The position numbers were made by a program, and so were the translations under genes. The notes under the pieces are model-generated. The model was not told the origin of the DNA. It searched no databases and saw only the letters and a list, made by a program, of their open reading frames with translations. Source: a virus. Taken from it: a stretch of 49,542 bases of DNA. Below are positions 1 through 49,542 of the stretch, piece by piece; the stretch's first letter is position 1, and each line of letters begins with the position of its first letter. Location of the stretch: IMG/VR virus record IMGVR_UViG_3300043395_002712, positions 1 to 49,542 of that record. One strand, 5' to 3'.

Positions 1-127
1 TTTGCCATGGGCTCCGAGACTTCCCCACCCTGCAAGCATTCATTCACGCAAAGCACAAAGCGCATTGCTTCAGTCTCTGACAGATTGCCGGCAGCGGCAA
101 TCATCCCAAGACGTATCATACTCTCAA
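1..127. repeat. Terminal direct repeat, left copy (circular closure)
   Basis: These 127 bases are identical to 49416-49542. An exact repeat of 127 bases at both contig ends is typical of a short-read assembler closing a circular molecule with a k-mer of that size. It is less likely to be a biological terminal repeat, because a gene reads uninterrupted across the joined ends. Unique length is therefore about 49,415 bp. Confidence 0.93.
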
Positions 128-191
128 GCAGTCTTGAATGGTTCTCCTCAAACTCTTTTTGAATGTCGTCGATGGTGAATGGTTGTGTCAT
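1..191 (-). CDS. Hypothetical protein, N-terminal part of a gene split by the window ends
   Basis: Reading leftward from ATG at 191, the frame starts MTQPFTIDDIQKEF and continues through the 127-base repeat into the copy at the right end, stopping at 49328. The complete product is 92 residues. Residues 1-24 are unique to this end and Met25 is the apparent start of the piece seen at the right end. The ATG overlaps the stop of the upstream gene (ATGA arrangement), which argues for translational coupling and for this longer start. The product is helical and mildly acidic, with no recognised family. It is one of seven coupled genes read leftward from 1455. Confidence 0.75.
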   Translation of the reverse strand, partial: MTQPFTIDDIQKEFEENHSRLLESMIRLGMIAAAGNLSETEAMRFVLCVNECLQGGEVSEPMA

Positions 192-490
192 TGGATTAGT
201 GGTGGGTTTTGTTTGTAGAGCTGATTGCAGGAAGTGAAGTCAACAGGAATACTGATGGGCTCAGAAAGAACCTTGACCGGATGGAAGGTTCTTGGCATAA
301 GCGTGGACCACGAAGGCGACGTGTAACGTTTGAAGCCCAGGCTGGGATAGCCGACAACAACAAGATCCTCACGCGGGCAGTATCCCCATTCCTCTGCCAT
401 GTACCCAAAGAGCAGGTAAGCCTTGCCTTGGCATTCTGGCCACGTGGGGGCGCGGGGATCATCAAGCGACACCCATTCACCTTGTGTCAT
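188..490 (-). CDS. Hypothetical protein, 100 aa
   Basis: I do not recognise the family. The product is 100 residues and rich in Trp, Tyr and Pro, with an N-terminal MTQGEWVSLDDPRAP and a soluble profile. The start at 490 has a GAGGA Shine-Dalgarno a few bases upstream and overlaps the upstream stop by ATGA. Its own stop overlaps the next ATG (191). Both overlaps place it inside a leftward, translationally coupled operon. Confidence 0.7.
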   Translation of the reverse strand: MTQGEWVSLDDPRAPTWPECQGKAYLLFGYMAEEWGYCPREDLVVVGYPSLGFKRYTSPSWSTLMPRTFHPVKVLSEPISIPVDFTSCNQLYKQNPPLIQ

Positions 491-990
491 GCTTCCTCGG
501 ATTGAATGTCAGCAGTGTAGATGTTAAGCTCCTCATCTAAGGCCCCGCGCTCGCTTTCAGCTGCGTCGTTTAGGGCGCGGGGTCTGGCAAGGCCCCGCAT
601 GGGGCACTTGCGCCAGATCTCAATACCTATCTCCTCCTCCTGCCGGCAGATCGCAGTAAGCGCAGCGCCAACCTCGCCATCCCAGTCACCCTCCTTCGAG
701 AATCCCGCATGGCTGCCATTGACGGTCACGATGTAAGCGTGCTCAAAAGAGCCCTCACGTATTCCCGATCCCGTATAGAACTCATCGATGCTAACCCAGC
801 TGTCTCCTTTCAGTTTGCGTACAGCATCCTCAGCCCTGTTAACAAAGCGCGAGAATCGACGCTGCAAGAGATCACGGGATTCTTGCGTGAATGAGTCAAT
901 GGAAAACGTAGAACAGAGATCCTCGCCGGTATCGGGATCGATCTCCGTGTCGAGCAGGGCAAACAATAAATTGCGAAGAGAGGGGTTCAT
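487..990 (-). CDS. Hypothetical protein, 167 aa
   Basis: The open frame extends further upstream, but I choose ATG 990 (MNPSLRNLLFALLDTE). It has AGGA about nine bases upstream, and longer starts would run through the upstream gene. The protein is acidic, with charged helices in the middle (RDLLQRRFSRFVNRAEDAVR) and an acidic tail. No family was recognised. It follows the 95-residue gene after a 4-base gap and is coupled to the 100-residue gene downstream. Confidence 0.7.
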   Translation of the reverse strand: MNPSLRNLLFALLDTEIDPDTGEDLCSTFSIDSFTQESRDLLQRRFSRFVNRAEDAVRKLKGDSWVSIDEFYTGSGIREGSFEHAYIVTVNGSHAGFSKEGDWDGEVGAALTAICRQEEEIGIEIWRKCPMRGLARPRALNDAAESERGALDEELNIYTADIQSEEA

Positions 991-994
991 GGTT

Positions 995-1282
995 CTATCC
1001 TGCGTTAAATGAACGGCATACAATGCCGGCAGAGATGCTGGCATCAGCTTCTCCCAGGAGGGTGACATTAACATCGCCAATGTGGTCGACCCAGTTATAC
1101 AAGGGAGTGAAGGCAGTACCTTCCCCATCAAGAAGAAAGTATCCATCATAGTCAATACAAAGCTGCCTACCCGTGGCTGGATGCGTTACTCTTGCAATGT
1201 GCTCAGAGCAGGCGCAGACCACAAAACTGTCGTAAGTGTCGTAGTCTTTGTCCACTCTTTGGTAGACTAGGTAGAGGTTCAT
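995..1282 (-). CDS. Hypothetical protein, 95 aa
   Basis: Small soluble protein beginning MNLYLVYQRVDKDYDTYDSF. The pattern of short beta strands, a YDGYF segment and a WVDHIG segment suggests a compact beta-rich fold. I do not recognise a family. The ATG overlaps the stop of the 58-residue gene upstream (ATGA), so it is probably translated by re-initiation. Confidence 0.68.
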   Translation of the reverse strand: MNLYLVYQRVDKDYDTYDSFVVCACSEHIARVTHPATGRQLCIDYDGYFLLDGEGTAFTPLYNWVDHIGDVNVTLLGEADASISAGIVCRSFNAG

Positions 1283-1455
1283 GCCTCCACCTCAACAACA
1301 CGCAAGCGGTCGGGATCAAACCCGATGTCAACGAGATCGTCCATGGCTTCCTCGGCTTCCCGCCTGGTGGCAAAGGCATCGTCGCAGACTTCTTCCCATG
1401 GCGTTAGCCTGCGCTCGAGAAGATCAATGTCGCGAGACTCAATCCTGAAAGGCAT
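1279..1455 (-). CDS. Small hypothetical protein, 58 aa
   Basis: A 58-codon gene reading MPFRIESRDIDLLERRL and ending in VVEVEA. It is preceded by a strong Shine-Dalgarno (AAGGAGG) seven bases before ATG 1455, and its stop overlaps the next start. The predicted transcript from the promoter at 1483-1511 begins about 21 bases upstream, making this the first gene of the leftward operon that crosses the contig junction. It is acidic and probably helical; function unknown. Confidence 0.72.
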   Translation of the reverse strand: MPFRIESRDIDLLERRLTPWEEVCDDAFATRREAEEAMDDLVDIGFDPDRLRVVEVEA

Positions 1456-1482
1456 GGATGCCTCCTTGTGGTGTACGAGAGA

Positions 1483-1533
1483 ATACTAGCAGCTCATGGC
1501 CGCTCATGCAATGCCGAGGCAAGAAGCGCTTAA
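1483..1533 (-). promoter_or_regulatory. Promoter with upstream TTAAGC box (39-bp class)
   Basis: On the minus strand the -35 TTGCAT (1506-1511) and -10 TAGTAT (1483-1488) are separated by 17 bp. The box TGTTAAGC ends 39 bp upstream of the -10 (GCTTAA on the plus strand at 1528-1533) and is preceded by ACAAAG. The predicted transcription start near 1476 leaves a leader of about 21 nt before ATG 1455. This is one of seven matching sites in the genome. Confidence 0.7.
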
Positions 1534-1603
1534 CACTTTGTTGCAGTATGGGGGCATGGGCCGGGATCGGCCGGGGGCGGAGAACGGGCGGTAACATGCC
1601 GCC

Positions 1604-1906
1604 ATGGCAGACGACAACCCCCAGCACAGAGGAGTCCCGGGCTGGGCCGGGCCTCTGCTCATCGGTCTCGTGGTCGCTGTCGCCGGCAGCTTCCTGGGAG
1701 CGGTCACGGGGTTCGCGACCATGACGGGACAGCAAAACGTGAAGCTCGCAGAGCTGACAGCAAAGTTCGAGAGCTGGTGCGACAGAATCAAAGAACAGAT
1801 AGGCGGTATCAAAGAAAGCATTGATAACGTCAGAGAAGAGAATAAGGAGCAGGACGCAGAGATCGACCGTCTTCGGGAGATACTGCGCCTGCCCCATAAT
1901 CGCTAG
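1604..1906 (+). CDS. Small membrane-anchored coiled-coil protein, 100 aa
   Basis: The N-terminus is short and soluble, then residues about 16-40 form one hydrophobic helix with small residues (GPLLIGLVVAVAGSFLGAV). After about residue 45 comes a charged heptad-like coiled coil (EQIGGIKESIDN, EENKEQDAEIDRLREIL). The single membrane span plus coiled coil resembles phage Rz-like or holin-associated proteins, or superinfection-exclusion proteins, but nothing identifies it firmly. It is alone on the plus strand, diverges from the operon starting at 1455, and converges on the haloperoxidase gene with a 4-base overlap of the ends. Confidence 0.65.
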   Translation: MADDNPQHRGVPGWAGPLLIGLVVAVAGSFLGAVTGFATMTGQQNVKLAELTAKFESWCDRIKEQIGGIKESIDNVREENKEQDAEIDRLREILRLPHNR

Positions 1907-3246
1907 ATCGTTACAGGCACCCCATCGAATCCGATGAAGGTCGTCTCGCCCCAGGGAGCCAGCCGCAGTCGCGCTGCCTCTTGCTTCTTGCGGCGCAGTA
2001 GACGCACGGCCGCGTCCTGACCCAGCATGAGGCCACGCACCACGTCGTAGCGATCATGTACGCCCATAGCCACACGCCCAAAGCCCTTATTCCAGGCCAG
2101 CTTGTCTAGCTCTCCGTGCGTGGTGAGAGTATTGGAATTGGCAGCGATGAGCGAAAGCCCATCGGGGCTGGCCTGTATGGGGCCACGGGTGGTCGAGAGC
2201 GACCCATCGGGCAGCTTGATGCTGACTGGGAAAGGAAGCTCGGGCCAGGGGACGTTCTTCCTGAACGCCTTAGCCACCGTGATCTCCGCGCCGGCAGTGG
2301 CCGCATGACCGCTCGGGAAGCGCGGGTGCGGCGGAGCACCCTCAGCCACCAGTACAGGCAACCTCCCGCCCCAACGCGCCAGCAGAGGCGCCCCCCGCTC
2401 CATCCAGAGGGAGTGCAGACGCTCCGGGTACTTCAGGAGCTGCTCGGGCCGTGCGCGGCGCCGCTCCGGCTGCGGCTGCCATTTGACCGCCCAGCAATCA
2501 CGGAACGCTTCATCAGATGCCTCAGCGAGCAGGCATTGAACATGCACGGGACCGCCATAATCAATAAACCCATTCTCTGCCGGCAGATCAGGAAATAGCG
2601 TGCTGCGGGCGATCTTGAGGTTGTCGAGCATCTGTAGCGCGCACAGCCCCATGAAGTACGGGGGGTCGGCATGTACGGCCGAGGCCAGCGCACGCGGCGA
2701 GTTCAGATAGACCGAGGCGCCGTAGGTCTGAAGCTCGATGGGATTCCCCGCAAGCATGGCGTCGCGGGTTTGCTCAGTGGTGGCGTATTCACCCGTGCGC
2801 AGCTTATAGCGCTGCTCAATCTTTACGCCCCCAAGCTCAATATCGAGCAGCAGGAGTTGAGAGATGTAAGGTTCAGGATTGTCTTCCTGATCCCGCTGCC
2901 GGAACAATGCCGCCGGGCGCGTGGGCCCCCCAAGATACTGCTCAAGCCCCTCCAAGGGGTTCCCATTCTCCTGTGTGTACTTGCGAATCTCCCGCCATCC
3001 AAGATCACGCACAGACAACAGATACGCGATCTCGATATGCGAGGCCGCAGTTTCGGGGGAATCATCATCGGGGCAGGTCTCGTATCCCGCCGGTGGGGCG
3101 ATAGCCACCCCAATCTGTGGCGACACGAGCTTCATACGCCCCGTGCGCAGATCCCGTAGTGCCGCTTGCCGGCGATCGGGAGGGAGGAGCAGCGCTGCGG
3201 TTAAAGCAGCGGCATCGTGAGACTTGTTGAAGGGCAGGTTTGTCAT
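1903..3246 (-). CDS. Vanadium-dependent haloperoxidase-like enzyme (PAP2 superfamily), 447 aa
   Basis: The C-terminal half carries the vanadate-pocket signature of vanadium haloperoxidases and PAP2 phosphatases. This includes a Lys-Trp pair (Lys255) followed by Arg-Pro (266-267), PSGH at 311-314, and Arg391-x5-His397-x3-Asp401 in the segment GRVAMGVHDRYD. His397 would be the vanadate ligand and His314 the acid-base histidine. The upstream segment SQLLLLDIELGG (129-140) and the overall length of about 450 residues match bacterial haloperoxidases better than short PAP2 phosphatases. In characterised members the reaction is hydrogen-peroxide-dependent oxidation of bromide, chloride or iodide to hypohalous acid. 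No signal peptide is visible, so the protein is predicted to be cytoplasmic. In a phage this would be an auxiliary metabolic gene. A virion role or acid-phosphatase activity is possible. Confidence 0.85.
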   Translation of the reverse strand: MTNLPFNKSHDAAALTAALLLPPDRRQAALRDLRTGRMKLVSPQIGVAIAPPAGYETCPDDDSPETAASHIEIAYLLSVRDLGWREIRKYTQENGNPLEGLEQYLGGPTRPAALFRQRDQEDNPEPYISQLLLLDIELGGVKIEQRYKLRTGEYATTEQTRDAMLAGNPIELQTYGASVYLNSPRALASAVHADPPYFMGLCALQMLDNLKIARSTLFPDLPAENGFIDYGGPVHVQCLLAEASDEAFRDCWAVKWQPQPERRRARPEQLLKYPERLHSLWMERGAPLLARWGGRLPVLVAEGAPPHPRFPSGHAATAGAEITVAKAFRKNVPWPELPFPVSIKLPDGSLSTTRGPIQASPDGLSLIAANSNTLTTHGELDKLAWNKGFGRVAMGVHDRYDVVRGLMLGQDAAVRLLRRKKQEAARLRLAPWGETTFIGFDGVPVTI

Positions 3247-3279
3247 AGAGCGGGCCTGGTGACAGAATGTAGGCCAGCG

Positions 3280-3537
3280 TCATTGTACTGCACTTGCTCT
3301 TGCTGCAACCTTTTCTTTCAAGAGCCTTCGTGCGCGGCGCAGCTCAAAAGCTGCCCGCTGTCTGGAGGAGCCTTCCGCAAGTGATACGGAAAAGCCGAGC
3401 ACTCCGTCGCTCTCCGAGACTTCCCAGAGGCCCCAGGTGATAAGAACACAATCTTCACCCAAGCAAAGAATCGTCCTATCCCATCCGCGACGCGATTTTT
3501 TTGATCTGCGGGTTGTCCGAGGAAGTTCGGTTTTCAT
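3280..3537 (-). CDS. Hypothetical basic protein, 85 aa
   Basis: Small, strongly basic product with an Arg/Lys-rich N-terminus (TTRRSKKSRRGW), a central hydrophobic strand (LCLGEDCVLITWGLWEV) and a basic C-terminal helix. Charge suggests nucleic-acid contact, but no family was recognised. The start at 3537 overlaps the upstream stop (ATGA) and the gene ends 34 bases before the haloperoxidase start. Confidence 0.6.
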   Translation of the reverse strand: MKTELPRTTRRSKKSRRGWDRTILCLGEDCVLITWGLWEVSESDGVLGFSVSLAEGSSRQRAAFELRRARRLLKEKVAARASAVQ

Positions 3538-3809
3538 AGAGCAGATTGTGAAATGAACTCGTCGTAGCTCAGGCCCAGGTTCCGGGTCGGCAATGGGCGA
3601 CCAGGATCCAGAGCCCGAACGGAGTCATTGTACTTGAAGCGCCTTTTTTCTCCAGGATTATTGTCGGCGTGAACGGCGGTCTGTCTCGAAGTCTTGATCC
3701 ACCACCTTTCGTTGTAGTAAAATATCTCCTCTTCACGCAGGTAGCGAAACTGTGTGCGCCTGTGAGGCGTCTTCATAACGTCTTGGTTCGCCGGTATAAT
3801 GTTAGGCAT
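3534..3809 (-). CDS. Hypothetical protein with HNH-like C-terminal remnant, 91 aa
   Basis: The N-terminal half is aromatic and charged (RYLREEEIFYYNERWW). The C-terminal stretch ending NLGLSYDEFI closely resembles the end of the HNH-like segment in the neighbouring 172-residue protein (NLALSYTRFS). I infer a decayed or divergent relative of HNH endonucleases, but no catalytic His/Asn set is visible. It overlaps the upstream gene by 8 bases and the downstream gene by ATGA. Confidence 0.55.
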   Translation of the reverse strand: MPNIIPANQDVMKTPHRRTQFRYLREEEIFYYNERWWIKTSRQTAVHADNNPGEKRRFKYNDSVRALDPGRPLPTRNLGLSYDEFISQSAL

Positions 3810-4320
3810 CGCAAGCCTCCTCCGTCAACCCCGCTTCTATTGCAAGCATTTCCTCTTCCATGCGAGTGTTCACAGCATCGATCGCCTCTTGCCTTGAGTC
3901 GTATCGCCCCACGAGCTTGCGACCATATCTGCCGTACCAGCACCCCTCGGTTCTGGAATAGCGGACGTTGATCCCCGGGACCTTCTTGGGCCGTCGCCGT
4001 TTCCCCGAATGCCGGGGGGTGGAGAACCGGGTGTAGCTCAGCGCGAGGTTGTCGGCCCTGAGGTTCTGACGGTTCTGATCGACCGGGACCACAAACTTCG
4101 GGGCGGGGTCGGCCCCATGGAGCAGCGCCCAGGCCACCGCTGCGGCGTCGTGGTAGCGGCCGGCGGCGAACACCAGGGGTCTGTTCCAGTGCGTGGTCCC
4201 TGCCGCCTCGCCGGCCCCCCTGGGCCCAAGCTGCCGGCGGTAGGTGATCGCCCCGGTGAGCGGGTCGTAGCGGAACAGCTCCCGCAGCAGAGCCACGGGA
4301 GGGAGCGGGCGGGCGGTCAT
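3802..4320 (-). CDS. HNH/AP2-type homing-endonuclease-like protein, probably catalytically degenerate, 172 aa
   Basis: The N-terminal ~100 residues follow the layout of phage HNH endonucleases: an LFRYDPLTGAITYRR opening, then AVAWALLHGADP, then VDQNRQNLRADNLALS. The usual Asp-His pair before the Asn-rich loop is Val-Asp-Gln here, so the first catalytic His is missing. A basic linker (KRRRPKK) leads to an AP2-like DNA-binding segment, GINVRYSRTEGCWYGRYGRK, then a helix (SRQEAIDAV). In the family this architecture makes site-specific DNA nicks or breaks. Here I infer DNA binding with doubtful nuclease activity. It lies in an overlapping operon, 4 bases into the upstream gene. Confidence 0.7.
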   Translation of the reverse strand: MTARPLPPVALLRELFRYDPLTGAITYRRQLGPRGAGEAAGTTHWNRPLVFAAGRYHDAAAVAWALLHGADPAPKFVVPVDQNRQNLRADNLALSYTRFSTPRHSGKRRRPKKVPGINVRYSRTEGCWYGRYGRKLVGRYDSRQEAIDAVNTRMEEEMLAIEAGLTEEACDA

Positions 4321-4601
4321 GGGCGGCGGTCACCCCGCTGCGGAGACGTGAGGATCAGCACGAACCCGAGCGCTGCTGCCGGCATGGCAATGGCCAGAGT
4401 GGGAGTGGACGCGGCGATAACGAAGGCCGCTGAAGCAATGGCGATTCTTAGCACGAAGAGAAAAAGGTGTAGTGGTTTGCGTGAGAGTGCTTCTAGGGTT
4501 TGATCGACTATGTTGCGCGAGAGGTAAAGGGAGAAAAGGGAGAGAATGACAAAGATCAGATTCCAGTGAGCCATCAGGAATTGCTTGATGTGGTCAGGCA
4601 T
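4317..4601 (-). CDS. Small integral membrane protein, 94 aa
   Basis: Three hydrophobic stretches are visible: residues about 12-28 (WNLIFVILSLFSLYL), 45-62 and 65-82 (ALGFVLILT). Short charged loops separate them and the C-terminus is basic. It could be holin-like or a membrane modulator, but it is far from the lysis genes and no family was recognised. The ATG lies inside the end of the preceding 59-residue gene (28-base overlap). Confidence 0.6.
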   Translation of the reverse strand: MPDHIKQFLMAHWNLIFVILSLFSLYLSRNIVDQTLEALSRKPLHLFLFVLRIAIASAAFVIAASTPTLAIAMPAAALGFVLILTSPQRGDRRP

Positions 4602-4753
4602 GGTTCCTCTCCATCGGGTAGGACGTGTACTTGACTGCCGGCGCAGGAAGTAAGCGCGGCGCCAAGGGCAAGTGTGTTCATTTCGCTGCGTGATCCATAA
4701 CAGATCACCTTGGCATGATCGTCATTGACGATCCAGAGGTTAAAGCGTTTCAT
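4574..4753 (-). CDS. Small hypothetical protein, 59 aa
   Basis: Frame beginning MKRFNLWIVNDDHAKVICYG and ending in LTTSSNS, overlapping the coiled-coil gene upstream by 14 bases and the membrane-protein gene downstream by 28 bases. It fills what would otherwise be a gap of about 140 bases in a tightly packed operon. The start has only a weak GGAA ribosome site. The beta-alpha pattern (FNLWIVND, then SRSEMNTLALGAAL) looks like real protein; function unknown. Confidence 0.55.
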   Translation of the reverse strand: MKRFNLWIVNDDHAKVICYGSRSEMNTLALGAALTSCAGSQVHVLPDGEEPCLTTSSNS

Positions 4754-5384
4754 CAGGGTTCCGGTCGTAAACTACTGTCGTCTCTGAGCCGTTAGGAAGC
4801 GTGACAAGAATGCCAACCATGTTCGGGATGGATTCTCCTATGCCAAACCTCGTCCAGCCCAGTCTAAACCTTGGCCATTGTCCTTCATCTTCCCCTTGCC
4901 ATTCTTCGACCGTGGCGGCGGGCTCAGTGAGAATAGGCTGCCCCTCTGGCTCCTTCCGGGTAACAGCAAAGGGAGGTTTATCCAGCGGTTTTAGCTCCCA
5001 GGACATCGGATCCTCGGGAGGACATAGAGTACCAGAAACAGACTCATCAGCATTCTCGCCTCCCTCCAGAGCTTGCAAGCGCAGCTCCATGTCAGTGATG
5101 CAATCGCTGACGGCATGGGATCCCGAAACAAGCTGCTCCATGGCTTCTTTGAGTAGCCGCAGATCAGTCCGGTGCTCATTCAGTCTTTCTTCGATGCCCT
5201 CGCGAGGGGCTTGAACTTCGGCAAGGGCAACACTGATCTCAGTGATGGAATTGCCGTGGGCTGAAGTCAGCTCGCGCTGAACATGCACAAGGCTCTCAAG
5301 ATTCGCCAGAACCTTGGAAATACCCTCAATGCGATCGTTCAGATGCTGGAGCTTCCTTCGTGCTTCCAGGTCTACAAGGCTCAT
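4740..5384 (-). CDS. Coiled-coil protein, 214 aa
   Basis: Residues about 1-110 are a long charged helix with heptad character (LQHLNDRIEGISKVLANLES, ERLNEHRTDLRLLKEAME). A Pro-rich linker then leads to a beta-rich C-terminal domain with Trp (FRLGWTRFGIG, NMVGILVTLPNG). Longer starts at 5420 and 5411 are open, but they overlap the predicted -10 at 5410-5415. I therefore prefer ATG 5384, about 19 nt downstream of the predicted transcript start. Family unknown; a structural or scaffolding role is only a guess from the coiled coil. Confidence 0.62.
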   Translation of the reverse strand: MSLVDLEARRKLQHLNDRIEGISKVLANLESLVHVQRELTSAHGNSITEISVALAEVQAPREGIEERLNEHRTDLRLLKEAMEQLVSGSHAVSDCITDMELRLQALEGGENADESVSGTLCPPEDPMSWELKPLDKPPFAVTRKEPEGQPILTEPAATVEEWQGEDEGQWPRFRLGWTRFGIGESIPNMVGILVTLPNGSETTVVYDRNPDETL

Positions 5385-5409
5385 GGGGTGTTTGTGTGTG
5401 GACAATGCC

Positions 5410-5460
5410 ATTATGGCCACAAGAGAGAGGTGATGGCAAGACGCTGTGACAGTCCCTTAA
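5410..5460 (-). promoter_or_regulatory. Promoter with upstream TTAAG box (39-bp class)
   Basis: Minus-strand -35 TTGCCA (5434-5439), 18-bp spacer, -10 CATAAT (5410-5415, five of six matches to TATAAT). The box TAACTGTTAAGG lies 39 bp upstream of the -10 (5455-5460). It sits in the 79-base gap between the helicase stop and the coiled-coil gene, so it separates those two genes transcriptionally. Confidence 0.6.
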
Positions 5461-5463
5461 CAG

Positions 5464-6894
5464 TTAGTAACCTTGCTCGATGAGCGCTTGCGTGCGGCAG
5501 TAGCCCCAGGGGAGCCCCAGAGCCCGCTCCACTCGCCGACATTGCCCCTCTTCGAGTCCCTCGGGGTTGGAGGCGAACGGCCAGAGGATCGCGGGGCTGT
5601 AGCCCTTTGTCTCCACGAGGTAGAGATTCTTGTTGGCTGATCTGACTCGCTTTAGCAAGCGCTCCTCGTATATCTCGTGGATTGATAGCTCTTTGAGCGC
5701 TCTTTTGTTGCCTCGTGCAACCGTGACGCGCTCGGGAGCGGGGGGTTTCTCTGTGATCTCGCCGTTATCACTGACGTGCAGATGCCCCGTGCGAAACTTG
5801 ACTTTGCCTTCTAGTGTCCAGTCAATCGGCTCATGCGGCAATGGGAGCTTCTCCCAGCAGTCGCTGTGAACGATGATGATGGCTTTCTTGTCCGGGTTGC
5901 TCTTGTCGGTTCTCAGCACGCGCCCCACAAGCTGCTTCCAGAGTCTCAGCGACTGCGTGGGGCGAATGAGCTGTAGACACGTTGCTGCCGGCAGGTCGAG
6001 ACCTTCATCGATGAGCGCAACGCTGACAATTACTTTCAGACCGCCGGCACTGAAGCGATCGAAGGCACTCTCCCTGGCGGCTTCTGGTGTCGTGCCAATG
6101 ATAACCTCAGCGCTAACACCGCGAGAGTTGTATTCTCTGGCGATCTCGTGCGCGTGCTCAATGCTAACCGTGACCGTGATCGTGGGGTGCAGATCAGGGT
6201 TGTAGTGCAGCAGATCGCGCAGGAAGTCGCCTTGAACTTCTACAATGCGCTCCTCGATAACACTCTGCTTATAGTCTCCCCCCTGCTTCGGAACGCCTTG
6301 CGTATCAACGACAGCGTCCTCTGCTGCCACCATTCGATACCAGCAGAGTGCTTTTGCATCCATCAGCTCCTTGGGCTGCGGACCATGGATGAGCTTTGTG
6401 ACCCCAAACTTGCCTAGTCCGGCACCCGTGGGAGTGATGGGAGTAGCACTGAGTAGCCCAAAGAAGGAGGGCTGAAGTTCTTTGATGATGCGTTGATACG
6501 AGGGGGCTTGTATATGATGCCCCTCATCAAGGATTAGAACTCTGCCACGAAAGCTGGGAATAGCAGTGGGACGTTTCGCTAAAGTAGGCATCATGGTGAC
6601 CATGATGCCCCGATCTTCCGTGGTACGGCTTGCTGTGTAGAAGCCCACGGGCTCCTCACAGTGTTGCCGGCAGGATGCGGCAAGCTGCTTGATGATCTCG
6701 TTGCGATGTGCAGCGAGAAGCGCCTGATAGCCGTAACTGCGGTAGTATTTAACGATGTCGGCGCCCATGACAGTTTTTCCGCTGCCGGTCGGACTTACAA
6801 GGCATGGTGCGCCTCCCTCGTTCATATGCTCGATTGTTTGATAGACGAGCTTTTGTTGATCCCCCCTGAGAATAAATGGACGGGTTTTGGTCAT
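5464..6894 (-). CDS. Superfamily 2 DNA helicase, 476 aa
   Basis: Two RecA-like domains are visible. Motif I is SPTGSGKT (residues 34-41), motif II is DEGH (123-126, a DExH box), motif III is SATP (149-152), and motif VI is QLVGRVLRT (321-329). The Q-tip segment at residues 10-20 (LRGDQQKLVY) is typical of phage UvsW/SSL2-like helicases. The expected role is ATP-dependent unwinding or branch migration during replication or recombination, in the cytoplasm. It overlaps the upstream gene by 4 bases, and its distance from the RusA resolvase gene (six genes, same strand) fits a joint role in processing branched DNA. Confidence 0.92.
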   Translation of the reverse strand: MTKTRPFILRGDQQKLVYQTIEHMNEGGAPCLVSPTGSGKTVMGADIVKYYRSYGYQALLAAHRNEIIKQLAASCRQHCEEPVGFYTASRTTEDRGIMVTMMPTLAKRPTAIPSFRGRVLILDEGHHIQAPSYQRIIKELQPSFFGLLSATPITPTGAGLGKFGVTKLIHGPQPKELMDAKALCWYRMVAAEDAVVDTQGVPKQGGDYKQSVIEERIVEVQGDFLRDLLHYNPDLHPTITVTVSIEHAHEIAREYNSRGVSAEVIIGTTPEAARESAFDRFSAGGLKVIVSVALIDEGLDLPAATCLQLIRPTQSLRLWKQLVGRVLRTDKSNPDKKAIIIVHSDCWEKLPLPHEPIDWTLEGKVKFRTGHLHVSDNGEITEKPPAPERVTVARGNKRALKELSIHEIYEERLLKRVRSANKNLYLVETKGYSPAILWPFASNPEGLEEGQCRRVERALGLPWGYCRTQALIEQGY

Positions 6895-7205
6895 ACCTCC
6901 CTGTAGCGGGTGAAGACTATGGACTTGCTGACGACCACGCTGCTGATAAACTTGCCCAGTTCGTTACGACCTGGGATCACTGGAGCAATCTGCTCTTCGC
7001 GCTCCCAGCGAACGGACCAGCCGCCCTCTCGTAATAGTCGGTGGACCAAAAGACAAGCCATTCCTTCGCTTGCGAAAGGCATGATGGGCCTCAGTAGCTC
7101 CAGGAGCGCGGGAATGTCCGGCCTGATAACCTGCGTGACAGTTTCGATCCCTTCCGGCGAAAGGCCACGCGACTCTTGCACGCAAAACACGTCAGAGAGC
7201 TTCAC
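6891..7205 (-). CDS. Hypothetical protein, 104 aa
   Basis: Soluble, mixed alpha/beta product with MKLSDVFCVQESRG at the start, a central hydrophobic helix (ALLELLRPIMPFASEGMACL) and a C-terminal FTRYREV. No family was recognised. It overlaps the helicase ATG by 4 bases and the upstream 65-residue gene by 4 bases, so it is translated as part of the helicase operon. The segment WSVRWEREEQIAPVI hints at a small DNA- or nucleotide-associated fold, but I would not name one. Confidence 0.65.
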   Translation of the reverse strand: MKLSDVFCVQESRGLSPEGIETVTQVIRPDIPALLELLRPIMPFASEGMACLLVHRLLREGGWSVRWEREEQIAPVIPGRNELGKFISSVVVSKSIVFTRYREV

Positions 7206-7399
7206 GCCTGTGCCTCCCTGCTACGCGATACGACCAGCTTGGGCCATTGAGATCCCTGCCAATCAAAGCTGACATCCCAGCCGCCCTTGGCATAGCGAGA
7301 TCGTATCATGTCCTCTATGTCATCTGTTGTGACTTCGATCGTTTGCTTTTCAATCGCCGGCGTCATTTCTTGCCGGATGATTTCTCCGATGATGCTCAC
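7202..7399 (-). CDS. Small hypothetical protein, 65 aa
   Basis: An N-terminal amphipathic helix (MSIIGEIIRQEM) is followed by an acidic stretch (TTDDIEDMI) and a C-terminal strand pair (WDVSFDWQGSQWPKLVVSR). Note the shared motif GGW-x-V-x-F/W-W with the downstream 104-residue protein (GGWSVRWE versus GGWDVSFDW), which suggests the two small proteins are distant relatives. Coupled on both sides by 4-base overlaps. Confidence 0.6.
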   Translation of the reverse strand: MSIIGEIIRQEMTPAIEKQTIEVTTDDIEDMIRSRYAKGGWDVSFDWQGSQWPKLVVSRSREAQA

Positions 7400-7752
7400 C
7401 CCTTCACCTCCTGCGCCACCCAGCTAGCAGCCTTCTCAGCCATTTCCGCCTTGCCGGCTTTCAGGTACTTGGCCTGGAGTTTGCTGGTTTCGCCGGAGAA
7501 CTCATCCTTGAACTCGGCGCCGACTTTGAAGTAGCTGCCGCCATTCTTGCGTTGCAGGCGAATGGTGCGCGTGGAGCCGTCAGAGAAAAGTGTCGGTACG
7601 TCCTCCTTGGTGGAGATCAGGTTGCTAGCGTGCAGGGCTTCGAGAGCTTCCTTGACTTCGCTCTTCTCTTGCGAGATCGCTTTTTCCTGCTGCCCTAGAT
7701 AGAGCAGGCGGGCAGCAAGGTGGGCCTGCTGCTCTTGGGGGGTCTGTGTCAT
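7396..7752 (-). CDS. Hypothetical protein, 118 aa
   Basis: Lys/Glu-rich and largely helical. The N-terminal QEQQAHLAARLLYLGQQEKA and following segment form a probable coiled coil over residues 8-45. A beta segment (TRTIRLQRKNGGSYFKVG) and C-terminal helices follow. Small phage proteins next to recombination genes often have this layout, but no family was recognised. A candidate upstream promoter -10 (TACAAT on the minus strand near 7785) is visible, with only a weak -35. Confidence 0.65.
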   Translation of the reverse strand: MTQTPQEQQAHLAARLLYLGQQEKAISQEKSEVKEALEALHASNLISTKEDVPTLFSDGSTRTIRLQRKNGGSYFKVGAEFKDEFSGETSKLQAKYLKAGKAEMAEKAASWVAQEVKG

Positions 7753-8081
7753 GGGGTGCCTTGTGGGTGACTTGTTAATTGTAGCCGATCAACGAGCGCT
7801 GCGAGCAATTCTTCCGAAGTGTGACCTGCCGTAAAATGCGTGTTCCCGCTGGCGGAGCGAAACCAGTAGGACGTCCCGCCCCACACGTACTGCACCTTTT
7901 CCATCTGCCCGATGGGGTGACCATCGAGCAGGACCGGCACGGTGGCGAACGGTGGGGCCGGCGGATCGGGCTGTCCCAGGGCCAGGGCCATCTGAAGCCC
8001 CAGCTCATCGGCGGGATGGACGCCCCGGGCAAGCTCTCCCAAAACGGTCATTTCGCCGAAGCTGAGGCGTGGATGGGTCAT
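7749..8081 (-). CDS. Hypothetical protein, 110 aa
   Basis: The N-terminal 50 residues are helical and Pro/Ala-rich. Residues about 55-90 form a beta-rich core (VQYVWGGTSYWFRSASGNTH), followed by a helix (SEELLAALVDRLQL). The core resembles small beta-barrel or SH3-like domains in outline only. The frame sits between the RusA-like gene and the 118-residue gene with 4-base overlaps on both sides. Confidence 0.65.
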   Translation of the reverse strand: MTHPRLSFGEMTVLGELARGVHPADELGLQMALALGQPDPPAPPFATVPVLLDGHPIGQMEKVQYVWGGTSYWFRSASGNTHFTAGHTSEELLAALVDRLQLTSHPQGTP

Positions 8082-8581
8082 GGCTGCTGGCAGAACCTAG
8101 GGGAAATCGATTGTTCTAATGAATTGGAAACTTGTGCAAGGTTATCGGAATTGCTTAGCGTCCAGACAGAGATGTAGGCTCCAGGGAAATCTGCATCGTA
8201 AATCTTTCTGGAGAACGTGCCGGCAACCTGGGAGTCATCTTTCCAGATCACTCCCGTCAGCGCATCGTTGGTAGCGCGCTCCAGCTTGTCCCGATCGGGT
8301 GCTGACGTGTGCCAGAACGGAGCGCTTGCCTTAAGCGGTTTGTCGGGATTGCTGCCGACATAGTGAACCTTGGGCCGGGCGAAAAGAAACGTGACGCTTG
8401 TAAACACCGGCCCCGTAACAGCCTGCGCATCACCGAAAGCTGCCATTGCGGCGTTTCGTACATCATTGCGCCATGCCTTGACATAGGGCGACTGTTCCTT
8501 GAAGCAGCCCTTCCCCAGGTAACTTTTGCTTCCCTGGGGTGCGGGCCGCCCGACGACAGTGAAGCGTGCGATTAGCTCCAC
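8078..8581 (-). CDS. rusA: RusA-like Holliday junction resolvase, 167 aa
   Basis: The N-terminus FTVVGRPAPQGSKSYLG, the central FLFARPKVHYVGSN, and above all PDRDKLERATNDALTG followed by WKDDSQV match the RusA family. The Asp residues of PDRDKL and DDSQ correspond to the metal-binding acidic residues. RusA dimers cut four-way DNA junctions and would resolve branched phage DNA before packaging. I use GTG 8581, which has GGAGG nine bases upstream and shares its first base with the preceding TAG stop. A longer frame to 8734 is open but only shadows the upstream gene. It shares its strand and gene cluster with the SF2 helicase. Confidence 0.9.
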   Translation of the reverse strand: MELIARFTVVGRPAPQGSKSYLGKGCFKEQSPYVKAWRNDVRNAAMAAFGDAQAVTGPVFTSVTFLFARPKVHYVGSNPDKPLKASAPFWHTSAPDRDKLERATNDALTGVIWKDDSQVAGTFSRKIYDADFPGAYISVWTLSNSDNLAQVSNSLEQSISPRFCQQP

Positions 8582-8829
8582 TACCCTGCCTCCCTGGCGT
8601 ATAGGTTGTAATTCTTGGCTACGGCCACCATGCGGTCCATCTCCTCTTCTGTGATCCAGTATTTGACCGTCAGGGTTACTGCTTCCTCGGGGACGACAGA
8701 AAGTGAGTAACCAGCGCAGTTTTTCACTTTGCATCCCAACGCTTCGAGTAGATCGACAGCAGCCGGATCCGAACCGGTGACGCCACGAGGCTCGCTACCG
8801 CCTGGCGTTTCGTACTTTATTCCTATCAC
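8581..8829 (-). CDS. Hypothetical protein, 82 aa
   Basis: Starts with GTG 8829 in a GTGA overlap with the upstream stop. The sequence has a beta-hairpin look (MIGIKYETPGGSEP), a helix (AAVDLLEALGCKV), two Cys-containing strands, and a C-terminal helix (EEEMDRMVAVAKNYNLYA). No family was recognised. Its stop shares a base with the RusA start codon, so the two are probably made together. Confidence 0.65.
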   Translation of the reverse strand: MIGIKYETPGGSEPRGVTGSDPAAVDLLEALGCKVKNCAGYSLSVVPEEAVTLTVKYWITEEEMDRMVAVAKNYNLYAREAG

Positions 8830-9050
8830 CCTACCTCCATGCCGGCTGCAACGGGGAGAGCGATTTGGCTGCGGCTTTGCGCGATGCGCGCCTCTCTGGC
8901 GGCATGGTCGTGATCGCTGGCGAGCAGCGAGCAGCGGGTTGCCTCCGTACGATTTCGCGCTTGACGAAACCAGGCGGCGCGAATGCGCTCATAGCGTGCA
9001 GCGGTCAGATGATGCTGGCAGAGTGTTGCGTAGTCTCGATTCGGGGTCAT
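8826..9050 (-). CDS. Small helical protein, 74 aa
   Basis: I choose ATG 9050 (MTPNRDYATLCQHHL) over a longer frame to 9131 that would overlap the upstream gene. The product is almost entirely helical and rich in Arg, Ala and His (ARYERIRAAWFRQARN, DHDHAAREARIAQSR). No family was recognised. The bases TACAAT sit directly before the start, but such a -10 would place transcription inside the gene, so I do not call a promoter. Confidence 0.58.
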   Translation of the reverse strand: MTPNRDYATLCQHHLTAARYERIRAAWFRQARNRTEATRCSLLASDHDHAAREARIAQSRSQIALPVAAGMEVG

Positions 9051-9054
9051 TGTA

Positions 9055-9273
9055 TCAAGAGCAAAGGAAGCGGATGACGCCAGACTCTGACGGCAAGAAC
9101 TCTTGGCAGAAAAAGAAAACGCCAGGCCCATATTGCGGGTCCCAAGGTCTTCCGTTTATCCACACAAAGCGCCCGATCCACCCGCCGTTGCTGCTGACAT
9201 GAATAAAGCGCTTTTTCGCCAGTGGCTGGCAAGGCGTGTCGCAATCAACCGTGAGACAAGACATGCTCGGCAT
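9055..9273 (-). CDS. Small hypothetical protein, 72 aa
   Basis: Starts in a TAATG overlap with the upstream gene. It contains four Cys/His-type residues near the N-terminus (CLTVDCDTPC) and an aromatic core (GWIGRFVWINGRPWDPQYGP, then GVFFFC). A small beta sheet is likely. The Cys spacing is not a standard zinc finger. Unknown function. Confidence 0.55.
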   Translation of the reverse strand: MPSMSCLTVDCDTPCQPLAKKRFIHVSSNGGWIGRFVWINGRPWDPQYGPGVFFFCQEFLPSESGVIRFLCS

Positions 9274-9701
9274 TACTGTGCCTTGCGCGAGGGACGCTTG
9301 AGTTCAGCCTTCGGCTGCTCGACTGCCGGCGGGGCGGGAGGCTCGGGAGCCGGGGGCTCCATCACGACCTCGGGGAACGGCACGGCGGGGATGGTGCGGA
9401 TGTGCTCGATCTCACAGGCGATGGTGTGGCACCACTGGCGCTGCGTTTCGAGATCCTCCACCCTTGCTGCCAGCATTGCGGCGCGACACTCCTCGAAGGA
9501 ATTGTGGACGCGGCTGCGGTCAAGATCGACACCGGGCTTAAAGGTGCCCTTGTGCCGGTCGTACAGGGCGACTGTAAGCGCAAGGCCAAAGGGGTCGCCT
9601 TCGCGGATCTCCTGTACGAGTGCCGGCAGCGGCGCCATGTCTCCGGGATGATAAAGGCCGTCAGGGACAATCCAGACTTGCTTGGGAGCAGAATCGCTCA
9701 T
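9273..9701 (-). CDS. Hypothetical protein with Pro-rich tail, 142 aa
   Basis: The N-terminal 100 residues form a folded domain (QVWIVPDGLYHPGDM, then a helical CRAAMLAARVEDLETQRQW). The last 40 residues are a Pro/Glu/Ala linker (EPPAPEPPAPPAVEQ) ending in a basic KRPSRK. A flexible tail like this is common in phage proteins that bind nucleic acid or SSB partners, but no family was recognised. Start 9701 overlaps the upstream stop (ATGA). Confidence 0.62.
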   Translation of the reverse strand: MSDSAPKQVWIVPDGLYHPGDMAPLPALVQEIREGDPFGLALTVALYDRHKGTFKPGVDLDRSRVHNSFEECRAAMLAARVEDLETQRQWCHTIACEIEHIRTIPAVPFPEVVMEPPAPEPPAPPAVEQPKAELKRPSRKAQ

Positions 9702-9838
9702 TTTTTCTTGGGGGGCGGAGTTGCTTGCGCGAGCTTTCTGGCTGCGATGCTTGCAAGAGTTGCCTTTACCGCCTCTTCCCTGCCAGGGGAGGGGCTGATT
9801 AAGCCGCGTCTCTCAAGCTCGCCCCAGTCAATGTTCAC
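9698..9838 (-). CDS. Small hypothetical protein, 46 aa (first gene of the leftward operon)
   Basis: The open frame could begin as far as GTG 9913, but that start lies upstream of the candidate -10 TACGAT (9862-9867). GTG 9838 gives a 46-residue product (NIDWGELERRGLISPSPG, then EEAVKATLASIAARKLA) with a basic KKK end, about 17 nt downstream of a likely transcript start. The function is unknown and the start choice uncertain. If the longer start is right, the product is 71 residues. Confidence 0.48.
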   Translation of the reverse strand: MNIDWGELERRGLISPSPGREEAVKATLASIAARKLAQATPPPKKK

Positions 9839-9861
9839 GCAAGTTTTTCGTTTGCCCCATG

Positions 9862-9926
9862 ATCGTAGCGCATTGCACGCTCTTGACCATGTGACAGTTG
9901 CATGAAGTGTCACAATGCCTTAGTGT
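9862..9926. promoter_or_regulatory. Divergent control region with inverted repeat
   Basis: A perfect 7-bp inverted repeat, TGTGACA (9890-9896) and TGTCACA (9908-9914), sits between the leftward and rightward early genes. On the plus strand TTGCAT (9898-9903), 17 bp, TAGTGT (9921-9926) is a plausible promoter whose -35 lies inside the repeat. On the minus strand TACGAT (9862-9867) matches the -10 of the 45.78-kb site. The arms resemble CRP-type half sites, but their spacing (15 between TGTGA and TCACA) is too wide for CRP. I infer an operator for a phage or host regulator. Confidence 0.5.
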
Positions 9927-9959
9927 GCCATAGTGGCGCCGCCGCCCACGAGCGCGCAC

Positions 9960-9995
9960 AAAAAAGGGGCTGAGCGATCTGACGCGCTCAGCCCC
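9960..9995 (-). terminator. Rho-independent terminator facing left
   Basis: Perfect 11-bp stem GGGGCTGAGCG / CGCTCAGCCCC (9966-9976 and 9985-9995) with an 8-base loop. On the minus strand it is followed by six T (A 9960-9965). It would stop antisense transcription coming out of the primase gene before it reaches the leftward operon. It is also transcribed as part of the primase leader. Confidence 0.75.
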
Positions 9996-10031
9996 AAGGT
10001 TCCAACCAGAGAAAACCAGAGCAACTTTACC

Positions 10032-12470
10032 ATGGAACGATGGATACCCTCCTCCCGCAACCAGCCCTGCCCGATCTGCTCGCGCAGCAAGGACGGTGAC
10101 TGCCGCATCCGGCAGGACGGACAGATGCTGTTCTGCCACAGGGGTAAGACGCTGGGCCCGCCCGAGCGCCTCAAGGCAGGCGACGTGGTGACCGACGCCG
10201 AGGGCAGGGCCTGGGCCTACACTGGGGAGTCTAGGGACGACAGCAGGGACGGGGCGGTGTTTGTCATCCACCAGGAGAGCGCCCATGGCCTGCCCGCCTG
10301 CCCTCCGCCCGAGCCGGCCCCACGGTCGAGCACAAAGCGCAATAGCGAACCCTGCACTGCGGTAACGTATCAATACCGCGATGATCTTCGGGTGATTCGC
10401 TATGACTATCAGAGCGAAAGGAGGAAGGATTTTCAGCCTCAGTTCTACTACAACAAGCGCTGGAATACTGGAGCGGGCTCCGAGATATGGCCGTTCTATG
10501 GTTCCCTGGGAGGTAATGGGGAGTCATTTGTCATAGAGGTAGAAGGTGAGAAGTGTGTTGACATACTGCGTGCTCAGGGGATTGCTGCCATCACGCACCC
10601 TGGACACCAGAGGGATGAACAAAGTTGCAGGGCCAGATACACGGGGCTTGCGCAGGCGAACGTAAAGACCGTCTACTTTATCTCCGATAACGATGCGGCC
10701 GGCAGGAAGAAGGCAGCCGGCTTTTTTCTCGCGGCACAGCTTGCAGACGTAGAGCTTCGCATCCTGCCGGCAGAATCGATTCATAGCGTTCCTGATGGCG
10801 GGAGCGTTGACGACATGCCGACGGAGCAGCTTAAGTCGCTCATTGCTTCGGCCATCAAGTCGGCCACTGGGCAAAAGCCCGCGCCTCTTAGCCGCGTCAG
10901 CTACGGGCGCATCAAGAGATCACTCGCTGACTTTCTCGATACGGCGCCGACCTCATCGGCTGATATTCAGGCAGGCATTGCCGACATTGCGAGCGCCAAC
11001 GATGCCTCGGTGTTCGATGTTAAGCGCATCTGGGATTCGATCCAGGAAGACCGCGAGATCGAACAGGAAGCGCTCAGCGGTTCTTCCGCCATCCGGCAAC
11101 GGCAGGAGCTTGAGACAAAGCGGCAGGCACTGCGTTTGCGCGACTACCTGCCGGAATCGATCTGTGATTCCGTGGAGGAGCTGACAAAGAACCTAGCCTG
11201 CGATCCCCTGACGGCAATCTCGGTCGTACTTACCACCGCTGCCGGCGTGTTCAAGGCGGGACACAGAATCGATGCCGGCGATGGGCTGTTTGTGAAGGAG
11301 CCCGTGATCTGGATGCTCATATCAGGCAGCAGCGGCACGGGCAAGAGCCCGATCATGCGGCACCTTTGCCGGCACAGGCTGGACATGGTGTTCGATCACT
11401 ATAATCACCTGTCTCTCGAAGAGGAGGAGCGGTGGGAGTCGCGCTACTCCATGATGCCAAAGGCAAAGCGTCCCGAGAAGCCAGAGCCGTTATCGACTTG
11501 CGTTTCAGACTTCACGACGGAATCGCTTAATCGCGTTCTGAGTGACAATCACCGGAATGGCCTTGGAACCTTCATCTATTCCGAGGAGATCAAGGGCATC
11601 CTCGGAAACTTTGATGAGTACAAGTCCCACGGCAAGGGCAAGGGCAAGGAAACATTCCTGTGCTTGTTTGACGGCAACGTTGACTCGCAGCTTCGCGTGG
11701 GCCGCAGGACGAAACTTGTTACCGGCAAGGTGCAAAACGCACTTCTGGGGGCAGTTCAACCCGGCGTGTTCCGCAGGATGATCGAAGAGGGCGACGATGC
11801 TGGCTTGTTTGCCCGCTGCTTGATCGTGCCACTGGTGAACAAGTACGCAGAGCCAAACTTCTTCCGCTCCCCAGAGGAGATCCAGGCAGTGCATCTTGCG
11901 GAGCAGTGCCTGAACAATTTTTATTTGCGCTGTCTGGGCGTCAACCCGATCGTGCTCAGGCTTGAGCGAGAGGCGGTTGAACTGTTCTCCACGTTATCCC
12001 GCGACACTTACGACAAGTCGCAGATGCTGTCTTTGGAGTCGCAACGCGCCGTGCTCGGCAAGCGGCTTGGATACATTTTGCAGATTGCGCTGGCGATGCA
12101 ACTGTGCCGCGTCGCTGCCGGCGAGGAAAGCGAGGATGAGCCATTCGTCTCCACGCGCACCATTGCGCAAGCCACGGTGTTTGTGGACTTGCTTCAGAGC
12201 TACGCCATCGTCGAGCAGCAGGAATCGCAGATGACGAAGCACGGATCGTTCGATCTGAACCGTCGCATCCACGTTTACGCAAGAGCGAACAAAGGTTGCA
12301 CCGTGGGGCGGTTCATGGCGGCTTGCGTGCCCACGCGGCAGCGCTCTCAGATCAAGCCTCAGAACATCAAGGCTGCTATGGAACAGATGGTGGCAATGGG
12401 CCTGGGGGAATGGGCCGAGGGCACGGAGAAGTCACCACGTTTTGTTTCGCTTGGCAAGTTCCCGGATTAA
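10032..12470 (+). CDS. Primase-helicase: zinc-finger/TOPRIM N-terminus with DUF3987-type ATPase, 812 aa
   Basis: A zinc-binding motif near the N-terminus (CPIC at about 13-16, then FCH near 35) is followed by a TOPRIM domain. The TOPRIM residues are IEVEGEKCVDIL (glutamate near 168) and FISDNDAAGRKKA (Asp-x-Asp near 217). A DUF3987-like helicase domain begins near residue 380, with Walker A SGSSGTGKSP near 432. Together these make RNA primers and unwind DNA at the fork. I choose ATG 10032 (MERWIPSSRNQPCPIC) because upstream codons are low-complexity and pass through the terminator hairpin at 9966-9995. Length is normal for such fusions. It leads the rightward replication operon; no separate DNA polymerase was found, so the host polymerase is probably used. 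Confidence 0.88.
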   Translation: MERWIPSSRNQPCPICSRSKDGDCRIRQDGQMLFCHRGKTLGPPERLKAGDVVTDAEGRAWAYTGESRDDSRDGAVFVIHQESAHGLPACPPPEPAPRSSTKRNSEPCTAVTYQYRDDLRVIRYDYQSERRKDFQPQFYYNKRWNTGAGSEIWPFYGSLGGNGESFVIEVEGEKCVDILRAQGIAAITHPGHQRDEQSCRARYTGLAQANVKTVYFISDNDAAGRKKAAGFFLAAQLADVELRILPAESIHSVPDGGSVDDMPTEQLKSLIASAIKSATGQKPAPLSRVSYGRIKRSLADFLDTAPTSSADIQAGIADIASANDASVFDVKRIWDSIQEDREIEQEALSGSSAIRQRQELETKRQALRLRDYLPESICDSVEELTKNLACDPLTAISVVLTTAAGVFKAGHRIDAGDGLFVKEPVIWMLISGSSGTGKSPIMRHLCRHRLDMVFDHYNHLSLEEEERWESRYSMMPKAKRPEKPEPLSTCVSDFTTESLNRVLSDNHRNGLGTFIYSEEIKGILGNFDEYKSHGKGKGKETFLCLFDGNVDSQLRVGRRTKLVTGKVQNALLGAVQPGVFRRMIEEGDDAGLFARCLIVPLVNKYAEPNFFRSPEEIQAVHLAEQCLNNFYLRCLGVNPIVLRLEREAVELFSTLSRDTYDKSQMLSLESQRAVLGKRLGYILQIALAMQLCRVAAGEESEDEPFVSTRTIAQATVFVDLLQSYAIVEQQESQMTKHGSFDLNRRIHVYARANKGCTVGRFMAACVPTRQRSQIKPQNIKAAMEQMVAMGLGEWAEGTEKSPRFVSLGKFPD

Positions 12471-12475
12471 ATCCC

Positions 12476-12510
12476 TTGACACAAGGGCGACCCCGTGCAA
12501 TGCTGGAGCT
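12476..12510 (+). promoter_or_regulatory. Possible internal promoter upstream of the 58-aa gene
   Basis: A consensus -35 TTGACA (12476-12481) follows the primase stop. Seventeen bases later the -10 position reads AATGCT, a poor match. A strong Shine-Dalgarno AAGGAGG precedes ATG 12525. The promoter call is weak; the ribosome site is strong. Confidence 0.3.
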
Positions 12511-12524
12511 TTCAAGGAGGCATC

Positions 12525-12701
12525 ATGTCAAGCGAGCCGTTCAAGGCTTCGGATGAAGACTGGCAATTACTAAGAAAAGACGGCGGCTGGGAAATATGGG
12601 GAGAGGAGTCCCGCAACGTAATCCGCATCGTGGCCAGGTGGCTGCGCAAGAAGCGCTACTGCCTTGCCTCCGCCGAGCTGCATCAGGAGGTCAGCCAATG
12701 A
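12525..12701 (+). CDS. Small hypothetical protein, 58 aa
   Basis: Begins MSSEPFKASDEDWQLLRKDG, with AAGGAGG six bases upstream. The sequence then runs GGWEIWGEESRNVIRIVARW and ends in a basic helix. The GGW-x-x-W element recalls the small proteins encoded at 7202-7399 and 6891-7205. It could be a small DNA-binding helper, but that is not proven. Its stop overlaps the next start (ATGA). Confidence 0.65.
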   Translation: MSSEPFKASDEDWQLLRKDGGWEIWGEESRNVIRIVARWLRKKRYCLASAELHQEVSQ

Positions 12702-13282
12702 TTCTCCACCCCGACTTTATCTTCGTCCATTTCCCTAAGACCGGCGGGATGAAGATGCGTGAACTGCTCCTCACCATCCCCGGCGCCGAGGAGGTCGCCG
12801 ACAACCGCCACGATTCGATTGAGGCCCGCATCAAGCGGGACCCCAGCTTCCGGGTTGGCGATCGGACGGTGGTCGTAGGCTTCCGCCGGCTACCCAGCTG
12901 GCTTCATAGCCGCTACAGCTTCGAGCGGCAACGGTCGCCACATCTGCCCCACGATCCACAGAGGCTTGCCGAGGGCTGGTTCCTGGAGGAGGACGGGCAG
13001 GAAGGGTACGCCGATTTCTATGCCCGCCAGTGGGCTAGCCCCTGGTTGGTGGAGAATCATCGGGTTTCATTCGTGAGGCAGGAACACTTCCTTCACGACT
13101 TCGTGGCCGCCTTTGGCAAGTTTCTACCGGAGGGCTGGAAAGGCGACATCTCCACTCGTGTCAACAAGAGCGAGCCGGATGATGAGGCAGCCGCTGTGAT
13201 CCGGGAGAATGTGGACAGGATTTACGAATCCTGTAAATACTGGACAAGCCTTGAAGAAAACCTTTACAGGACGCCACGATGA
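12698..13282 (+). CDS. Sulfotransferase-like P-loop protein, 194 aa
   Basis: The N-terminus FIFVHFPKTGGMKMRELL matches the PAPS-binding loop of the sulfotransferase family (consensus F-V-H-I-P-K-T-G/A-G-T-S); PKTGG is at residues 13-17. The segment VVVGFRRLPSWLHSRYSF (about 57-75) lies where the family has its second cofactor-binding Arg/Ser element (usual form R-x-P-x-x-R-x-x-S-x-Y/F). The family moves sulfate from PAPS to hydroxyl or amine groups of sugars or proteins; the substrate here is unknown. The protein is shorter than host enzymes (usually 250-300), so it may be minimal or divergent. ATG 12698 has AGGAGG upstream and is coupled to the preceding gene. Confidence 0.65.
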   Translation: MILHPDFIFVHFPKTGGMKMRELLLTIPGAEEVADNRHDSIEARIKRDPSFRVGDRTVVVGFRRLPSWLHSRYSFERQRSPHLPHDPQRLAEGWFLEEDGQEGYADFYARQWASPWLVENHRVSFVRQEHFLHDFVAAFGKFLPEGWKGDISTRVNKSEPDDEAAAVIRENVDRIYESCKYWTSLEENLYRTPR

Positions 13283-14289
13283 CCATTGAGCCATTCATCG
13301 TCAAGCATTATTCATCAGACAAAAGACCGTCCATCAAGGGCAACGGCTTTGACGGACTTGAGATCGGCGAAGATCGGGCAGAGGCCGAGGAGTTTGTTTC
13401 CTGGCTGAACGCTCGCCTGGCCACCCCGCCGGCCGCGCCCGACTGGCGGGCGTTGTGCGCGGAGTTGCTTTCGATTATCGAACATCATTGCAGCTCACGT
13501 ATCTACGACATTCCATATAACGCAAACGTCTGCCGCCGCGCCCGCGTGGCCCTGTACCCAGAAGACTTCCGCGCTGAACTGGCCACCCCGCCGGCCGCAC
13601 CAGACACCACTCGCGAGCAGGTGAAGGCGGCCGTAGCAGACGCACTAGGAGGTAGTGCATACGACTGCCTGCGTGTATGGAGCGCATGGGGAGTCGGAAC
13701 AATGGGACAAGATGATTTCAGCCCAATAGCTGAAGACGACGACCGCGTGGCGGAAATTGCTGATGCCGCTATTGCCGCCCTGGCCACCCCGCCGGCCCTG
13801 GATGACGATGAGCGGCTGCGCCTGGTGACTGCTGGCATCTGCTCCGGGTATATCGCCGGGCACGAAGCAACAGTTGAAGGTCACTATGGGGACCCTGAAG
13901 AAGTGGCGGCAGATATGGCCCCCGTGGTACTGGCAGAAGTGGGCGCCACCCCGCCGGCCGCCACCCGCGAGACGGGGCCGCTGCCGCAGGCGCCCCCGAC
14001 CGAAGAAGATATTGAAAGCCTGGCCGAGGCGCTCAACGGCGACCCGGTGCCGGCCATCCGCCGGGCGTTGGAGCTATGGGGCGGCGCTGCGGTGTCCGCC
14101 GCCGTTGACCGGGCCATTCCAGCAGCGGTGCTAGAAGAAAGGTTCGAGCGATGGTGGTACTACGAAGGCAGTGTCCCTCCATCCGAGGGCCGCGACTGGG
14201 AAGAGCATGTTCACCACATGACCCGGATTGCGTGGCACAACGGGGCTTTTGTCGCCGCGGGTCCCGCCGCTGAGGAGGCAGGCCAATGA
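13279..14289 (+). CDS. Mosaic protein built of small domains joined by ATPPA linkers, 336 aa
   Basis: Four copies of an Ala-Thr-Pro-Pro-Ala linker divide the protein near residues 49-54, 101-106, 169-173 and 223-227. Segments between them look like separate small helical modules (WRALCAELLSIIEHH, EQVKAAVADALGGS, DDDERLRLVTAGICSGYIAG, EEDIESLAEALNGDP). The linker is conserved as DNA (GCCACCCCGCCGGCC at 13423, 13579, 13783 and 13944, approximate positions), which suggests module shuffling by recombination at the linkers. The biochemical role is unknown. It overlaps both neighbours by 4 bases, inside the replication operon. Confidence 0.72.
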   Translation: MTIEPFIVKHYSSDKRPSIKGNGFDGLEIGEDRAEAEEFVSWLNARLATPPAAPDWRALCAELLSIIEHHCSSRIYDIPYNANVCRRARVALYPEDFRAELATPPAAPDTTREQVKAAVADALGGSAYDCLRVWSAWGVGTMGQDDFSPIAEDDDRVAEIADAAIAALATPPALDDDERLRLVTAGICSGYIAGHEATVEGHYGDPEEVAADMAPVVLAEVGATPPAATRETGPLPQAPPTEEDIESLAEALNGDPVPAIRRALELWGGAAVSAAVDRAIPAAVLEERFERWWYYEGSVPPSEGRDWEEHVHHMTRIAWHNGAFVAAGPAAEEAGQ

Positions 14290-14552
14290 AAGTAGAGGTG
14301 TCTCGCAGCGTCTTCAATCGCTGCCAGCAAATCTCGTTTTACATAGATGAGGCCATTCTTTTTGATTTCAGCTTGCGCAATGGCTTCCCTTCTCCCCCAA
14401 GGATTGACGACCCCCTGGCTGTTATCTGTCTCCTGATGGAGATTTATCGGCACGAACATGGGGAAGACTTTGCCGCTCAGCAGGCTGCGGGGGTCGTTGA
14501 AGTTCAGGTAGTCGAGCAGCCACGGTTGCAGGAGGGCCAGAACGATGGCTGA
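14286..14552 (+). CDS. Hypothetical protein, 88 aa
   Basis: Starts MKVEVSRSVFNRCQQISFYI in an ATGA overlap with the mosaic gene. A central helix (DPLAVICLLMEIYRHEHG) and a Gln/Val-rich C-terminus are visible. No family was recognised. It overlaps the next gene by 8 bases. Confidence 0.62.
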   Translation: MKVEVSRSVFNRCQQISFYIDEAILFDFSLRNGFPSPPRIDDPLAVICLLMEIYRHEHGEDFAAQQAAGVVEVQVVEQPRLQEGQNDG

Positions 14553-14796
14553 CAACTTCTATCTGGAGTTTGGCGCCCTGTCGCCATGTATTGAGGAGCA
14601 GCTAAAGGATCAGGGACTGATGATTAACCTTCCGCCACTCGACCGACAAAACCTACAGCGGGACGCTGATGAAATATCCCGCCTGCGATTCCGCCGGGTC
14701 CTCACCGAAGCCGAGGCGGACCGCGCCAGATGGCGGCTGATCAAAGAGATCAGCAAGTACATCCGTCCCATTGCCGTCGCGAGGGAGGTGGAGTGA
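14545..14796 (+). CDS. Hypothetical helical protein, 83 aa
   Basis: Begins MADNFYLEFGALSPCIEEQL and continues with charged helices (DADEISRLRFRRVLTEAEAD). Soluble, with no membrane segment. Family unknown. The stop shares a base with the next ATG (TGATG). Confidence 0.6.
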   Translation: MADNFYLEFGALSPCIEEQLKDQGLMINLPPLDRQNLQRDADEISRLRFRRVLTEAEADRARWRLIKEISKYIRPIAVAREVE

Positions 14797-15083
14797 TGTG
14801 CAACAAAGCTCAGGGCTTCTACGGCTCAAACGGCATAGTTGAAACCAGTTTTAGCTGGGGGAAATCAATCTCGATTCTGGGGTATGCTATTTATACCCTT
14901 ACGACGCTAGGAAAGGATGGCAATTGGTACGGCTTTAGTGTTCAGGCGCCTGCGCGGGATCGACAGCGTACCGCGAACATGCTCCGAGGAGCACGCAAGC
15001 GCCTTGCGGCAACCGTCAACAGTCACGGCGGCCGTGCTTTCATCAAAGATCAAACCACCATCATTAACAACGAATCATGCTGA
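14796..15083 (+). CDS. Hypothetical protein, 95 aa
   Basis: I use ATG 14796 (MCNKAQGFYGSNGIVETSFS), coupled to the upstream stop. The N-terminal half is beta-rich with aromatic residues (SWGKSISILGYAIYTL, WYGFSVQAP). The second half is a basic helix (RQRTANMLRGARKRLAATVN), so nucleic-acid binding is conceivable. No family was recognised. Confidence 0.6.
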   Translation: MCNKAQGFYGSNGIVETSFSWGKSISILGYAIYTLTTLGKDGNWYGFSVQAPARDRQRTANMLRGARKRLAATVNSHGGRAFIKDQTTIINNESC

Positions 15084-15133
15084 AAAACGACCGCTAGATC
15101 AGGGACGTTTCATCTTGCACGCTTAATTCAACC

Positions 15134-15352
15134 ATGACCTATCTAATCTACGGCTACATCTTTGCCAGCATGTGCTTTGCGGCAGCGTTTTGGGGCTCCT
15201 TTAGCGCTGATCCCAGGAGAAAGAAAGAGGTGGCCAGCATTGGTCAGGCGAGCGTTTTCACTAAGGTCGTTGTCGCCTTGTTTATAGCCTTGATCTCCCT
15301 GGCGTGGCCCGCGCCTGTATTGATTAAGCTCTTCAGGCTCGCCCTTCCATAG
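15134..15352 (+). CDS. Small two-span membrane protein, 72 aa
   Basis: Two hydrophobic helices (YLIYGYIFASMCFAAAFWG, residues 3-21, and VVVALFIALISLAWP, 45-60) are separated by a charged loop (DPRRKKE). The topology matches small class II holins or membrane-anchored early proteins. Its location in the replication operon rather than with the lysis genes makes a holin call insecure. Confidence 0.6.
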   Translation: MTYLIYGYIFASMCFAAAFWGSFSADPRRKKEVASIGQASVFTKVVVALFIALISLAWPAPVLIKLFRLALP

Positions 15353-15378
15353 TTGGCGACTTTGCGGGCTCCGACATC

Positions 15379-15407
15379 TTGCACGGCGTAGCAAGCCGTG
15401 CTATTAT
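15379..15407 (+). promoter_or_regulatory. Promoter with embedded palindrome, upstream of erf
   Basis: -35 TTGCAC (15379-15384), 17-bp spacer, -10 TATTAT (15402-15407). A 7-bp inverted repeat, GCACGGC (15381-15387) and GCCGTGC (15395-15401), fills the space between the two hexamers, the usual place for a repressor operator. The predicted start near 15414 leaves a leader of about 16 nt before ATG 15430, with no Shine-Dalgarno. Confidence 0.65.
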
Positions 15408-15429
15408 TCAACCGCCTACCTTTCCCTTT

Positions 15430-16092
15430 ATGGCACGATCTCCCTCTTCTCCACCGCCGTCCGATACGAGCACCATGCCGCGCAACATGGTGCAACCGGC
15501 GGGAACGGCTCAGCCGGCAAGACCGCAAGCTGCCCCTCTCCTGCAATCCATTGTTGCTGCCTCTCCTGAGTTCGCGGAGATTTTCAAGGACAGTAGCAAT
15601 GCCTTCCTCAACTCCCGCTACCTGAAGCTCCCTGGACTGCTCAAGATCATCAAGCCGCCGCTGCTTGAGCAGGGTGTCATTGTCTACACCCAGGTCGTTT
15701 TTGACTCAACGGCTTCTCAGTGGGTTGTGCGTACCACGCTCTCCAGTGTTAGCGAGCAAGAGGAAATCTATTCAGACTTCCCGATCCATGAGTCGCTTCT
15801 GGGCAATCTGCAAAAGATTGGTGGCGCCATCACCTATGGCACCCGTTACAATCTGTTTGCACTGCTTGCCATCTGCCCTCAAGATGAGGATGATGATGGC
15901 AACAGCGGCAGTAGTGGCGGCAGTGCTTACAACGCTCCCGCTACTGCCGGTGGACTGCCTGGCCTCCCCGGCATGGGTGCTCCGTCGCCGGCAGCCTGGC
16001 CAGCTCCGGGCCAAGAAGTGAAGTCGCCTTCCGCCTCGTTCTCTGGCACGCTCGCCAACCCCGTTCAACCTTCCCCCGTTCTCCCCCAGTGA
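15430..16092 (+). CDS. erf: ERF-family single-strand annealing protein, 220 aa
   Basis: Residues about 40-150 follow the ERF/Sak pattern: helical N-terminus (LLQSIVAASPEFAEIF), then SRYLKLPGLLKIIKPPLLEQ, a strand ITYGTRYNLFALLAICPQDED that carries the family's Y-x-x-R-Y-x-L element, and an acidic turn. The last 70 residues are a Gly/Pro/Ala-rich linker. ERF proteins anneal complementary single strands during recombination and genome circularisation. ATG 15430 is chosen because the upstream TTG (15379) lies in the promoter. It is followed by an SSB-like protein and an exonuclease, giving a complete annealing-type recombination set. Confidence 0.87.
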   Translation: MARSPSSPPPSDTSTMPRNMVQPAGTAQPARPQAAPLLQSIVAASPEFAEIFKDSSNAFLNSRYLKLPGLLKIIKPPLLEQGVIVYTQVVFDSTASQWVVRTTLSSVSEQEEIYSDFPIHESLLGNLQKIGGAITYGTRYNLFALLAICPQDEDDDGNSGSSGGSAYNAPATAGGLPGLPGMGAPSPAAWPAPGQEVKSPSASFSGTLANPVQPSPVLPQ

Positions 16093-16724
16093 CGCAATCT
16101 CAACCGCAACGCAAGCAGCGCCCCATTGACATTTCGCTTTGGACCAACAGGTACAAAAAGGAATCGAAGCACCCTGATTACAGGGGGACCGGCAAGGTCT
16201 CCTGGGATGTTGTTCAGGAGTTGTACGCTGCTTTTCAGTCTGGGAATTATCAGATTGACGACTACAGTCAGCAACCCTACGTTGAGCTTGATGTGACTCT
16301 GTGGGGTCACAACGAGAACATCGGGACCACCAAGCCTGTGCTTACCGGCAGCGCATCGAGCCTGGCCGACACCATGGCCCAGGCTGCCCGGCGTGCCGAA
16401 AGCAGGGCGGCCTGGGCCGGCTTCGGTGGTTCGCCCGAGCAGATCGTCGAGCAGCTCCTGGCCGAGCAGCAGGCGCAGCAGGCGGCTCTCCTGGCTCAGC
16501 AGCAGGCCGAGCAGCAGGCGGCATTCCTGGCGCACCAGCAGCAACAGCAGCAGGCGGCCCTCCTGGCAGCTCAGCAGGCCCAGGCCGCTCAGGCCGCTCA
16601 GGTGGTCGCCGCTCCGGTCCCCACGCCCGTCGCCCCTGCTCCCCTGCCGGCACCCCCGGCCGCCGCGCCCACGCCGATCGCCGGCACGATCCATGGCGGT
16701 GGCGCACTGCCCGCGAACTTCTGA
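16089..16724 (+). CDS. SSB-like protein with Gln/Ala-rich tail, 211 aa
   Basis: GTG start overlapping the erf stop. Residues about 8-85 resemble small phage OB-fold-type proteins (IDISLWTNRYKKESKHPDYR, then a strand YVELDVTLWGHNEN). The W-x-N-x-x-K-K-x-x-x-H-P-D-Y-x-G pattern is typical of SSB-like proteins next to annealing genes. Residues about 110-175 are a long Gln/Ala repeat tract (units like LLAEQQAQQAA) followed by Pro/Ala-rich sequence. I infer single-stranded DNA binding with a flexible partner-binding tail. The Gln/Ala tract is low complexity at DNA level too (repeats of CAGCAG and GCTCAG), so length may vary between relatives. Confidence 0.55.
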   Translation: MTQSQPQRKQRPIDISLWTNRYKKESKHPDYRGTGKVSWDVVQELYAAFQSGNYQIDDYSQQPYVELDVTLWGHNENIGTTKPVLTGSASSLADTMAQAARRAESRAAWAGFGGSPEQIVEQLLAEQQAQQAALLAQQQAEQQAAFLAHQQQQQQAALLAAQQAQAAQAAQVVAAPVPTPVAPAPLPAPPAAAPTPIAGTIHGGGALPANF

Positions 16725-17632
16725 TGCACAAACTTCGTTTGCTCCCCCCGCAAAGGGGGGTTTTTTTTAGCGGACAAGATCACAAGTATTTCTACGGCAG
16801 CGGGCCTGAAGCGATCGAAGTGCCATCGTCGTCGCATATCATCGCCCTGGGTGGCGGCAAGGACTTCGACAAGACCCCATGGCGCAGGTCTCTCTACAAG
16901 GCCGGAGTTAACGCCGAGGACGCGGAATACTACATGGATCGCGTCAGGGATATTCGCGCAGCTATTGGCACGCGCTTTCACTCGTTTGCCGAGCTAAGTC
17001 TGTGTTCACCAGACCCCGGAAGATCCCCCTACGAAGACCCCACAGGGATCCCGGAGAGGGAAGATGCTGAAGCACTGCTGATTCGCGATCAATGGCTAAA
17101 GCACGTCTTGCCGCGCATCGGCAAAGTCTATGTCATCGAAGATCCAATGATCCATCCAGGCGGCTGCTACGGTTTCACGCCGGACCTTATCGCTGAGGTC
17201 GATGGCATCCTGACCCAGTGTGACTGGAAGACGAATCAGGCGGAGAGTTATCGAGAGCGCTTTGGATGGTTGAGTACTTACTGCGACGATCTTAGGATGT
17301 ATCGCATTTGCGAGAAGGTTTTGCAAGCCAAGCTGGCGACCGGCGAATCCCGCGATGTTACGGCCCGCGTCCGCGAGGGCTGGCAGATGCAGCAGGGCAG
17401 CTATGCGTTTGGGGTTGAGGCTGTCCATGGGATGCGGGTCCAGCGAGGGATCAACTTCATGCTATCGGTCGATGGCGTGAAGGAGAAGCACTGGAACAGG
17501 CCCGACCTGGATCAGGGTTGGCTTCAGTTCGCCAATGGACTGCTGCTGCACCATCAGCGGGCCGTCATGGCCGGCGGCCACCCGGTCTTCCAAGCCGCTC
17601 TCAATGCTCTCTACCCGTTGATGCGCCACTGA
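16724..17632 (+). CDS. PD-(D/E)XK exonuclease, 302 aa
   Basis: The conserved opening has an H-x-Y/F-x-Y element (GQDHKYFYGS), then VPSSSHIIALGGG. The catalytic site is Glu-Val-Asp in TPDLIAEVDGIL plus Asp-Trp-Lys in CDWKTN (about residues 157-172), as in RecB-like and lambda-exo-like nucleases. It would degrade one strand so that the ERF protein can anneal the other. ATG 16724 shares a base with the upstream TGA. Oddly, a strong rho-independent terminator (16744-16768) lies inside codons 7-15, so transcription from upstream may end inside this gene. No better downstream start exists before the conserved HKYF segment. Confidence 0.82.
   Translation: MHKLRLLPPQRGVFFSGQDHKYFYGSGPEAIEVPSSSHIIALGGGKDFDKTPWRRSLYKAGVNAEDAEYYMDRVRDIRAAIGTRFHSFAELSLCSPDPGRSPYEDPTGIPEREDAEALLIRDQWLKHVLPRIGKVYVIEDPMIHPGGCYGFTPDLIAEVDGILTQCDWKTNQAESYRERFGWLSTYCDDLRMYRICEKVLQAKLATGESRDVTARVREGWQMQQGSYAFGVEAVHGMRVQRGINFMLSVDGVKEKHWNRPDLDQGWLQFANGLLLHHQRAVMAGGHPVFQAALNALYPLMRH
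16729..16768 (+). terminator. Rho-independent terminator inside the exonuclease 5' end
   Basis: Six C (16744-16749), a five-base loop GCAAA, six G (16755-16760), then eight T (16761-16768). A smaller hairpin CAAAC-TTC-GTTTG (16729-16741) directly precedes it. The sequence looks like an ideal intrinsic terminator, yet it encodes LLPPQRGVFF of the exonuclease. It could act as an attenuator that lowers exonuclease relative to ERF and the SSB-like protein. Confidence 0.8.
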
Positions 17633-17646
17633 TTGCGTGCTACACT
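17618..17646 (+). promoter_or_regulatory. Promoter upstream of the AbrB-like gene
   Basis: -35 TTGATG (17618-17623), exactly 17 bp, -10 TACACT (17641-17646). The predicted transcript start near 17653 gives a leader of about 17 nt to ATG 17670. The promoter overlaps the end of the exonuclease gene and lets the AbrB-like protein be expressed independently. Confidence 0.55.
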
Positions 17647-17669
17647 GCTGGACGTACCGCATTTTTGCA

Positions 17670-18293
17670 ATGCCCACCAAAGTCAAAGCTGCTCCCGCCC
17701 CCGTCGCCGACGAAGTGATGGAAGAGCCCGTCTACGAAGCCCCCGAGGAGGACGAAGGCGACTACGACGAAGACGAAGAGATCGACGGCGACACCGAGGA
17801 GGAGTCCGACGAAGGTTCCGACGACTCCGATGAGCCCGTCCGCAAGGTCGGCCAGGAGCTGCTCGACTTCGTTGAGGCCAAGACCGCCGAAGGCCGCACC
17901 CTCACCGACATCGCCTATCAGGCCGGGTACTACACCCTCACCAAGACCGGCTCTGAGCGCGTTCTGAAGGCACAGTTCAACCAGGCCCTCCTGGAGGCCA
18001 AGGGCTACGACCTGGGTGGGCGCTCCAAGAGCACCGGCACCGGCCGGGGTGGCTCGGGTCTCTCCCGTGCTCGGGTCAGCGGCTCCGGCCTGCTGCTCGT
18101 GTCCCAGCTCGCTGCCCGCGAAGTCGGTGCCATCCCTGGCGCCGTGTTCTCGATCGAGTACCCCACCGGCGATCTCATCGGCCCCGGCGCTCAGATCCTG
18201 CTCACCCTGACCGATGAGTTCCGCGAGGTCGTCCCCCGTGGTTCCCGGAGCGAGGAGGAGCCCGGCACACCGCTGCTCGATGAAGCAGCCTGA
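17670..18293 (+). CDS. Cyanobacterial AbrB-like DNA-binding protein with acidic N-terminal extension, 207 aa
   Basis: Residues 1-56 are a highly acidic, disordered extension (for example EEDEGDYDEDEEIDG). Residues about 60-112 match the N-terminal part of cyanobacterial AbrB-like regulators: ELLDFVEAKTAEGRTLTD, then AYQAGYYTLTKTGSERV and a helix FNQALLEAKGYDLGG. A Gly/Ser/Arg linker is followed by a strand-rich C-terminal part (RARVSGSGLLLVSQLA, GAIPGAVFSIEYPTGD), equivalent to the swapped-hairpin DNA-binding portion. In cyanobacteria these proteins act as global regulators of carbon/nitrogen genes and of phage-like islands. A phage copy may mimic or titrate the host regulator, or control phage promoters. 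The acidic extension could neutralise DNA binding or mimic DNA. A bidirectional terminator follows. Confidence 0.75.
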   Translation: MPTKVKAAPAPVADEVMEEPVYEAPEEDEGDYDEDEEIDGDTEEESDEGSDDSDEPVRKVGQELLDFVEAKTAEGRTLTDIAYQAGYYTLTKTGSERVLKAQFNQALLEAKGYDLGGRSKSTGTGRGGSGLSRARVSGSGLLLVSQLAAREVGAIPGAVFSIEYPTGDLIGPGAQILLTLTDEFREVVPRGSRSEEEPGTPLLDEAA

Positions 18294-18307
18294 TCCAGGG
18301 GATCAAC

Positions 18308-18340
18308 AGAAAGCCCACGGTTCGCGCCGTGGGCTTTCTT
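18308..18340. terminator. Bidirectional rho-independent terminator
   Basis: A perfect 13-bp stem AGAAAGCCCACGG / CCGTGGGCTTTCT (18308-18320 and 18327-18339) with loop TTCGCG. It separates the convergent replication operon (plus) and structural/lysis operon (minus). T-rich sequence follows on both strands. Confidence 0.88.
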
Positions 18341-18346
18341 GTGTGC

Positions 18347-19057
18347 CTACTGCTCCTGGAAGACGCCGACGTAGACCTTGCCTTTCTGGGTGAGCGGTAG
18401 CACGAGATCACGCAGGGCGTCGTTGTGCATCCTGATGCACCCGTAGGTCGGCAGAAGCGGCTGCTTGGGCGCCCAGGCCCCGGGCCAGCCATTGCCGCTC
18501 CCGCCGCCGTGCAGCATGATCCCGGCCCTGCCGTTCGTCGCCTCCTGATTCTCCAGCTCCACCAGGTCGAACGAGTACCAGCCGTAAGCCTTGAGGGTGT
18601 CGTTGCCGGCGGGATGGGAGCCGACTTCCTCGTAGTCCTTGTGGATCTGGCCGATCACGTAGAGCCCTGGCGGGGTGTCGCTGTTGCGGGTGCGCCAGTC
18701 ACGATCTGAGCCCTGGCCCCGGGCCAATGCCGGCGCTCGCCACAGCAGCTTGCCGGTGTGGTCGTAAGCCTCGCAGTCCTGATCGCGGTCGTTCACGAGC
18801 AGGTAGGAGTCCCCTGGCTTCATCGGCGCCTTCATGCCGGGCCCAGTCATGCCGGCTTCCTCCTTGCCCCTCGGGTCGAGCCCGCCGGCAGGAATGAGAG
18901 GTTGCTTGGACGGCACCGCGCTGACCCAGATCGATCCCAGCTCGCCGCCGTCCTCCAGGCTGCCGGGCGGCAGATGCTGCTCAACAGCGGCCCAGAAAGC
19001 GACGTGATGCGAGAGGTCGAAGTTTGTGTTCTCGACGCAGGAGCGAAGGGTTCTCAT
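18347..19057 (-). CDS. YkuD (L,D-transpeptidase fold) domain protein, lysis candidate, 236 aa
   Basis: Residues about 80-235 match the YkuD domain: SYLLVNDRDQDCEAYDHTGK (strand pair), DTPPGLYVIGQI (the T/D-P-x-G-x-Y element), IMLHGGG with His183, and YGCIRMHNDA with Cys207, Arg209 and Asn212, the usual catalytic C-I-R-M-x-N. A Tyr replaces the common His before Gly-Cys. The family forms or cleaves 3-3 peptidoglycan cross-links. In a phage, just downstream of two small membrane proteins, it most likely weakens the cell wall for lysis. No signal peptide is seen, so it would need a holin or other export. The N-terminal 80 residues are unique. No other endolysin gene was recognised; the M15-like motif inside the tape measure is the only other cell-wall signature. 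Confidence 0.82.
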   Translation of the reverse strand: MRTLRSCVENTNFDLSHHVAFWAAVEQHLPPGSLEDGGELGSIWVSAVPSKQPLIPAGGLDPRGKEEAGMTGPGMKAPMKPGDSYLLVNDRDQDCEAYDHTGKLLWRAPALARGQGSDRDWRTRNSDTPPGLYVIGQIHKDYEEVGSHPAGNDTLKAYGWYSFDLVELENQEATNGRAGIMLHGGGSGNGWPGAWAPKQPLLPTYGCIRMHNDALRDLVLPLTQKGKVYVGVFQEQ

Positions 19058-19392
19058 TGACTGATTGATGGATCGTTTGATGGTGGATCGGTGGCGGAGC
19101 GCAGTTCAGGGTTGAGGGTCCAGTAGCCCTCGTGATACTTGTCCTGCTTTTCCTTCTCCTTGTTCACCGTGCCAATGATATACCCGATCACGAGCGCCGG
19201 CCCCAGTGGCCCGCCTTCATTCATGCCGGCGATGTGCAAGCCTTTTTCCCAGCACTTCTCGAAGTCGCCACCACGAGCGATGCAAGTGCGCGTGTAGTGA
19301 TCGCCACGAAAGACGAGCGTTGCAAGTACGGCTATGGCGGCAAAGAGCTTGACCGCTGCCCAGTGGTCAGTTTTTTTCGGTTGCATGACCAT
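19054..19392 (-). CDS. Small membrane protein of the lysis module, 112 aa
   Basis: One clear hydrophobic helix at residues 12-30 (AAVKLFAAIAVLATLVF) follows a short basic N-terminus. A second weaker hydrophobic stretch (GPALVIGYIIGTV) lies near residues 62-76, with a soluble charged C-terminus. It could be a holin or an inner-membrane spanin-like protein. It overlaps the YkuD gene by 4 bases and the other small membrane gene by 26 bases. A second start (ATG 19386) is equally possible. Confidence 0.6.
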   Translation of the reverse strand: MVMQPKKTDHWAAVKLFAAIAVLATLVFRGDHYTRTCIARGGDFEKCWEKGLHIAGMNEGGPLGPALVIGYIIGTVNKEKEKQDKYHEGYWTLNPELRSATDPPSNDPSISQ

Positions 19393-19588
19393 GTTGTTTT
19401 GGTGGCGGCTCGTGCCGTACTTCGAGTCGTATGATTCGCTCCAGCAGGTCTCGCTGATGGTTCTCTAGGTCCTCCAGTCGGTCCCGGTTCTGATCGACGA
19501 TGAAGGGCTCGGAGGCAATGCGTACCAAGAGCCCGGCGGCGATGATGCCCAGCACCCCGACGGCAATGTCACGCCAGGCACGGGTCAT
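19367..19588 (-). CDS. Small membrane protein with coiled coil, 73 aa
   Basis: A single N-terminal hydrophobic helix (RDIAVGVLGIIAAGLLVRIA, residues 6-25) is followed by a charged coiled coil (NRDRLEDLENHQRDLLERII) and a His/Lys-rich end. This resembles hemolysin XhlA-like phage proteins and inner-membrane spanins. With the neighbouring 112-residue protein and the YkuD gene it forms the probable lysis cassette. Confidence 0.62.
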   Translation of the reverse strand: MTRAWRDIAVGVLGIIAAGLLVRIASEPFIVDQNRDRLEDLENHQRDLLERIIRLEVRHEPPPKQHGHATEKN

Positions 19589-20145
19589 GGCGCTACCGGC
19601 GGCCCTGCTGGAGCCGCGGCAATCGCCGCCTGGAAATCAGCCGGCAGGTGGTGAGCAGCGGCCAGGGCGCGGAACCGGTCGAGCGTGTCGGCGGGTGGAC
19701 TGGTGGCGATCAGCCATTCCTGCCAGATCGGCAGGAAGCGATCGAGAGCGCCCCTTTCCGCTTCCTCCAAAGCGTGCCCAAGGGAGAGGGCTGTTACCTG
19801 CTTCAGCCTGCCGAGATCATTGATTGCGCCCACGATGGATGGATCGTTCTGAATCGCAATGTCAAACCCGATCCAGTCCGGCGGCGGTGGTTGCTGAGGC
19901 AAATCCACCAGCTGCCAGGCTTGCTGCCACTGGCCGCCGGTCTCAACCGGTTGGATCTCCTCCACCCGCTGGCCGGGGCCAGGAACAGGAGGAGCCGTAG
20001 GTGCGACGACGCGCCAGCCGTAGGGCGAAACGTCTTCATCGCGTGGGTTGCTTCCCACGGCTAGATCGGGGAAGGCGGCGCGGAAATCCGCAACCGAGCG
20101 CGGGTAGAGGTCGGGGGTGGACAAGGCGTAGAGAATAGGTGCCAT
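19585..20145 (-). CDS. Putative tail-fibre accessory/assembly protein, 186 aa
   Basis: N-terminal LYALSTPDLYPRSVADFRAA and a Pro-rich middle (PTAPPVPGPGQRVEEIQP) are followed by a helical half with Trp-rich turns (WQQAWQLVDLPQQ, FLPIWQEWLI). The position directly after the fibre and LamG genes and the outline resemble phage fibre-assembly chaperones. No decisive motif is seen. Confidence 0.5.
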   Translation of the reverse strand: MAPILYALSTPDLYPRSVADFRAAFPDLAVGSNPRDEDVSPYGWRVVAPTAPPVPGPGQRVEEIQPVETGGQWQQAWQLVDLPQQPPPPDWIGFDIAIQNDPSIVGAINDLGRLKQVTALSLGHALEEAERGALDRFLPIWQEWLIATSPPADTLDRFRALAAAHHLPADFQAAIAAAPAGPPVAP

Positions 20146-20150
20146 GGTCG

Positions 20151-20822
20151 TCAGGAGTCAGGGAATGGAGCGGATGGTGGGGGGAAGTTGCTGACATAGC
20201 CCCAGTTGGTAGCAATACGAAACTCGCTAACGTAGCCGTTTAGAGCATAACTAGGAGTGTACGCACCAATTCTAATTCCAGTCAAGCTAAAACTTTTCAG
20301 CAATGTCGTGGACTGTGCCCGCAAAATACCATCAACAAATAAGCGATACGTAGCTCCGTCAAAACTTAAGGCTATATGAAACCACGTTCCCGTAGGCAAA
20401 ATTGAACTCGAAGCGACTATATTATTAGTAAGGCCATCACCCACCAGCACATTACTGCCCGCAGCAAGAATATAAAAATTGCCATTAACTCCTATTAGCG
20501 AATAATTGACAAGGCTATTAAGAAAACACCATGCCTCAATAGTGTACAAGTCGGTGCGTATGTTAATAGGGTCAATAGTAGTAGTCAATTCATCCCCGGC
20601 TCCGTCAAGCGCAATACTGCTACCACTAAACTTGCTTTGCGCCGTGCTGATTTGCGCATTGCCCACAGCCGTCACAGTCTTGGGCGACGGGCTGCTGTCA
20701 ATGATCGTCGTGCTGCCGTTGGCACCGTCGCCATGCAATAGCAAAACGACGTTGGCGAATGGTGGGTTGGGCGCAAAATGCAGTACACCACCAGCCTTCA
20801 TCAACAAACTGCGCCCCAGCAT
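20151..20822 (-). CDS. LamG-like (concanavalin-A fold) tail adhesin, 223 aa
   Basis: Beta-sandwich pattern typical of LamG domains: VVLLLHGDGANGSTTIIDSS at the start, a buried LYTIEAWCFLNSL strand, TGTWFHIALSFDGATYRLFV with the hallmark W-x-H-x-A-x-S/T-x-D-G, and a final GYVSEFRIATNWG. Such domains bind glycans and in phage tails usually act as receptor-binding tips. The coding DNA is clearly more AT-rich than its neighbours, suggesting recent acquisition. It begins at the stop of the tail-fibre gene (one-base overlap) and precedes the assembly-like gene. Confidence 0.8.
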   Translation of the reverse strand: MLGRSLLMKAGGVLHFAPNPPFANVVLLLHGDGANGSTTIIDSSPSPKTVTAVGNAQISTAQSKFSGSSIALDGAGDELTTTIDPINIRTDLYTIEAWCFLNSLVNYSLIGVNGNFYILAAGSNVLVGDGLTNNIVASSSILPTGTWFHIALSFDGATYRLFVDGILRAQSTTLLKSFSLTGIRIGAYTPSYALNGYVSEFRIATNWGYVSNFPPPSAPFPDS

Positions 20823-22597
20823 CAGGTCGTCCCCCGCATCGGCGCCACGTAAAGCGTGGGCGTAGTGAACGGCGTACCCGTTACCGCCGGAGTGATCCGC
20901 ACGACTAGCGTTTCAAACTCGCTAACAGTTAGCGTAGCCGCTGTGTTCCCATCCCATTTGGTGGTAAAGCCAGCGGCGGAAATTGTGATAATGCCCGACG
21001 TATAGAAGAAGTCTACTTCCACTTCAACGTATTCAGCAAATCCGCTTGCCACCGCAAGGTCGGCAACATTGGAAAACGCGATCGTTGTATTTCCTGCAAT
21101 GGCTGCGCCAAGCATGAACCGATTAGCGGCCCGGATGTCGCATGTATAGGTAGAGCCGACTGCCGTAACAACCTGCGCCCGAGGGAGAACACCCGAGCCC
21201 AGCGCTATGGAGTAGCCGGTGCGGGAGGGGACGCCTCCAACTCCGAGCCTGCTGAACCTGCCAGTGCTGGGAGCGCTTTCGCCGATTGCCCCAGGGGCGC
21301 CCTTGGCGCCACTCCACCAATTATCAACAGCTTGCCGCACTCGCTGCGCCGTCCACGCCCTGCGAGTGGTTCCCGCGCCACCCTCTGCCTCTGCTTGCGT
21401 GACCGTCTCCGCGGTCCATTCCCGTGCATTGCTCAGCGCAGGGTTGGTAGTGAGGGGATACCGCACATCGGCCGCCGCCTGCGTCAGTGCGCCAACGTCA
21501 GCGGCACTCAGTACAACCGTACCTGTCTGGCCGTTGACGCTCTGCACCGGGGACGCCGGCACCGTGATGCGAACCCAGTTCGCCAAGAGTGCCGCGTTGT
21601 CGCCGCTCAGGATCCACTGCCCCACCGCGCCGGAGTCGGTGCGAAGGCACCAGTCCCCGCGCTGTCCGGTGAGCGCGAGCATCGCGGCCTCGCTGTTCAC
21701 CGACCCGAGGTAGTCGCTGATGGCGATGGCCGGGATCTGAGACGTGGGGATCACGCCGCCCACGAGATCCGCCTTGCTGGCAAGCGCCGTGCTCAGCGCC
21801 GCTGGCTGCACGGCAGAGTCTGCTTTCGCCCCCTGCGCCGCCGTGGCCGCGCCGATCTGCGCCGGTGTCGGCTCGACCCCCTGGATCGCTACCAGCAAAC
21901 TGCCATTCACCGCGTGTTGCCGGCCCAGCGTCGCCACCTGCTGCGCCCTGCTTGCCGGCCTGGTGCTGGACAGTCCGCCACTGGCGCCGACGTACACCGG
22001 GCCCCGGGTGTAGGCCGCCGTGTTCGCGTCTTGCAGTTCGCCCGCGATAATCGCGTGGCCCTCGCCGTTGATCGGTAGGTCGTCTCTCAGTAACCCATCG
22101 GCGTACTCGGCCCCTGGCGTCGCCGGGTCCGTCGCCACGATCTGCAACACGTTGGTATTGCCAACCGAATCACCCGCCGTCACGGGCGTCCCTTTTGTTA
22201 ATGCGACGCCAGATGTGTTCTTGACGTGGAAATATAGGTTTCCGGCAAGATCGCCATGGATGTGCGGAATAGCCGCCGGACTGGTGCCGGTGATCGTCAG
22301 CCCCGCGAAGCTCGGCGAGCCGCTCGCCGCCAGTTCATCCAGTCGCGCCTGCTGCGCCGCCGTCATCAGGCCGGGGTCTACCGGGCCGGCAAGGGGAAGG
22401 GTCGCATCGGTCCCGGTGCTGCTCTTGATCTGCCGCGTGGCTGGGTCGTAGTCGAGATCGGTGTTGCCGGCGGCGAGCGCAGCGATGGCCGAAACCGGAG
22501 CATCGACCGTCTCGGTGCCCTGATCCATCACGACCCGCTCGTTGCCGGTGAGCGGCAGTGTCGCGTCAGGACGCCCGGAGATAGTCGAAGTCTCCAT
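20822..22597 (-). CDS. Tail fibre protein, 591 aa
   Basis: A long, low-Cys protein rich in Ala, Gly, Thr and Ser. The N-terminal third has repeating beta/linker units (DATLPLTG, DATLPLAG; SPSFAGLTITGTSP). The middle has SKADLVGG and SVNGQTGTVVLSAADVGAL units found in many fibre stalks. A short collagen-like GAPGAIGES precedes a C-terminal beta-rich head (FMLGAAIAGNTTIAFSNVAD). It would form the host-contacting stalk, with the LamG protein as a likely tip. Encoded between the tail tip genes and the LamG gene. Confidence 0.8.
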   Translation of the reverse strand: METSTISGRPDATLPLTGNERVVMDQGTETVDAPVSAIAALAAGNTDLDYDPATRQIKSSTGTDATLPLAGPVDPGLMTAAQQARLDELAASGSPSFAGLTITGTSPAAIPHIHGDLAGNLYFHVKNTSGVALTKGTPVTAGDSVGNTNVLQIVATDPATPGAEYADGLLRDDLPINGEGHAIIAGELQDANTAAYTRGPVYVGASGGLSSTRPASRAQQVATLGRQHAVNGSLLVAIQGVEPTPAQIGAATAAQGAKADSAVQPAALSTALASKADLVGGVIPTSQIPAIAISDYLGSVNSEAAMLALTGQRGDWCLRTDSGAVGQWILSGDNAALLANWVRITVPASPVQSVNGQTGTVVLSAADVGALTQAAADVRYPLTTNPALSNAREWTAETVTQAEAEGGAGTTRRAWTAQRVRQAVDNWWSGAKGAPGAIGESAPSTGRFSRLGVGGVPSRTGYSIALGSGVLPRAQVVTAVGSTYTCDIRAANRFMLGAAIAGNTTIAFSNVADLAVASGFAEYVEVEVDFFYTSGIITISAAGFTTKWDGNTAATLTVSEFETLVVRITPAVTGTPFTTPTLYVAPMRGTT

Positions 22598-22633
22598 GCC
22601 GAGGGCGACAGTCTCCCGGCATCATAGGGCAGG

Positions 22634-23110
22634 TCAGCCGCGCCTCGGGGTCAGGGGGCCATCCCCGCTCCAGGTCATCACCATCACGATCGGCTTCTCG
22701 GGATCCTCGCAGTTCAGGCGAATGTCGCCAATGACGACTGTGCCGGTCAGTCTTATCTCGCCTGCGATCGTGGAGTCGAATATATCGTAGTCATCCGTGG
22801 GCGCTTCGCGTTGCAGCGTGAGCTTTATGGCAGCTTTGAGCTGATCATCCACGCCCGAAATGGCGTACTCAAAGATCTGCCACGAGCTTTGCGCAACGCT
22901 TGTATCATCAGAGAATTGCAGGTATGTCGAGAACGATCCGCTCCACGTCGCAAGTCCCGCCGTTGCCCTGCCGAAGTCATCGGCCTGGGTTGTTTGATCC
23001 AGGATGTCGCGCTTCAGCTCCGCATCCCAGGCGAAGATGTTGGCGACGTACTTCAGTCCGCTGCCAAGGTCAAGCTCCGCCGAACCATCAACGCCAACGA
23101 TGACGGTCAT
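22634..23110 (-). CDS. Minor tail protein, tail-tube-like, 158 aa
   Basis: Beta-rich with an outline close to tail-tube proteins: VIVGVDGSAELDLGSGLKYV, an Asp/Thr-rich loop (DQTTQADDFGRATAG), WSGSFSTYLQFSDD, and a final VMTWSGDGPLTP. The true major tail protein is encoded at 35084-35899, so this could be a paralogous tube-fold protein of the tail end. It overlaps the upstream gene by 4 bases. Confidence 0.55.
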   Translation of the reverse strand: MTVIVGVDGSAELDLGSGLKYVANIFAWDAELKRDILDQTTQADDFGRATAGLATWSGSFSTYLQFSDDTSVAQSSWQIFEYAISGVDDQLKAAIKLTLQREAPTDDYDIFDSTIAGEIRLTGTVVIGDIRLNCEDPEKPIVMVMTWSGDGPLTPRRG

Positions 23111-24156
23111 ATAATTCTAGCGAGGAAAGACGCGGAGGCGCCATCGTTGAGCACGGTGCTGTTCTTGACCTGGATAACCTCCCATTCATTCACCGCGCTT
23201 TGCACGATGAAGCGGTCGCCGTATGATGTGGTGTTGTCTGCGTAGTGCATGTAGACCCCGAAGTCAACCGCAAGCCTTGTGGCCGTAAATGGCGACCACG
23301 GCAGGTCGGAGCAGATCGGAACGTAGTCGGTGACAAAGGCGGGGTTGGCGGAGTTTCGCCCGATCGGCAAGGGAATGCCGGCAGCGAATGATCCGCCAGC
23401 AACGCCGCCGCCAAAGTTGCTTCCATAGCTGTCGTTTCCGCTGCCGACGCCAAAGTATGAAAAGGCGTTGTACTTGATGCCGTGGAAACTGTTGTTGGAT
23501 GTGCTCCCGCGCAATGCCGGTCCAATCAGCAGGCAGCGCCTGAGGTTCTCTTGAAGCTGGAAGTTGATAAAGCCCATCAGAGTAGATGAGCCGGTCGGTA
23601 TTTGCGCCTCCACCATGGAGAGTCCGCTAATCATGCCCCGGTTAAGATCCAGCCAGGTATGTAGCACCGTGTTCTTGTGGAGGATGCTAAAGGGTGGGCA
23701 TCTATTGGTTGCCTGCCGGAATACAAACCAGCTTTGCTTGTTGTCGGCGCCGGATGTGAAGCGGTCAAGCGAAATGTTTGACGTGAGCGACCCAGTGAAT
23801 AGCTCGGTCGCCCCTGACGTGCCGAAGATGCTTGCCGGCAAGGTGTGGTAGTCCAGGTACTGCGTCCCCGTGGGAACGTTCACTGGGGGCGTGCCAACGG
23901 CGTTCCATCCGCTTGCCAGCGCAACCACGCATGTTGCACCACTGAACACGAAGTAATAATACGAGCTTCCGTAGGTTTTGGTTGCGTCATGCTCGATCTT
24001 CAGGACGCGGACGGGATTCTGCTGGCCGCCAACGGTGAAGGAGTCGTGCCATTCCGTCATCAGGCCCGCGTCGATCAGTGCGGTGCGCAGCAGGCCGGCG
24101 AGATCGGCACCAGTCCACGGGGCGGTCGCGGTGTAGGTCTGCTTGACGACTGGCAT
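23107..24156 (-). CDS. Putative minor tail protein, 349 aa
   Basis: Starts MPVVKQTYTATAPWTGADLA, a form seen in distal tail proteins of several phages. The rest is beta-rich with aromatic and Asn/Gly-rich loops (SSYYYFVFSGATCVVALASG, GVGSGNDSYGSNFGGGV). No catalytic motifs are visible. Its place between tip and fibre genes supports a tail location; the exact role is unknown. Confidence 0.6.
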   Translation of the reverse strand: MPVVKQTYTATAPWTGADLAGLLRTALIDAGLMTEWHDSFTVGGQQNPVRVLKIEHDATKTYGSSYYYFVFSGATCVVALASGWNAVGTPPVNVPTGTQYLDYHTLPASIFGTSGATELFTGSLTSNISLDRFTSGADNKQSWFVFRQATNRCPPFSILHKNTVLHTWLDLNRGMISGLSMVEAQIPTGSSTLMGFINFQLQENLRRCLLIGPALRGSTSNNSFHGIKYNAFSYFGVGSGNDSYGSNFGGGVAGGSFAAGIPLPIGRNSANPAFVTDYVPICSDLPWSPFTATRLAVDFGVYMHYADNTTSYGDRFIVQSAVNEWEVIQVKNSTVLNDGASASFLARII

Positions 24157-24217
24157 GACTGAGCGCGAGACGGGAGAGCCGAGGCCCCAGGGACTCTAGC
24201 CTGCTCCTGGCTGCGTG

Positions 24218-24988
24218 CTATGGCACGGCCGCCACAACATTCATCCCCGCCGGCAGTCCCGTGATGAGCAGCGACTGAGCGCTCATGCTGACGGTCGGCT
24301 TGTTGATTGACGTGGGAATTGCGATGACGCTCATCTGCTGAGATATGTTCAGGGACAGCAGTTCGGACTGCGAGGAAACATCAATCCTGGCGCCCTTGTC
24401 AATCCCAACCACCACGCCAAAAGTGCTCAGGGTCGAAACAAGATCCAGGTTCAGAACCGGGCCGACATGGATTCTGTTGATCGGCGGGCCCTTGTCAGTT
24501 GGTATCCCCACGACCGTCATGGTCTGGGAAATATTCAGAAGCAGCGGACTTTCGTTGATTGTCGTCGCTGACGCCTTGGGACCATAAGACGATTCAAGCG
24601 TCAGCTCATAGACAAGATCAATCGTGACATTAAAGCGTCCATTCTTTATCGACTCCTTTCTTGGCTCTCGCGCAATGGTCCATGTAGTGCCGGTCAGGCG
24701 CTTCTTGAAGTCATCGCTGTTGACGCCACTGGCCAGCTCTGCCGGCAGGGCCGTGAGGGGCCACAGGCCGCCCGCCGTTGCCCTCCAGGGGAGCAGCAGC
24801 GCCAGGGCCTGGGCATCGTTCACGTTCTCGAAGGTCAGGCTCCACTCGGCGCCGCTGGGCAGGGAGCCGAGGATTTCGGGGAACGCCGAGGAGCGCCATG
24901 CGCCCGTGATGACCGGATAGTCCGGCAGGCGAAGCTCCCACGTCGTCGGCGTGTACTGGGGCAGCGTCAGCGGGCGGCGATTCGTCAC
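24218..24988 (-). CDS. Putative minor tail protein, 256 aa
   Basis: The first ~100 residues share layout with the adjacent 136-residue protein: a TWELRLPDYPVITGAWRSS opening, WSLTFENVNDAQALALLL, and a small Gly/Trp loop (WRATAGGLWPL). The C-terminal half contains a duplicated element (LLLNISQTMTVVGIPTDKGP and LSLNISQQMSVIAIPTS), so it appears to hold an internal repeat of about 60 residues. Tail location is inferred from context. Confidence 0.6.
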   Translation of the reverse strand: MTNRRPLTLPQYTPTTWELRLPDYPVITGAWRSSAFPEILGSLPSGAEWSLTFENVNDAQALALLLPWRATAGGLWPLTALPAELASGVNSDDFKKRLTGTTWTIAREPRKESIKNGRFNVTIDLVYELTLESSYGPKASATTINESPLLLNISQTMTVVGIPTDKGPPINRIHVGPVLNLDLVSTLSTFGVVVGIDKGARIDVSSQSELLSLNISQQMSVIAIPTSINKPTVSMSAQSLLITGLPAGMNVVAAVP

Positions 24989-25395
24989 GAGTGGTAGGCG
25001 ATGAAGCCGCGTGTCTGGATCGGGATTTGCACCGTACAGCGCCCGGCCTTGACTGCCGTGGTCCTCGGGGGGCCGGCCGGCTGCCAGGTCGCGCCGGGGA
25101 AGGGCAGCAGCAGGAGGTTCTTCAGGTCACCCCTGGCGCCCTCCACGATCTCGGGCGGAATCGTCAGCGTGCCATAGGTGCCGTAGTTGTCATCCCAAAC
25201 CTTGCATAACTCCTCGGCCTGCGCGTAGGTGATGTTCTCCCAGCTCAGGTCCATTCTGTCGCCGGTTGGCTTGCTGGATGCCGCCCACCGCACAACTCTG
25301 CCATTGCGCATCTTGCGTTGCGTTTGCGGCCATTGCCCCATCGTGTAGTTGCGACCTTTGGGCGTGATGCCAGGGAGTGCGGTAACGATGTTCAT
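24985..25395 (-). CDS. Putative minor tail protein, 136 aa
   Basis: The pattern QTQRKMRNGRVVRWAASS, LSWENITYAQAEELCKVW, YGTLTIPPEIVEGARG and PFPGATWQPAGPP is typical of a small phage tail family whose members precede larger tip proteins. The neighbouring 256-residue protein shares the first-domain layout, suggesting duplication. Overlaps both neighbours by 4 bases. Confidence 0.6.
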   Translation of the reverse strand: MNIVTALPGITPKGRNYTMGQWPQTQRKMRNGRVVRWAASSKPTGDRMDLSWENITYAQAEELCKVWDDNYGTYGTLTIPPEIVEGARGDLKNLLLLPFPGATWQPAGPPRTTAVKAGRCTVQIPIQTRGFIAYHS

Positions 25396-28300
25396 AGTTC
25401 AATCACCCAGTTGGCGTCCGTTTGGTACGTCGTCCAGTTGACGCCGAGCAGGCTAACACCGTTGGCGTCGGTGGGGTGATGGAATGCTTCAACCGTGACG
25501 ACGCCTTCGGCATCCATGCCTACCTTTTTGATCTCGTAAGTACGCGGCTTGATGTTGCTATTTCGGATCGCAAAGAAGATGCCAGTCGGCGACGCCAGCC
25601 CGCCGGCAATCGTGATGGTCTGTTCTCTGGGATTCGTTGACATATCCCAGGTCAGCGCTGTGTAGGTGCCGTCAGCCAATGGCAGCAACCAGGGGCGAAC
25701 GCTGACCATGTTTCCGTCTTGCTGGATGAAGCCCTGAAACGCCGTGCTGTAGTTGACCACATCGACATCGAGCACGAAGCACCCACCGGAATGAAGCCTG
25801 GCCGCGAGCACGTCGGGAGTGGTCTTGAAGCTGATTTGATGATCGTTGAGCGTGACGAAGCGAATGTAGTAACAAGCAGCGTCAATGGCCTGCCTGTAGT
25901 TCGTACACCACTTCGAGAGGTCAAGGGATCTGACCGGCGCATTGACGCTGGTGCCGGCCTGTCTGACGGTCGCCACGCGCTCGCGGGGAAACAGCGGCGC
26001 CTCGGGCCCCGTGGACTCCTCGCGCCATTTGACCTGCACGATGAACGGCTGCCTTGTGAGATAGTCAACCGTGTTCAGCCTGAAATCTTCCAGGTTGCCA
26101 TTATTGAACTGCGCCTTGATCTCTAGGGGGGTGTTGAACTCGATTGCCCTCTTCAGGAAGTAGACGCCACCGAGTCGAACCAGCTTGAGCAGATGCGCCT
26201 GCGCGATCTCTGATGCCCATTCAAGAATCGTGAGCGGCTCGCCCTCCACGGCGTCGTAGAAGTACTGGCGGTCCTGGCACCATTGCGCCGCCTCCTGGAA
26301 GCTGGTGCGATCGATCTGCGCCGGCTTCGTCCCAGGGAAGGCCCCAAGCTCCTCGCTTGTCATCAGCTCCCGCAACCAGTCCGGCCAAAGGTGACTGGAC
26401 CCTTTAGTGTCGCCATTGAGAAGCCTCGGCATTTCGTAGCCGTTATCGCAGAAGCCGCTGAAAGACTGAAGGCTGCTGATCTCTAGCGAGGCCGAGATAT
26501 TGACACCGACTGGGGAGATAGCTTCATAGGATGGTGTTTGGTTGAGATCGGCATAATAGTTAACCTGCTGGATGGTATGCTCTGGCGTGTTGCCGACAGT
26601 GGTTTGCATACTTTCATAAGGGAAGGCTTCGGCGAATCTTGCATAGCCATCGACCATAGACTGAAGCCCCGGATCAGCCCAGCCCAGACCGATGTCAAGG
26701 GCGGGCTCAAGCTGCGCGATCTTCCGCTTGCCGGCGTCGGTGGGATCGATGACGTAGCCCGTGGTTGTTACAGTGACGCCGTTCGATGTCGTGCTGACTT
26801 CGTATCCGCTATTCGTGCCAAGAACGACGACGCGGCTGAGATCGCTGCTGCGAATGTACCAGCTCGGGACGGGCACAAGCCGGCGTTCCCACCGGGCTAA
26901 GGACGGGAAGGCGATGCGCAGGTAGTTGTAGACATCCTCTCCACTGATGCCGGCGATGGCGTAGGTCTCGGGGAAGTCCACCCAGGTCGCCCCACGATCG
27001 GCGCTGTACTGCAACGCGAAGGCACTGTATCTGCGCGTCTTTGTTGTGATGAGACTGCCGCCGCTGTCGTAGCGCGAGACCGACAGAACACCGTTGGCCG
27101 TCTTGCCGACTTGATTCTGTCCAGCCTTGCCATTGATCTTCTCAATCTTCTCGCATGACTTAAAGCCAATCATGCCATTAACGCTGATGCCGACCTTGGA
27201 CTTCAGGATGATCTCGCAAACCTGAAACTCTCTGACAGCACCAACGGATGCCACGGCCAGGCGGAAGATTTGCCCGACCTGCGAGCAGACTTTGTAGCGG
27301 CCTTCGGTGCCGCTTTGCATCAGCGCAAAGTCCGTATCGGGATCATATTCATCAGGGAGGATGAGCTGGCCGGTCTCTTGTGGGTCCAGGAAGCGACTGC
27401 CGACGAAGTGAACATTGCCGGCACGAACCACGGTGAAGATGTATTCCATCGTGTTGCCGCCGCCAACGGGATCCTGCTCGGAATCGCTTACGAAAACCGA
27501 CTCATTCGGATTCCATGAAACCCTCTGCTCCAGCACCGCCCAGCAAGTGCCGATCATGTAAAGCTCGTTAGGAATCAGCGCGGAATCTGCCGAGTCCTGC
27601 ACGCCGGCAACAGCAGCGGCGACGCCGCCCATCTTCTCCTCGAACTCTGCGTCATCATCGATAACGCGACTGTTGGTTGTGTTGATCCTGATTTTGGTAT
27701 TGGCGTCGGTCTCGCTGGATAGAACGTACTTGAGCGAATCGCCGATGCCAACAGTCCACTCTTTTATTTCGTAGTCGCCGCTTGCCGGTGTTGTCCAGAC
27801 CGAGGAGCTTGCTGACTTGTGTTGTCTCAATCCACCACGCATCGACCAGTAAAACTTGCCTTTCCATAGCTCCACCAATGCCGCCGCATCATCATCGGTT
27901 CGCACCTTGTCGCTCGTACTGATCCGTGCCGTGACGGTTGGCTGAATTGTGATACTGGCGCGGTGCATCATTGCATTGGGGCACCATCCGTACAGGCCAA
28001 AGGCAGTGCTTGTTGATGGCGTCTCCGCCATGCAAAACGCTGTGCGATATTGGCTGTTGCCGATGTTGACGGCGAACACGTCCTGGCCGCCCTGGTTCTC
28101 GAAGTTGCCCGGATCCCCACTGGCCTCCCTGCCGGCCACGAGGTCAGCGCTCTTGATGCGCCCACCGGCGGGGGAGTGGTAGATCGAATAGCGGGCACCC
28201 TTCGAGAGTGCGGTGCCGGTGTAGGCGTAGGCGCCGAGGGTGTTGTTGCCGAAGGCCCAGCCGGCGGGGTCCCAGGCGTTCGCCCCCATACGAGCGGCGC

Positions 28301-28754
28301 CGGCAAGGAAGATGCCGCGAAACATCAGCGAGCCGTTGTACGCCAGGATCTGCGACCAGACCATGGGCATCGCAACACGCACGCCACCCAAGCCATTCTC
28401 GCGCTTGGCAATGATGACCGGAATGAACTGCCCAACCTCGGCGGGTTCCTGTATCGAATCAAAGCCAAATCGTGGCGACAGCCTCTGATTCGTGGTCCGC
28501 GAATCGCGCTTCCCTTGCCGGACTACGATCCGGCCATTCTGCTGATTCGTCGGGAACAGCAGCGACGACAGCAGGCTGACGCCAACGGCGATGGCCAGGT
28601 TCACGAGCACCGGCACGAGCGGACCGCAGACGATGCCCTCCGCCGGCTTCTCGATCGAATGCTTGAGCGTGATCGCCTTCCACTGCTGGTACTCCTCCTG
28701 CGTGACGCCCAGGATCTCGGCGAGGCGCCTTTCGTAGGGGAGGAGGGGGATCAT
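25392..28754 (-). CDS. Central tail tip / host-specificity protein (lambda J-like), 1120 aa
   Basis: Very long tail protein directly downstream of the K-like and L-like genes, the position of J in lambda-type tails. The N-terminus has a hydrophobic segment (VPVLVNLAIAVGVSLLSSLL, about 48-67), then FGFDSIQEPAEVGQFIPVII, a motif common in J-like proteins, and many beta-rich repeats. The C-terminal third (LTRQPFIVQVKWREES, then LDLSKWCTNYRQAIDAACYY) matches the baseplate-hub-like domains of J proteins. It should form the tip that contacts the receptor and directs DNA ejection. Overlaps both neighbours by 4 bases. Confidence 0.82.
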   Translation of the reverse strand: MIPLLPYERRLAEILGVTQEEYQQWKAITLKHSIEKPAEGIVCGPLVPVLVNLAIAVGVSLLSSLLFPTNQQNGRIVVRQGKRDSRTTNQRLSPRFGFDSIQEPAEVGQFIPVIIAKRENGLGGVRVAMPMVWSQILAYNGSLMFRGIFLAGAARMGANAWDPAGWAFGNNTLGAYAYTGTALSKGARYSIYHSPAGGRIKSADLVAGREASGDPGNFENQGGQDVFAVNIGNSQYRTAFCMAETPSTSTAFGLYGWCPNAMMHRASITIQPTVTARISTSDKVRTDDDAAALVELWKGKFYWSMRGGLRQHKSASSSVWTTPASGDYEIKEWTVGIGDSLKYVLSSETDANTKIRINTTNSRVIDDDAEFEEKMGGVAAAVAGVQDSADSALIPNELYMIGTCWAVLEQRVSWNPNESVFVSDSEQDPVGGGNTMEYIFTVVRAGNVHFVGSRFLDPQETGQLILPDEYDPDTDFALMQSGTEGRYKVCSQVGQIFRLAVASVGAVREFQVCEIILKSKVGISVNGMIGFKSCEKIEKINGKAGQNQVGKTANGVLSVSRYDSGGSLITTKTRRYSAFALQYSADRGATWVDFPETYAIAGISGEDVYNYLRIAFPSLARWERRLVPVPSWYIRSSDLSRVVVLGTNSGYEVSTTSNGVTVTTTGYVIDPTDAGKRKIAQLEPALDIGLGWADPGLQSMVDGYARFAEAFPYESMQTTVGNTPEHTIQQVNYYADLNQTPSYEAISPVGVNISASLEISSLQSFSGFCDNGYEMPRLLNGDTKGSSHLWPDWLRELMTSEELGAFPGTKPAQIDRTSFQEAAQWCQDRQYFYDAVEGEPLTILEWASEIAQAHLLKLVRLGGVYFLKRAIEFNTPLEIKAQFNNGNLEDFRLNTVDYLTRQPFIVQVKWREESTGPEAPLFPRERVATVRQAGTSVNAPVRSLDLSKWCTNYRQAIDAACYYIRFVTLNDHQISFKTTPDVLAARLHSGGCFVLDVDVVNYSTAFQGFIQQDGNMVSVRPWLLPLADGTYTALTWDMSTNPREQTITIAGGLASPTGIFFAIRNSNIKPRTYEIKKVGMDAEGVVTVEAFHHPTDANGVSLLGVNWTTYQTDANWVIEL

Positions 28755-29134
28755 GCCAGGCGGTAGAGGTTGAGATTGCCGAAGGCCGACCGGGGGCCGG
28801 CGATCAGGCGCCCATGGTGGCGCACCACGATGAGCGTGTCCTTGTTCGGGAGCACCCCGACACCAAAGCCGCCATCCTTGTTGTCGAAGCGCACCAGAGC
28901 CCCGTCCTCGGGCTGCTCGATCGGGACGGTCAGCAGCGCCCAGTCGAGCCTCAGTGCGTCCCAGTCGCCGGCCCTGGCCATCGCGTACCAGGGGACCATC
29001 CGATCTGCCGGCCAGGGCATCCGCATGGCCTCCCGGACGGCCTGGGCAGTCCTGAAGCAGCAGGCGCCACGCCCCTCCCTGGGGTCGGCCGCGAGCTGCC
29101 AGGGGAGCCCCACCCAGTCACGCCAGAACGTCAA
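28751..29134 (-). CDS. NlpC/P60-like tail assembly protein (lambda K-like), 127 aa
   Basis: The opening WRDWVGLPWQLAADP followed by GACCFRTAQAVREAM matches the start of phage NlpC/P60 proteins, where the Cys after the short Gly/Asp loop is the nucleophile. The second part has VRFDNKDGGFGVGVL and VVRHHGRLI, whose His would complete the dyad. The family are peptidoglycan peptidases in tail tips. The spacing is shorter than usual, so activity may be reduced. The position between the L-like and J-like genes fits K. Confidence 0.68.
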   Translation of the reverse strand: MTFWRDWVGLPWQLAADPREGRGACCFRTAQAVREAMRMPWPADRMVPWYAMARAGDWDALRLDWALLTVPIEQPEDGALVRFDNKDGGFGVGVLPNKDTLIVVRHHGRLIAGPRSAFGNLNLYRLA

Positions 29135-29655
29135 AACGAAATGCCTCCGCTTGCAGGTAAGGGGCCAACCTGTGCAGCGGTCAATCTGCGCGTTGGTGCA
29201 GTGCCGGCTACAAAGTTGAGGGGGTTGGCCAGCTTCAGTGTAACAGGCGAGAAGTCATCCTCCTCCCCGGGGATGGCATCGGCGTACCCGAAGGAGTCGC
29301 AGATGCAAATGGTAGAACTCAGGAAGTTAAGCTCGTTCCATGTCGGGATGTCGTTTTCACTGGTTGGCGGCACGGCGGCGAGGAGTACCGTTGAAACCTT
29401 GATGAAGTGACGATCCTCGGACGCCTGCCATAGCATCGCCGTTGAAAGCATGTTCGCCGGTGCGATCAGCTCGAACTCGCCGCTCTCGGTTCCCTCAGTG
29501 GACACGTCGCCGGCAATGGAGAAGGGGCTGAACCTGTACTCCAGACCATCGAAGGTCCTCGTCTCACCGGGGAAGAAGGGCTGGTAGCGTTGAGGAACCG
29601 GGAAGGGGTTAGCGCTTGTGTCCAGGAACTCAATGTAGTGCGTTGGTGTCAGCAT
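29131..29655 (-). CDS. Minor tail protein, lambda L-like, 174 aa
   Basis: Beta-rich protein with a THYIEFLDTSANPFPV start, YRFSPFSIAGDVSTEG, and a Cys pair (STICICDSFGYAD). Downstream-of-tape-measure proteins of this size with Cys residues correspond to lambda L. It shares the last base of its stop with the tape-measure end region and overlaps the K-like gene by 4 bases. Confidence 0.6.
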   Translation of the reverse strand: MLTPTHYIEFLDTSANPFPVPQRYQPFFPGETRTFDGLEYRFSPFSIAGDVSTEGTESGEFELIAPANMLSTAMLWQASEDRHFIKVSTVLLAAVPPTSENDIPTWNELNFLSSTICICDSFGYADAIPGEEDDFSPVTLKLANPLNFVAGTAPTRRLTAAQVGPLPASGGISF

Positions 29656-32600
29656 CAGATCCCCACGTAGTCACGTACTTCCTTGTTGTTCCTCATGCCA
29701 GAAAGCGTCATTGCTTGAGCGCGCTTAAGTGTAGCAGCATTGGACTTGCGCATTTGATCCTCGGTGACGTAACGCTCGCCGCGTTCCTCCTTGACCGTGT
29801 AGTGCAACTTGATCGGTTCGTAGCTTTCGCCCCTGCCGCGCAGCTCCGCCGCTTTCTCCATGTCGCTCTTTGGCACGACTCGGCCAGTGACGCCGGGGAA
29901 GAAAAACTCGGGCTCGCCGCCGTCTCCCACGACATAGCCCTTGCCGGGCCTGGTGGTCCCGCCGTTGGCGAAGAAGCCGCCGAAGGGGATCGACTGGCCC
30001 AGGCCCTGCACGAGCGCGGGACCGCCGAAGAAGCTCCCGAGCACGCCCGCGCCGGCCCCGCCGCCGCCCCCAAGCATCCCACCCATGAGGCCCATGAGCT
30101 GGCGTTGCAGCAGTGCATTGAGTTGCTGTGCAGCGGAATCGGCGAAGCTGCGGGCGATGTTGTTGAGCATTTCCTTGCCCACATCTTCGATCTTCTTCGA
30201 GCTGCTCACAATGTCCACGAGGCCATTGGTGAGACTGCCGGAGATCGCGGTAGATACATCGACGATGTTCTTCTCCAGGTTGTCCCAAACAAGTCGCTGG
30301 TTCTCCAGCAGTGCTGCTCTATTGGCCAGTTCGCTTGCCTTGCTGGCATCGCCATCGAAGTCGCGCATTCCCTGCTCGAAGGCCCGAGCGCTTGGCCCGA
30401 TGAAGCCAGCACGAAGACCGGCGCCAACAAGAGAAGCGTCGCGTTGCAGTTCGTTGGTTTGCCTTCTGAACTCGTTTTGCTTGCGCAGTTCTTCTGTTTC
30501 GGCCGTTAGCGCAGCGAGCTTGTCCTTCTGCGCCTGTCCCGCCTCTTGATAGAGCGAGGATGCCTTGAGCAGCTCCAGGCCGGTCGCTTTCAGCTCGCCG
30601 CGCTCCAATGCGGCGGCCTCCACCCTGCTGAGCGTGAGCGCCTCTTGCAGTTGCAGGATCTCGGCGCGGGCGCGGTCCTGGTTTTGCAGCTGATTGCTGA
30701 GGTCAAGATTTTTGCGGCGCTGTTCCTCCTCTTTCTTTGCAATATCCAGCGCGAGACCGGCTTGCTTGTTGATCGATTCCGTTGCCTTGCTGAGTTCCTG
30801 GGGATTCGTGATCTGCTGACGGGCCTTGCTGAGGGCACCGGCGCGGTCCTTCTCGATCTGTGCAAGGCGAGCAGCGATCTCGGCCTCGATGTCGGCGACG
30901 GATGCGCCCTGCTCACTGAGGTCCAGGACCTGCCGACGTGCTTCGACCTGCCGGCGCAGCGTGTCGTACTGCTGCTGGAGCTGGGGGAGCTGGTTGCTTT
31001 GCAGGATCTGCTCGATCTGCCCCAGCTCGACACCCTTCTCGCGCAACCTGATCTGCTCCTCCAGGATCCGCTGGGCCTCCCGCTCTCCGCCGGCCAGGGT
31101 GCGGCCAGCAGCCATCCGGGCCGCACTGAGGGGAGCGGCCGAGGGCGTGGCGCCCAGGGGAGTCGGGCGGAAGGTGGGGGCGGGAACGCCGCTGACCTGG
31201 CCGGCGGCACGGCCCTGGATGTTTCCGCCTCCAAGGTGCGCGGCGACCAGGGCTCGAACGCGTCTCGCCAGGGCGTCTTCCTTGCCCATCGGAACCTGCG
31301 CCGCCGGTATGTCCACGGCCTGGCCGCTGTAGTGATAGCTCCCAGGGGCGTGACGGCCGCCATCCGTGGAGCCAATGGCAATGCCATTCCTGCGCAGCAT
31401 GGAGATAACATCATCCCTTATCTTTCTGCTTGCGAAGGCAATGTGCTCGTGATAATTGGATCCGCCATGGTCAGCCCTGTAACCCGAGGAGCTTCTGTCG
31501 CCCGTGAGGTATTCAAGAACGCCAGGTACGCCCATCAGTGTGTTGGGAGCGGCTCCCGTCGGCAGCGCCCTGCCAGTGCGCCCTGGCGCCGCAGGAGCCC
31601 CGGGACCGGCGCCCACCTCGGGCAGCGCCGCCGACTGGCGCGATAGCTCAGCAGCCTCCCTCGTGCGTTGCAAAACATAGTCTGCAACCTGCATCTTGTA
31701 GTCTTCGACCGAGCGCGTGTACGCGAGTTTGCGGCGTTCAATATCGTCAATCTCACGCGCATTTGCACGTTTGTAGTCCTCGGCGTCGCGGCCGAGTTTC
31801 ACCATGGAAAGCTCAAGCCTCTTGCGCGACTGCTCAATGTCGGCCTCGCCTTCCTTGCGCGTCCGCATCACTTCGCGGACATTGCTGAGCAGTTGCTGCT
31901 CGAACCCTACGGCACCAGAGAACGCCTGCCGCAGTCCAAGATCGCCCCGCTCGATGCGGTTCTGCGCCGCGCCCCTGGCGTTCTCGATCTGCTTCTCGGC
32001 CGCCTGCTGGCGCAGGTCAAAGATTTCGCGCTCTTTCTTGTAAGCGTAATCCGCAATATCCCTGTTGATGTCAGCGCCATCACGCTGAAGATCGTACGCC
32101 TGCCGTTGCAGCTTGAACGCTTCACGATATGCCGACTTGACTTGATCCGCCAGCCTTTGCGACTCCTGGATTCGCGTCGACTGTTCGGCAAAGGCCTCCT
32201 GCGGCGAGAGCGGAACGCGGCCAGGGGCCGAGGCAATCGCAGCTTTTGCCTTTTTGCCGGATGGGGTCAGCGAAAATAGGGCGCCAATAGCATCGGTGAT
32301 TGGCATTCTGTTCTTGCCCGCGCCACCAACGCTGTTGAGAAGCGTGACAAGATCATTCAGTACAACCGTAAAACCGATGACGCCAGGAATCACAAGTCGC
32401 TGAAGATTGCCGGCAAGAATCGACGAGGAGTCTTGCAGCTTTTTCTGCTCAGCATTGAGAGCATTAAGCTCCTGAACTGCTCCAGTCCCGAGCCGCTTTT
32501 CAACCTCTTTCAGGACAAGAGTTTGCGCATCGTAGGCGCGGCCGACTGACTTCAGTTGCTCAACCTGAAACCTCAGAGTATCGCCAACCTCGAATCCGGC

Positions 32601-34427
32601 CTTCTCCAGCGCCGTGATGGCATCGTTTGGATCCTTGAACGATCCGGCAAGATTCTTCAGGTTCTGCGATGTGGTATCGACCACCCCGCCAAGCGCCGTG
32701 CCGATCAGGGACAGGCCGAAGCCGAAGGAGCCCCCGAGCAGACCCCCGCCCAGGCCGCCCAGGCCGCCGCCGATCGATGCAGCGGCACCCTGGCCGAACA
32801 GCAGTGGGAAGGCGCCACCCACGAGGCCCTGGCTGATGGCGTCGCGGCGGCTGCCCTGGAACAGCCGGGAGTTCTGGCGCTGGCGCTCGGCCTCCCTCTG
32901 GGCCCTGAGGGCCTCGCGCTGCTGGCGCTGCGCCTGGCGCTCCTGCTCGCGGTTGTAGGCCGGGGAGTCCACCATGAACCGCGTCCCGCCGATCGGGGAG
33001 CGGGGGCCGGCAGTGCGAGACCTGGCCAGCTCCTCTGCTGCCCGGCGCTCCTGCTCGCGTCGCTGTGCAAGCAGGTCAACGGGAGCAACGCCGCCCGGGG
33101 TGCCCGCCACGCGCTCGGCAAGCATGGCGCTGCTTGGCAGGGCGCGGCGATTGGTTCTCTGCCAATCCGCCATGTCCGCCAGTGCTCGTTGCCAGCTCTG
33201 GCGGGTGTTCAGGCCACGGGCCGCCCTGCCGGCGGCTCCGGTGGCCTGGATGTCCGCCATGTCCGCCAGTGCTCGTTGCCAGCTCTGGCGGGTGTTCAGG
33301 CCACGGGCCGCCCTGCCGGCGGCTCCGGTGGCCTGGATGTCCGCCATGTCCGCCAGTGCTCGTTGCCAGCTCTGGCGGGTGTTCAGGCCACGGGCCGCCC
33401 TGCCGGCGGCTCCGGTGGCCTGGATGTCCGCCATGCCAGCCAGTGCCTGCTGCCAGCTCTGGCGGACATTGAGATTCCTGACCCCAGCCCTTTGCCGACC
33501 GGAAAGCTCTCTCGCGGCGCTATCAAGCTCCCGCGTATATCGCGCAATGGCGGCATTCATGCGCCGCGTTAGATCCTTGGATCCGGCGGTATCCCCGCGC
33601 CTACTGGCCGCAATTACTCTTTCGGTTTGCGACCTGAGCCCCCTAATCTTTGCGTCGTCAACACCAGGACGTGCGGCCAGTTCATCGATTCGCTCCTGAG
33701 CGCGTCTTGCAGACTCGAAGGCAATAGACCGGCCAGAGCGCAACCTATTGCGCTCATTCTGCTCTCTCAGCAATCCGGCCTGCTCGGTGCCGAGCCGCTG
33801 CATAAGGGCCGGGTTCCGGGCCGCCAGAGCGAGATCAAATGCCGCCCTGGTATTGTGAGCTTGCTGTTGAAGCGCCGGGGGAAGTTCAGCGCCTCCACCT
33901 CCCCTGGCAAACTCGCGCTGACGACCCCGGAACAGATTGGTAAGGTAATTTTCGCGGCTCTCGCGTCCGATGCGACGCATAACCTCGTCAAGATTTGCCC
34001 TGCCTTCCTCTATGCCAGGGGTTGTCTCCCCGACTATGCGACTGGCCCTGGCAAGGCGAGCCGCATATCTTCTGCGTTGCTGATTAAGCCTTTGTACTTC
34101 CCTCGCTTCCTGCTGGAGTCCGATTTCGGAAATGCGGAGATTTGCCTCAGCCCTCCTGCGTGCCGGCAGGTCAGCCCCCGCGAATCTTCCTCCCTCTCCC
34201 CGAACTCTTGCGCGCCTGGCCTCGGCGAGATCCCTGCGAGCCTGTGCGACGCTGCGACCAGCCGCCTCAAGACGCTTAGAGGCAGCTGGGGCTGCCTGCG
34301 TCAGGCTTTCGGACTCTCTGTCAATAGCTCTCATAAGAGAGAGCGTGTTTTCAAGGCGTCTTTCGAGCCGCCCTATATCCTCGAACCCTCTTACGCCAAC
34401 GCGGATTAACCCTTGGTAGTCGTTCAC
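29655..34427 (-). CDS. Tape measure protein with internal repeats and an M15-like peptidase motif, 1590 aa
   Basis: The longest gene (GTG start 34427), in the expected position after the chaperones. The N-terminal 430 residues are helical and include a 29-residue unit (RQSWQRALADMADIQATG) repeated almost identically three times plus a diverged copy. Hydrophobic Gly-rich segments lie near residues 525-585. Residues about 985-1060 carry HGGSNYHEHIAFAS then GRHAPGSYHYSGQAVDIPAA. The latter has the S-x-H-x-x-G-x-A-x-D signature of M15-type zinc peptidases, preceded rather than followed by a His pair. The C-terminus has a Gly-rich stretch and DGGEPEFFFPGVTG. The protein sets tail length and probably locally opens peptidoglycan on entry. 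Confidence 0.9.
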   Translation of the reverse strand: MNDYQGLIRVGVRGFEDIGRLERRLENTLSLMRAIDRESESLTQAAPAASKRLEAAGRSVAQARRDLAEARRARVRGEGGRFAGADLPARRRAEANLRISEIGLQQEAREVQRLNQQRRRYAARLARASRIVGETTPGIEEGRANLDEVMRRIGRESRENYLTNLFRGRQREFARGGGGAELPPALQQQAHNTRAAFDLALAARNPALMQRLGTEQAGLLREQNERNRLRSGRSIAFESARRAQERIDELAARPGVDDAKIRGLRSQTERVIAASRRGDTAGSKDLTRRMNAAIARYTRELDSAARELSGRQRAGVRNLNVRQSWQQALAGMADIQATGAAGRAARGLNTRQSWQRALADMADIQATGAAGRAARGLNTRQSWQRALADMADIQATGAAGRAARGLNTRQSWQRALADMADWQRTNRRALPSSAMLAERVAGTPGGVAPVDLLAQRREQERRAAEELARSRTAGPRSPIGGTRFMVDSPAYNREQERQAQRQQREALRAQREAERQRQNSRLFQGSRRDAISQGLVGGAFPLLFGQGAAASIGGGLGGLGGGLLGGSFGFGLSLIGTALGGVVDTTSQNLKNLAGSFKDPNDAITALEKAGFEVGDTLRFQVEQLKSVGRAYDAQTLVLKEVEKRLGTGAVQELNALNAEQKKLQDSSSILAGNLQRLVIPGVIGFTVVLNDLVTLLNSVGGAGKNRMPITDAIGALFSLTPSGKKAKAAIASAPGRVPLSPQEAFAEQSTRIQESQRLADQVKSAYREAFKLQRQAYDLQRDGADINRDIADYAYKKEREIFDLRQQAAEKQIENARGAAQNRIERGDLGLRQAFSGAVGFEQQLLSNVREVMRTRKEGEADIEQSRKRLELSMVKLGRDAEDYKRANAREIDDIERRKLAYTRSVEDYKMQVADYVLQRTREAAELSRQSAALPEVGAGPGAPAAPGRTGRALPTGAAPNTLMGVPGVLEYLTGDRSSSGYRADHGGSNYHEHIAFASRKIRDDVISMLRRNGIAIGSTDGGRHAPGSYHYSGQAVDIPAAQVPMGKEDALARRVRALVAAHLGGGNIQGRAAGQVSGVPAPTFRPTPLGATPSAAPLSAARMAAGRTLAGGEREAQRILEEQIRLREKGVELGQIEQILQSNQLPQLQQQYDTLRRQVEARRQVLDLSEQGASVADIEAEIAARLAQIEKDRAGALSKARQQITNPQELSKATESINKQAGLALDIAKKEEEQRRKNLDLSNQLQNQDRARAEILQLQEALTLSRVEAAALERGELKATGLELLKASSLYQEAGQAQKDKLAALTAETEELRKQNEFRRQTNELQRDASLVGAGLRAGFIGPSARAFEQGMRDFDGDASKASELANRAALLENQRLVWDNLEKNIVDVSTAISGSLTNGLVDIVSSSKKIEDVGKEMLNNIARSFADSAAQQLNALLQRQLMGLMGGMLGGGGGAGAGVLGSFFGGPALVQGLGQSIPFGGFFANGGTTRPGKGYVVGDGGEPEFFFPGVTGRVVPKSDMEKAAELRGRGESYEPIKLHYTVKEERGERYVTEDQMRKSNAATLKRAQAMTLSGMRNNKEVRDYVGI
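33170..33475 (-). repeat. 87-bp tandem repeat in the tape measure gene
   Basis: Three nearly identical 87-bp units followed by a diverged fourth copy, each coding 29 residues. The in-frame period means copy number can change without breaking the gene. Boundaries are accurate to a few bases. Confidence 0.85.
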
Positions 34428-34454
34428 GTTCTGCCCCAGGGCCCGCGCCCCACC

Positions 34455-34992
34455 TTAGCGCCTCCTGGGCGGACGGGCAGATGGGGTGGGCGGGTCTGGA
34501 ATCATGTCGGCCTGGATCTCATAGAAGGCCGCGTGCATGATGATGTCGTCTTTGGTGGCGTTGTTCTTAAGCTGAGAAAGAGTCATCTTCAGCTTGTCGC
34601 ACAACGCCAGACGCATCATCAAGCCAGCGTCACTCTTGATCGCCTCCTTGATTGCTTTTGGAATCCTCGCTCGCCAGCACGCCTCCATTGAACACGATTG
34701 CTTCCATGATTGCAGTCATGTCGGCTTTGGCGTACTCGTTCCGAAGCATCGGAATGTCGGCCTTGGTGAACATCTTGTCGCCGTTTTCGTGCTCCGCTTT
34801 GTTAATCAGCACGCGATACCCGTAGGCGTTGGGCTTTTTGTCGCCTTCAATGGCTTCGCGGATTTTCTCGTCCTCGGCCTCGGTGAGAGGCACGAAGTAA
34901 ATGTAGAGCGTCTCGCCAGTGCTCAGGTTGACCTCGGCGCAACGACGCTCACGGGTTTGCTTCAGAAGCGCTTTGACGTCCTGCTTGGCCAT
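34455..34992 (-). CDS. Tail assembly chaperone, frameshifted long form (G-T type)
   Basis: The 120-residue chaperone frame (34630-34992) and a second frame ending at 34455 overlap by about 60 bases. The second frame is displaced by +1 (equivalently -2) and lacks its own ribosome site. At 34656-34659 (minus strand TCC-AAA-AGC) the P-site lysine tRNA can slip one base forward from AAA to AAA, which joins ...EDSK to AIKEAIKSDAGLMMRLAL. The fused product is about 178 residues. Phages with long tails make such a fusion at low frequency to load the tape measure. The second frame sits immediately before the tape measure gene, as expected. Confidence 0.7.
34630..34992 (-). CDS. Tail assembly chaperone, short form (G-like), 120 aa
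   Basis: An alpha/beta domain with KALLKQTRERRCAEVNLSTG, TLYIYFVPLTEAEDEKIREA and FTKADIPMLRNEYAKADMTA resembles short chaperones encoded just after the major tail protein. It would coat or guide the tape measure during tail assembly. ATG 34992 is followed by a clean frame, and the stop lies 24 bases past the slip site. Confidence 0.78.
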   Translation of the reverse strand: MAKQDVKALLKQTRERRCAEVNLSTGETLYIYFVPLTEAEDEKIREAIEGDKKPNAYGYRVLINKAEHENGDKMFTKADIPMLRNEYAKADMTAIMEAIVFNGGVLASEDSKSNQGGDQE

Positions 34993-35038
34993 GGATGGGC
35001 TCGTGTGAAACCTGAATCATAGCACTGGAGCAGCGCAT

Positions 35039-35063
35039 AAAAAAGCGGGGCATGAGCCCCGCT
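35039..35063 (-). terminator. Rho-independent terminator after the major tail protein gene
   Basis: Stem AGCGGGG / CCCCGCT (35044-35050 and 35057-35063) with a 6-base loop, followed on the minus strand by six T. It would lower transcription of the chaperone and tape-measure genes relative to the abundant major tail protein. Confidence 0.82.
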
Positions 35064-35083
35064 GTGCGATCATTGGCGATCGA

Positions 35084-35899
35084 TCACAGATCCACGCCCA
35101 GCAAGTGCGTGGGCTGGCCGGCGATCCGGTAGTTCATCGTGACCTCCGTGGGGGCGTCATCGTTGCCGATGGCGGTCGAGAAGCCCAGGAGCACGATGGG
35201 AAACTCCATGTAGAGGGAGGCGGTGTCATCGACGGTGAGGCCACCAGTGGCGGCGACAGCGTTGAAATACGCCTTCAGGGTGGCGCCACCCTGATCCTCG
35301 AACAAGGCGCCCTGAATGATGCGGTTGTTGAGGGCCTCGGTGTCCTCGGTCAGGCGGATCGTGAGAGAACCGCTGCCATCGGCGAAGCCAGCCTGGTAAC
35401 TGCGGAACTTCGCAACCCTGCGGCCATTGGTGGCCACCGATGGCTTGCACGGAATCGCGGTGCGATCGACCTCGCCACGGGAGAGATCCAGGCTGACGTT
35501 TGCAACTTCACACACGGCAAGCTCCTTGGCGAAGCTCAGTTCGATGTGATTGCCGGCGCCAGGCGTGTCGGCGTATCCGGTGCCACCATCGCCATTGCTT
35601 GTGATGGCGATGCCGCTGGCGGTCGCGGAAAGCTGAACCGTGTCCGGCTGTGGCATGTCGATGATGTAGTACACCGTGCCAGCCGTGAAAGCCGTGTCCA
35701 GCTTGGCGACGCCTTTCTTGGTGAACGAAACAGGGTCGCCGACACGAAAATCAGTGCCAGAGGGAATGGAAACCATGTCGTTCCCGTCACCGAAATCAGA
35801 CCAGTCAGCCAGACACGCAAAGGTGCCCGGGGGCTTCATGGAGATCATTCCGTCCTGCCCGGTGAGGACGGTGGATTGGCCGCAGCCAGCGATGGGCAT
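35084..35899 (-). CDS. Major tail protein (tail tube), 271 aa
   Basis: Beta-rich, with a MPIAGCGQSTVLTGQDGMIS start and a central inserted domain (FRVGDPVSFTKKGVAKLDTA, TVQLSATASGIAITSNGDG). A tube core follows: NVSLDLSRGEVDRTAIPCKP, GSGSLTIRLTEDTEALN and a final TEVTMNYRIAGQ. The tube fold and the terminator directly behind it fit the major tail protein, made in hundreds of copies. Confidence 0.82.
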   Translation of the reverse strand: MPIAGCGQSTVLTGQDGMISMKPPGTFACLADWSDFGDGNDMVSIPSGTDFRVGDPVSFTKKGVAKLDTAFTAGTVYYIIDMPQPDTVQLSATASGIAITSNGDGGTGYADTPGAGNHIELSFAKELAVCEVANVSLDLSRGEVDRTAIPCKPSVATNGRRVAKFRSYQAGFADGSGSLTIRLTEDTEALNNRIIQGALFEDQGGATLKAYFNAVAATGGLTVDDTASLYMEFPIVLLGFSTAIGNDDAPTEVTMNYRIAGQPTHLLGVDL

Positions 35900-35971
35900 T
35901 TCTGTATCCGGCCCACGGCCGGGGATGAGGGCTCGGCGCCCAGTCTACGGCTATCGCGCCCCCGTCGCCAA

Positions 35972-36403
35972 TCAGGGCCGACTGCGGGCCCGGAAGGGCA
36001 TCGAGAAGCGGGTGAAGTGATGAGGCTCCTTCTCCAGCGGGGACTGCGCAGGGCCGGTCACGGGGCCCACTCGGGCGATGATCTGCTGGGCGGCCGGCGG
36101 CCTGAGGCCGTTGAGGGCGGAGAGCGCCTGGATGATGGGGGTGGCGATCTGGAGGCCGCGCCCAGGGCCGACATTCTTGCGCGAGAAGATTTCCACAACC
36201 AGCGAACCACGAGTGTGCCATTGCGCCTGCGCACCAATGACGGACTCTTGAGTCAGCCCGAAGTTGACATAGACGAAGCAGTATTCATCAAGCGTGCTAA
36301 AGTCAACCGCCGATTGATTCTCGACATAGACAGGCACGGGACTGGCGGTATCGATGACGATACGCTCATAGATGCCACGGATCTTCTGGAAAGGGGGAGT
36401 CAT
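35972..36403 (-). CDS. Tail terminator protein, 143 aa
   Basis: FQKIRGIYERIVIDTASPVP, FVYVNFGLTQESVIGAQAQW, SLVVEIFSRKNVGPGRGLQI and FTRFSMPFRARSRP match the tail-terminator fold (lambda U / gp17-like) in both length and pattern. The protein caps the growing tube and joins it to the head. It overlaps the upstream HK97-gp10-like gene by 4 bases. Confidence 0.75.
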   Translation of the reverse strand: MTPPFQKIRGIYERIVIDTASPVPVYVENQSAVDFSTLDEYCFVYVNFGLTQESVIGAQAQWHTRGSLVVEIFSRKNVGPGRGLQIATPIIQALSALNGLRPPAAQQIIARVGPVTGPAQSPLEKEPHHFTRFSMPFRARSRP

Positions 36404-36969
36404 TTATCAATGGGGCGTATGAACCCAGAACGCGCACCTTGGCGGAATGCTTTGCCAAAAGCGCCGCCTTCCATGTAGGTGGTGTACCATTGCCTTTCAG
36501 CGGTGGAGATCGCTGGCCTCTTGCCAGATTCCAGGATCTCATCAGTGGACATATCTTGCACGTCTCCACGCAACCCGCCAGTGCGTCGGCCGATGGCGAC
36601 GGGTGCCTTGTTCGGACTCTCCTCCTGCCGGATGAACTTGCCAGGGATCAGGTCCATCGCCTCCTGCGCGTAAGGGGAGCTGTTGCCGATCAGGATGGTG
36701 GGGGCACCCTTTTTGAGCTGCTCATCAGTGAAGCGAGGTACGCCGGTGCTTGCAAACACTCTGGCGCTTCTCCCTTCGACTTGCGAATACCAGCGGGCCT
36801 TAAACTTGCCACTGTAGTCCGGCCCCGCTTCTTGCAGTTCCGAGATAATTTGCCGCGTCGCAGAACGCAACGCCTCACCAACGGCGCGGCGCATGTCGGG
36901 AGCCATGTTGCGAAGGTCGTTGCGAAAGCCCCTGGCCGGTGGGCGGGAGCGCGAAGGTCGTCTTCCCAT
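36400..36969 (-). CDS. HK97 gp10-like head-tail protein, 189 aa
   Basis: N-terminal basic segment, then GEALRSATRQIISELQEAGP, the conserved helix-turn seen in HK97 gp10-like proteins, and DYSGKFKARWYSQVEGRSAR. The C-terminal part is less typical and longer than the usual 120-150 residues. The family sits at the head-tail neck. The stop-start overlaps on both sides are 1-4 bases. Confidence 0.7.
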   Translation of the reverse strand: MGRRPSRSRPPARGFRNDLRNMAPDMRRAVGEALRSATRQIISELQEAGPDYSGKFKARWYSQVEGRSARVFASTGVPRFTDEQLKKGAPTILIGNSSPYAQEAMDLIPGKFIRQEESPNKAPVAIGRRTGGLRGDVQDMSTDEILESGKRPAISTAERQWYTTYMEGGAFGKAFRQGARSGFIRPIDK

Positions 36970-37448
36970 TATTCAGCCCTCGCCCGAAGACGGCTTGCGT
37001 ACATACTGAAGTCAAACTTGTTCGATGACTCACCCTGCGCGATGATCGCCTTGCCGTCCAGTGTCGTTAGAATCTTTCCGTCAAGGGTCGTGATGTAGAC
37101 GGGTCCCTTGGAATCACCGCCGCCACTGCCGTAGGTAAGGATGTCAACGATCTTCCAGCGACGGCCGAGATACTGCAATCGATCATTCGTGCTGATCGGC
37201 CATGGCACCGTGACGTGATCGATCCACGCTTCCATTTCGTGGTCCTGCTGCACGCCCTTCACCTCACCCTTGCCGGACTGCACGACAGCGCCAGCGGCGG
37301 GGATGCTTGTTTCCGTGAGGCTTGTCGTGCCGGTCGTTTCGTCGTAGGGGCCGGGCTGGATGCGAATGTACGTGAGCGCTTTCGAGCGGTATTTGGATAC
37401 CATCTTCAGGGCCAGTGGCCCTGCCCATACATCCTGGGGAGCGTTCAT
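36969..37448 (-). CDS. Head closure / head-tail joining protein, 159 aa
   Basis: I choose ATG 37448 (MNAPQDVWAGPLALKMVSKY) because it overlaps the upstream stop by ATGA. The longer frame to 37517 only shadows the neighbour. The pattern of strands (LTYIRIQPGPYDETTGTTS, HVTVPWPISTNDRLQYLGR, WKIVDILTYGSGGGDSKG) matches head-closure proteins that seal the connector after packaging. Confidence 0.65.
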   Translation of the reverse strand: MNAPQDVWAGPLALKMVSKYRSKALTYIRIQPGPYDETTGTTSLTETSIPAAGAVVQSGKGEVKGVQQDHEMEAWIDHVTVPWPISTNDRLQYLGRRWKIVDILTYGSGGGDSKGPVYITTLDGKILTTLDGKAIIAQGESSNKFDFSMYASRLRARAE

Positions 37449-38008
37449 CCTCGGTATATCGGGATCAGGGATTGCCCCTTGCGATCCACCCAGCACCCGA
37501 TCAGGTCGAGCAGCCACGGGTAGAGGCGCAGGACCGTGGGGGAGTTGCGCCCGACGCGGCCATCATTGGGGAGCACCTGGGGGCCACGGATCTCCGCTGG
37601 CGAGAAGTATTCCTGCTCGAACGGCCCCATCTTCTCCCTCTTGACGACCGGTGTGGGGAGCTGGTTGGCGGCACCGAAAACGGCCGTGTCGTTGCTGAAC
37701 AGCACAAGCGCCAGCTCAGCCGCCGCCGCCAGGTACGCGGGCGCGAGATCGTTGCCGCAGCAGGTCACGGAGTCCGTGCACCAGCGGAGCGTCCGCAGGG
37801 CATCCTGGGCCGACTTCAGGGCCTGCTCCCTCTGGGGGACCGTGAGCGCCGCCCAGGCCGCCGCCTTAAGCGTGGAGGCCATGTAGACATCCACCTCGGC
37901 CACCGTAACCAGCGCGGGCGGCGTGCAGTTGCACGTCGGCTCGTTGATGACTGCGGGGGCGCCATAGGGGTTCGCCAGCCGATGCCAGGCCCACCAGGTG
38001 CCAGCCAT
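37445..38008 (-). CDS. Head-tail connector protein, 187 aa
   Basis: A Cys-rich N-terminal segment (INEPTCNCTPP) is followed by helices (VTVAEVDVYMASTLKAAAWA, QREQALKSAQDALRTLRWC). The layout is that of DnaT-like/gp6-type connectors of siphoviruses. The C-terminus contains YPWLLDLIGCW. It would form the ring between portal and head-closure proteins. Confidence 0.65.
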   Translation of the reverse strand: MAGTWWAWHRLANPYGAPAVINEPTCNCTPPALVTVAEVDVYMASTLKAAAWAALTVPQREQALKSAQDALRTLRWCTDSVTCCGNDLAPAYLAAAAELALVLFSNDTAVFGAANQLPTPVVKREKMGPFEQEYFSPAEIRGPQVLPNDGRVGRNSPTVLRLYPWLLDLIGCWVDRKGQSLIPIYRG

Positions 38009-38011
38009 GGC

Positions 38012-38209
38012 TCAGATCCCGATGACGCGCCAGGCGGTGCCGTTGAACCACACCAGGGCCTTCGCGGAGCCGCCCCCGGCAGGAGCGGAGCCGGCAGCAG
38101 GGGCGGTGGCGTCGCTGACCACGCGGATTGCGTGCATCCCGGCGGGAGGGGTCGGCAGGGTGGCGACGGTGACGGCGGTTCGGAGCTGAAGGAAGTTGAA
38201 CTCGGCCAT
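38012..38209 (-). CDS. Small virion-associated protein, 65 aa
   Basis: I choose ATG 38209 (MAEFNFLQLRTAVTVATLPT), since the longer frame to 38254 runs into the terminator T-run. The product ends in ALVWFNGTAWRVIG, a W-F-N-G-T-x-W-x-V motif common in small phage structural or fibre-decorating proteins. The exact role is unknown. Confidence 0.55.
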   Translation of the reverse strand: MAEFNFLQLRTAVTVATLPTPPAGMHAIRVVSDATAPAAGSAPAGGGSAKALVWFNGTAWRVIGI

Positions 38210-38255
38210 CGGGACAATGCGGGAGCTGGGCCCAGCATAGCCCAGGCCGGCCATG

Positions 38256-38279
38256 AAAAAAGGGGGCTCGCGCCCCCTT
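38256..38279 (-). terminator. Rho-independent terminator/attenuator after the major capsid gene
   Basis: Minus-strand stem GGGGG / CCCCC with a CGCGAG loop, followed by six T. It lies 25 bases past the capsid stop and before the small 65-residue gene, so it probably sets the excess of capsid message over connector message. Confidence 0.8.
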
Positions 38280-38303
38280 GCGGGTCATGGCGAATGAAAA
38301 TAA

Positions 38304-39353
38304 TCAGATAGTTCCGCCATAGGGAGAATTGACGATCAGTCGCACTGCCGGAATAAGCCGGGAGTCCTCGTAGGCGAGAACAAAGTTGCTTCCGGTTGCG
38401 AGCTGAGCGTTGGTTGGATTGTCCTGGTTGGAGTTCCAAGACGTACCCGGGACGTGCTGGACGTGATGGTAGTCGATGATGATACCATCTTGCTTCGACG
38501 GCGCGTTGCGATCCGGCTCAATCTCCATGGGCATTTGATTGCCCTCGCGCATCAGGCCCGCGCCTGCGAGATAGCAGACGAACTGGCGTTGCTGACCGGA
38601 AGTGCCGATGATGGGGCATTGGTCATCGACGATGACCTGCAATCCGGCATAGCTACCAATGGCCATGCCGCTGTTCACGCCGCGATTGCGGGCGGGATCA
38701 GTGGTAGACAGCACCTGCTCGATGTAGGCAGCAACCATTGAGTGACACACGATGGTCGTGATGTCACCCTGGCGCTCATTGAGCTTGTAACGAGCCTCGA
38801 TGAGGTTCTCGACGGTGAGGTAATTGGCAGCAGCCGCGCCGGTGGTGACCGACTTGTTCAGGTTGTGGTTGGCGTTGAGCGGGCCACCGGTGCCCAGCAA
38901 GCCTTCCATTTGAGCGATGAACTTGGCGGTCCGCAACTTGTTGAGCGCGGGTGTCAGCTGATCGGCCAGTACCTGCAAGGCTTCCTCGCCGGTTGCAAGC
39001 CGGGACAGCTTGTCCACCGCGTAGGCGAAGCCTCGGTGCGTGATGGAGGCGTACTGCGTGGAAGCGCGAATCTTCTGGAAGGTGAAGTGACCTTCGCCGC
39101 TGATGCCCCAGTCATTGCTGGAGGTCATCCGCTCTTCAGTCGGATTCAGCGGACGGAAGAAGGGTGCTTCGATCCGGGTGCCGGTCGTGTTGTTCAGGCG
39201 CTCATCCTGAACGACGATCCCGGATTGGATCATCAAAGACCGCAGGAAGATTTGTTCCTGAAGGTATTGGGCGAACGGGGCAGACGTTGCAAGCCGTGTA
39301 GCGCTGGCAATGTCTGCCTGAAAGGTTCCGCCCAGGTTGCCGAGGTAGGCCAC
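38304..39353 (-). CDS. Major capsid protein, 349 aa
   Basis: GTG start (MAYLGNLGGTFQADIASATR) directly after the scaffold gene. The segments QYLQEQIFLRSLMIQSGIVV, RIEAPFFRPLNPTEERMTSS, YASITHRGFAYAVDKLSRLA, and a C-terminal EDSRLIPAVRLIVNSPYGGT fit an HK97-fold capsid protein with an extended loop. About 350 residues is the normal size. No fused protease is visible, and a separate scaffold is encoded upstream. Confidence 0.85.
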   Translation of the reverse strand: MAYLGNLGGTFQADIASATRLATSAPFAQYLQEQIFLRSLMIQSGIVVQDERLNNTTGTRIEAPFFRPLNPTEERMTSSNDWGISGEGHFTFQKIRASTQYASITHRGFAYAVDKLSRLATGEEALQVLADQLTPALNKLRTAKFIAQMEGLLGTGGPLNANHNLNKSVTTGAAAANYLTVENLIEARYKLNERQGDITTIVCHSMVAAYIEQVLSTTDPARNRGVNSGMAIGSYAGLQVIVDDQCPIIGTSGQQRQFVCYLAGAGLMREGNQMPMEIEPDRNAPSKQDGIIIDYHHVQHVPGTSWNSNQDNPTNAQLATGSNFVLAYEDSRLIPAVRLIVNSPYGGTI

Positions 39354-39437
39354 TGGAAAGGGGGCAGGGTTTGCGTTGTGACGACATCGCCGCGCAGCAG
39401 CTCATGCCTTTGCCCAGGGTTCGGCGCAGCCTTGCCC

Positions 39438-40112
39438 TTAGCTGCGAGCAGCGCTCGCTTCTCGCTTCAGCTTAGCAGCGAGATCGGGATTTTCGTTTTC
39501 CAGGATGATCCGCTGCGTGAGGCTTCCGCCGGGAAGGTATGGGTTGACGCCGATGTCTTCCTGACCGCCCGCGGACGGCGCGGAGCCCATGCCGCCGCCG
39601 GAGCCCTTGGGCTTGAGCAGATAGGCGTACTCGGGGTCATTGCGCAACCTGTCCGGCAGGTCGGAGACGGGGACTTCCGCGCCTTTGTAGATCACCACCG
39701 TCTTGCCGTCCTTGTCCTTGGCGGAATCACGGAACAGCGTCCAAGCATGGATCGGCGGCGCCTTTGCTTGGCCGCCAATGGCCGCAATGAAGTCAGTCTT
39801 CACCCTGTCATCGATTCGCTGCTGCTCCTTCTGGGTGATGGCCTTGTCTTTCTCCTCAACCTCAAGGCGCAGCCGCTCGGTTTCCTGCCTTTGCATTTCA
39901 AGCAGCTCTTGCAGCTTCCCCTGCTCCTCAAGTTCCTTCTTTTTGCGCTCCTCCTCCCTTGCTTTCAAGTCTTGCAGTTCCTGTTGGAGCCGCTTCTTCT
40001 CGTCGAGCACTTCCCCCTTCTTGCTGTCAACCGCAAGAAGTCGCTGCTCAAGCTCTGCTGCCCTTGCGGCTTTCTCTTGCAGCTCAACGATTTGTTCGGG
40101 AGTGAGTTCCAT
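39438..40112 (-). CDS. Scaffold protein, 224 aa
   Basis: ATG 40112 (MELTPEQIVELQEKAARAAE) opens a long coiled coil (residues about 5-110) with segments such as LQQELQDLKAREEERKKKEL. A folded C-terminal part and GSAPSAGGQEDIGVNPYLP follow. Glu/Lys/Gln-rich coiled coils between portal and capsid genes are typical scaffolds that guide capsid assembly and then leave. The longer open frame to 40625 is a shadow of the plus-strand gene and portal end. Confidence 0.8.
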   Translation of the reverse strand: MELTPEQIVELQEKAARAAELEQRLLAVDSKKGEVLDEKKRLQQELQDLKAREEERKKKELEEQGKLQELLEMQRQETERLRLEVEEKDKAITQKEQQRIDDRVKTDFIAAIGGQAKAPPIHAWTLFRDSAKDKDGKTVVIYKGAEVPVSDLPDRLRNDPEYAYLLKPKGSGGGMGSAPSAGGQEDIGVNPYLPGGSLTQRIILENENPDLAAKLKREASAARS

Positions 40113-40119
40113 GTTGTGA

Positions 40120-40150
40120 TTGATGGATGCGCTACAGTGTAGCGTGTAGT
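40120..40150 (+). promoter_or_regulatory. Possible promoter with CTACAGTGTAG palindrome
   Basis: A near-perfect palindrome CTACA-G-TGTAG (40132-40142) sits just upstream of the plus-strand gene at 40166. TTGATG (40120-40125) could be a -35 with TGTAGT (40145-40150) as -10 after a long 19-bp spacer, placing the palindrome in between. The call is weak. Confidence 0.3.
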
Positions 40151-40165
40151 CGCCTGAAAGCATCC

Positions 40166-40429
40166 ATGGCAACCACTGATCCCAAGACCGCCGCCGTGAA
40201 ACCAGCCGCTCCTGCCCCTGCCCCCGTGGTGGAAGATGAGGCCGATGAAGCGCCCGAGCCTGCCCCGGCGCCCAAGCCCGTGGTGGAAACCGTGAGCTTC
40301 GCCGGCATCGTGCTGGAGAAGACCGTGCATCCCGATGGGGAGTGCGCAACCGAGGTACTGCGCGAGCCCAGCATCGACCCCCTGCTCGTGCAGGCAACCC
40401 GCGCCCAACAGCGCAGTCGCGGCCACTGA
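40166..40429 (+). CDS. Ala/Pro-rich small protein on the opposite strand within the head operon, 87 aa
   Basis: ATG 40166 opens MATTDPKTAAVKPAAPAPAP, followed by an acidic stretch (EDEADEAPEPAPAPKP) and a small folded end (SFAGIVLEKTVHPDGECATE). It is the only plus-strand gene inside the minus-strand structural block. It has its own terminator at 40443 and a possible promoter, so it looks like a moron-type insertion. The acidic Ala/Pro N-terminus recalls the AbrB-like protein's extension. Function unknown. Confidence 0.6.
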   Translation: MATTDPKTAAVKPAAPAPAPVVEDEADEAPEPAPAPKPVVETVSFAGIVLEKTVHPDGECATEVLREPSIDPLLVQATRAQQRSRGH

Positions 40430-40442
40430 TGCCGGCACACAG

Positions 40443-40474
40443 GCCCCGGGTCGCTTGCGGCCTGGGGCTTTCTT
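40443..40474 (+). terminator. Rho-independent terminator after the plus-strand small gene
   Basis: Eight-pair stem GCCCCGGG / CCTGGGGC (one G-T pair) with a 10-base loop, followed by TTTCTT. It separates the plus-strand 87-residue gene from the convergent portal gene end. Confidence 0.7.
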
Positions 40475-40477
40475 GTG

Positions 40478-41941
40478 TCATGCCGCCGGGGGCTTCTTGC
40501 CGGCGGCGGAGAGGGCTGGCTTCTGCTGTGCCTTCTGCTGTTCGAGCAGGAACTGCCTGGCCTCCGCCTTGAGCTTCGTGACATCGGCGAGGAGTTGCTT
40601 CATGTCCACGTCCTCGGGGATCCATTCGCCATGGAACAGAATCTTGTGGAACAGCTCAGGCGTGATCTGCCCCTTCTCCTCCAGCTCGCTCAGCACGCTC
40701 ACGTCTTGACCGAGCAGGCGGTAGAAGTCAAAGTCGCGGGTGATGATGACCTTAGGAGGCTCCTTGCCGTTGTATTCAGAGGCCATCCTGAACGCCTCAT
40801 TTAACGCAGCCTCCAACTCCATCGCCGCCACTGCGAGCACGCAGTTTGCCTGCTGCTGATCAATGCGTTTGGCATCGGCGCTTTCGGCAACAAACTTCTG
40901 CCCAAGTAGCTTCGTGACGCCTAAATGCGAGATTTCGTTTTCCAGGCGATCCAGCATTTCCGCCTGCGCCACGAACGATCCCGCGTCGCACTGCACCCAG
41001 TACGCCTTGTTCGGGGGCTCCATGGCGATTGCATAGTTCAATCCCGTCACTGCCTCGCGTTCGTCGTAGCCCTCCAGCACAAGAAGGCCAATGGCCGCAA
41101 TGTGCAGCGAGTGCAGCAGATCGGCGAGCCGGCGGTAGTGAGCGATGTTCAGATGCGCAACGTCCGTGAGCGGGGGAGTAGCGCACAGATCGCCCTCTCG
41201 CTCGGCGTACATATTAACCAGCGGGATGTAGTCCAGATCAAACAATCCCGTGTCGATCGGTCTTTCCTTGCCAGCTTCAAAGAGATCGAATGCGCCGGGG
41301 ATGATTACACGCGCAACTGCGACGTATTCCTCCCCGTACAGGCCCTTCTTGTTTTTGCGCTCCTCCTGATAGCGAAACATCGTCAGCTTCGCGCCAGGCC
41401 GGTCGCTTTCACGCCGGCTCCCAAGATACTGCCATGGATCAACGGGCACGAAGTACGGGCGCAACTCCTCAAGCTCATCAGCCGCAGATTCGGGCTCTCT
41501 GCGATTCGCGTCCACAATCAGCGACGACATCCCGTACGTCAATGCCATCTCAAGCCGCTTCTTTGCAAACTGATCCAAAGACGACCCAATGCCATCTACG
41601 TCCTTCCTGAACTCCTCTTCCCACCACGGATCCCCACCTTCAAGCTGTATTCTCCGCCGCAGCACCATGCCAGCAGCGTTGCTGATGACGCGCTTAACGA
41701 ATGGGGCGAGTACCGACAGATTGACGCGAGCACGCCACGGGTCGTAGTCGTCACGCGCTGTCTCTCTGGGCTCTCTTGGCAGGTAGACTTCCGCATTGGC
41801 GTGCATGTATTCCGTGCCACCCGTCACGGCTCGCATGATCTCCCACTTCTGCCGCATTTGCAGAACAGTCGAGTCCATGAAGAACGGGCTGTCCTTGTCC
41901 GTGTAGCTCTTGGGGGCCATCATCAGTCTGGACAGGCTCAT
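40478..41941 (-). CDS. Portal protein (DUF4055-type), 487 aa
   Basis: Features of the DUF4055 portal group: WEIMRAVTGGTEYMHANAEV near the start, FVKRVISNAAGMVLRRRIQL, LTYGMSSLIVDANRREPESA, HLNIAHYRRLADLLHSLHIA, then MELEAALNEAFRMASEYNG and a charged C-terminal coiled coil. It forms the dodecameric DNA-entry ring. Either GTG 41944 or ATG 41941 can start it; no Shine-Dalgarno decides. It faces away from the terminase gene, with 78 bases between them. Confidence 0.87.
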   Translation of the reverse strand: MSLSRLMMAPKSYTDKDSPFFMDSTVLQMRQKWEIMRAVTGGTEYMHANAEVYLPREPRETARDDYDPWRARVNLSVLAPFVKRVISNAAGMVLRRRIQLEGGDPWWEEEFRKDVDGIGSSLDQFAKKRLEMALTYGMSSLIVDANRREPESAADELEELRPYFVPVDPWQYLGSRRESDRPGAKLTMFRYQEERKNKKGLYGEEYVAVARVIIPGAFDLFEAGKERPIDTGLFDLDYIPLVNMYAEREGDLCATPPLTDVAHLNIAHYRRLADLLHSLHIAAIGLLVLEGYDEREAVTGLNYAIAMEPPNKAYWVQCDAGSFVAQAEMLDRLENEISHLGVTKLLGQKFVAESADAKRIDQQQANCVLAVAAMELEAALNEAFRMASEYNGKEPPKVIITRDFDFYRLLGQDVSVLSELEEKGQITPELFHKILFHGEWIPEDVDMKQLLADVTKLKAEARQFLLEQQKAQQKPALSAAGKKPPAA

Positions 41942-42019
41942 CACGGTTCGGCATTTCGCAGCAGTTTAGCCTGAGAGCAGGCCCAGCACAGGCTACAGTC
42001 GCTGCACAGTCCCTTCTCT
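41942..42019. promoter_or_regulatory. Divergent portal/terminase intergenic region with inverted repeat
   Basis: This 78-base gap must hold the promoter of the late structural operon (leftward) and that of the terminase (rightward). It contains an inverted repeat AGCCTG (41968-41973) and CAGGCT (41989-41994). A GCTACAGT element resembles the sequence upstream of the 40166 gene. No good -35/-10 pair was seen on either strand. Confidence 0.35.
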
Positions 42020-43357
42020 ATGGCAGTACAGCAGGCCGAACTACGCCAGAGCGGCGATTTCCTCGCCGGCAAAAATCGGCTGTCGCTCAGGCCCATTCAG
42101 GGGCAGATATTCACCGATCGCCGCCGCTTTCGCGTCGTTTTGGCGGGCCGGCGAGGCGGAAAAACGGTGCTGGGAGGGGTCGAGCTGCTGCGTGGTGCCA
42201 CCGAAAAAGTCGGCGTGTACTACTACATCGCTCCGACATACCGAATGGCGCGGGACATCGCGTGGGATACATACAAGCGCATCATACCCGAGTGCTGGAT
42301 ACGGAAAAAGAATGAGTCGAACCTGAGAATCGACCTGATTAACGGCAGTCAGATTTACCTCAAGGGCTCTGAAGACCCCGACGCACTACGTGGTCCCGCT
42401 CTCAACGGGGCAGTACTTGACGAATGCGCATTCCAGGAGGAGTACACCTGGCGTTCCGTGATTCGGCCGGCGTTGTCGGACCGTGGGGGCTGGGCGTTGT
42501 TCACTACTACGCCATCGCCCGAGGGCACTGCGGGATGGTTTTACGAAATGATCCTGCTGCTCAAGAATGCAGACCTCGCCGATCCCGGTCTTGAGCGCCT
42601 TGATCCGCAGCAATGGACGTTATACGAGTACACGTCCCTGCAAGGGGGCAATATTCCCGTACACGAGATCGAAGAGGCGCGCCGCACACTCGCCCCCGAA
42701 GTCTTTGAGCGCGAATACGAGGCCAAGATCCTCTCAAATACAGGTCTTGTGGCATCGTGCTTCTCGATGCTCAACGTTGATTCGACTGTCACCGACGATG
42801 AAAGCCTGCCTCTCTATGTCGGAATTGACTTCAACAACGACCCCCTAACCGCAATCTGCGCAAATATCATCAAAGAGAACGGCAAAATCAAAGAATTGCG
42901 CGTTTTTACCGAGTTGAACCTAAAAAGCGCCACGACATGGGATCTGGCGGAAGTTCTACTCGAAAACTTCGGTGAAACCCGCAGAATCGTCGCCTGCCCG
43001 GACCCGACCGGCAAGAGGAAGCAGACCTCGGGTGTCGGCGTGAGCGATCACCAGATCCTGCGCAGGGCCGGCATCAGCGTGTTCGCGCCCGAGGCCCCCT
43101 ACAACACCGCTGACGGCATCCGCGCCGTCAACGCAGCACTGAGGACCGCCGATGGGGAGGTCCACACCCGAATCCACCCGAGCTGCCGGGAGCTGATCAA
43201 GTCCTTCCGCACTCTGGGTTACGCCGAGGGTACGCGGATGCCAAACAAAAAGCTCGGCGTTGATCACTCCTTCGATGCGTTCAAGTACCTCGTGCTTGGT
43301 AAGTTCAACCTCACACGAGGGGAAAGCGGCAGAATCACGACGCATCGTATCTACTGA
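42020..43357 (+). CDS. terL: Terminase large subunit, 445 aa
   Basis: ATPase domain: Walker A LAGRRGGKT (41-49), Walker B AVLDE (131-135), coupling motif FTTTPS (161-166). Nuclease domain: LYVGIDFNNDP with Asp270, and a later VDHSFDAFKYLV with Asp415 and Asp419. The protein translocates and cuts DNA at the portal. The length is normal. Unlike most siphoviruses it is not co-directional with portal but diverges from it, and no small terminase precedes it. Its 3' end faces a convergent zinc-ribbon gene four bases away. Confidence 0.92.
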   Translation: MAVQQAELRQSGDFLAGKNRLSLRPIQGQIFTDRRRFRVVLAGRRGGKTVLGGVELLRGATEKVGVYYYIAPTYRMARDIAWDTYKRIIPECWIRKKNESNLRIDLINGSQIYLKGSEDPDALRGPALNGAVLDECAFQEEYTWRSVIRPALSDRGGWALFTTTPSPEGTAGWFYEMILLLKNADLADPGLERLDPQQWTLYEYTSLQGGNIPVHEIEEARRTLAPEVFEREYEAKILSNTGLVASCFSMLNVDSTVTDDESLPLYVGIDFNNDPLTAICANIIKENGKIKELRVFTELNLKSATTWDLAEVLLENFGETRRIVACPDPTGKRKQTSGVGVSDHQILRRAGISVFAPEAPYNTADGIRAVNAALRTADGEVHTRIHPSCRELIKSFRTLGYAEGTRMPNKKLGVDHSFDAFKYLVLGKFNLTRGESGRITTHRIY

Positions 43358-43360
43358 TCT

Positions 43361-43600
43361 CTATACTTTCTCTTTTTGTCGGTATTCTGCCGGGCCGTGC
43401 AGCCCTATGACGCCTCCCCCCGCCCAGATGAGCCGATTCCTGGGGATCTCTACCTCGGCCTCTTGCAGCGTATAGAAAATGTCGCCGCACGAGTCGCAGC
43501 GACGCCTTCTAACTCGCCGGCCATCCCAAAGCAAAGACACCTGTACCACCCTGACGGCCTCTGCCTTGCATTCCTTGCAGATTTCTTTGCGTGTTGCCAT
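43361..43600 (-). CDS. Zinc-ribbon protein, NrdR-like N-terminal domain, 79 aa
   Basis: ATG 43600 opens MATRKEICKECKAEAVRVVQ. Two Cys-x-x-Cys pairs (CKEC and CDSC) flank an Arg-rich strand (DGRRVRRRRCDSCGDIFYTL), a spacing close to the zinc ribbon of the NrdR regulator, without its ATP-cone domain. It probably binds DNA or acts as a small transcription factor. It is convergent with the terminase and divergent from a small plus-strand gene. Confidence 0.7.
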   Translation of the reverse strand: MATRKEICKECKAEAVRVVQVSLLWDGRRVRRRRCDSCGDIFYTLQEAEVEIPRNRLIWAGGGVIGLHGPAEYRQKEKV

Positions 43601-43632
43601 TGTCGGTGCGCTTGAAGCCACATCATAGCATG

Positions 43633-43661
43633 TTGCACGCCGGCAAGTGATGGGGTATGAT
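43633..43661 (+). promoter_or_regulatory. Promoter producing a probable leaderless mRNA
   Basis: -35 TTGCAC (43633-43638), exactly 17 bp, -10 TATGAT (43656-43661). The expected transcript start, six or seven bases past the -10, coincides with ATG 43668, so the message would have essentially no leader. Confidence 0.68.
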
Positions 43662-43667
43662 GGGGGC

Positions 43668-43829
43668 ATGGAAAGACCTCTGACCTATACCCCCGTTCGC
43701 GTTGATGGGCAGGCGGGATGGAAGCTGCCGTATCATTACATGGCGCTGCCGTCCTCGGGGACTGTCGTTGTTGTTGATCCCGAGGGCGTGACGCGGCCTG
43801 TTAGCAGGAAGCGTGTTACGAAGCATTAA
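43668..43829 (+). CDS. Small hypothetical protein, 53 aa
   Basis: ATG 43668 opens MERPLTYTPVRVDGQAGWKL and ends in a basic RPVSRKRVTKH. Beta-strand-like throughout (GTVVVVDPEGV). The start is fixed by the promoter at 43633-43661. The basic tail suggests nucleic-acid contact. No family was recognised. Confidence 0.6.
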   Translation: MERPLTYTPVRVDGQAGWKLPYHYMALPSSGTVVVVDPEGVTRPVSRKRVTKH

Positions 43830-44053
43830 GTTCTGGATTTTCTAAAATCCTGGGGAAATAATGCGTTGCGCTTGTGGGGAGAATTGAACCCCCGCCCCCC
43901 TTTGTTTGTTGTGGGAATAATTTTTGAAAAATGCTGGAGTGGGATGGAGGGGGTATAGGCACCCACCCCTGCCCACACAAAAACCGCAACACCGCCCCCG
44001 GTAGCATACTCTACCCGGGAGCGGATTGCAGCTGTGAGAGTATAAGGAGAGAA
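43830..44053. other. Intergenic region with hairpins and a tRNA T-arm-like element
   Basis: No convincing gene. It holds a palindrome GGATTTT-CT-AAAATCC (about 43835-43850) and a large imperfect hairpin CCGCCCCCGGTAG / CTACCCGGGAGCGG (43992-44004 and 44011-44024). A minus-strand T-arm look-alike, GGGGG-TTCAATT-CTCCC (43876-43893), is also present. I could not fold a full tRNA around the T-arm. A T-rich stretch follows the large hairpin on the minus strand, so it may terminate the 71-residue gene. Confidence 0.5.
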
Positions 44054-44269
44054 TCAAGTTTGCGGTTTGATTAGCTTGCAGTCTTCCAGCCCATAGTAAG
44101 CTACCATGTTTGGATTCCTTAAATATGCTTTTGTGCTACTGTACTCATTATCTGCACCTTTGTAGGACTTAAAGAACTTATGATGCCATCGGCCGTTGGT
44201 TTTTGTTGCAACGCAATACTTAGCGTCTTTTTCTACTGTCTTGCCAGTGGGAAGAACAAAGGTTGCCAT
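44054..44269 (-). CDS. Hypothetical protein, 71 aa, AT-rich gene
   Basis: Reads MATFVLPTGKTVEKDAKYCV, with a basic aromatic middle (NGRWHHKFFKSYKGADN) and YYGLEDCKLIKP at the end. Unknown family. The DNA is visibly more AT-rich than its neighbours, which suggests a recent gain. The ATG at 44269 is preceded by a possible AAGG-poor leader, so the ribosome site is not informative. Confidence 0.65.
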   Translation of the reverse strand: MATFVLPTGKTVEKDAKYCVATKTNGRWHHKFFKSYKGADNEYSSTKAYLRNPNMVAYYGLEDCKLIKPQT

Positions 44270-44300
44270 GATGAGAAAAGCGAATGGAAAGGGTGAACAA

Positions 44301-44987
44301 TCAGGCTTGCGACTTTTGCCGCATGGCCAATACCGTTACAGTGTCACAAGCCAGCACGCCATAGGGGCTGGCATCATGGTAACGGGAAAAGCCGCCCTCT
44401 TCTTCGTAGGTAGCTACGTTCCATCCATCGGATAATTCATCAGCAACAAACTGTCTATAATGCTTGTAGTCTCGCTTGTCACCATAATAATCGAAACTAC
44501 TTTCGTCGCCGTTGACAATGGCAGAGAGCCAGTGTTCCGGCACATCCAGGGTCTTAGCCTCCCACTTACTGGTAGGGTCAGTGTTAATCGCCTCAGCTTG
44601 CGCTTCCAGTGTTAGGGTCCAGAGGAACAACGCGCCATCGCCCTCTGATGATCCGAGATAGCAGCCATCGGGGGCGGCCCAGTTGAGAGCGTCAAACAAT
44701 TCAGACACTATCTCGCCCGAGATCTCGTCAAGCCTGGGGGGAAGATCCAGGCAGATACTGCCAGGCTTGCGGCCATGGGCGGCAATGGCGGCGGCTGGCT
44801 GCCATAGGTCGCGGTCGAGTACAATACCCAGTCTGTCAGCTTCGCTGATTAAAGCTTCGCACAGATGATCGGGGCGCAGTGTGCCTGATGAAACAATGGT
44901 TTGGGCGGCAATTAGGGAAAGCATGGGATCAGTGAGCGAAAGGGTGGAAAGTGTAGAGTCCTTCATCCAGCGCTGCAAGGCTGCCAT
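44301..44987 (-). CDS. Hypothetical protein, 228 aa
   Basis: The N-terminal half is helical (DHLCEALISEADRLGIVLD), the middle acidic (EISGEIVSELFDALNWAAPD). The C-terminal part is rich in Asp/Tyr (DESSFDYYGDKRDYKHYRQF, DGWNVATYEEEGGFSRY). No family was recognised. It overlaps the upstream gene by 59 bases if ATG 44987 is used, or 38 bases from ATG 44966; the second is as likely. Confidence 0.65.
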   Translation of the reverse strand: MAALQRWMKDSTLSTLSLTDPMLSLIAAQTIVSSGTLRPDHLCEALISEADRLGIVLDRDLWQPAAAIAAHGRKPGSICLDLPPRLDEISGEIVSELFDALNWAAPDGCYLGSSEGDGALFLWTLTLEAQAEAINTDPTSKWEAKTLDVPEHWLSAIVNGDESSFDYYGDKRDYKHYRQFVADELSDGWNVATYEEEGGFSRYHDASPYGVLACDTVTVLAMRQKSQA

Positions 44988-45198
44988 TGACGCTAGTCTT
45001 GCCGATATTGACGCGAGCAGGGAGAGAGAAGTACGTCAAAGGCTCGCCCGTTACGTAGGCGGTTCTTTGCTTGCCATCATGGCAGACAACATTCTTGACA
45101 CGGGCGAGCGTAGGACCGCCCATCCATTCTGTGAAACCTAGAACCTGGCCATGTTCGTTAGTCTCCTCCCTGTCCACGCGGTATTTAAGGCTGGCCAT
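44929..45198 (-). CDS. Hypothetical protein, 89 aa
   Basis: ATG 45198 (MASLKYRVDREETNEHGQVL) has an excellent AAAGGAGG nine bases upstream. Beta-rich sequence (LARVKNVVCHDGKQRTAYVT, LTYFSLPARVNIG) suggests a small beta-barrel. It is the first gene behind the 29-bp-class promoter at 45229-45269, with a leader of about 24 nt. Confidence 0.7.
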   Translation of the reverse strand: MASLKYRVDREETNEHGQVLGFTEWMGGPTLARVKNVVCHDGKQRTAYVTGEPLTYFSLPARVNIGKTSVNGSLAALDEGLYTFHPFAH

Positions 45199-45228
45199 CG
45201 GGAAACCTCCTTTGTGGTTTGCTCCCAT

Positions 45229-45269
45229 ACACTAGCGCAGCCGTGGCACGCTTGCGCATGGGAGCTTAA
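45229..45269 (-). promoter_or_regulatory. Activator-type promoter (29-bp class)
   Basis: Minus-strand -10 TAGTGT (45229-45234) with the box ACATTAAGC (TTAAGC at 45264-45269) exactly 29 bp upstream. The -35 position (GCGCAA) does not match TTGACA. The conserved GCAAGCGTGCCA between box and -10 also occurs at the 46.13-kb site. Confidence 0.65.
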
Positions 45270-45276
45270 TGTTTAT

Positions 45277-45750
45277 TTACACTACGGGAGCGGTCGGCTT
45301 ACGCCCCCAGTAGGCGCCGGCAAAATGATGGGCGCCAGGATGGAAGGCAGGATAGAACTTGCGAATGTATTGCACGCCAGCATGGGTGTGAGCATTGGCG
45401 AGGGGATTCAAGGTTTTGCTGACCAAGGTGCCGAACCTGCCAGCGCTGCCATACGGTTTAACGTAGCAGTTACGAAAATAACCCAGAACGTGCATGATCC
45501 AGTCTTGAATGGCAGGATCAGAGATGTCAGGCTTGTTTTTCTCCCACTGATTAAGGTGATACCTGGCAGCTTGGCGTGTTTCACGGTCAAGCCATTCGCA
45601 CGTAGCGGCAGAAGATAGGGCGATTGCCCCACGGTTTTCTTTGCGGCGCCTAAGGTCCGTTTCAACGTGCAAAGAATGCTCGGGATGGCCGGGAGGATTA
45701 AGGAATCCCCCTATCCCGCCGGTCGTGATCCTGCCTTTTTCGGCTGCCAT
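45277..45750 (-). CDS. Hypothetical protein, 157 aa
   Basis: ATG 45750 (MAAEKGRITTGGIGGFLNPP) is chosen over a longer frame because it lies about 22 nt past the predicted transcript start. The middle is helical (RETRQAARYHLNQWEKNKPD), and the C-terminal third is rich in His, Tyr and Phe (YIRKFYPAFHPGAHHFAGAY). No family was recognised. Confidence 0.65.
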   Translation of the reverse strand: MAAEKGRITTGGIGGFLNPPGHPEHSLHVETDLRRRKENRGAIALSSAATCEWLDRETRQAARYHLNQWEKNKPDISDPAIQDWIMHVLGYFRNCYVKPYGSAGRFGTLVSKTLNPLANAHTHAGVQYIRKFYPAFHPGAHHFAGAYWGRKPTAPVV

Positions 45751-45756
45751 TGGATG

Positions 45757-45819
45757 GGCTCCGGTTGAATGCCCCCATATCGTAGCGCATGAATGCAACG
45801 GATGGGGGCGTGTGCTTCA
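45757..45819 (-). promoter_or_regulatory. Activator-type promoter with shared leader (29-bp class)
   Basis: Minus-strand -10 TACGAT (45779-45784), box ACATGAAGC (45814-45819) exactly 29 bp upstream, no -35 match (CCCCAT). The 18-base leader segment GGGCATTCAACCGGAGCC (45757-45774) is identical to the one at 46107-46124. Confidence 0.65.
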
Positions 45820-45826
45820 TGTTTGT

Positions 45827-46102
45827 TCACACTGCGCCAGTTGAGCACAGAAAATAGTAGGCGTTGGCATCATGGCCGCGCCCCACTATTCGCAGTTTGT
45901 TGACGTATGGCCACGAGTCCAGCAAGCCTTGTGCCGCCGCTAGGTGGTTGGATTCTGCGCTAAGGGAATCCTCCCATTCCAGGGTATGGCGCCAGGTTTC
46001 GCCGCTGTCCCGCCTATGAATGGCAACAATGCTAGCGTTCTCCGTATCTGTCGGACCCTTGTATTTTGTGACAATAACTGGGCCAAGAATGAGATCGGCC
46101 AT
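45827..46102 (-). CDS. Hypothetical protein, 91 aa
   Basis: MADLILGPVIVTKYKGPTDT opens a compact protein with a probable beta sheet (NASIVAIHRRDSGETWRHTL) and a helix (ESNHLAAAQGLLDSWPYV), ending AYYFLCSTGAV. No family was recognised. It is a single gene behind its own box promoter. Confidence 0.65.
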   Translation of the reverse strand: MADLILGPVIVTKYKGPTDTENASIVAIHRRDSGETWRHTLEWEDSLSAESNHLAAAQGLLDSWPYVNKLRIVGRGHDANAYYFLCSTGAV

Positions 46103-46106
46103 GAAT

Positions 46107-46169
46107 GGCTCCGGTTGAATGCCCTCTCACAATACGCCATGAATGGCACGCTTGCCCTTGAATGCTTAA
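46107..46169 (-). promoter_or_regulatory. Activator-type promoter with shared leader (29-bp class)
   Basis: Minus-strand -10 TATTGT (46129-46134), box TTGTTAAGC (46164-46169) exactly 29 bp upstream, no -35 match (GGGCAA). The shared 18-base leader (46107-46124) ends just before ATG 46102. It diverges in context from the candidate small-terminase gene upstream. Confidence 0.65.
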
Positions 46170-46186
46170 CAATCAGTAACAACAGG

Positions 46187-46239
46187 AGACGGCTCTGGGA
46201 CCGTCTTGAATGAGACTCACTGCGCCCCAATGAGTCTCA
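46187..46239. repeat. Two hairpins between the terS-like gene and the next promoter
   Basis: Perfect 9-bp inverted repeat TGAGACTCA (46211-46219) / TGAGTCTCA (46231-46239) and a 6-bp hairpin AGACGG / CCGTCT (46187-46192 and 46201-46206). No T-run follows, so they do not look like standard terminators. TGAGTCTCA occurs again at 46902-46910. They could be sites bound by the small terminase or an RNA processing signal. Confidence 0.5.
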
Positions 46240-46240
46240 C

Positions 46241-46777
46241 CTAGGACGCCTCAGGTGTCTCTTCTGTCTCAGGGGCCGGCAGGGGATGGGCAGGGGCTTC
46301 GATGGCCACGGTCAGCGTCAGGTCTCCATCGCCCAGGCCGGCCGACTCGCGCAGCTCCCCGGCGATCTCACCGGCGCGGTCGATGCCTTTGAGCGCAGCG
46401 CTCCACTCGCCCGCTGCCAAGGCCCCCTGAATGGCTCTCTGACGCTGCGCAGCCACCAGGGCGCGGCGCAGCTCCGGGGGCGCGGTCTCGGCGGCCTGCA
46501 GGGCCTTCTCTGCACGCCGCTGGGCACGGCCACGGAGAGAGGCCGGCAGGGATGGGGACTCCTCTTGCAGCATCCAGCGCACTTGAATGGGAACGTAACC
46601 ATCCGAGTACAAGTTGAATGCTCTTTTAACGAGAGCGTTAAAGATGGTCTCTTCGCTTTCTTCCGTGGTTGTTTGATCCCATTCTGCAATCCACGCATCA
46701 TGGCGCCGCAAAATACGCTCGCTGTCAGGGAGCGTGTGCAGCGGGCGCAAATCGTGTATCGGCCGGCAGGAGTCCAA
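46241..46777 (-). CDS. Candidate terminase small subunit, 178 aa
   Basis: The helical middle (IFNALVKRAFNLYSDGYVP) is followed by charged helices (RRALVAAQRQRAIQGALAAG) and EWSAALKGIDRAGEIAGEL, then an acidic Pro-rich tail. The A-L-K-x-I/L-D-R-x-x-E-I-A-G element is typical of the C-terminal parts of several phage small terminases, which recognise packaging sites. The start is a TTG and uncertain, and there is no recognisable helix-turn-helix at the N-terminus. It lies 2.9 kb from terL on the opposite strand, next to the repeat/hairpin region. Confidence 0.45.
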   Translation of the reverse strand: MDSCRPIHDLRPLHTLPDSERILRRHDAWIAEWDQTTTEESEETIFNALVKRAFNLYSDGYVPIQVRWMLQEESPSLPASLRGRAQRRAEKALQAAETAPPELRRALVAAQRQRAIQGALAAGEWSAALKGIDRAGEIAGELRESAGLGDGDLTLTVAIEAPAHPLPAPETEETPEAS

Positions 46778-46900
46778 GGGGAGGCGCCGTAACTTTTTGC
46801 ATCCTACAACGGTCTGAATGGGATGTAAGCCATGACGCTAACGTGATACTAGATACGCGAGCTGCTTATACCAGCGCAACGCTTTGAGCGGAATCTCACG
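46778..46900. other. Short non-coding stretch
   Basis: No gene seen. It holds AT-rich words (TGATACTAGATAC, near 46841) that could be a weak promoter for the 41-residue frame downstream, but no good -35/-10 pair. Confidence 0.4.
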
Positions 46901-47026
46901 ATGAGTCTCAAATATCTCAACTTTTTTTTGCCCCTGTCGAGCGAAGAATCTTTGGAAGATCAGCGAATGATAGGGCTGGCTTATGAGATTTTCCTGGCCG
47001 GCAGTCTGGGCCTGCACGATGGCTAA
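46901..47026 (+). CDS. Possible small protein, 41 aa
   Basis: Frame MSLKYLNFFLPLSSEESLED, then QRMIGLAYEIFLAGSLGLHD, ending in TAA. The sequence looks protein-like (amphipathic helix), and a strong terminator lies 65 bases downstream. There is only a weak ribosome site (GCGGAA). The ATG is embedded in a copy of TGAGTCTCA. Low confidence. Confidence 0.35.
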   Translation: MSLKYLNFFLPLSSEESLEDQRMIGLAYEIFLAGSLGLHDG

Positions 47027-47090
47027 AAGCGGCCGGCAGGGGAAGAAGGGGGAAAATACTCACCTAGAGCAAAAGTTCTATGTGGAGAAA

Positions 47091-47165
47091 AACAGGTGGA
47101 TTGCGGATACAGTTTTTACAAAACTTCACACTCCAAACTGTATCCGCAACCTACCTGTTTTTTTT
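47091..47165 (+). terminator. Very strong rho-independent terminator, possibly bidirectional
   Basis: A 25-bp stem with two mismatches (arms 47091-47115 and 47135-47159, containing TTGCGGATACAGTTT and its complement), a 19-base loop and eight T at 47158-47165. Five A precede the left arm (47088-47092), so it can also act leftward. It is by far the longest hairpin in the genome. Confidence 0.85.
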
Positions 47166-47665
47166 GACTTCTAAGTTTTTGCAACAAAGAGCGTCTAGAC
47201 CAGACCTTAGGAGGGGAGACGCTTTTAGATACCGTCCGACTCCAGACAGCGAGCCAGGATTTTTCCGCGCTTCAGTCAGCAGCAAGGCCAACTGCCTTTC
47301 CTGCCGGCCGATCCGAGAGAAAAAAGCCCCTTCGCACCCCTATGCCAAATCCCCCCATTCCTGCCAGATCCCATCGTTTTTCATAAGCCCACCTAAACCC
47401 TTCGCCAATTATTCGCCCCACCCTTCCCTCGCATTCTCAACAACAACCGCCCATTTCCGCCCACATCCACACTGCGGCAGCCAAGCTCAGCAATCCCCAC
47501 CATTCTCAATAACCCCAGCCAGGCCCCGCACCCACTTTTCCCCTGCCGGCCGCCCCATACGCGCAGCGAAAGGCCCCCAGCTGCCCTAGCAAGGGGCCTC
47601 CGGGGGCTGTCGAGTGTGTAGGGCGCGGCCAGGGCCTCAGGGGCCTTGTTGGGGCTTCTGGTGGG
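47166..47665. other. Gene-free, C-rich strand-asymmetric region
   Basis: No believable gene: the open frame here (47080-47589) is compositionally odd and Pro/Ser/His-rich. About 47330-47560 is extremely C-rich and G-poor on the plus strand. The minus strand has several GGGG runs that could form a G-quadruplex. An inverted repeat AGGCCCC / GGGGCCT follows near 47574-47602. The region is a candidate replication origin or packaging site. Confidence 0.55.
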
Positions 47666-48196
47666 TCAGTCCCGGGGGAAGTCGTACCTGATCCGCGGCC
47701 GGCACTTAAGATCGCTGATTAGCCTGTAGGGCTCCTCGCAATCCCTCGCCAGTTGTGCAAGTTTTTCAATCGCTCCCACAACCTCCTCAATGGTAGGAAT
47801 GGGCTCAGGATCACGAACCTTGCAAAGCTCCGTGATGTATCCGTCCCTTACATTCGCCAGCACCACAAACGTCTCAACGCTGCCACGACTGCGCCCAGCG
47901 TCTCCAGACAGCTGAAAATCCCCCGAAAGATGTACCGTTACCCGATTATTTGGATTCATCCCACTACCAAGGTAGCAGCGAAAGCAAGGCCCAGCGTGCA
48001 ACGCTGAATCGTATTTCTTCCATTCCTTGCTAAAGCTGCCATCTGCCAAAATAATCTTCTTGTTCTCGTTGAAGAAAACTTCCAGGATGGGAGCATAAAA
48101 GTCGATTGCTTCTTGCCGCAGCTGATTAAGCTCAGCCCGGCAAGCAAGCTCAGCCTTAAGATCCTGGATTTGTGCAGCGGAAATAGTGAGAGTCAT
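47666..48196 (-). CDS. Hypothetical protein, 176 aa
   Basis: The N-terminal helix (LKAELACRAELNQLRQEAID) is followed by VFFNENKKIILADGSFSKEW and a beta-rich middle (NRVTVHLSGDFQLSGDAGRS), then IPTIEEVVGAIEKLAQLARD. No family was recognised. The codons for SALHAGPCFRC contain 22 bases identical to the terminator/promoter repeat found at 48675 and 49037, which is unusual for coding DNA. Confidence 0.62.
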   Translation of the reverse strand: MTLTISAAQIQDLKAELACRAELNQLRQEAIDFYAPILEVFFNENKKIILADGSFSKEWKKYDSALHAGPCFRCYLGSGMNPNNRVTVHLSGDFQLSGDAGRSRGSVETFVVLANVRDGYITELCKVRDPEPIPTIEEVVGAIEKLAQLARDCEEPYRLISDLKCRPRIRYDFPRD

Positions 48197-48243
48197 TGTT
48201 TAATCCGGCTTTCTGCCGGCAGAATGTTTGCGGGGTGGGGGAG

Positions 48244-48630
48244 TTAGCGGGTGCTTACGCTTTCAATAGCAAAGAAGGGATTAGAGGAAGCAAGTCTTTC
48301 CCTTGCCTCTTCCTCTGTCGCTTCCATGTAAGAAAGCGAAGTGCGCATCCCATTTACGAAACGCGCATGGTGATCGTCGGGATACTGCCAATGGCCGGCA
48401 AAGATGAAAACCGTTTTCTGCGGCTTTGATTTTGCGTACTCTTCGAGCTTTGCCGGCATTTCATCCAGACGCCAGGAGAGAATAAGAGGGGCAGACTTGT
48501 CGTCACGATGCCGCGCAGCCCAGTTGCCAAACGAGCTATTTGTCCTGCGAATGATCCAAACGCCATCCGCATATCCCACGTACTCGCCGCGGCGAAAAAC
48601 AGATTTTTCAATGTTGTGGAAACGTGCCAT
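48244..48630 (-). CDS. Hypothetical protein, 128 aa
   Basis: ATG 48630 (MARFHNIEKSVFRRGEYVGY) is about 24 nt past the predicted transcript start. Beta-rich with VWIIRRTNSSFGNWAARHRD and a helix LDEMPAKLEEYAKSK. No family was recognised. Encoded as a single-gene or two-gene unit with the 176-residue gene downstream. Confidence 0.65.
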   Translation of the reverse strand: MARFHNIEKSVFRRGEYVGYADGVWIIRRTNSSFGNWAARHRDDKSAPLILSWRLDEMPAKLEEYAKSKPQKTVFIFAGHWQYPDDHHARFVNGMRTSLSYMEATEEEARERLASSNPFFAIESVSTR

Positions 48631-48660
48631 TGCCCTTGCCGGTCTCTGGTTGACAATGCA

Positions 48661-48711
48661 ACTATACAGACAAAAGGCCCAGCGTGCAACGCTGAGCCGA
48701 GGAACGCTTAA
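48661..48711 (-). promoter_or_regulatory. Promoter with upstream TTAAGC box, overlapping a terminator (39-bp class)
   Basis: Minus-strand -35 TTGCAC (48684-48689), 17 bp, -10 TATAGT (48661-48666). Box ACAAACTGTTAAGC ends 39 bp upstream of the -10 (TTAAGC at 48706-48711). The -35 lies in the right half of the terminator hairpin at 48672-48698. Confidence 0.75.
48672..48698 (-). terminator. Rho-independent terminator fused with the next promoter
   Basis: Minus-strand stem GGCTCAGCGT / ACGCTGGGCC (48676-48685 and 48689-48698) with loop TGC, followed by four T. It ends the message of the 87-residue gene while its right arm holds the -35 for the next gene. Confidence 0.75.
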
Positions 48712-48719
48712 CAGTTTGT
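48673..48719 (-). repeat. 47-bp repeat, copy A
   Basis: 47 bp identical to 49035-49081. It includes the terminator stem, the -35 hexamer and the TTAAGC box. A partial copy of 22 bp lies at 47986-48007 inside a gene. Confidence 0.92.
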
Positions 48720-48982
48720 CACTCATCATCGAAAAGGCTGAAAACGCCTGGCTCATCCGCCACTATTGCGACGGGATCCAGGAGGCTGCGACGATTGACG
48801 GGAACGCCACAAGCGCTGTAACCCGGATGGACTTCTCCCCGCTCGTTGCAAACCCAGCAGTCAAAAAGCACGTAACTACCTGAAGACAGAGGACGGTAGC
48901 AGTCGTACTCGGGTCGCTCAGGGTCGTGCGGCTCACTCGCCTGGTAAATGAAATGCTTGGAAAAATGACGGGATTCAGTCAT
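48719..48982 (-). CDS. Hypothetical protein, 87 aa
   Basis: MTESRHFSKHFIYQASEPHD, acidic, with a Cys-containing strand pair (SYVLFDCWVCNERGEVHPGY) and SLFDDE at the end. Three or four Cys residues could bind a metal, but the spacing (C-x-x-C then single Cys) is not a standard finger. Unknown function. It has its own box promoter upstream. Confidence 0.65.
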   Translation of the reverse strand: MTESRHFSKHFIYQASEPHDPERPEYDCYRPLSSGSYVLFDCWVCNERGEVHPGYSACGVPVNRRSLLDPVAIVADEPGVFSLFDDE

Positions 48983-49021
48983 GGTTTGATTGCGGTGGCG
49001 GGCTTCCCCGCCGGTCCACCA

Positions 49022-49073
49022 ATACTACCAAGAGAAAGGCCCAGCGTGCAACGCTGAGCCGAGGAACGCTTAA
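49022..49073 (-). promoter_or_regulatory. Promoter with upstream TTAAGC box, overlapping a terminator (40-bp spacing)
   Basis: Minus-strand -35 TTGCAC (49046-49051), 18 bp, -10 TAGTAT (49022-49027). Box ACAAACTGTTAAGC with TTAAGC at 49068-49073. One base longer than its sister site at 48.7 kb, both in the spacer and in the box distance. Confidence 0.7.
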
Positions 49074-49081
49074 CAGTTTGT
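49035..49081 (-). repeat. 47-bp repeat, copy B, containing a terminator
   Basis: Identical to 48673-48719. The hairpin (49038-49060) followed by TTT on the minus strand would end the seven-gene operon that starts at 1455 and crosses the junction. Confidence 0.9.
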
Positions 49082-49091
49082 AAGGTGGCTG

Positions 49092-49331
49092 CTAGGAGGG
49101 GGGAGGCTCCTGAACGCGGGAGGATTCCGATTGCATCAAAAACGGACGCAGGTAGGCCGTCATTGGATCAGTGGGACAATCGTCTTGCAGGAGCAGGTAG
49201 TAACGGGGCGGCTCACTTTCTACAATTTCCCTGAGCCTGCGGATGAATGGCTCAGCCTCGCGCTCGCAGGCCCTTAGATGCTTTCTTTCAATTAGCATGA
49301 TGCGCCGTTTCAGTCTTTCCTTCTCGTTCAT
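49092..49331 (-). CDS. Small basic coiled-coil protein, 79 aa
   Basis: ATG 49331 (MNEKERLKRRIMLIERKHLR) overlaps the upstream stop (ATGA). The N-terminal 40 residues are a highly charged helix. The rest has YYLLLQDDCPTDPMTAYLRP and a Pro tail. No family was recognised. It is the last gene of the junction-spanning operon. Confidence 0.65.
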   Translation of the reverse strand: MNEKERLKRRIMLIERKHLRACEREAEPFIRRLREIVESEPPRYYLLLQDDCPTDPMTAYLRPFLMQSESSRVQEPPPS

Positions 49332-49542
49332 GGCTGAGCCTTCCCCGCTTCCGCCAGAATGTCCCCCGCTGCCTTGATGCTTGCGAATGCAAGTAATTGC
49401 ATTTTGAAGTGCATCTTTGCCATGGGCTCCGAGACTTCCCCACCCTGCAAGCATTCATTCACGCAAAGCACAAAGCGCATTGCTTCAGTCTCTGACAGAT
49501 TGCCGGCAGCGGCAATCATCCCAAGACGTATCATACTCTCAA
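49328..49542 (-). CDS. Hypothetical protein, C-terminal part of the gene split by the window ends
   Basis: This is the same gene as 1-191. In the window alone it looks like a 68-residue protein starting at Met 49534, but joining the ends adds 24 residues with a coupled start. The sequence is helical (FVLCVNECLQGG, AFASIKAAGDILAEAGK). Unknown function. Confidence 0.7.
   Translation of the reverse strand, partial: ESMIRLGMIAAAGNLSETEAMRFVLCVNECLQGGEVSEPMAKMHFKMQLLAFASIKAAGDILAEAGKAQP
49416..49542. repeat. Terminal direct repeat, right copy
   Basis: Exact copy of bases 1-127. Joining the two copies restores an open reading frame on the minus strand (start at 191, stop at 49328), which supports a circular or circularly permuted genome. 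Confidence 0.93.

Follow-up and report, generated by a model that had tools for sequence, protein, structure and literature searches.

A phage genome that is complete, and probably that of a virus of freshwater cyanobacteria, encodes a vanadium haloperoxidase (VHPO) of the algal/cyanobacterial bromoperoxidase type. The gene, here called P0001, lies in the window, the whole 49,542-nucleotide stretch of DNA that was analyzed (IMG/VR record IMGVR_UViG_3300043395_002712), and is apparently intact. We consider it likely that P0001 is an active, signal-less enzyme of the algal, cyanobacterial, and bacterial branch of bromoperoxidase-type VHPOs and forms part of the accessory cargo of a cyanosiphovirus-like phage. 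The enzyme family itself is already known; its carriage by phages was not found in PHROGs, INPHARED, the phage proteins of BFVD, or the literature searched.

An earlier sequence-only reading had proposed a haloperoxidase, noting a length of about 450 residues. The open reading frame encodes 447, on the minus strand, which that reading had not given. The motifs that it listed (PSGH at residues 311 to 314, Arg391-x5-His397-x3-Asp401, Lys255 with Arg266-Pro267, and SQLLLLDI) were all found as described, and both the sequence and the model fold support the identity that it proposed. The best solved relative of P0001 by phmmer is the Ascophyllum nodosum bromoperoxidase (1qi9, E value of 2.4e-19), matched in two stretches, residues 107 to 270 and 296 to 420, that span both halves of the protein. 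The proposed HMM comparison with PAP2 gave a Pfam match at an E value of 4.7e-5, under the curated cut-off, and Pfam recognizes in P0001 the generic PAP2 superfamily domain alone. P0001 matched no PHROGs family and no INPHARED phage, the NCBIfam search gave a chance match at most, and nothing was matched by megablast against phages. Single-sequence scans with P0001 alone as the query did not find its relatives, and a retrieval profile (A1) of P0001 and three PDB segments was needed to reach them. This profile yielded 80 bacterial loci (L002 to L081) and 15 IMG/VR loci (L082 to L096), which make 96 sequences with P0001. Two of the bacterial loci (L012 and L036) come from a record whose title names a Klebsiella pneumoniae MAG; the metagenome bin is probably mislabeled.

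K255, R266, H307, G313, H314, R391, H397, and D401 are invariant over the 96 sequences, as are S129 and Q130, a pair that is absent from the VHPOs of two sister phages described below. Of 41 columns with at least 98% invariance across the 95 homologues, P0001 retains 40, all vanadate ligands among them. Alignment to 1qi9 and these homologues places the vanadium bromoperoxidase (VBPO)-type vanadate ligands at K255, R266, S312-G313-H314, R391, and H397; by the same alignment with the A. nodosum enzyme, His397 is the axial ligand, and His307 and Trp252 correspond to the second histidine and to the tryptophan before the lysine. To judge from the alignment, the retention of these columns at ∼30% identity reflects selection that maintains a VHPO active site. 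The A. nodosum protein is the best match in both sequence and fold, but it is brown algal, 556 aa long, and ∼24% identical; P0001 is ∼110 aa shorter and has three extra residues in the Lys-Arg loop. The VHPOs of the cyanobacterium Acaryochloris marina and of other bacteria belong to the same VBPO-type family at ∼30 to 37% identity.

An AlphaFold2 model of P0001 built with 60 sequences (pLDDT 85.4, pTM 0.89) has the VBPO helix-bundle fold. Foldseek against the PDB gave 12 matches with an E value of <0.001, all of them VBPOs from A. nodosum, Corallina, and Acaryochloris marina (1e-16 to 1e-19, TM of 0.67 to 0.78), with A. nodosum VBPO the best (8e-19; TM of 0.77 to 1qi9). Bacterial chloroperoxidases and the iodoperoxidase all scored above 0.01, and PAP2 acid phosphatases scored 0.1 or higher. 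The identification had been staked on the structural family, and the best fold match was to VBPOs rather than to an unrelated one. Together, the VBPO fold match and the ligand alignment suggest that the named residues would share one pocket. The VHPO of a sister phage, modeled separately, again matched VBPO (E value of 1e-17).

Table 1 Features of the window, with VHPO genes of other uncultured phages in the last row
Feature	Position	Strand	Basis
VHPO gene (P0001), 447 aa	1903..3246	-	phmmer to 1qi9; AF2 model with Foldseek
Lys255...Arg266-Pro267 vanadate-binding loop, 3-residue insertion, Trp252 just ahead	2446..2484	-	Alignment
His307 (second, bromoperoxidase-type histidine) to PSGH 311-314	2305..2328	-	H307, G313, and H314 invariant in 96 sequences
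Arg391-x5-His397-x3-Asp401	2044..2076	-	phmmer; 96-sequence alignment
S-Q-L-L-L-L-D-I segment (from S129)	2839..2862	-	Alignment
Direct terminal repeat, left copy	1..127	.	Identical to 49416-49542
Direct terminal repeat, right copy	49416..49542	.	Identical to 1-127
100-aa convergent neighbor, Rz-like/holin-like	1604..1906	+	One N-terminal TM and coiled coil
HNH endonuclease, other flank of VHPO	3802..4320	-	PHROG 99, E 9e-15; syntenic in relatives
DNA helicase, upstream of VHPO on same strand, site anchor	5464..6894	-	PHROG 16, E 4e-63
Large terminase, second anchor of VHPO site, across circular junction	42020..43357	+	Similarity and PHROG; relatives
VHPO genes in structural/tail-fiber cassettes	L084 9779-11311, L089 9773-11305, L091 9383-10981, L096 9383-10981

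The main biochemical rival to the haloperoxidase reading is use of P0001 as a phosphatase, with the site holding phosphate in the phosphate-rich cytosol and hydrolyzing esters, leading to phosphate salvage or a change in the nucleotide pool. VHPOs and PAP2 acid phosphatases have their oxyanion site and ancestry in common (PMC4859513), a phosphate intermediate has been trapped in apo-chloroperoxidase (PDB 3bb0), and the only Pfam match of P0001 is to the superfamily that they share. The bacterial acid phosphatases PhoN and E. blattae AP have the oxyanion-site motifs RP, SGH, and R-H-D in common with P0001, but they are half its size, and their fold match is not significant. At 447 aa with a VBPO fold, P0001 does not have the compact ∼220-aa PAP2 fold of these enzymes; it has kept His307, Trp252, and nearly every VHPO-invariant position, and the PDB phosphatases fall far behind the VBPOs in the Foldseek comparison. 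Phosphate and vanadate occupy the same site, which leaves phosphatase use some probability, and we regard it as unlikely.

The two ends of the window carry the same 127 bp as an exact direct repeat, so it is a complete phage genome of ∼49.4 kb. PHROGs identified a portal, major head protein, terminase, head-tail adaptor, tail protein, helicase, primase/helicase, RusA, Erf-like annealing protein, exonuclease, and HNH endonuclease. For the terminase, major capsid protein (MCP), and portal, the top or nearly top named matches come from the cyanophages S-2L, S-H1, and KBS-S-2A (∼29 to 37% identity), which makes a cyanobacterial host likely. Integrated relatives were sought in 386 cyanobacterial genomes, and since this search gave one distant terminase (35%), the host assignment rests on head-gene similarity. 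Scans of the window found terminators in numbers as in shuffled sequences and a weak excess of promoter-like sites.

Related phages were gathered by MCP and terminase searches, and nine were examined. Two of them, G016 and G017, carry a VHPO between the terminase and the HNH/helicase genes, which is the site of P0001 once the window is read as a circle; the helicase is 67 to 71% identical in the relatives. The other seven, of 43 to 49 kb, lack the gene. Terminal repeats of 123 to 127 bp (G004, G010, and G038) or 39 bp (G034) are present in four of these genomes; the absence is less certain in G003, G006, and G025, which have no terminal repeat and may be incomplete. Between G016 and G017, the VHPO is under purifying selection (dN of 0.025, dS of 0.147, dN/dS of 0.17). 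The presence of an intact, selected VHPO in two relatives and its lack in seven argue that the gene is selected accessory cargo. Phage carriage and auxiliary status, both claimed from the sequence, thus held up in a complete genome and its relatives.

P0001 and its 100-aa neighbor lie end to end on opposite strands, with a 4-bp overlap at the VHPO stop codon. In G016 and G017, a protein with this same architecture occupies the equivalent place and orientation; it is also the neighbor's best match there, a weak one (E value of 0.06), and no clear counterpart was found in the VHPO-less relatives. The neighbor matched an Rz-like spanin in PHROGs weakly (E value of 0.004), and a tie between the VHPO and lysis through this gene is a lead only.

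VHPOs are also encoded elsewhere in IMG/VR. Beyond the window group, the IMG/VR sequences branch apart from the bacterial ones, ten together (100/96) and four GC-rich ones elsewhere in the tree. In at least five further contigs, VHPO genes of a separate clade accompany phage genes identified by PHROGs; the confirmed genes near the VHPO are a portal in L084, a portal and major head protein in L091, virion structural genes in L082 and L089, and a DNA polymerase in L086. The VHPO lies within a head/tail-fiber cassette in L084, L089, L090, L091, and L096: between head genes and later virion genes in L084, directly before a tail-fiber-like protein in L089, and between the MCP and large tail proteins in L091 and L096. 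Such positions suggest possible virion enzymes. By extension, P0001 could be structural or associated with the tail, arrive with the particle, and act on the host surface or mucilage during adsorption. In the window and both sisters, however, the gene sits in the accessory region by HNH/helicase, at least some 15 kb away from the tail genes, so the argument applies to the cassette-bearing phages and not to the window phage. For the former, a virion role is plausible; for the window phage it is less so, and we think it quite improbable there. The viral nature of the GC-rich contigs L092 to L095 (95 to 619 kb, GC of 0.58 to 0.64) is doubtful because of bacterial-looking genes; their VHPOs lie beside T6SS-, kinase-, and lysozyme-like genes.

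No PHROGs family was matched by any phage VHPO tested, and those of L084 and L091, the two queried, had no match in INPHARED. In BFVD, no phage protein matched the P0001 model, and the strong matches were giant-virus proteins alone, from Hokovirus HKV1, Sylvanvirus, and Yasminevirus (5e-20 to 1e-21). These proteins (A0A1V0SGK0, A0A3G5AI90, and A0A5K0U6L7) are virus encoded and have the fold of the P0001 model, but they come from viruses of eukaryotes and are annotated as PAP2 or uncharacterized rather than as haloperoxidases; since they show the VBPO fold, they are likely unrecognized haloperoxidases. We found no report of a phage, cyanophage, virome, or giant-virus haloperoxidase in the literature searched, whose coverage mostly left out subscription papers and preprints. 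VirX1 of cyanophage Syn10 is a flavin-dependent halogenase that prefers iodide (PMC8407142), a cyanophage enzyme that likewise forms carbon-halogen bonds but does not depend on vanadate.

The window and sister VHPOs are only 28% identical, compared to 73% for the MCP and 86% for the terminase. P0001 sits on a very long branch (2.6 to 4.8 changes per column), and it groups with the two sister-phage VHPOs at 95/84, outside the bacterial sequences; the grouping is provisional because long branches meet. P0001 and the sister forms also share a short N terminus, starting at F-x-K-x-H and lacking the 40 to 100 leading residues of other VHPOs. Together, the grouping and the short N terminus favor a single origin, and one old acquisition followed by fast divergence is the simplest reading. 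Two independent acquisitions at one site are disfavored on the same grounds, which do not prove a single origin. Derivation from cyanobacterial homologues was not supported: only 20 of 386 cyanobacterial genomes contain a homologue, every one of them of at least 3.2 Mb, and P0001 does not nest among homologues of the host lineage, itself assigned by inference, as a host-derived auxiliary gene would. Tat-like leaders occur in 31 of 80 bacterial VHPOs but in none of the 16 phage-set sequences.

Lys255 and Arg266 are 11 residues apart in P0001 versus 8 in all 95 other sequences, a three-residue insertion between two vanadate ligands; the spacing of 8, from which P0001 departs and which the sister-phage VHPOs have, is a regularity of this sequence set and not a published definition. 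The inserted residues are modeled in a loop that follows the helix terminating at Lys255 (pLDDT of 75 to 84). The insertion could disturb vanadate binding, and a branch as long as that of P0001 can also reflect a changed function. If P0001 were a VHPO that had decayed or been repurposed and lost its haloperoxidase activity, this would account for the branch length, the unique insertion, and the shortened N terminus, but all ligands are intact in both P0001 and the highly divergent sister protein, and the gene is under purifying selection between the sisters; we hold such loss of activity to be very improbable. Misassembly of a bacterial fragment into a viral contig can be practically dismissed: the VHPO lies 1.9 kb from one contig end, but the terminal repeat makes that end arbitrary, HNH, helicase, and terminase genes also neighbor the VHPO in two other phage contigs, and its GC3 (0.71) is phage-like (0.73 to 0.74 in the structural genes). 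Contamination or a chimera was rejected on the terminal repeat and synteny.

From site and fold, P0001 is likely to act as a haloperoxidase; its activity, its halide, and the timing and role of its action are what we infer in the following. Fresh water is poor in vanadate and bromide, which counts against such activity. VHPOs oxidize halide with H2O2 at a His-bound vanadate (PMC8407142, PMC4859513, PMC8407465), and those of algae, fungi, and bacteria function in antifouling, in halogenation, and in the destruction of signals (PMC8407465, PMC3917277). In P0001, His397 would bind vanadate, with Lys255, Arg266, Ser312, Gly313, His314, and Arg391 keeping it in place, and cytosolic phosphate would compete for this site. 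Uptake of H2O2 would give a peroxovanadate able to oxidize halide, Br- or I- most easily, to hypohalous acid or a bound halonium. The enzyme would accumulate in the cytosol during infection, from a minus-strand unit downstream of the helicase, and might use photosynthetic H2O2 and halide in the dying cell or once released at lysis. Small molecules such as signals, or surfaces, could then be oxidized or halogenated around the burst. Intracellular or lysis-released oxidation or halogenation of this kind is the most likely role, with about one chance in three on its own. Peroxide removal, release of hypohalous acid, and surface modification, which the earlier reading had offered, would be candidate roles. 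A broader conjecture, to which we give somewhat less than even weight, is that phages own repeatedly used VHPO lineages, in freshwater cyanophages and, as structural-cassette copies, in other phages, that make hypohalous oxidants in infection or from the virion as a previously undescribed chemical weapon or signal-modifying tool. If such lineages are real, vanadium and halogen chemistry enters phage-host interaction, viruses possibly share in natural halogenation, and small, leaderless VHPOs become available for enzymology.

Other features of the window were recorded. An L,D-transpeptidase (YkuD) domain (Pfam PF03734, E value of 6e-8, TYGCIRMH motif) is encoded at 18347-19057 on the minus strand; the gene is common to the window, G017, and G010, and none was seen in G003 or G004. 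Three tandem units with 87-bp spacing lie at 33166-33465, within a long tape-measure-like gene. A 47-bp repeat has identical copies at 48673-48719 and 49035-49081 and weaker, diverged ones at 1495-1541 and 47985-48031, each of them within the accessory region that surrounds the junction, and could be a regulatory element. A DUF3987 primase/helicase-like protein (9933-12470, plus strand) is 66 to 73% conserved across the phage group and has one weak match among 50,697 named phage records.

Follow-up and report, generated by a model that had tools for sequence, protein, structure and literature searches.

The gene for the DNA-recombination exonuclease of a phage carries, in its codons 7-15, an intrinsic terminator that probably acts as a fixed attenuator inside an ERF-SSB-exonuclease transcription unit. 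The window analysed is the whole of a 49,542-nucleotide IMG/VR record (IMGVR_UViG_3300043395_002712), a phage record with tail and head genes related to those of cyanobacterial siphophages such as S-2L and KBS-S-2A; the phage family consists of freshwater cyanobacterial viruses. Function names were assigned by profile matches, and the exonuclease gene (16724..17632, + strand) matches the phage exonuclease profile phrog_298 over residues 18-254 (E 2.2e-14). A search for this exonuclease among named phages returned only T4-like cyanophage exonucleases of approximately 30% identity, a search among bacterial genomes returned no informative relatives, and the exonucleases of S-2L and KBS-S-2A have N-termini unlike that of the window exonuclease. 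The AlphaFold model of the protein (pLDDT 51) was left out of the conclusions.

In the window, codons 7-15 read CTC CCC CCG CAA AGG GGG GTT TTT TTT, and the RNA would form a six-pair hairpin followed by U8. The C6-GCAAA-G6-T8 element starts 20 bases after the A of the ATG, just as the earlier note had described it. CCCCCC at 16744-16749, GCAAA at 16750-16754 and GGGGGG at 16755-16760 make up the hairpin (16744..16760, + strand), of which the register can slide, with outer pairs from 16742; the T8 tract (16761..16768, + strand) is read in frame as (G)TT TTT TTT, encoding V-F-F, and is followed by in-frame AGC. This is the arrangement that characterizes an intrinsic terminator, a G+C-rich hairpin directly before a U-tract. 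The hairpin has a folding energy of -13.8 kcal/mol, and dinucleotide shuffling of the whole window, repeated 100 times, gave an average of 0.06 equally strong sites over both strands. The same residues were also recoded synonymously with the codon usage of the exonuclease gene family. Of 2000 recodings for the window, none matched or surpassed the natural hairpin while carrying a T-tract of 7/8 or better; 0.1% passed when the requirement was relaxed to 5/8 T, and in no relative did more than 0.6% of recodings combine a 7/8 T-tract with a hairpin as strong. The T-tract alone arises in 58% of synonymous recodings; therefore, in one single sequence the significance rests on the hairpin, and conservation is a better test than recoding. 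An assembly error in T8 was rejected, as a second IMG/VR contig is identical to the window over 13.4 kb, T8 included, and the relatives keep T7-8 in frame. Rfam yielded no match at gathering score within 15000-18500.

Relatives were collected through the portal protein, which led to 80 related contigs, and exonuclease genes were taken from some of these and from a profile scan. The conservation set consists of 19 relatives with an intact 5′ end and 59-70% protein identity (L112 misses the first base of the start codon). The earlier note had proposed that the hairpin be weighed against the encoded residues in relatives: all 19 have a hairpin with U7-8 at the same codons, giving 20 sequences with the window, although the 19 represent one phage group and are not independent cases. 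There are three hairpin sequence classes, namely class A (CTCCCGGCTCAGCCGGGAG-T8, with variants), that of the window (C6-GCAAA-G6-T8) and that of L125 and L128 (GCCCCCGCAAGGGGGC-G-T7C), and the residues differ accordingly (LLPAQPGVFF, LLPPQRGVFF, LLPPQGGVFF). The pairing registers of the three classes lie one base apart, but all three hairpins end at one and the same position ahead of the U-tract; selection thus seems to act on the fold and the U-tract junction rather than on the sequence. Changes on both sides are found at three pairs, at one of which L115, a class A variant, has U-A in full exchange for C-G, and 93% of the cells in the alignment are paired compared to 31-56% in slid controls. 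No other nine-codon stretch of the gene varies as little at synonymous positions as codons 7-15 (observed/expected 0.51); in the 12 representative sequences, V13 is always GTT and F14 is always TTT. Recoding statistics, pairing and low synonymous variation together indicate that the conservation of the hairpin goes further than the residues alone would demand. When viral contigs were scanned for the class A hairpin pattern, 16 contigs matched, each of which had already been collected through its exonuclease.

A mini-hairpin that the earlier note had placed ahead of the terminator, CAAAC-TTC-GTTTG (16729..16741, + strand), is present in the window outside the element, but it is not conserved (56% of cells paired) and is a chance feature. 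It was the only antiterminator candidate; both it and a pairing of GTTTGC with GCAAA were rejected in that role, being absent from the relatives.

The terminator lies within a translated frame. The exonuclease ATG (16724-16726) shares its A with the TGA (16722-16724) of the upstream gene, and a start later than 16724, which the earlier note had also considered difficult, was rejected because the relatives conserve the residues of codons 1-6 and share no start codon downstream of them. The codons of Leu4 and Leu6 vary synonymously at the expected rate while leucine is kept in nearly all sequences, indicating that the N-terminus is translated, and the frame is conserved. The segment of codons 7-15 is, on the evidence of its codons, one that serves protein and RNA at once.

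The cassette begins with a promoter-like site, followed by genes for an ERF annealing protein and a single-strand DNA-binding protein (SSB), the exonuclease gene with its embedded terminator, a second promoter-like site and an AbrB-like gene. The ERF single-strand annealing protein is encoded at 15430..16092 (+ strand, profile match); a scan of viral contigs with ERF returned nothing informative. The upstream gene that overlaps the exonuclease ATG (16089..16724, + strand) encodes a protein of the SSB family, of which 14 of 15 members match phrog_18154, the window's own copy scoring below the cut-off. The C-terminal tail of this family is variable and rich in Q, A and P, and in many members it ends in a short conserved motif, GxIHG...LPxxF. 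A model of the N-terminal domain resembles structures that have been predicted for other proteins of phages, one of them from A-4L; a fold search of the PDB with the same model returned no significant match to any solved structure. Promoter-like sites were identified as matches to a consensus pattern. An extended -10 element, TGCTATTAT (15399..15407, + strand), stands 22 nt before the ERF start, and such an element stands 21-24 nt ahead of the ERF start in 6/6 genomes examined; another, TGCTACACT (17638..17646, + strand), stands between the exonuclease stop and the AbrB-like gene, which is preceded by TGSTAYNNT in all relatives. The conserved extended -10 motif TGCTAYNNT before both ERF and the AbrB-like gene provides this phage group with a candidate consensus for its promoters. 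The AbrB-like gene (17670..18293, + strand, profile match), which stands behind a promoter-like site of its own, encodes a cyanobacterial-type transcription regulator whose N-terminal part includes a very acidic stretch. The promoter-like sites before ERF and after the exonuclease frame the unit, within which the genes are co-directional and no promoter-like site separates the terminator from the exonuclease, as befits an attenuator.

From the hairpin, its conservation, the frame and the gene order, we infer termination, a degree of read-through and a purpose in gene dosage. RNA polymerase would start just before ERF and produce mostly a bicistronic ERF-SSB mRNA ending in the U-tract at approximately 16761-16768, while a minority of transcripts would read through and encode the exonuclease. 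Because the terminator is inside the exonuclease orf, a complete exonuclease mRNA can arise only by reading through it, wherever the promoter sits; the genes ahead of the exonuclease in the unit do not face it. With the terminator unavoidable in codons 7-15, the catalytic, DNA-degrading nuclease would remain in short supply compared with the stoichiometric proteins for coating and annealing of single strands, which is the likely benefit. Terminated messages would contain a start codon but lack the stop, and the ribosomes on them would need rescue; this cost speaks against the attenuator. In Escherichia coli, a terminator is functional when it lies within 100 bp of the beginning of a coding region (PMC4824070), and in Synechococcus elongatus, which lacks Rho, a longer U-tract means lower read-through (PMC13289151). 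The U-tract of the exonuclease site is the longest among the terminators listed in 7/7 genomes compared.

It is possible, though unlikely, that read-through is instead gated by translation as in the pyrBI attenuator, with a ribosome that follows closely behind the polymerase, either coming from the SSB gene or just initiated on the exonuclease, blocking the hairpin. The position of the terminator inside the translated region is conserved, and the distance from the upstream stop to the hairpin is 17-25 nt in all relatives for which the stop was read except L128 (33 nt); this is within or near the zone of less than about 27 nt in which a ribosome at an upstream stop codon partly represses a terminator in E. 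coli (PMC4824070). On the other hand, a terminator placed 30 bp into a second orf in E. coli was repressed only approximately 10% by translation of that orf, keeping nearly all of its efficiency because over the first 100 bp or so an initiating ribosome seldom catches up with RNA polymerase (PMC4824070), and no conserved antiterminator structure was found in the relatives. The earlier note had proposed attenuation within a translated region, with read-through granted by a ribosome initiating on the exonuclease and exonuclease mRNA synthesis coupled both to its own translation and to the upstream gene. The terminator is indeed inside a translated orf, but the E. coli result speaks against the initiating ribosome; coupling to the upstream gene seems the more plausible half of the idea, and full control by translation of the exonuclease may be regarded as possible. 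A variant of similarly low probability is that codons 1-15 act as the gene's own leader, read-through being set by ribosomes that cross from the SSB stop to the exonuclease start, in which case the amount of nuclease mRNA would scale with translational coupling, in a host that lacks Rho. The pyrBI attenuator is likewise a terminator in a translated frame where the spacing of ribosome and polymerase can decide read-through, but it has a separate leader peptide and pause sites, whereas the coding sequence here is that of the exonuclease itself. Taken with the spacing of 17-33 nt here, the E. coli spacing data best support a fixed attenuator with some sensitivity to translation of SSB.

The hairpin could be an element for RNA stability, processing or initiation of translation rather than a terminator, which is improbable. 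By its position, it would begin just past the likely footprint of an initiating ribosome, and no Shine-Dalgarno sequence is evident upstream of the exonuclease in most of the sequences shown. However, such an element explains neither the invariant GTT and TTT codons of the U-tract nor the change of hairpin sequence around a fixed U-tract junction. A slippage cassette, in which the hairpin makes the polymerase slip on U8 to give frameshifted messages and a truncated product, appears if anything slightly less probable still. Slippage stimulated by a hairpin beside terminator-like signals is known from Roseiflexus IS630, where a hairpin within a gene likewise immediately precedes a homopolymeric tract (PMC5009743), and in the phages with T8 one extra U would bring a stop right after codon 15. 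Unlike that system, the exonuclease gene is readable without slippage; the same slip in L125 and L128, which have T7C, would give a product of 39-41 amino acids, the length of the -1 product varies between 28 and 127 amino acids, and a slippage or frameshift product was rejected because no alternative-frame product is conserved in the relatives. That residues and codon bias yield the hairpin by chance, with protein constraint alone maintaining it, is already disfavoured and very improbable, for although VFF is readily encoded as GTT TTT TTT, a hairpin of such strength arises in about 1% or fewer of recodings, there are three sequence classes with differing residues, and synonymous variation is at its lowest in the gene here.

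The fixed attenuator can be compared to other terminators in these genomes. Terminators outside genes follow the major head protein (38261..38278, - strand) and the major tail protein (35045..35062, - strand) in the window, each with a promoter-like site after it. Modules of this kind after the major head protein, the major tail protein or both are found in the window, G003, G004, G005, G006, G010 and G013, with a layout of hairpin, T5-6, an extended -10 such as TGCTATGATT approximately 20 nt further on, and then the next gene. In contrast, the exonuclease terminator is inside a gene, and no conserved promoter-like element follows until the gene ends. Anabaena phage A-4L also has an ERF-SSB-exonuclease cassette with a terminator at the SSB/exonuclease junction (L163 4373-4391), but there the terminator is intergenic, between the SSB-like gene and an exonuclease gene of the Cas4-domain type without detectable similarity to that of the window. 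The A-4L terminator counts in favour of the attenuator. Pam2 and PA-SR01 have weaker terminator candidates after SSB, and in Pf-WMP4 and Lbo240-yong1, where an SSB-like gene precedes an exonuclease-like gene, no terminator was found at the junction, a point against it.

Internal operon terminators that set unequal expression include Tphi after gene 10 of phage T7 and T1 of rpsU-dnaG-rpoD. The exonuclease element resembles them as a hairpin and U-tract that separates, within one unit, a gene probably required at high levels from one required at lower levels; these examples are intergenic, whereas the signal here is in the codons of the downstream gene, with no bypass by an intervening promoter. 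Termination sites inside operons are among the results reported for Methanococcus maripaludis (PMC10450193). RNA 3′ ends inside orfs of E. coli have mostly been attributed to processing or to Rho (PMC7815308). There is a likeness in position to lambda tR2 engineered into E. coli genes (PMC4824070), where the terminator also comes soon after a start codon within an operon and produces stop-less messages. Those cases are constructs, whereas about 20 phage sequences share the present element.

Intrinsic terminators in coding regions are usually taken as chance matches that translation suppresses. A fold that is kept while the hairpin sequence and even the residues change is good evidence that a terminator inside an orf can be a selected regulatory part. 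The exonuclease gene of these phages may represent a compact natural design for low output of one gene in an operon, and offers a system for testing the interplay of RNA polymerase, ribosome and terminator in Rho-less cyanobacteria.

Follow-up and report, generated by a model that had tools for sequence, protein, structure and literature searches.

The closest described relatives of the protein analysed here are cyAbrB1 and cyAbrB2 of cyanobacteria (PF14250; Synechocystis Sll0359/Sll0822). A recent account (PMC11368403) describes cyAbrB2 as an H-NS-like nucleoid protein of cyanobacteria that coats extended AT-rich regions, among them 80 of 125 insertion sequences, and represses the genes that lie there. 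The same work likens it to H-NS and Lsr2, proposes a role in defence against foreign DNA and reports a physical interaction between cyAbrB1 and cyAbrB2 (PMC11368403). Mobile elements of other bacteria bear altered homologues of such silencers: H-NST antagonises H-NS, most likely via heterodimers with altered DNA binding (PMC7074111), and Lsr2 regulators are widespread on actinophages (PMC8612146). The Lsr2 of actinophages, CgpS and H-NST are, like the protein described below, altered copies of a host nucleoid silencer on a mobile element (PMC7074111, PMC8612146), but they come from protein families unrelated to cyAbrB. H-NST lacks the DNA-binding part, whereas the phage protein keeps both halves of its family and has gained an acidic tail. 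A jumbo-phage review mentions AbrB domains in a few phages (PMC7824862), and a search of titles and abstract openings in the open full-text literature, outside which most subscription papers lie, found no report of a phage-encoded cyAbrB.

We analysed a stretch of viral DNA of 49,542 nucleotides (the window; IMG/VR record IMGVR_UViG_3300043395_002712) and focused on one gene with its surroundings:

15379..16092, + strand: gene for an Erf-type single-strand annealing protein (PF04404, phrog_2324).
16724..17632, + strand: exonuclease gene (phrog_298), the upstream neighbour in every lineage member.
17633..17646, + strand: extended -10-like promoter motif TTGCGTGCTACACT, in the 37-bp gap past the exonuclease stop, present in 7 of 7 contigs.
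17670..18293, + strand: the acidic-tailed cyAbrB-family gene, encoding 207 aa (Pfam match, six-frame search, iterated profile).
17670..17840, + strand: residues 1-57, with MPTK conserved at the start and then an acidic tail for which no secondary structure is predicted.
17841..18005, + strand: residues 58-112, helical N-terminal cyAbrB half (helices 62-73 and 78-84, hairpin 88-98, helix 100-111).
18066..18221, + strand: residues 133-184, AbrB-like half (strands 134-136 and 142-144, helix 146-151, strands 158-163 and 176-184).
18255..18281, + strand: C-terminal tip EEPGTPLLD, residues 196-204, which reads E[EQ]P[GS]TPLLD in all orthologues.
18309..18338, + strand: terminator-like hairpin GAAAGCCCACGG-TTCGCG-CCGTGGGCTTTC followed by TTGTGTG, between convergent genes.
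18347..19057, - strand: convergent downstream gene with a YkuD L,D-transpeptidase domain (PF03734).

Judged from its sequence, the gene encodes a strongly diverged phage member of the cyAbrB family and probably makes up a separate transcription unit that closes a recombination gene block. The open reading frame runs on the plus strand from an ATG at 17670 to a TGA ending at 18293. An earlier reading of the letters alone (the original prediction) had called its product a cyanobacterial AbrB-type regulator, and an AbrB-profile search had been set beforehand as the test of that call. The search returned a match: PF14250 (AbrB-like) aligns with residues 102-163 at 27.8 bits (E 2.8e-6; curated cut-off 25), and a six-frame search of the record found this gene as the single PF14250 place (29.9 bits). 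The four orthologues scanned scored 31.3, 26.1, 25.0 and 24.6 bits, the last (L167) below the cut-off, so lineage scores lie close to it (25.0-31.3 bits in four members and 24.6 in one). Started from residues 55-190, the core, an iterated profile collected cyanobacterial cyAbrB proteins and viral members and matched the window protein at 3.1e-24, grouping it with cyAbrB and bearing out the family call. Alignments place a helical N-terminal half with the pattern G-Y-x-x-x-x-K-x-G ... F-x-x-A-L-L-x-A-K-G ahead of the AbrB half; the core sequence singled out earlier is present as G86-G94 and N104-L115, and L64, G86, F103, A106, L108, A110 and G112 are invariant in 37 aligned sequences. The protein had no match in PHROGs. 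On these alignments and profiles, membership of the cyAbrB family is very probable. Both halves, in the same order, are shared with cyAbrB1 and cyAbrB2, from which the phage protein differs in its acidic N-terminal tail, its conserved C-terminal tip, its fewer basic residues and its very long branch.

We also predicted the structure. An AlphaFold2 model built with 37 aligned family members has a mean pLDDT of 76.5: residues 62-111 are modelled confidently as helix, helix, hairpin and helix (pLDDT 94-97 across most of the helical half), the tail is without secondary structure, and residues 134-184 form a strand-strand-helix-strand-strand arrangement in what is a model of the monomer only. When a cellular cyAbrB member was modelled from that set, its elements came in the same order. 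In Foldseek, AbrB, SpoVT, C68 and histone-like (5itj/5itm) chains recur in the top rows for the phage protein, none significantly; the cellular model has AbrB or SpoVT chains in each of its top seven rows, with a probability of up to 0.98 at E about 0.1. In a second structure comparison AbrB and SpoVT lead with weak Z scores of 3.5 and 3.4 over 43 residues at 2.4 A, and the N-terminal half finds assorted DNA-binding, mainly helix-turn-helix proteins, also weakly (Z about 3 or lower). A solved-structure search with the single window protein found nothing relevant, and a profile search matched PHS018 (2glw), which we take to be an AbrB-type barrel, at 3.8e-5; a profile comparison against an alignment that includes the orthologues is circular and was disregarded. 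In BFVD the best match (4.2e-7) comes from the uncultured phage MedDCM-OCT-S39-C11 and is annotated as 'AbrB family transcriptional regulator', a phage-borne protein of the same family with 118 aa, known here as a structure match only. The second is a 52-aa protein of Prochlorococcus phage P-TIM68 that corresponds to the N-terminal half alone (rmsd 0.8). Thus the C-terminal half does align with AbrB and SpoVT structures, at weak scores, and the swapped hairpin of the original prediction stands as a prediction only. The predicted strand-strand-helix-strand-strand order is that of the AbrB/SpoVT/MazE looped-hinge superfamily (Bacillus AbrB, SpoVT, PHS018 2glw); in Bacillus AbrB, however, the DNA-recognition domain is N-terminal, whereas in the phage protein the corresponding, low-scoring part is C-terminal, behind the helical half.

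We found an acidic-tailed orthologue in eight IMG/VR contigs, counting the window and its identical twin (contig 3300049846_000933), with six distinct proteins among them. Single-sequence pattern scans for orthologues returned the twin only. A search with the phage's DUF3987 protein yielded three relatives at 68-73% identity, each with an orthologue in the same order: Erf, a second conserved gene, exonuclease, acidic-tailed cyAbrB. A scan with the resulting four-orthologue alignment then returned the twin and six further contigs, namely the three DUF3987 relatives and three new ones. Pattern scans detect only fits to short patterns, which makes every count of viral contigs a minimum and tilts it towards the query. 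The six contigs beyond the identical twin rule out a singular oddity. All eight contigs have the exonuclease just upstream, the promoter-like motif and the same C-terminal tip. Among the six non-identical relatives, the exonuclease adjoins upstream in all six, an Erf gene lies upstream in five (the L171 stretch ends before the Erf position) and the convergent YkuD gene is visible in five. The YkuD-type L,D-transpeptidase gene is itself of note in a phage and is possibly a cell-wall enzyme for lysis.

The original prediction had given the N-terminal tail as a 56-residue acidic extension; it is real, spans 57 residues and holds 26 D/E and 2 K/R. The richest 57-residue stretch in the protein has 29 D/E, and the runner-up among 61 ORFs chosen by hand across the window has 19, the mean D+E fraction in that set being 0.118. 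The MPTK start occurs in all seven aligned contigs, and the tails of these contigs are 50-75 residues long with 24-46% D/E. Tail strength varies among the five other distinct tail-bearing proteins and is lowest in L165 and L169, at 24% D/E. In pairs that are not near-identical, and leaving out the duplicate L171, the tail past its start is 15-49% identical and the remainder, the core, 56-74%. The letters of the tail thus diverge while its acidic character and the core persist, which fits selection on charge and not on sequence. An acidic N-terminal tail of this type was found in none of the 118 other distinct family sequences listed (window copies L001, L002, L004 and L085 set aside). In the family of cyanobacterial genome G005, 148 of 151 genomes match the cyAbrB family (A2 profile), and among the matches listed the profile start is at least 27 and mostly 50-61, at or near the tail end.

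The shift in charge is not confined to the tail. The median net charge of the whole protein is -15 (-26 to -8) in the six lineage proteins, whereas the 79 cellular proteins have a median of +1 and the 78 other viral ones a median of +4, and the 55 residues past the A-K-G motif hold a median of 5.5 K/R in the lineage, 8 in cellular and 10 in other viral proteins; these charge counts leave out the duplicate L171, L003, L018 and one short second match in L059. Much of the family's positive charge is gone from the AbrB half of the lineage. By alignment, the basic family positions K92, R97, R126 and R135 are kept, and R150 is invariant within the lineage. At the other end of the protein, only two positions of the tip E[EQ]P[GS]TPLLD vary among orthologues and few residues follow it. 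The tip probably docks a partner protein.

We then considered how the gene is expressed. The noncoding, extended -10-like motif TTRCGTGNTAYNNT between the exonuclease stop and the ATG is kept in all seven non-identical contigs, with a single exact copy in the window; elsewhere in the window the motif was found no more often than chance allows. A candidate -35 half, TTGATG, sits within the end of the exonuclease gene, and its conservation proves nothing because it lies in coding sequence. A consensus promoter scanner reported no promoter for the cyAbrB-family gene. Of the original claim of an own promoter there remains, therefore, a conserved promoter-like motif (7 of 7 contigs) that the scanner does not call. 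The claim of an own terminator is matched by a terminator-like structure: the 3' hairpin is 13 bp long and nearly perfect, and its 61-nt stretch folds at -32.9 kcal/mol (z -5.5). A strong hairpin, defined as -20 kcal/mol or better with at least 4 T in the next 8 positions, follows the gene in six of the seven non-identical contigs, the exception being L169 (weak, at -10). One intergenic repeat, inspected as a set of operator boxes, was rejected. This palindrome, CAGCGTGCAACGCTGA, lies at 47992, 48680 and 49042 and, read on the minus strand, looks like a hairpin terminator reused between small genes.

Phages with a cyAbrB gene are not rare as such. At least 79 IMG/VR contigs matched in our scan; one is the twin, which leaves at least 78 other viral contigs with a tail-less cyAbrB. 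In 66 of 78 (within L086-L163) the gene lies between the terminase large subunit and portal genes, within set distances, with neighbours named via PHROGs from representatives; in the remainder there is a terminase alone (4), a portal alone (1) or neither (7). The 66 contigs hold 31 distinct cyAbrB sequences, and the fixed place suggests that the gene's function is linked to packaging or to late genes. These tail-less proteins share family and phage carriage with the window protein, but they are mostly 105-115 aa, basic, encoded in a packaging cassette and placed elsewhere in the tree. With these contigs, and one annotated AbrB family protein already in BFVD, a 'first cyAbrB in a phage' can be dismissed. 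Two points were beyond a reading of the letters alone: how common tail-less cyAbrB is in other viral contigs, and that the acidic tail is conserved throughout this phage lineage. Among the 40 rows of a maximum-likelihood tree, those of the window lineage form one side of a branch supported 100/100 and very long, with 4.15 and 2.05 changes per column flanking the drawn root, whereas the other viral rows are scattered among cellular ones and force at least 3 changes. It therefore appears that phages took up the gene on several occasions, the window lineage being the most remodelled. The novelty is a deep, acidic-tailed branch of cyAbrB.

The family searches turned up several further arrangements. 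Cyanophages P-TIM68 (L188:2501-2659) and B23 (L003:2959-3387) encode the N-terminal cyAbrB half only, annotated as hypothetical, which in B23 is followed by a different C-terminal half. One cyanobacterial genome encodes a valyl-tRNA synthetase with an N-terminal cyAbrB module (L185:2411-5509; PF14250 at residues 44-105), directly 3' of a free-standing cyAbrB gene; similar frames of 1026-1032 aa occur in three other genomes, and the Pfam scan covered L185 alone. Three picocyanobacterial genomes (G001, G004 and G005) have 7-13 PF14250 places each, against the two usually discussed in Synechocystis.

What might an acidic cyAbrB do in a phage? The two mechanisms of the original prediction, a decoy and a switch protein of the phage's own, still appear to be the leading ones on sequence grounds. 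We lean, without firm commitment, towards a counter-silencer that joins or competes with the host's cyAbrB while its tail keeps it from binding DNA. The folded part would retain pairing with cyAbrB subunits or with cyAbrB target DNA, and the disordered acidic tail would hold a mixed complex off DNA or act as a DNA mimic. Incoming phage DNA would thereby escape being silenced by the host's cyAbrB, much as truncated or modified H-NS homologues lift silencing in other bacteria. Against the published background of silencing, an acidic cyAbrB with its fold retained is most simply an antagonist, and in favour of this stand the family membership, the tails with 24-46% D/E in 7 of 7 contigs, the charge shift and the own promoter-like motif and terminator. 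Several points weigh on the other side. DNA binding may be intact, since K92, R97, R126 and R135 are kept together with the lineage-conserved R150; acidic tails occur also on DNA-binding proteins; the tail is uneven in strength, as L165 and L169 illustrate; and the window, at 59% G+C, is not an obvious target for an AT-seeking silencer. The fuller claim, that a cyanophage lineage turned a host nucleoid silencer into a dedicated antagonist with an acidic-tailed cyAbrB fold and its own promoter, we consider rather unlikely as it stands. If true, no counter-silencing system would have been described in cyanobacteria before this one, and cyAbrB would have to be seen as a defence against foreign DNA that phages need to get past. 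If phages do undo cyAbrB through altered copies, the proposal that cyAbrB2 defends against foreign DNA becomes directly testable. The fixed-place, tail-less cyAbrB of many uncultured viral contigs suggests that cyanophages commonly manipulate this regulator, a practice that has hardly been studied.

Almost as likely as a counter-silencer is a DNA-binding regulator or nucleoid protein of the phage's own. Here the AbrB half would bind phage or host DNA, the tail would tune affinity, cooperativity or solubility, and the protein would control a switch between sets of phage genes, like phage-borne Lsr2 or CgpS. Consistent with such a role, both family halves are kept, the core is well conserved in the lineage (56-74%), and the promoter-like motif and terminator suggest separate control. 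The basic, tail-less cyAbrB proteins at their fixed place in other phages are most easily seen as DNA binders, and phage-borne Lsr2 regulators offer a precedent that is widespread in actinophages (PMC8612146). However, the charge of the AbrB half is lowered and the whole protein is strongly acidic, and no repeated operator-like box could be tied to the protein, the promoter motif having one exact match in the window. Under the antagonist and regulator readings alike, conservation of the C-terminal tip points to a partner protein.

We regard an accessory factor of recombination as improbable. The AbrB core would hold DNA or an oligomer, and the tail and tip would recruit Erf or the exonuclease, much as the acidic tip of SSB recruits its partners. 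Erf, the second conserved gene and the exonuclease do precede the gene wherever sequence reaches, and the tip is nearly invariant in all orthologues. Nonetheless, the gene follows a 37-bp gap and a promoter-like motif of its own and need not belong to the recombination operon; the known role of the cyAbrB family is transcriptional; and other phages have cyAbrB between their terminase and portal genes, apart from recombination genes. Functionless drift of a degenerate, host-acquired gene would fit the very long branch (4.15 and 2.05 changes per column beside the drawn root) and the weak PF14250 scores (24.6 against a cut-off of 25 in L167), but frame, core, tip, promoter-like motif and position are kept in six distinct orthologues at 56-74% core identity between pairs that are not near-identical, and this reading, already disfavoured, is very hard to credit.

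The original prediction had treated the gene as the best evidence for a cyanobacterial host. In our scans PF14250 matches were mostly cyanobacterial: among 14 control genomes the one positive is the cyanobacterium Synechococcus elongatus, and 79 of the best 80 loci in a genome scan have cyanobacterial titles, the other being a MAG labelled Bifidobacterium breve. Five cyanobacterial genomes picked from those loci have 2-13 PF14250 places each. From this distribution a cyanobacterial host is likely. Kinship with phage S-2L was considered, since the terminase has its best phage match there (37%), and rejected, as a search of S-2L at E up to 10 found no member of the family; Vibrio phage terminases are the next matches, at the same identity, so the terminase says little about the host. 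An apparent kinship with actinophages was likewise set aside, resting as it does on about 140-220 bp within a tail gene only. In 386 cyanobacterial genomes no close relative of the phage's DUF3987 protein was found: the 27 matches obtained were weak, and the six best of them reached 23-34% identity. Together with the absence from the record of a PF00589 integrase, the one integrase family searched, this gives no sign of lysogeny. No tRNA genes were found, and no PLSDB plasmid matched. Identical direct terminal repeats of 127 bp lie at positions 1-127 and 49416-49542 of the window, which is therefore probably a complete genome of about 49.4 kb. Within it, a 126-nt repeat occurs three times, at a spacing of 87 nt, at 33166-33465, inside a 1590-aa ORF (29655-34427).
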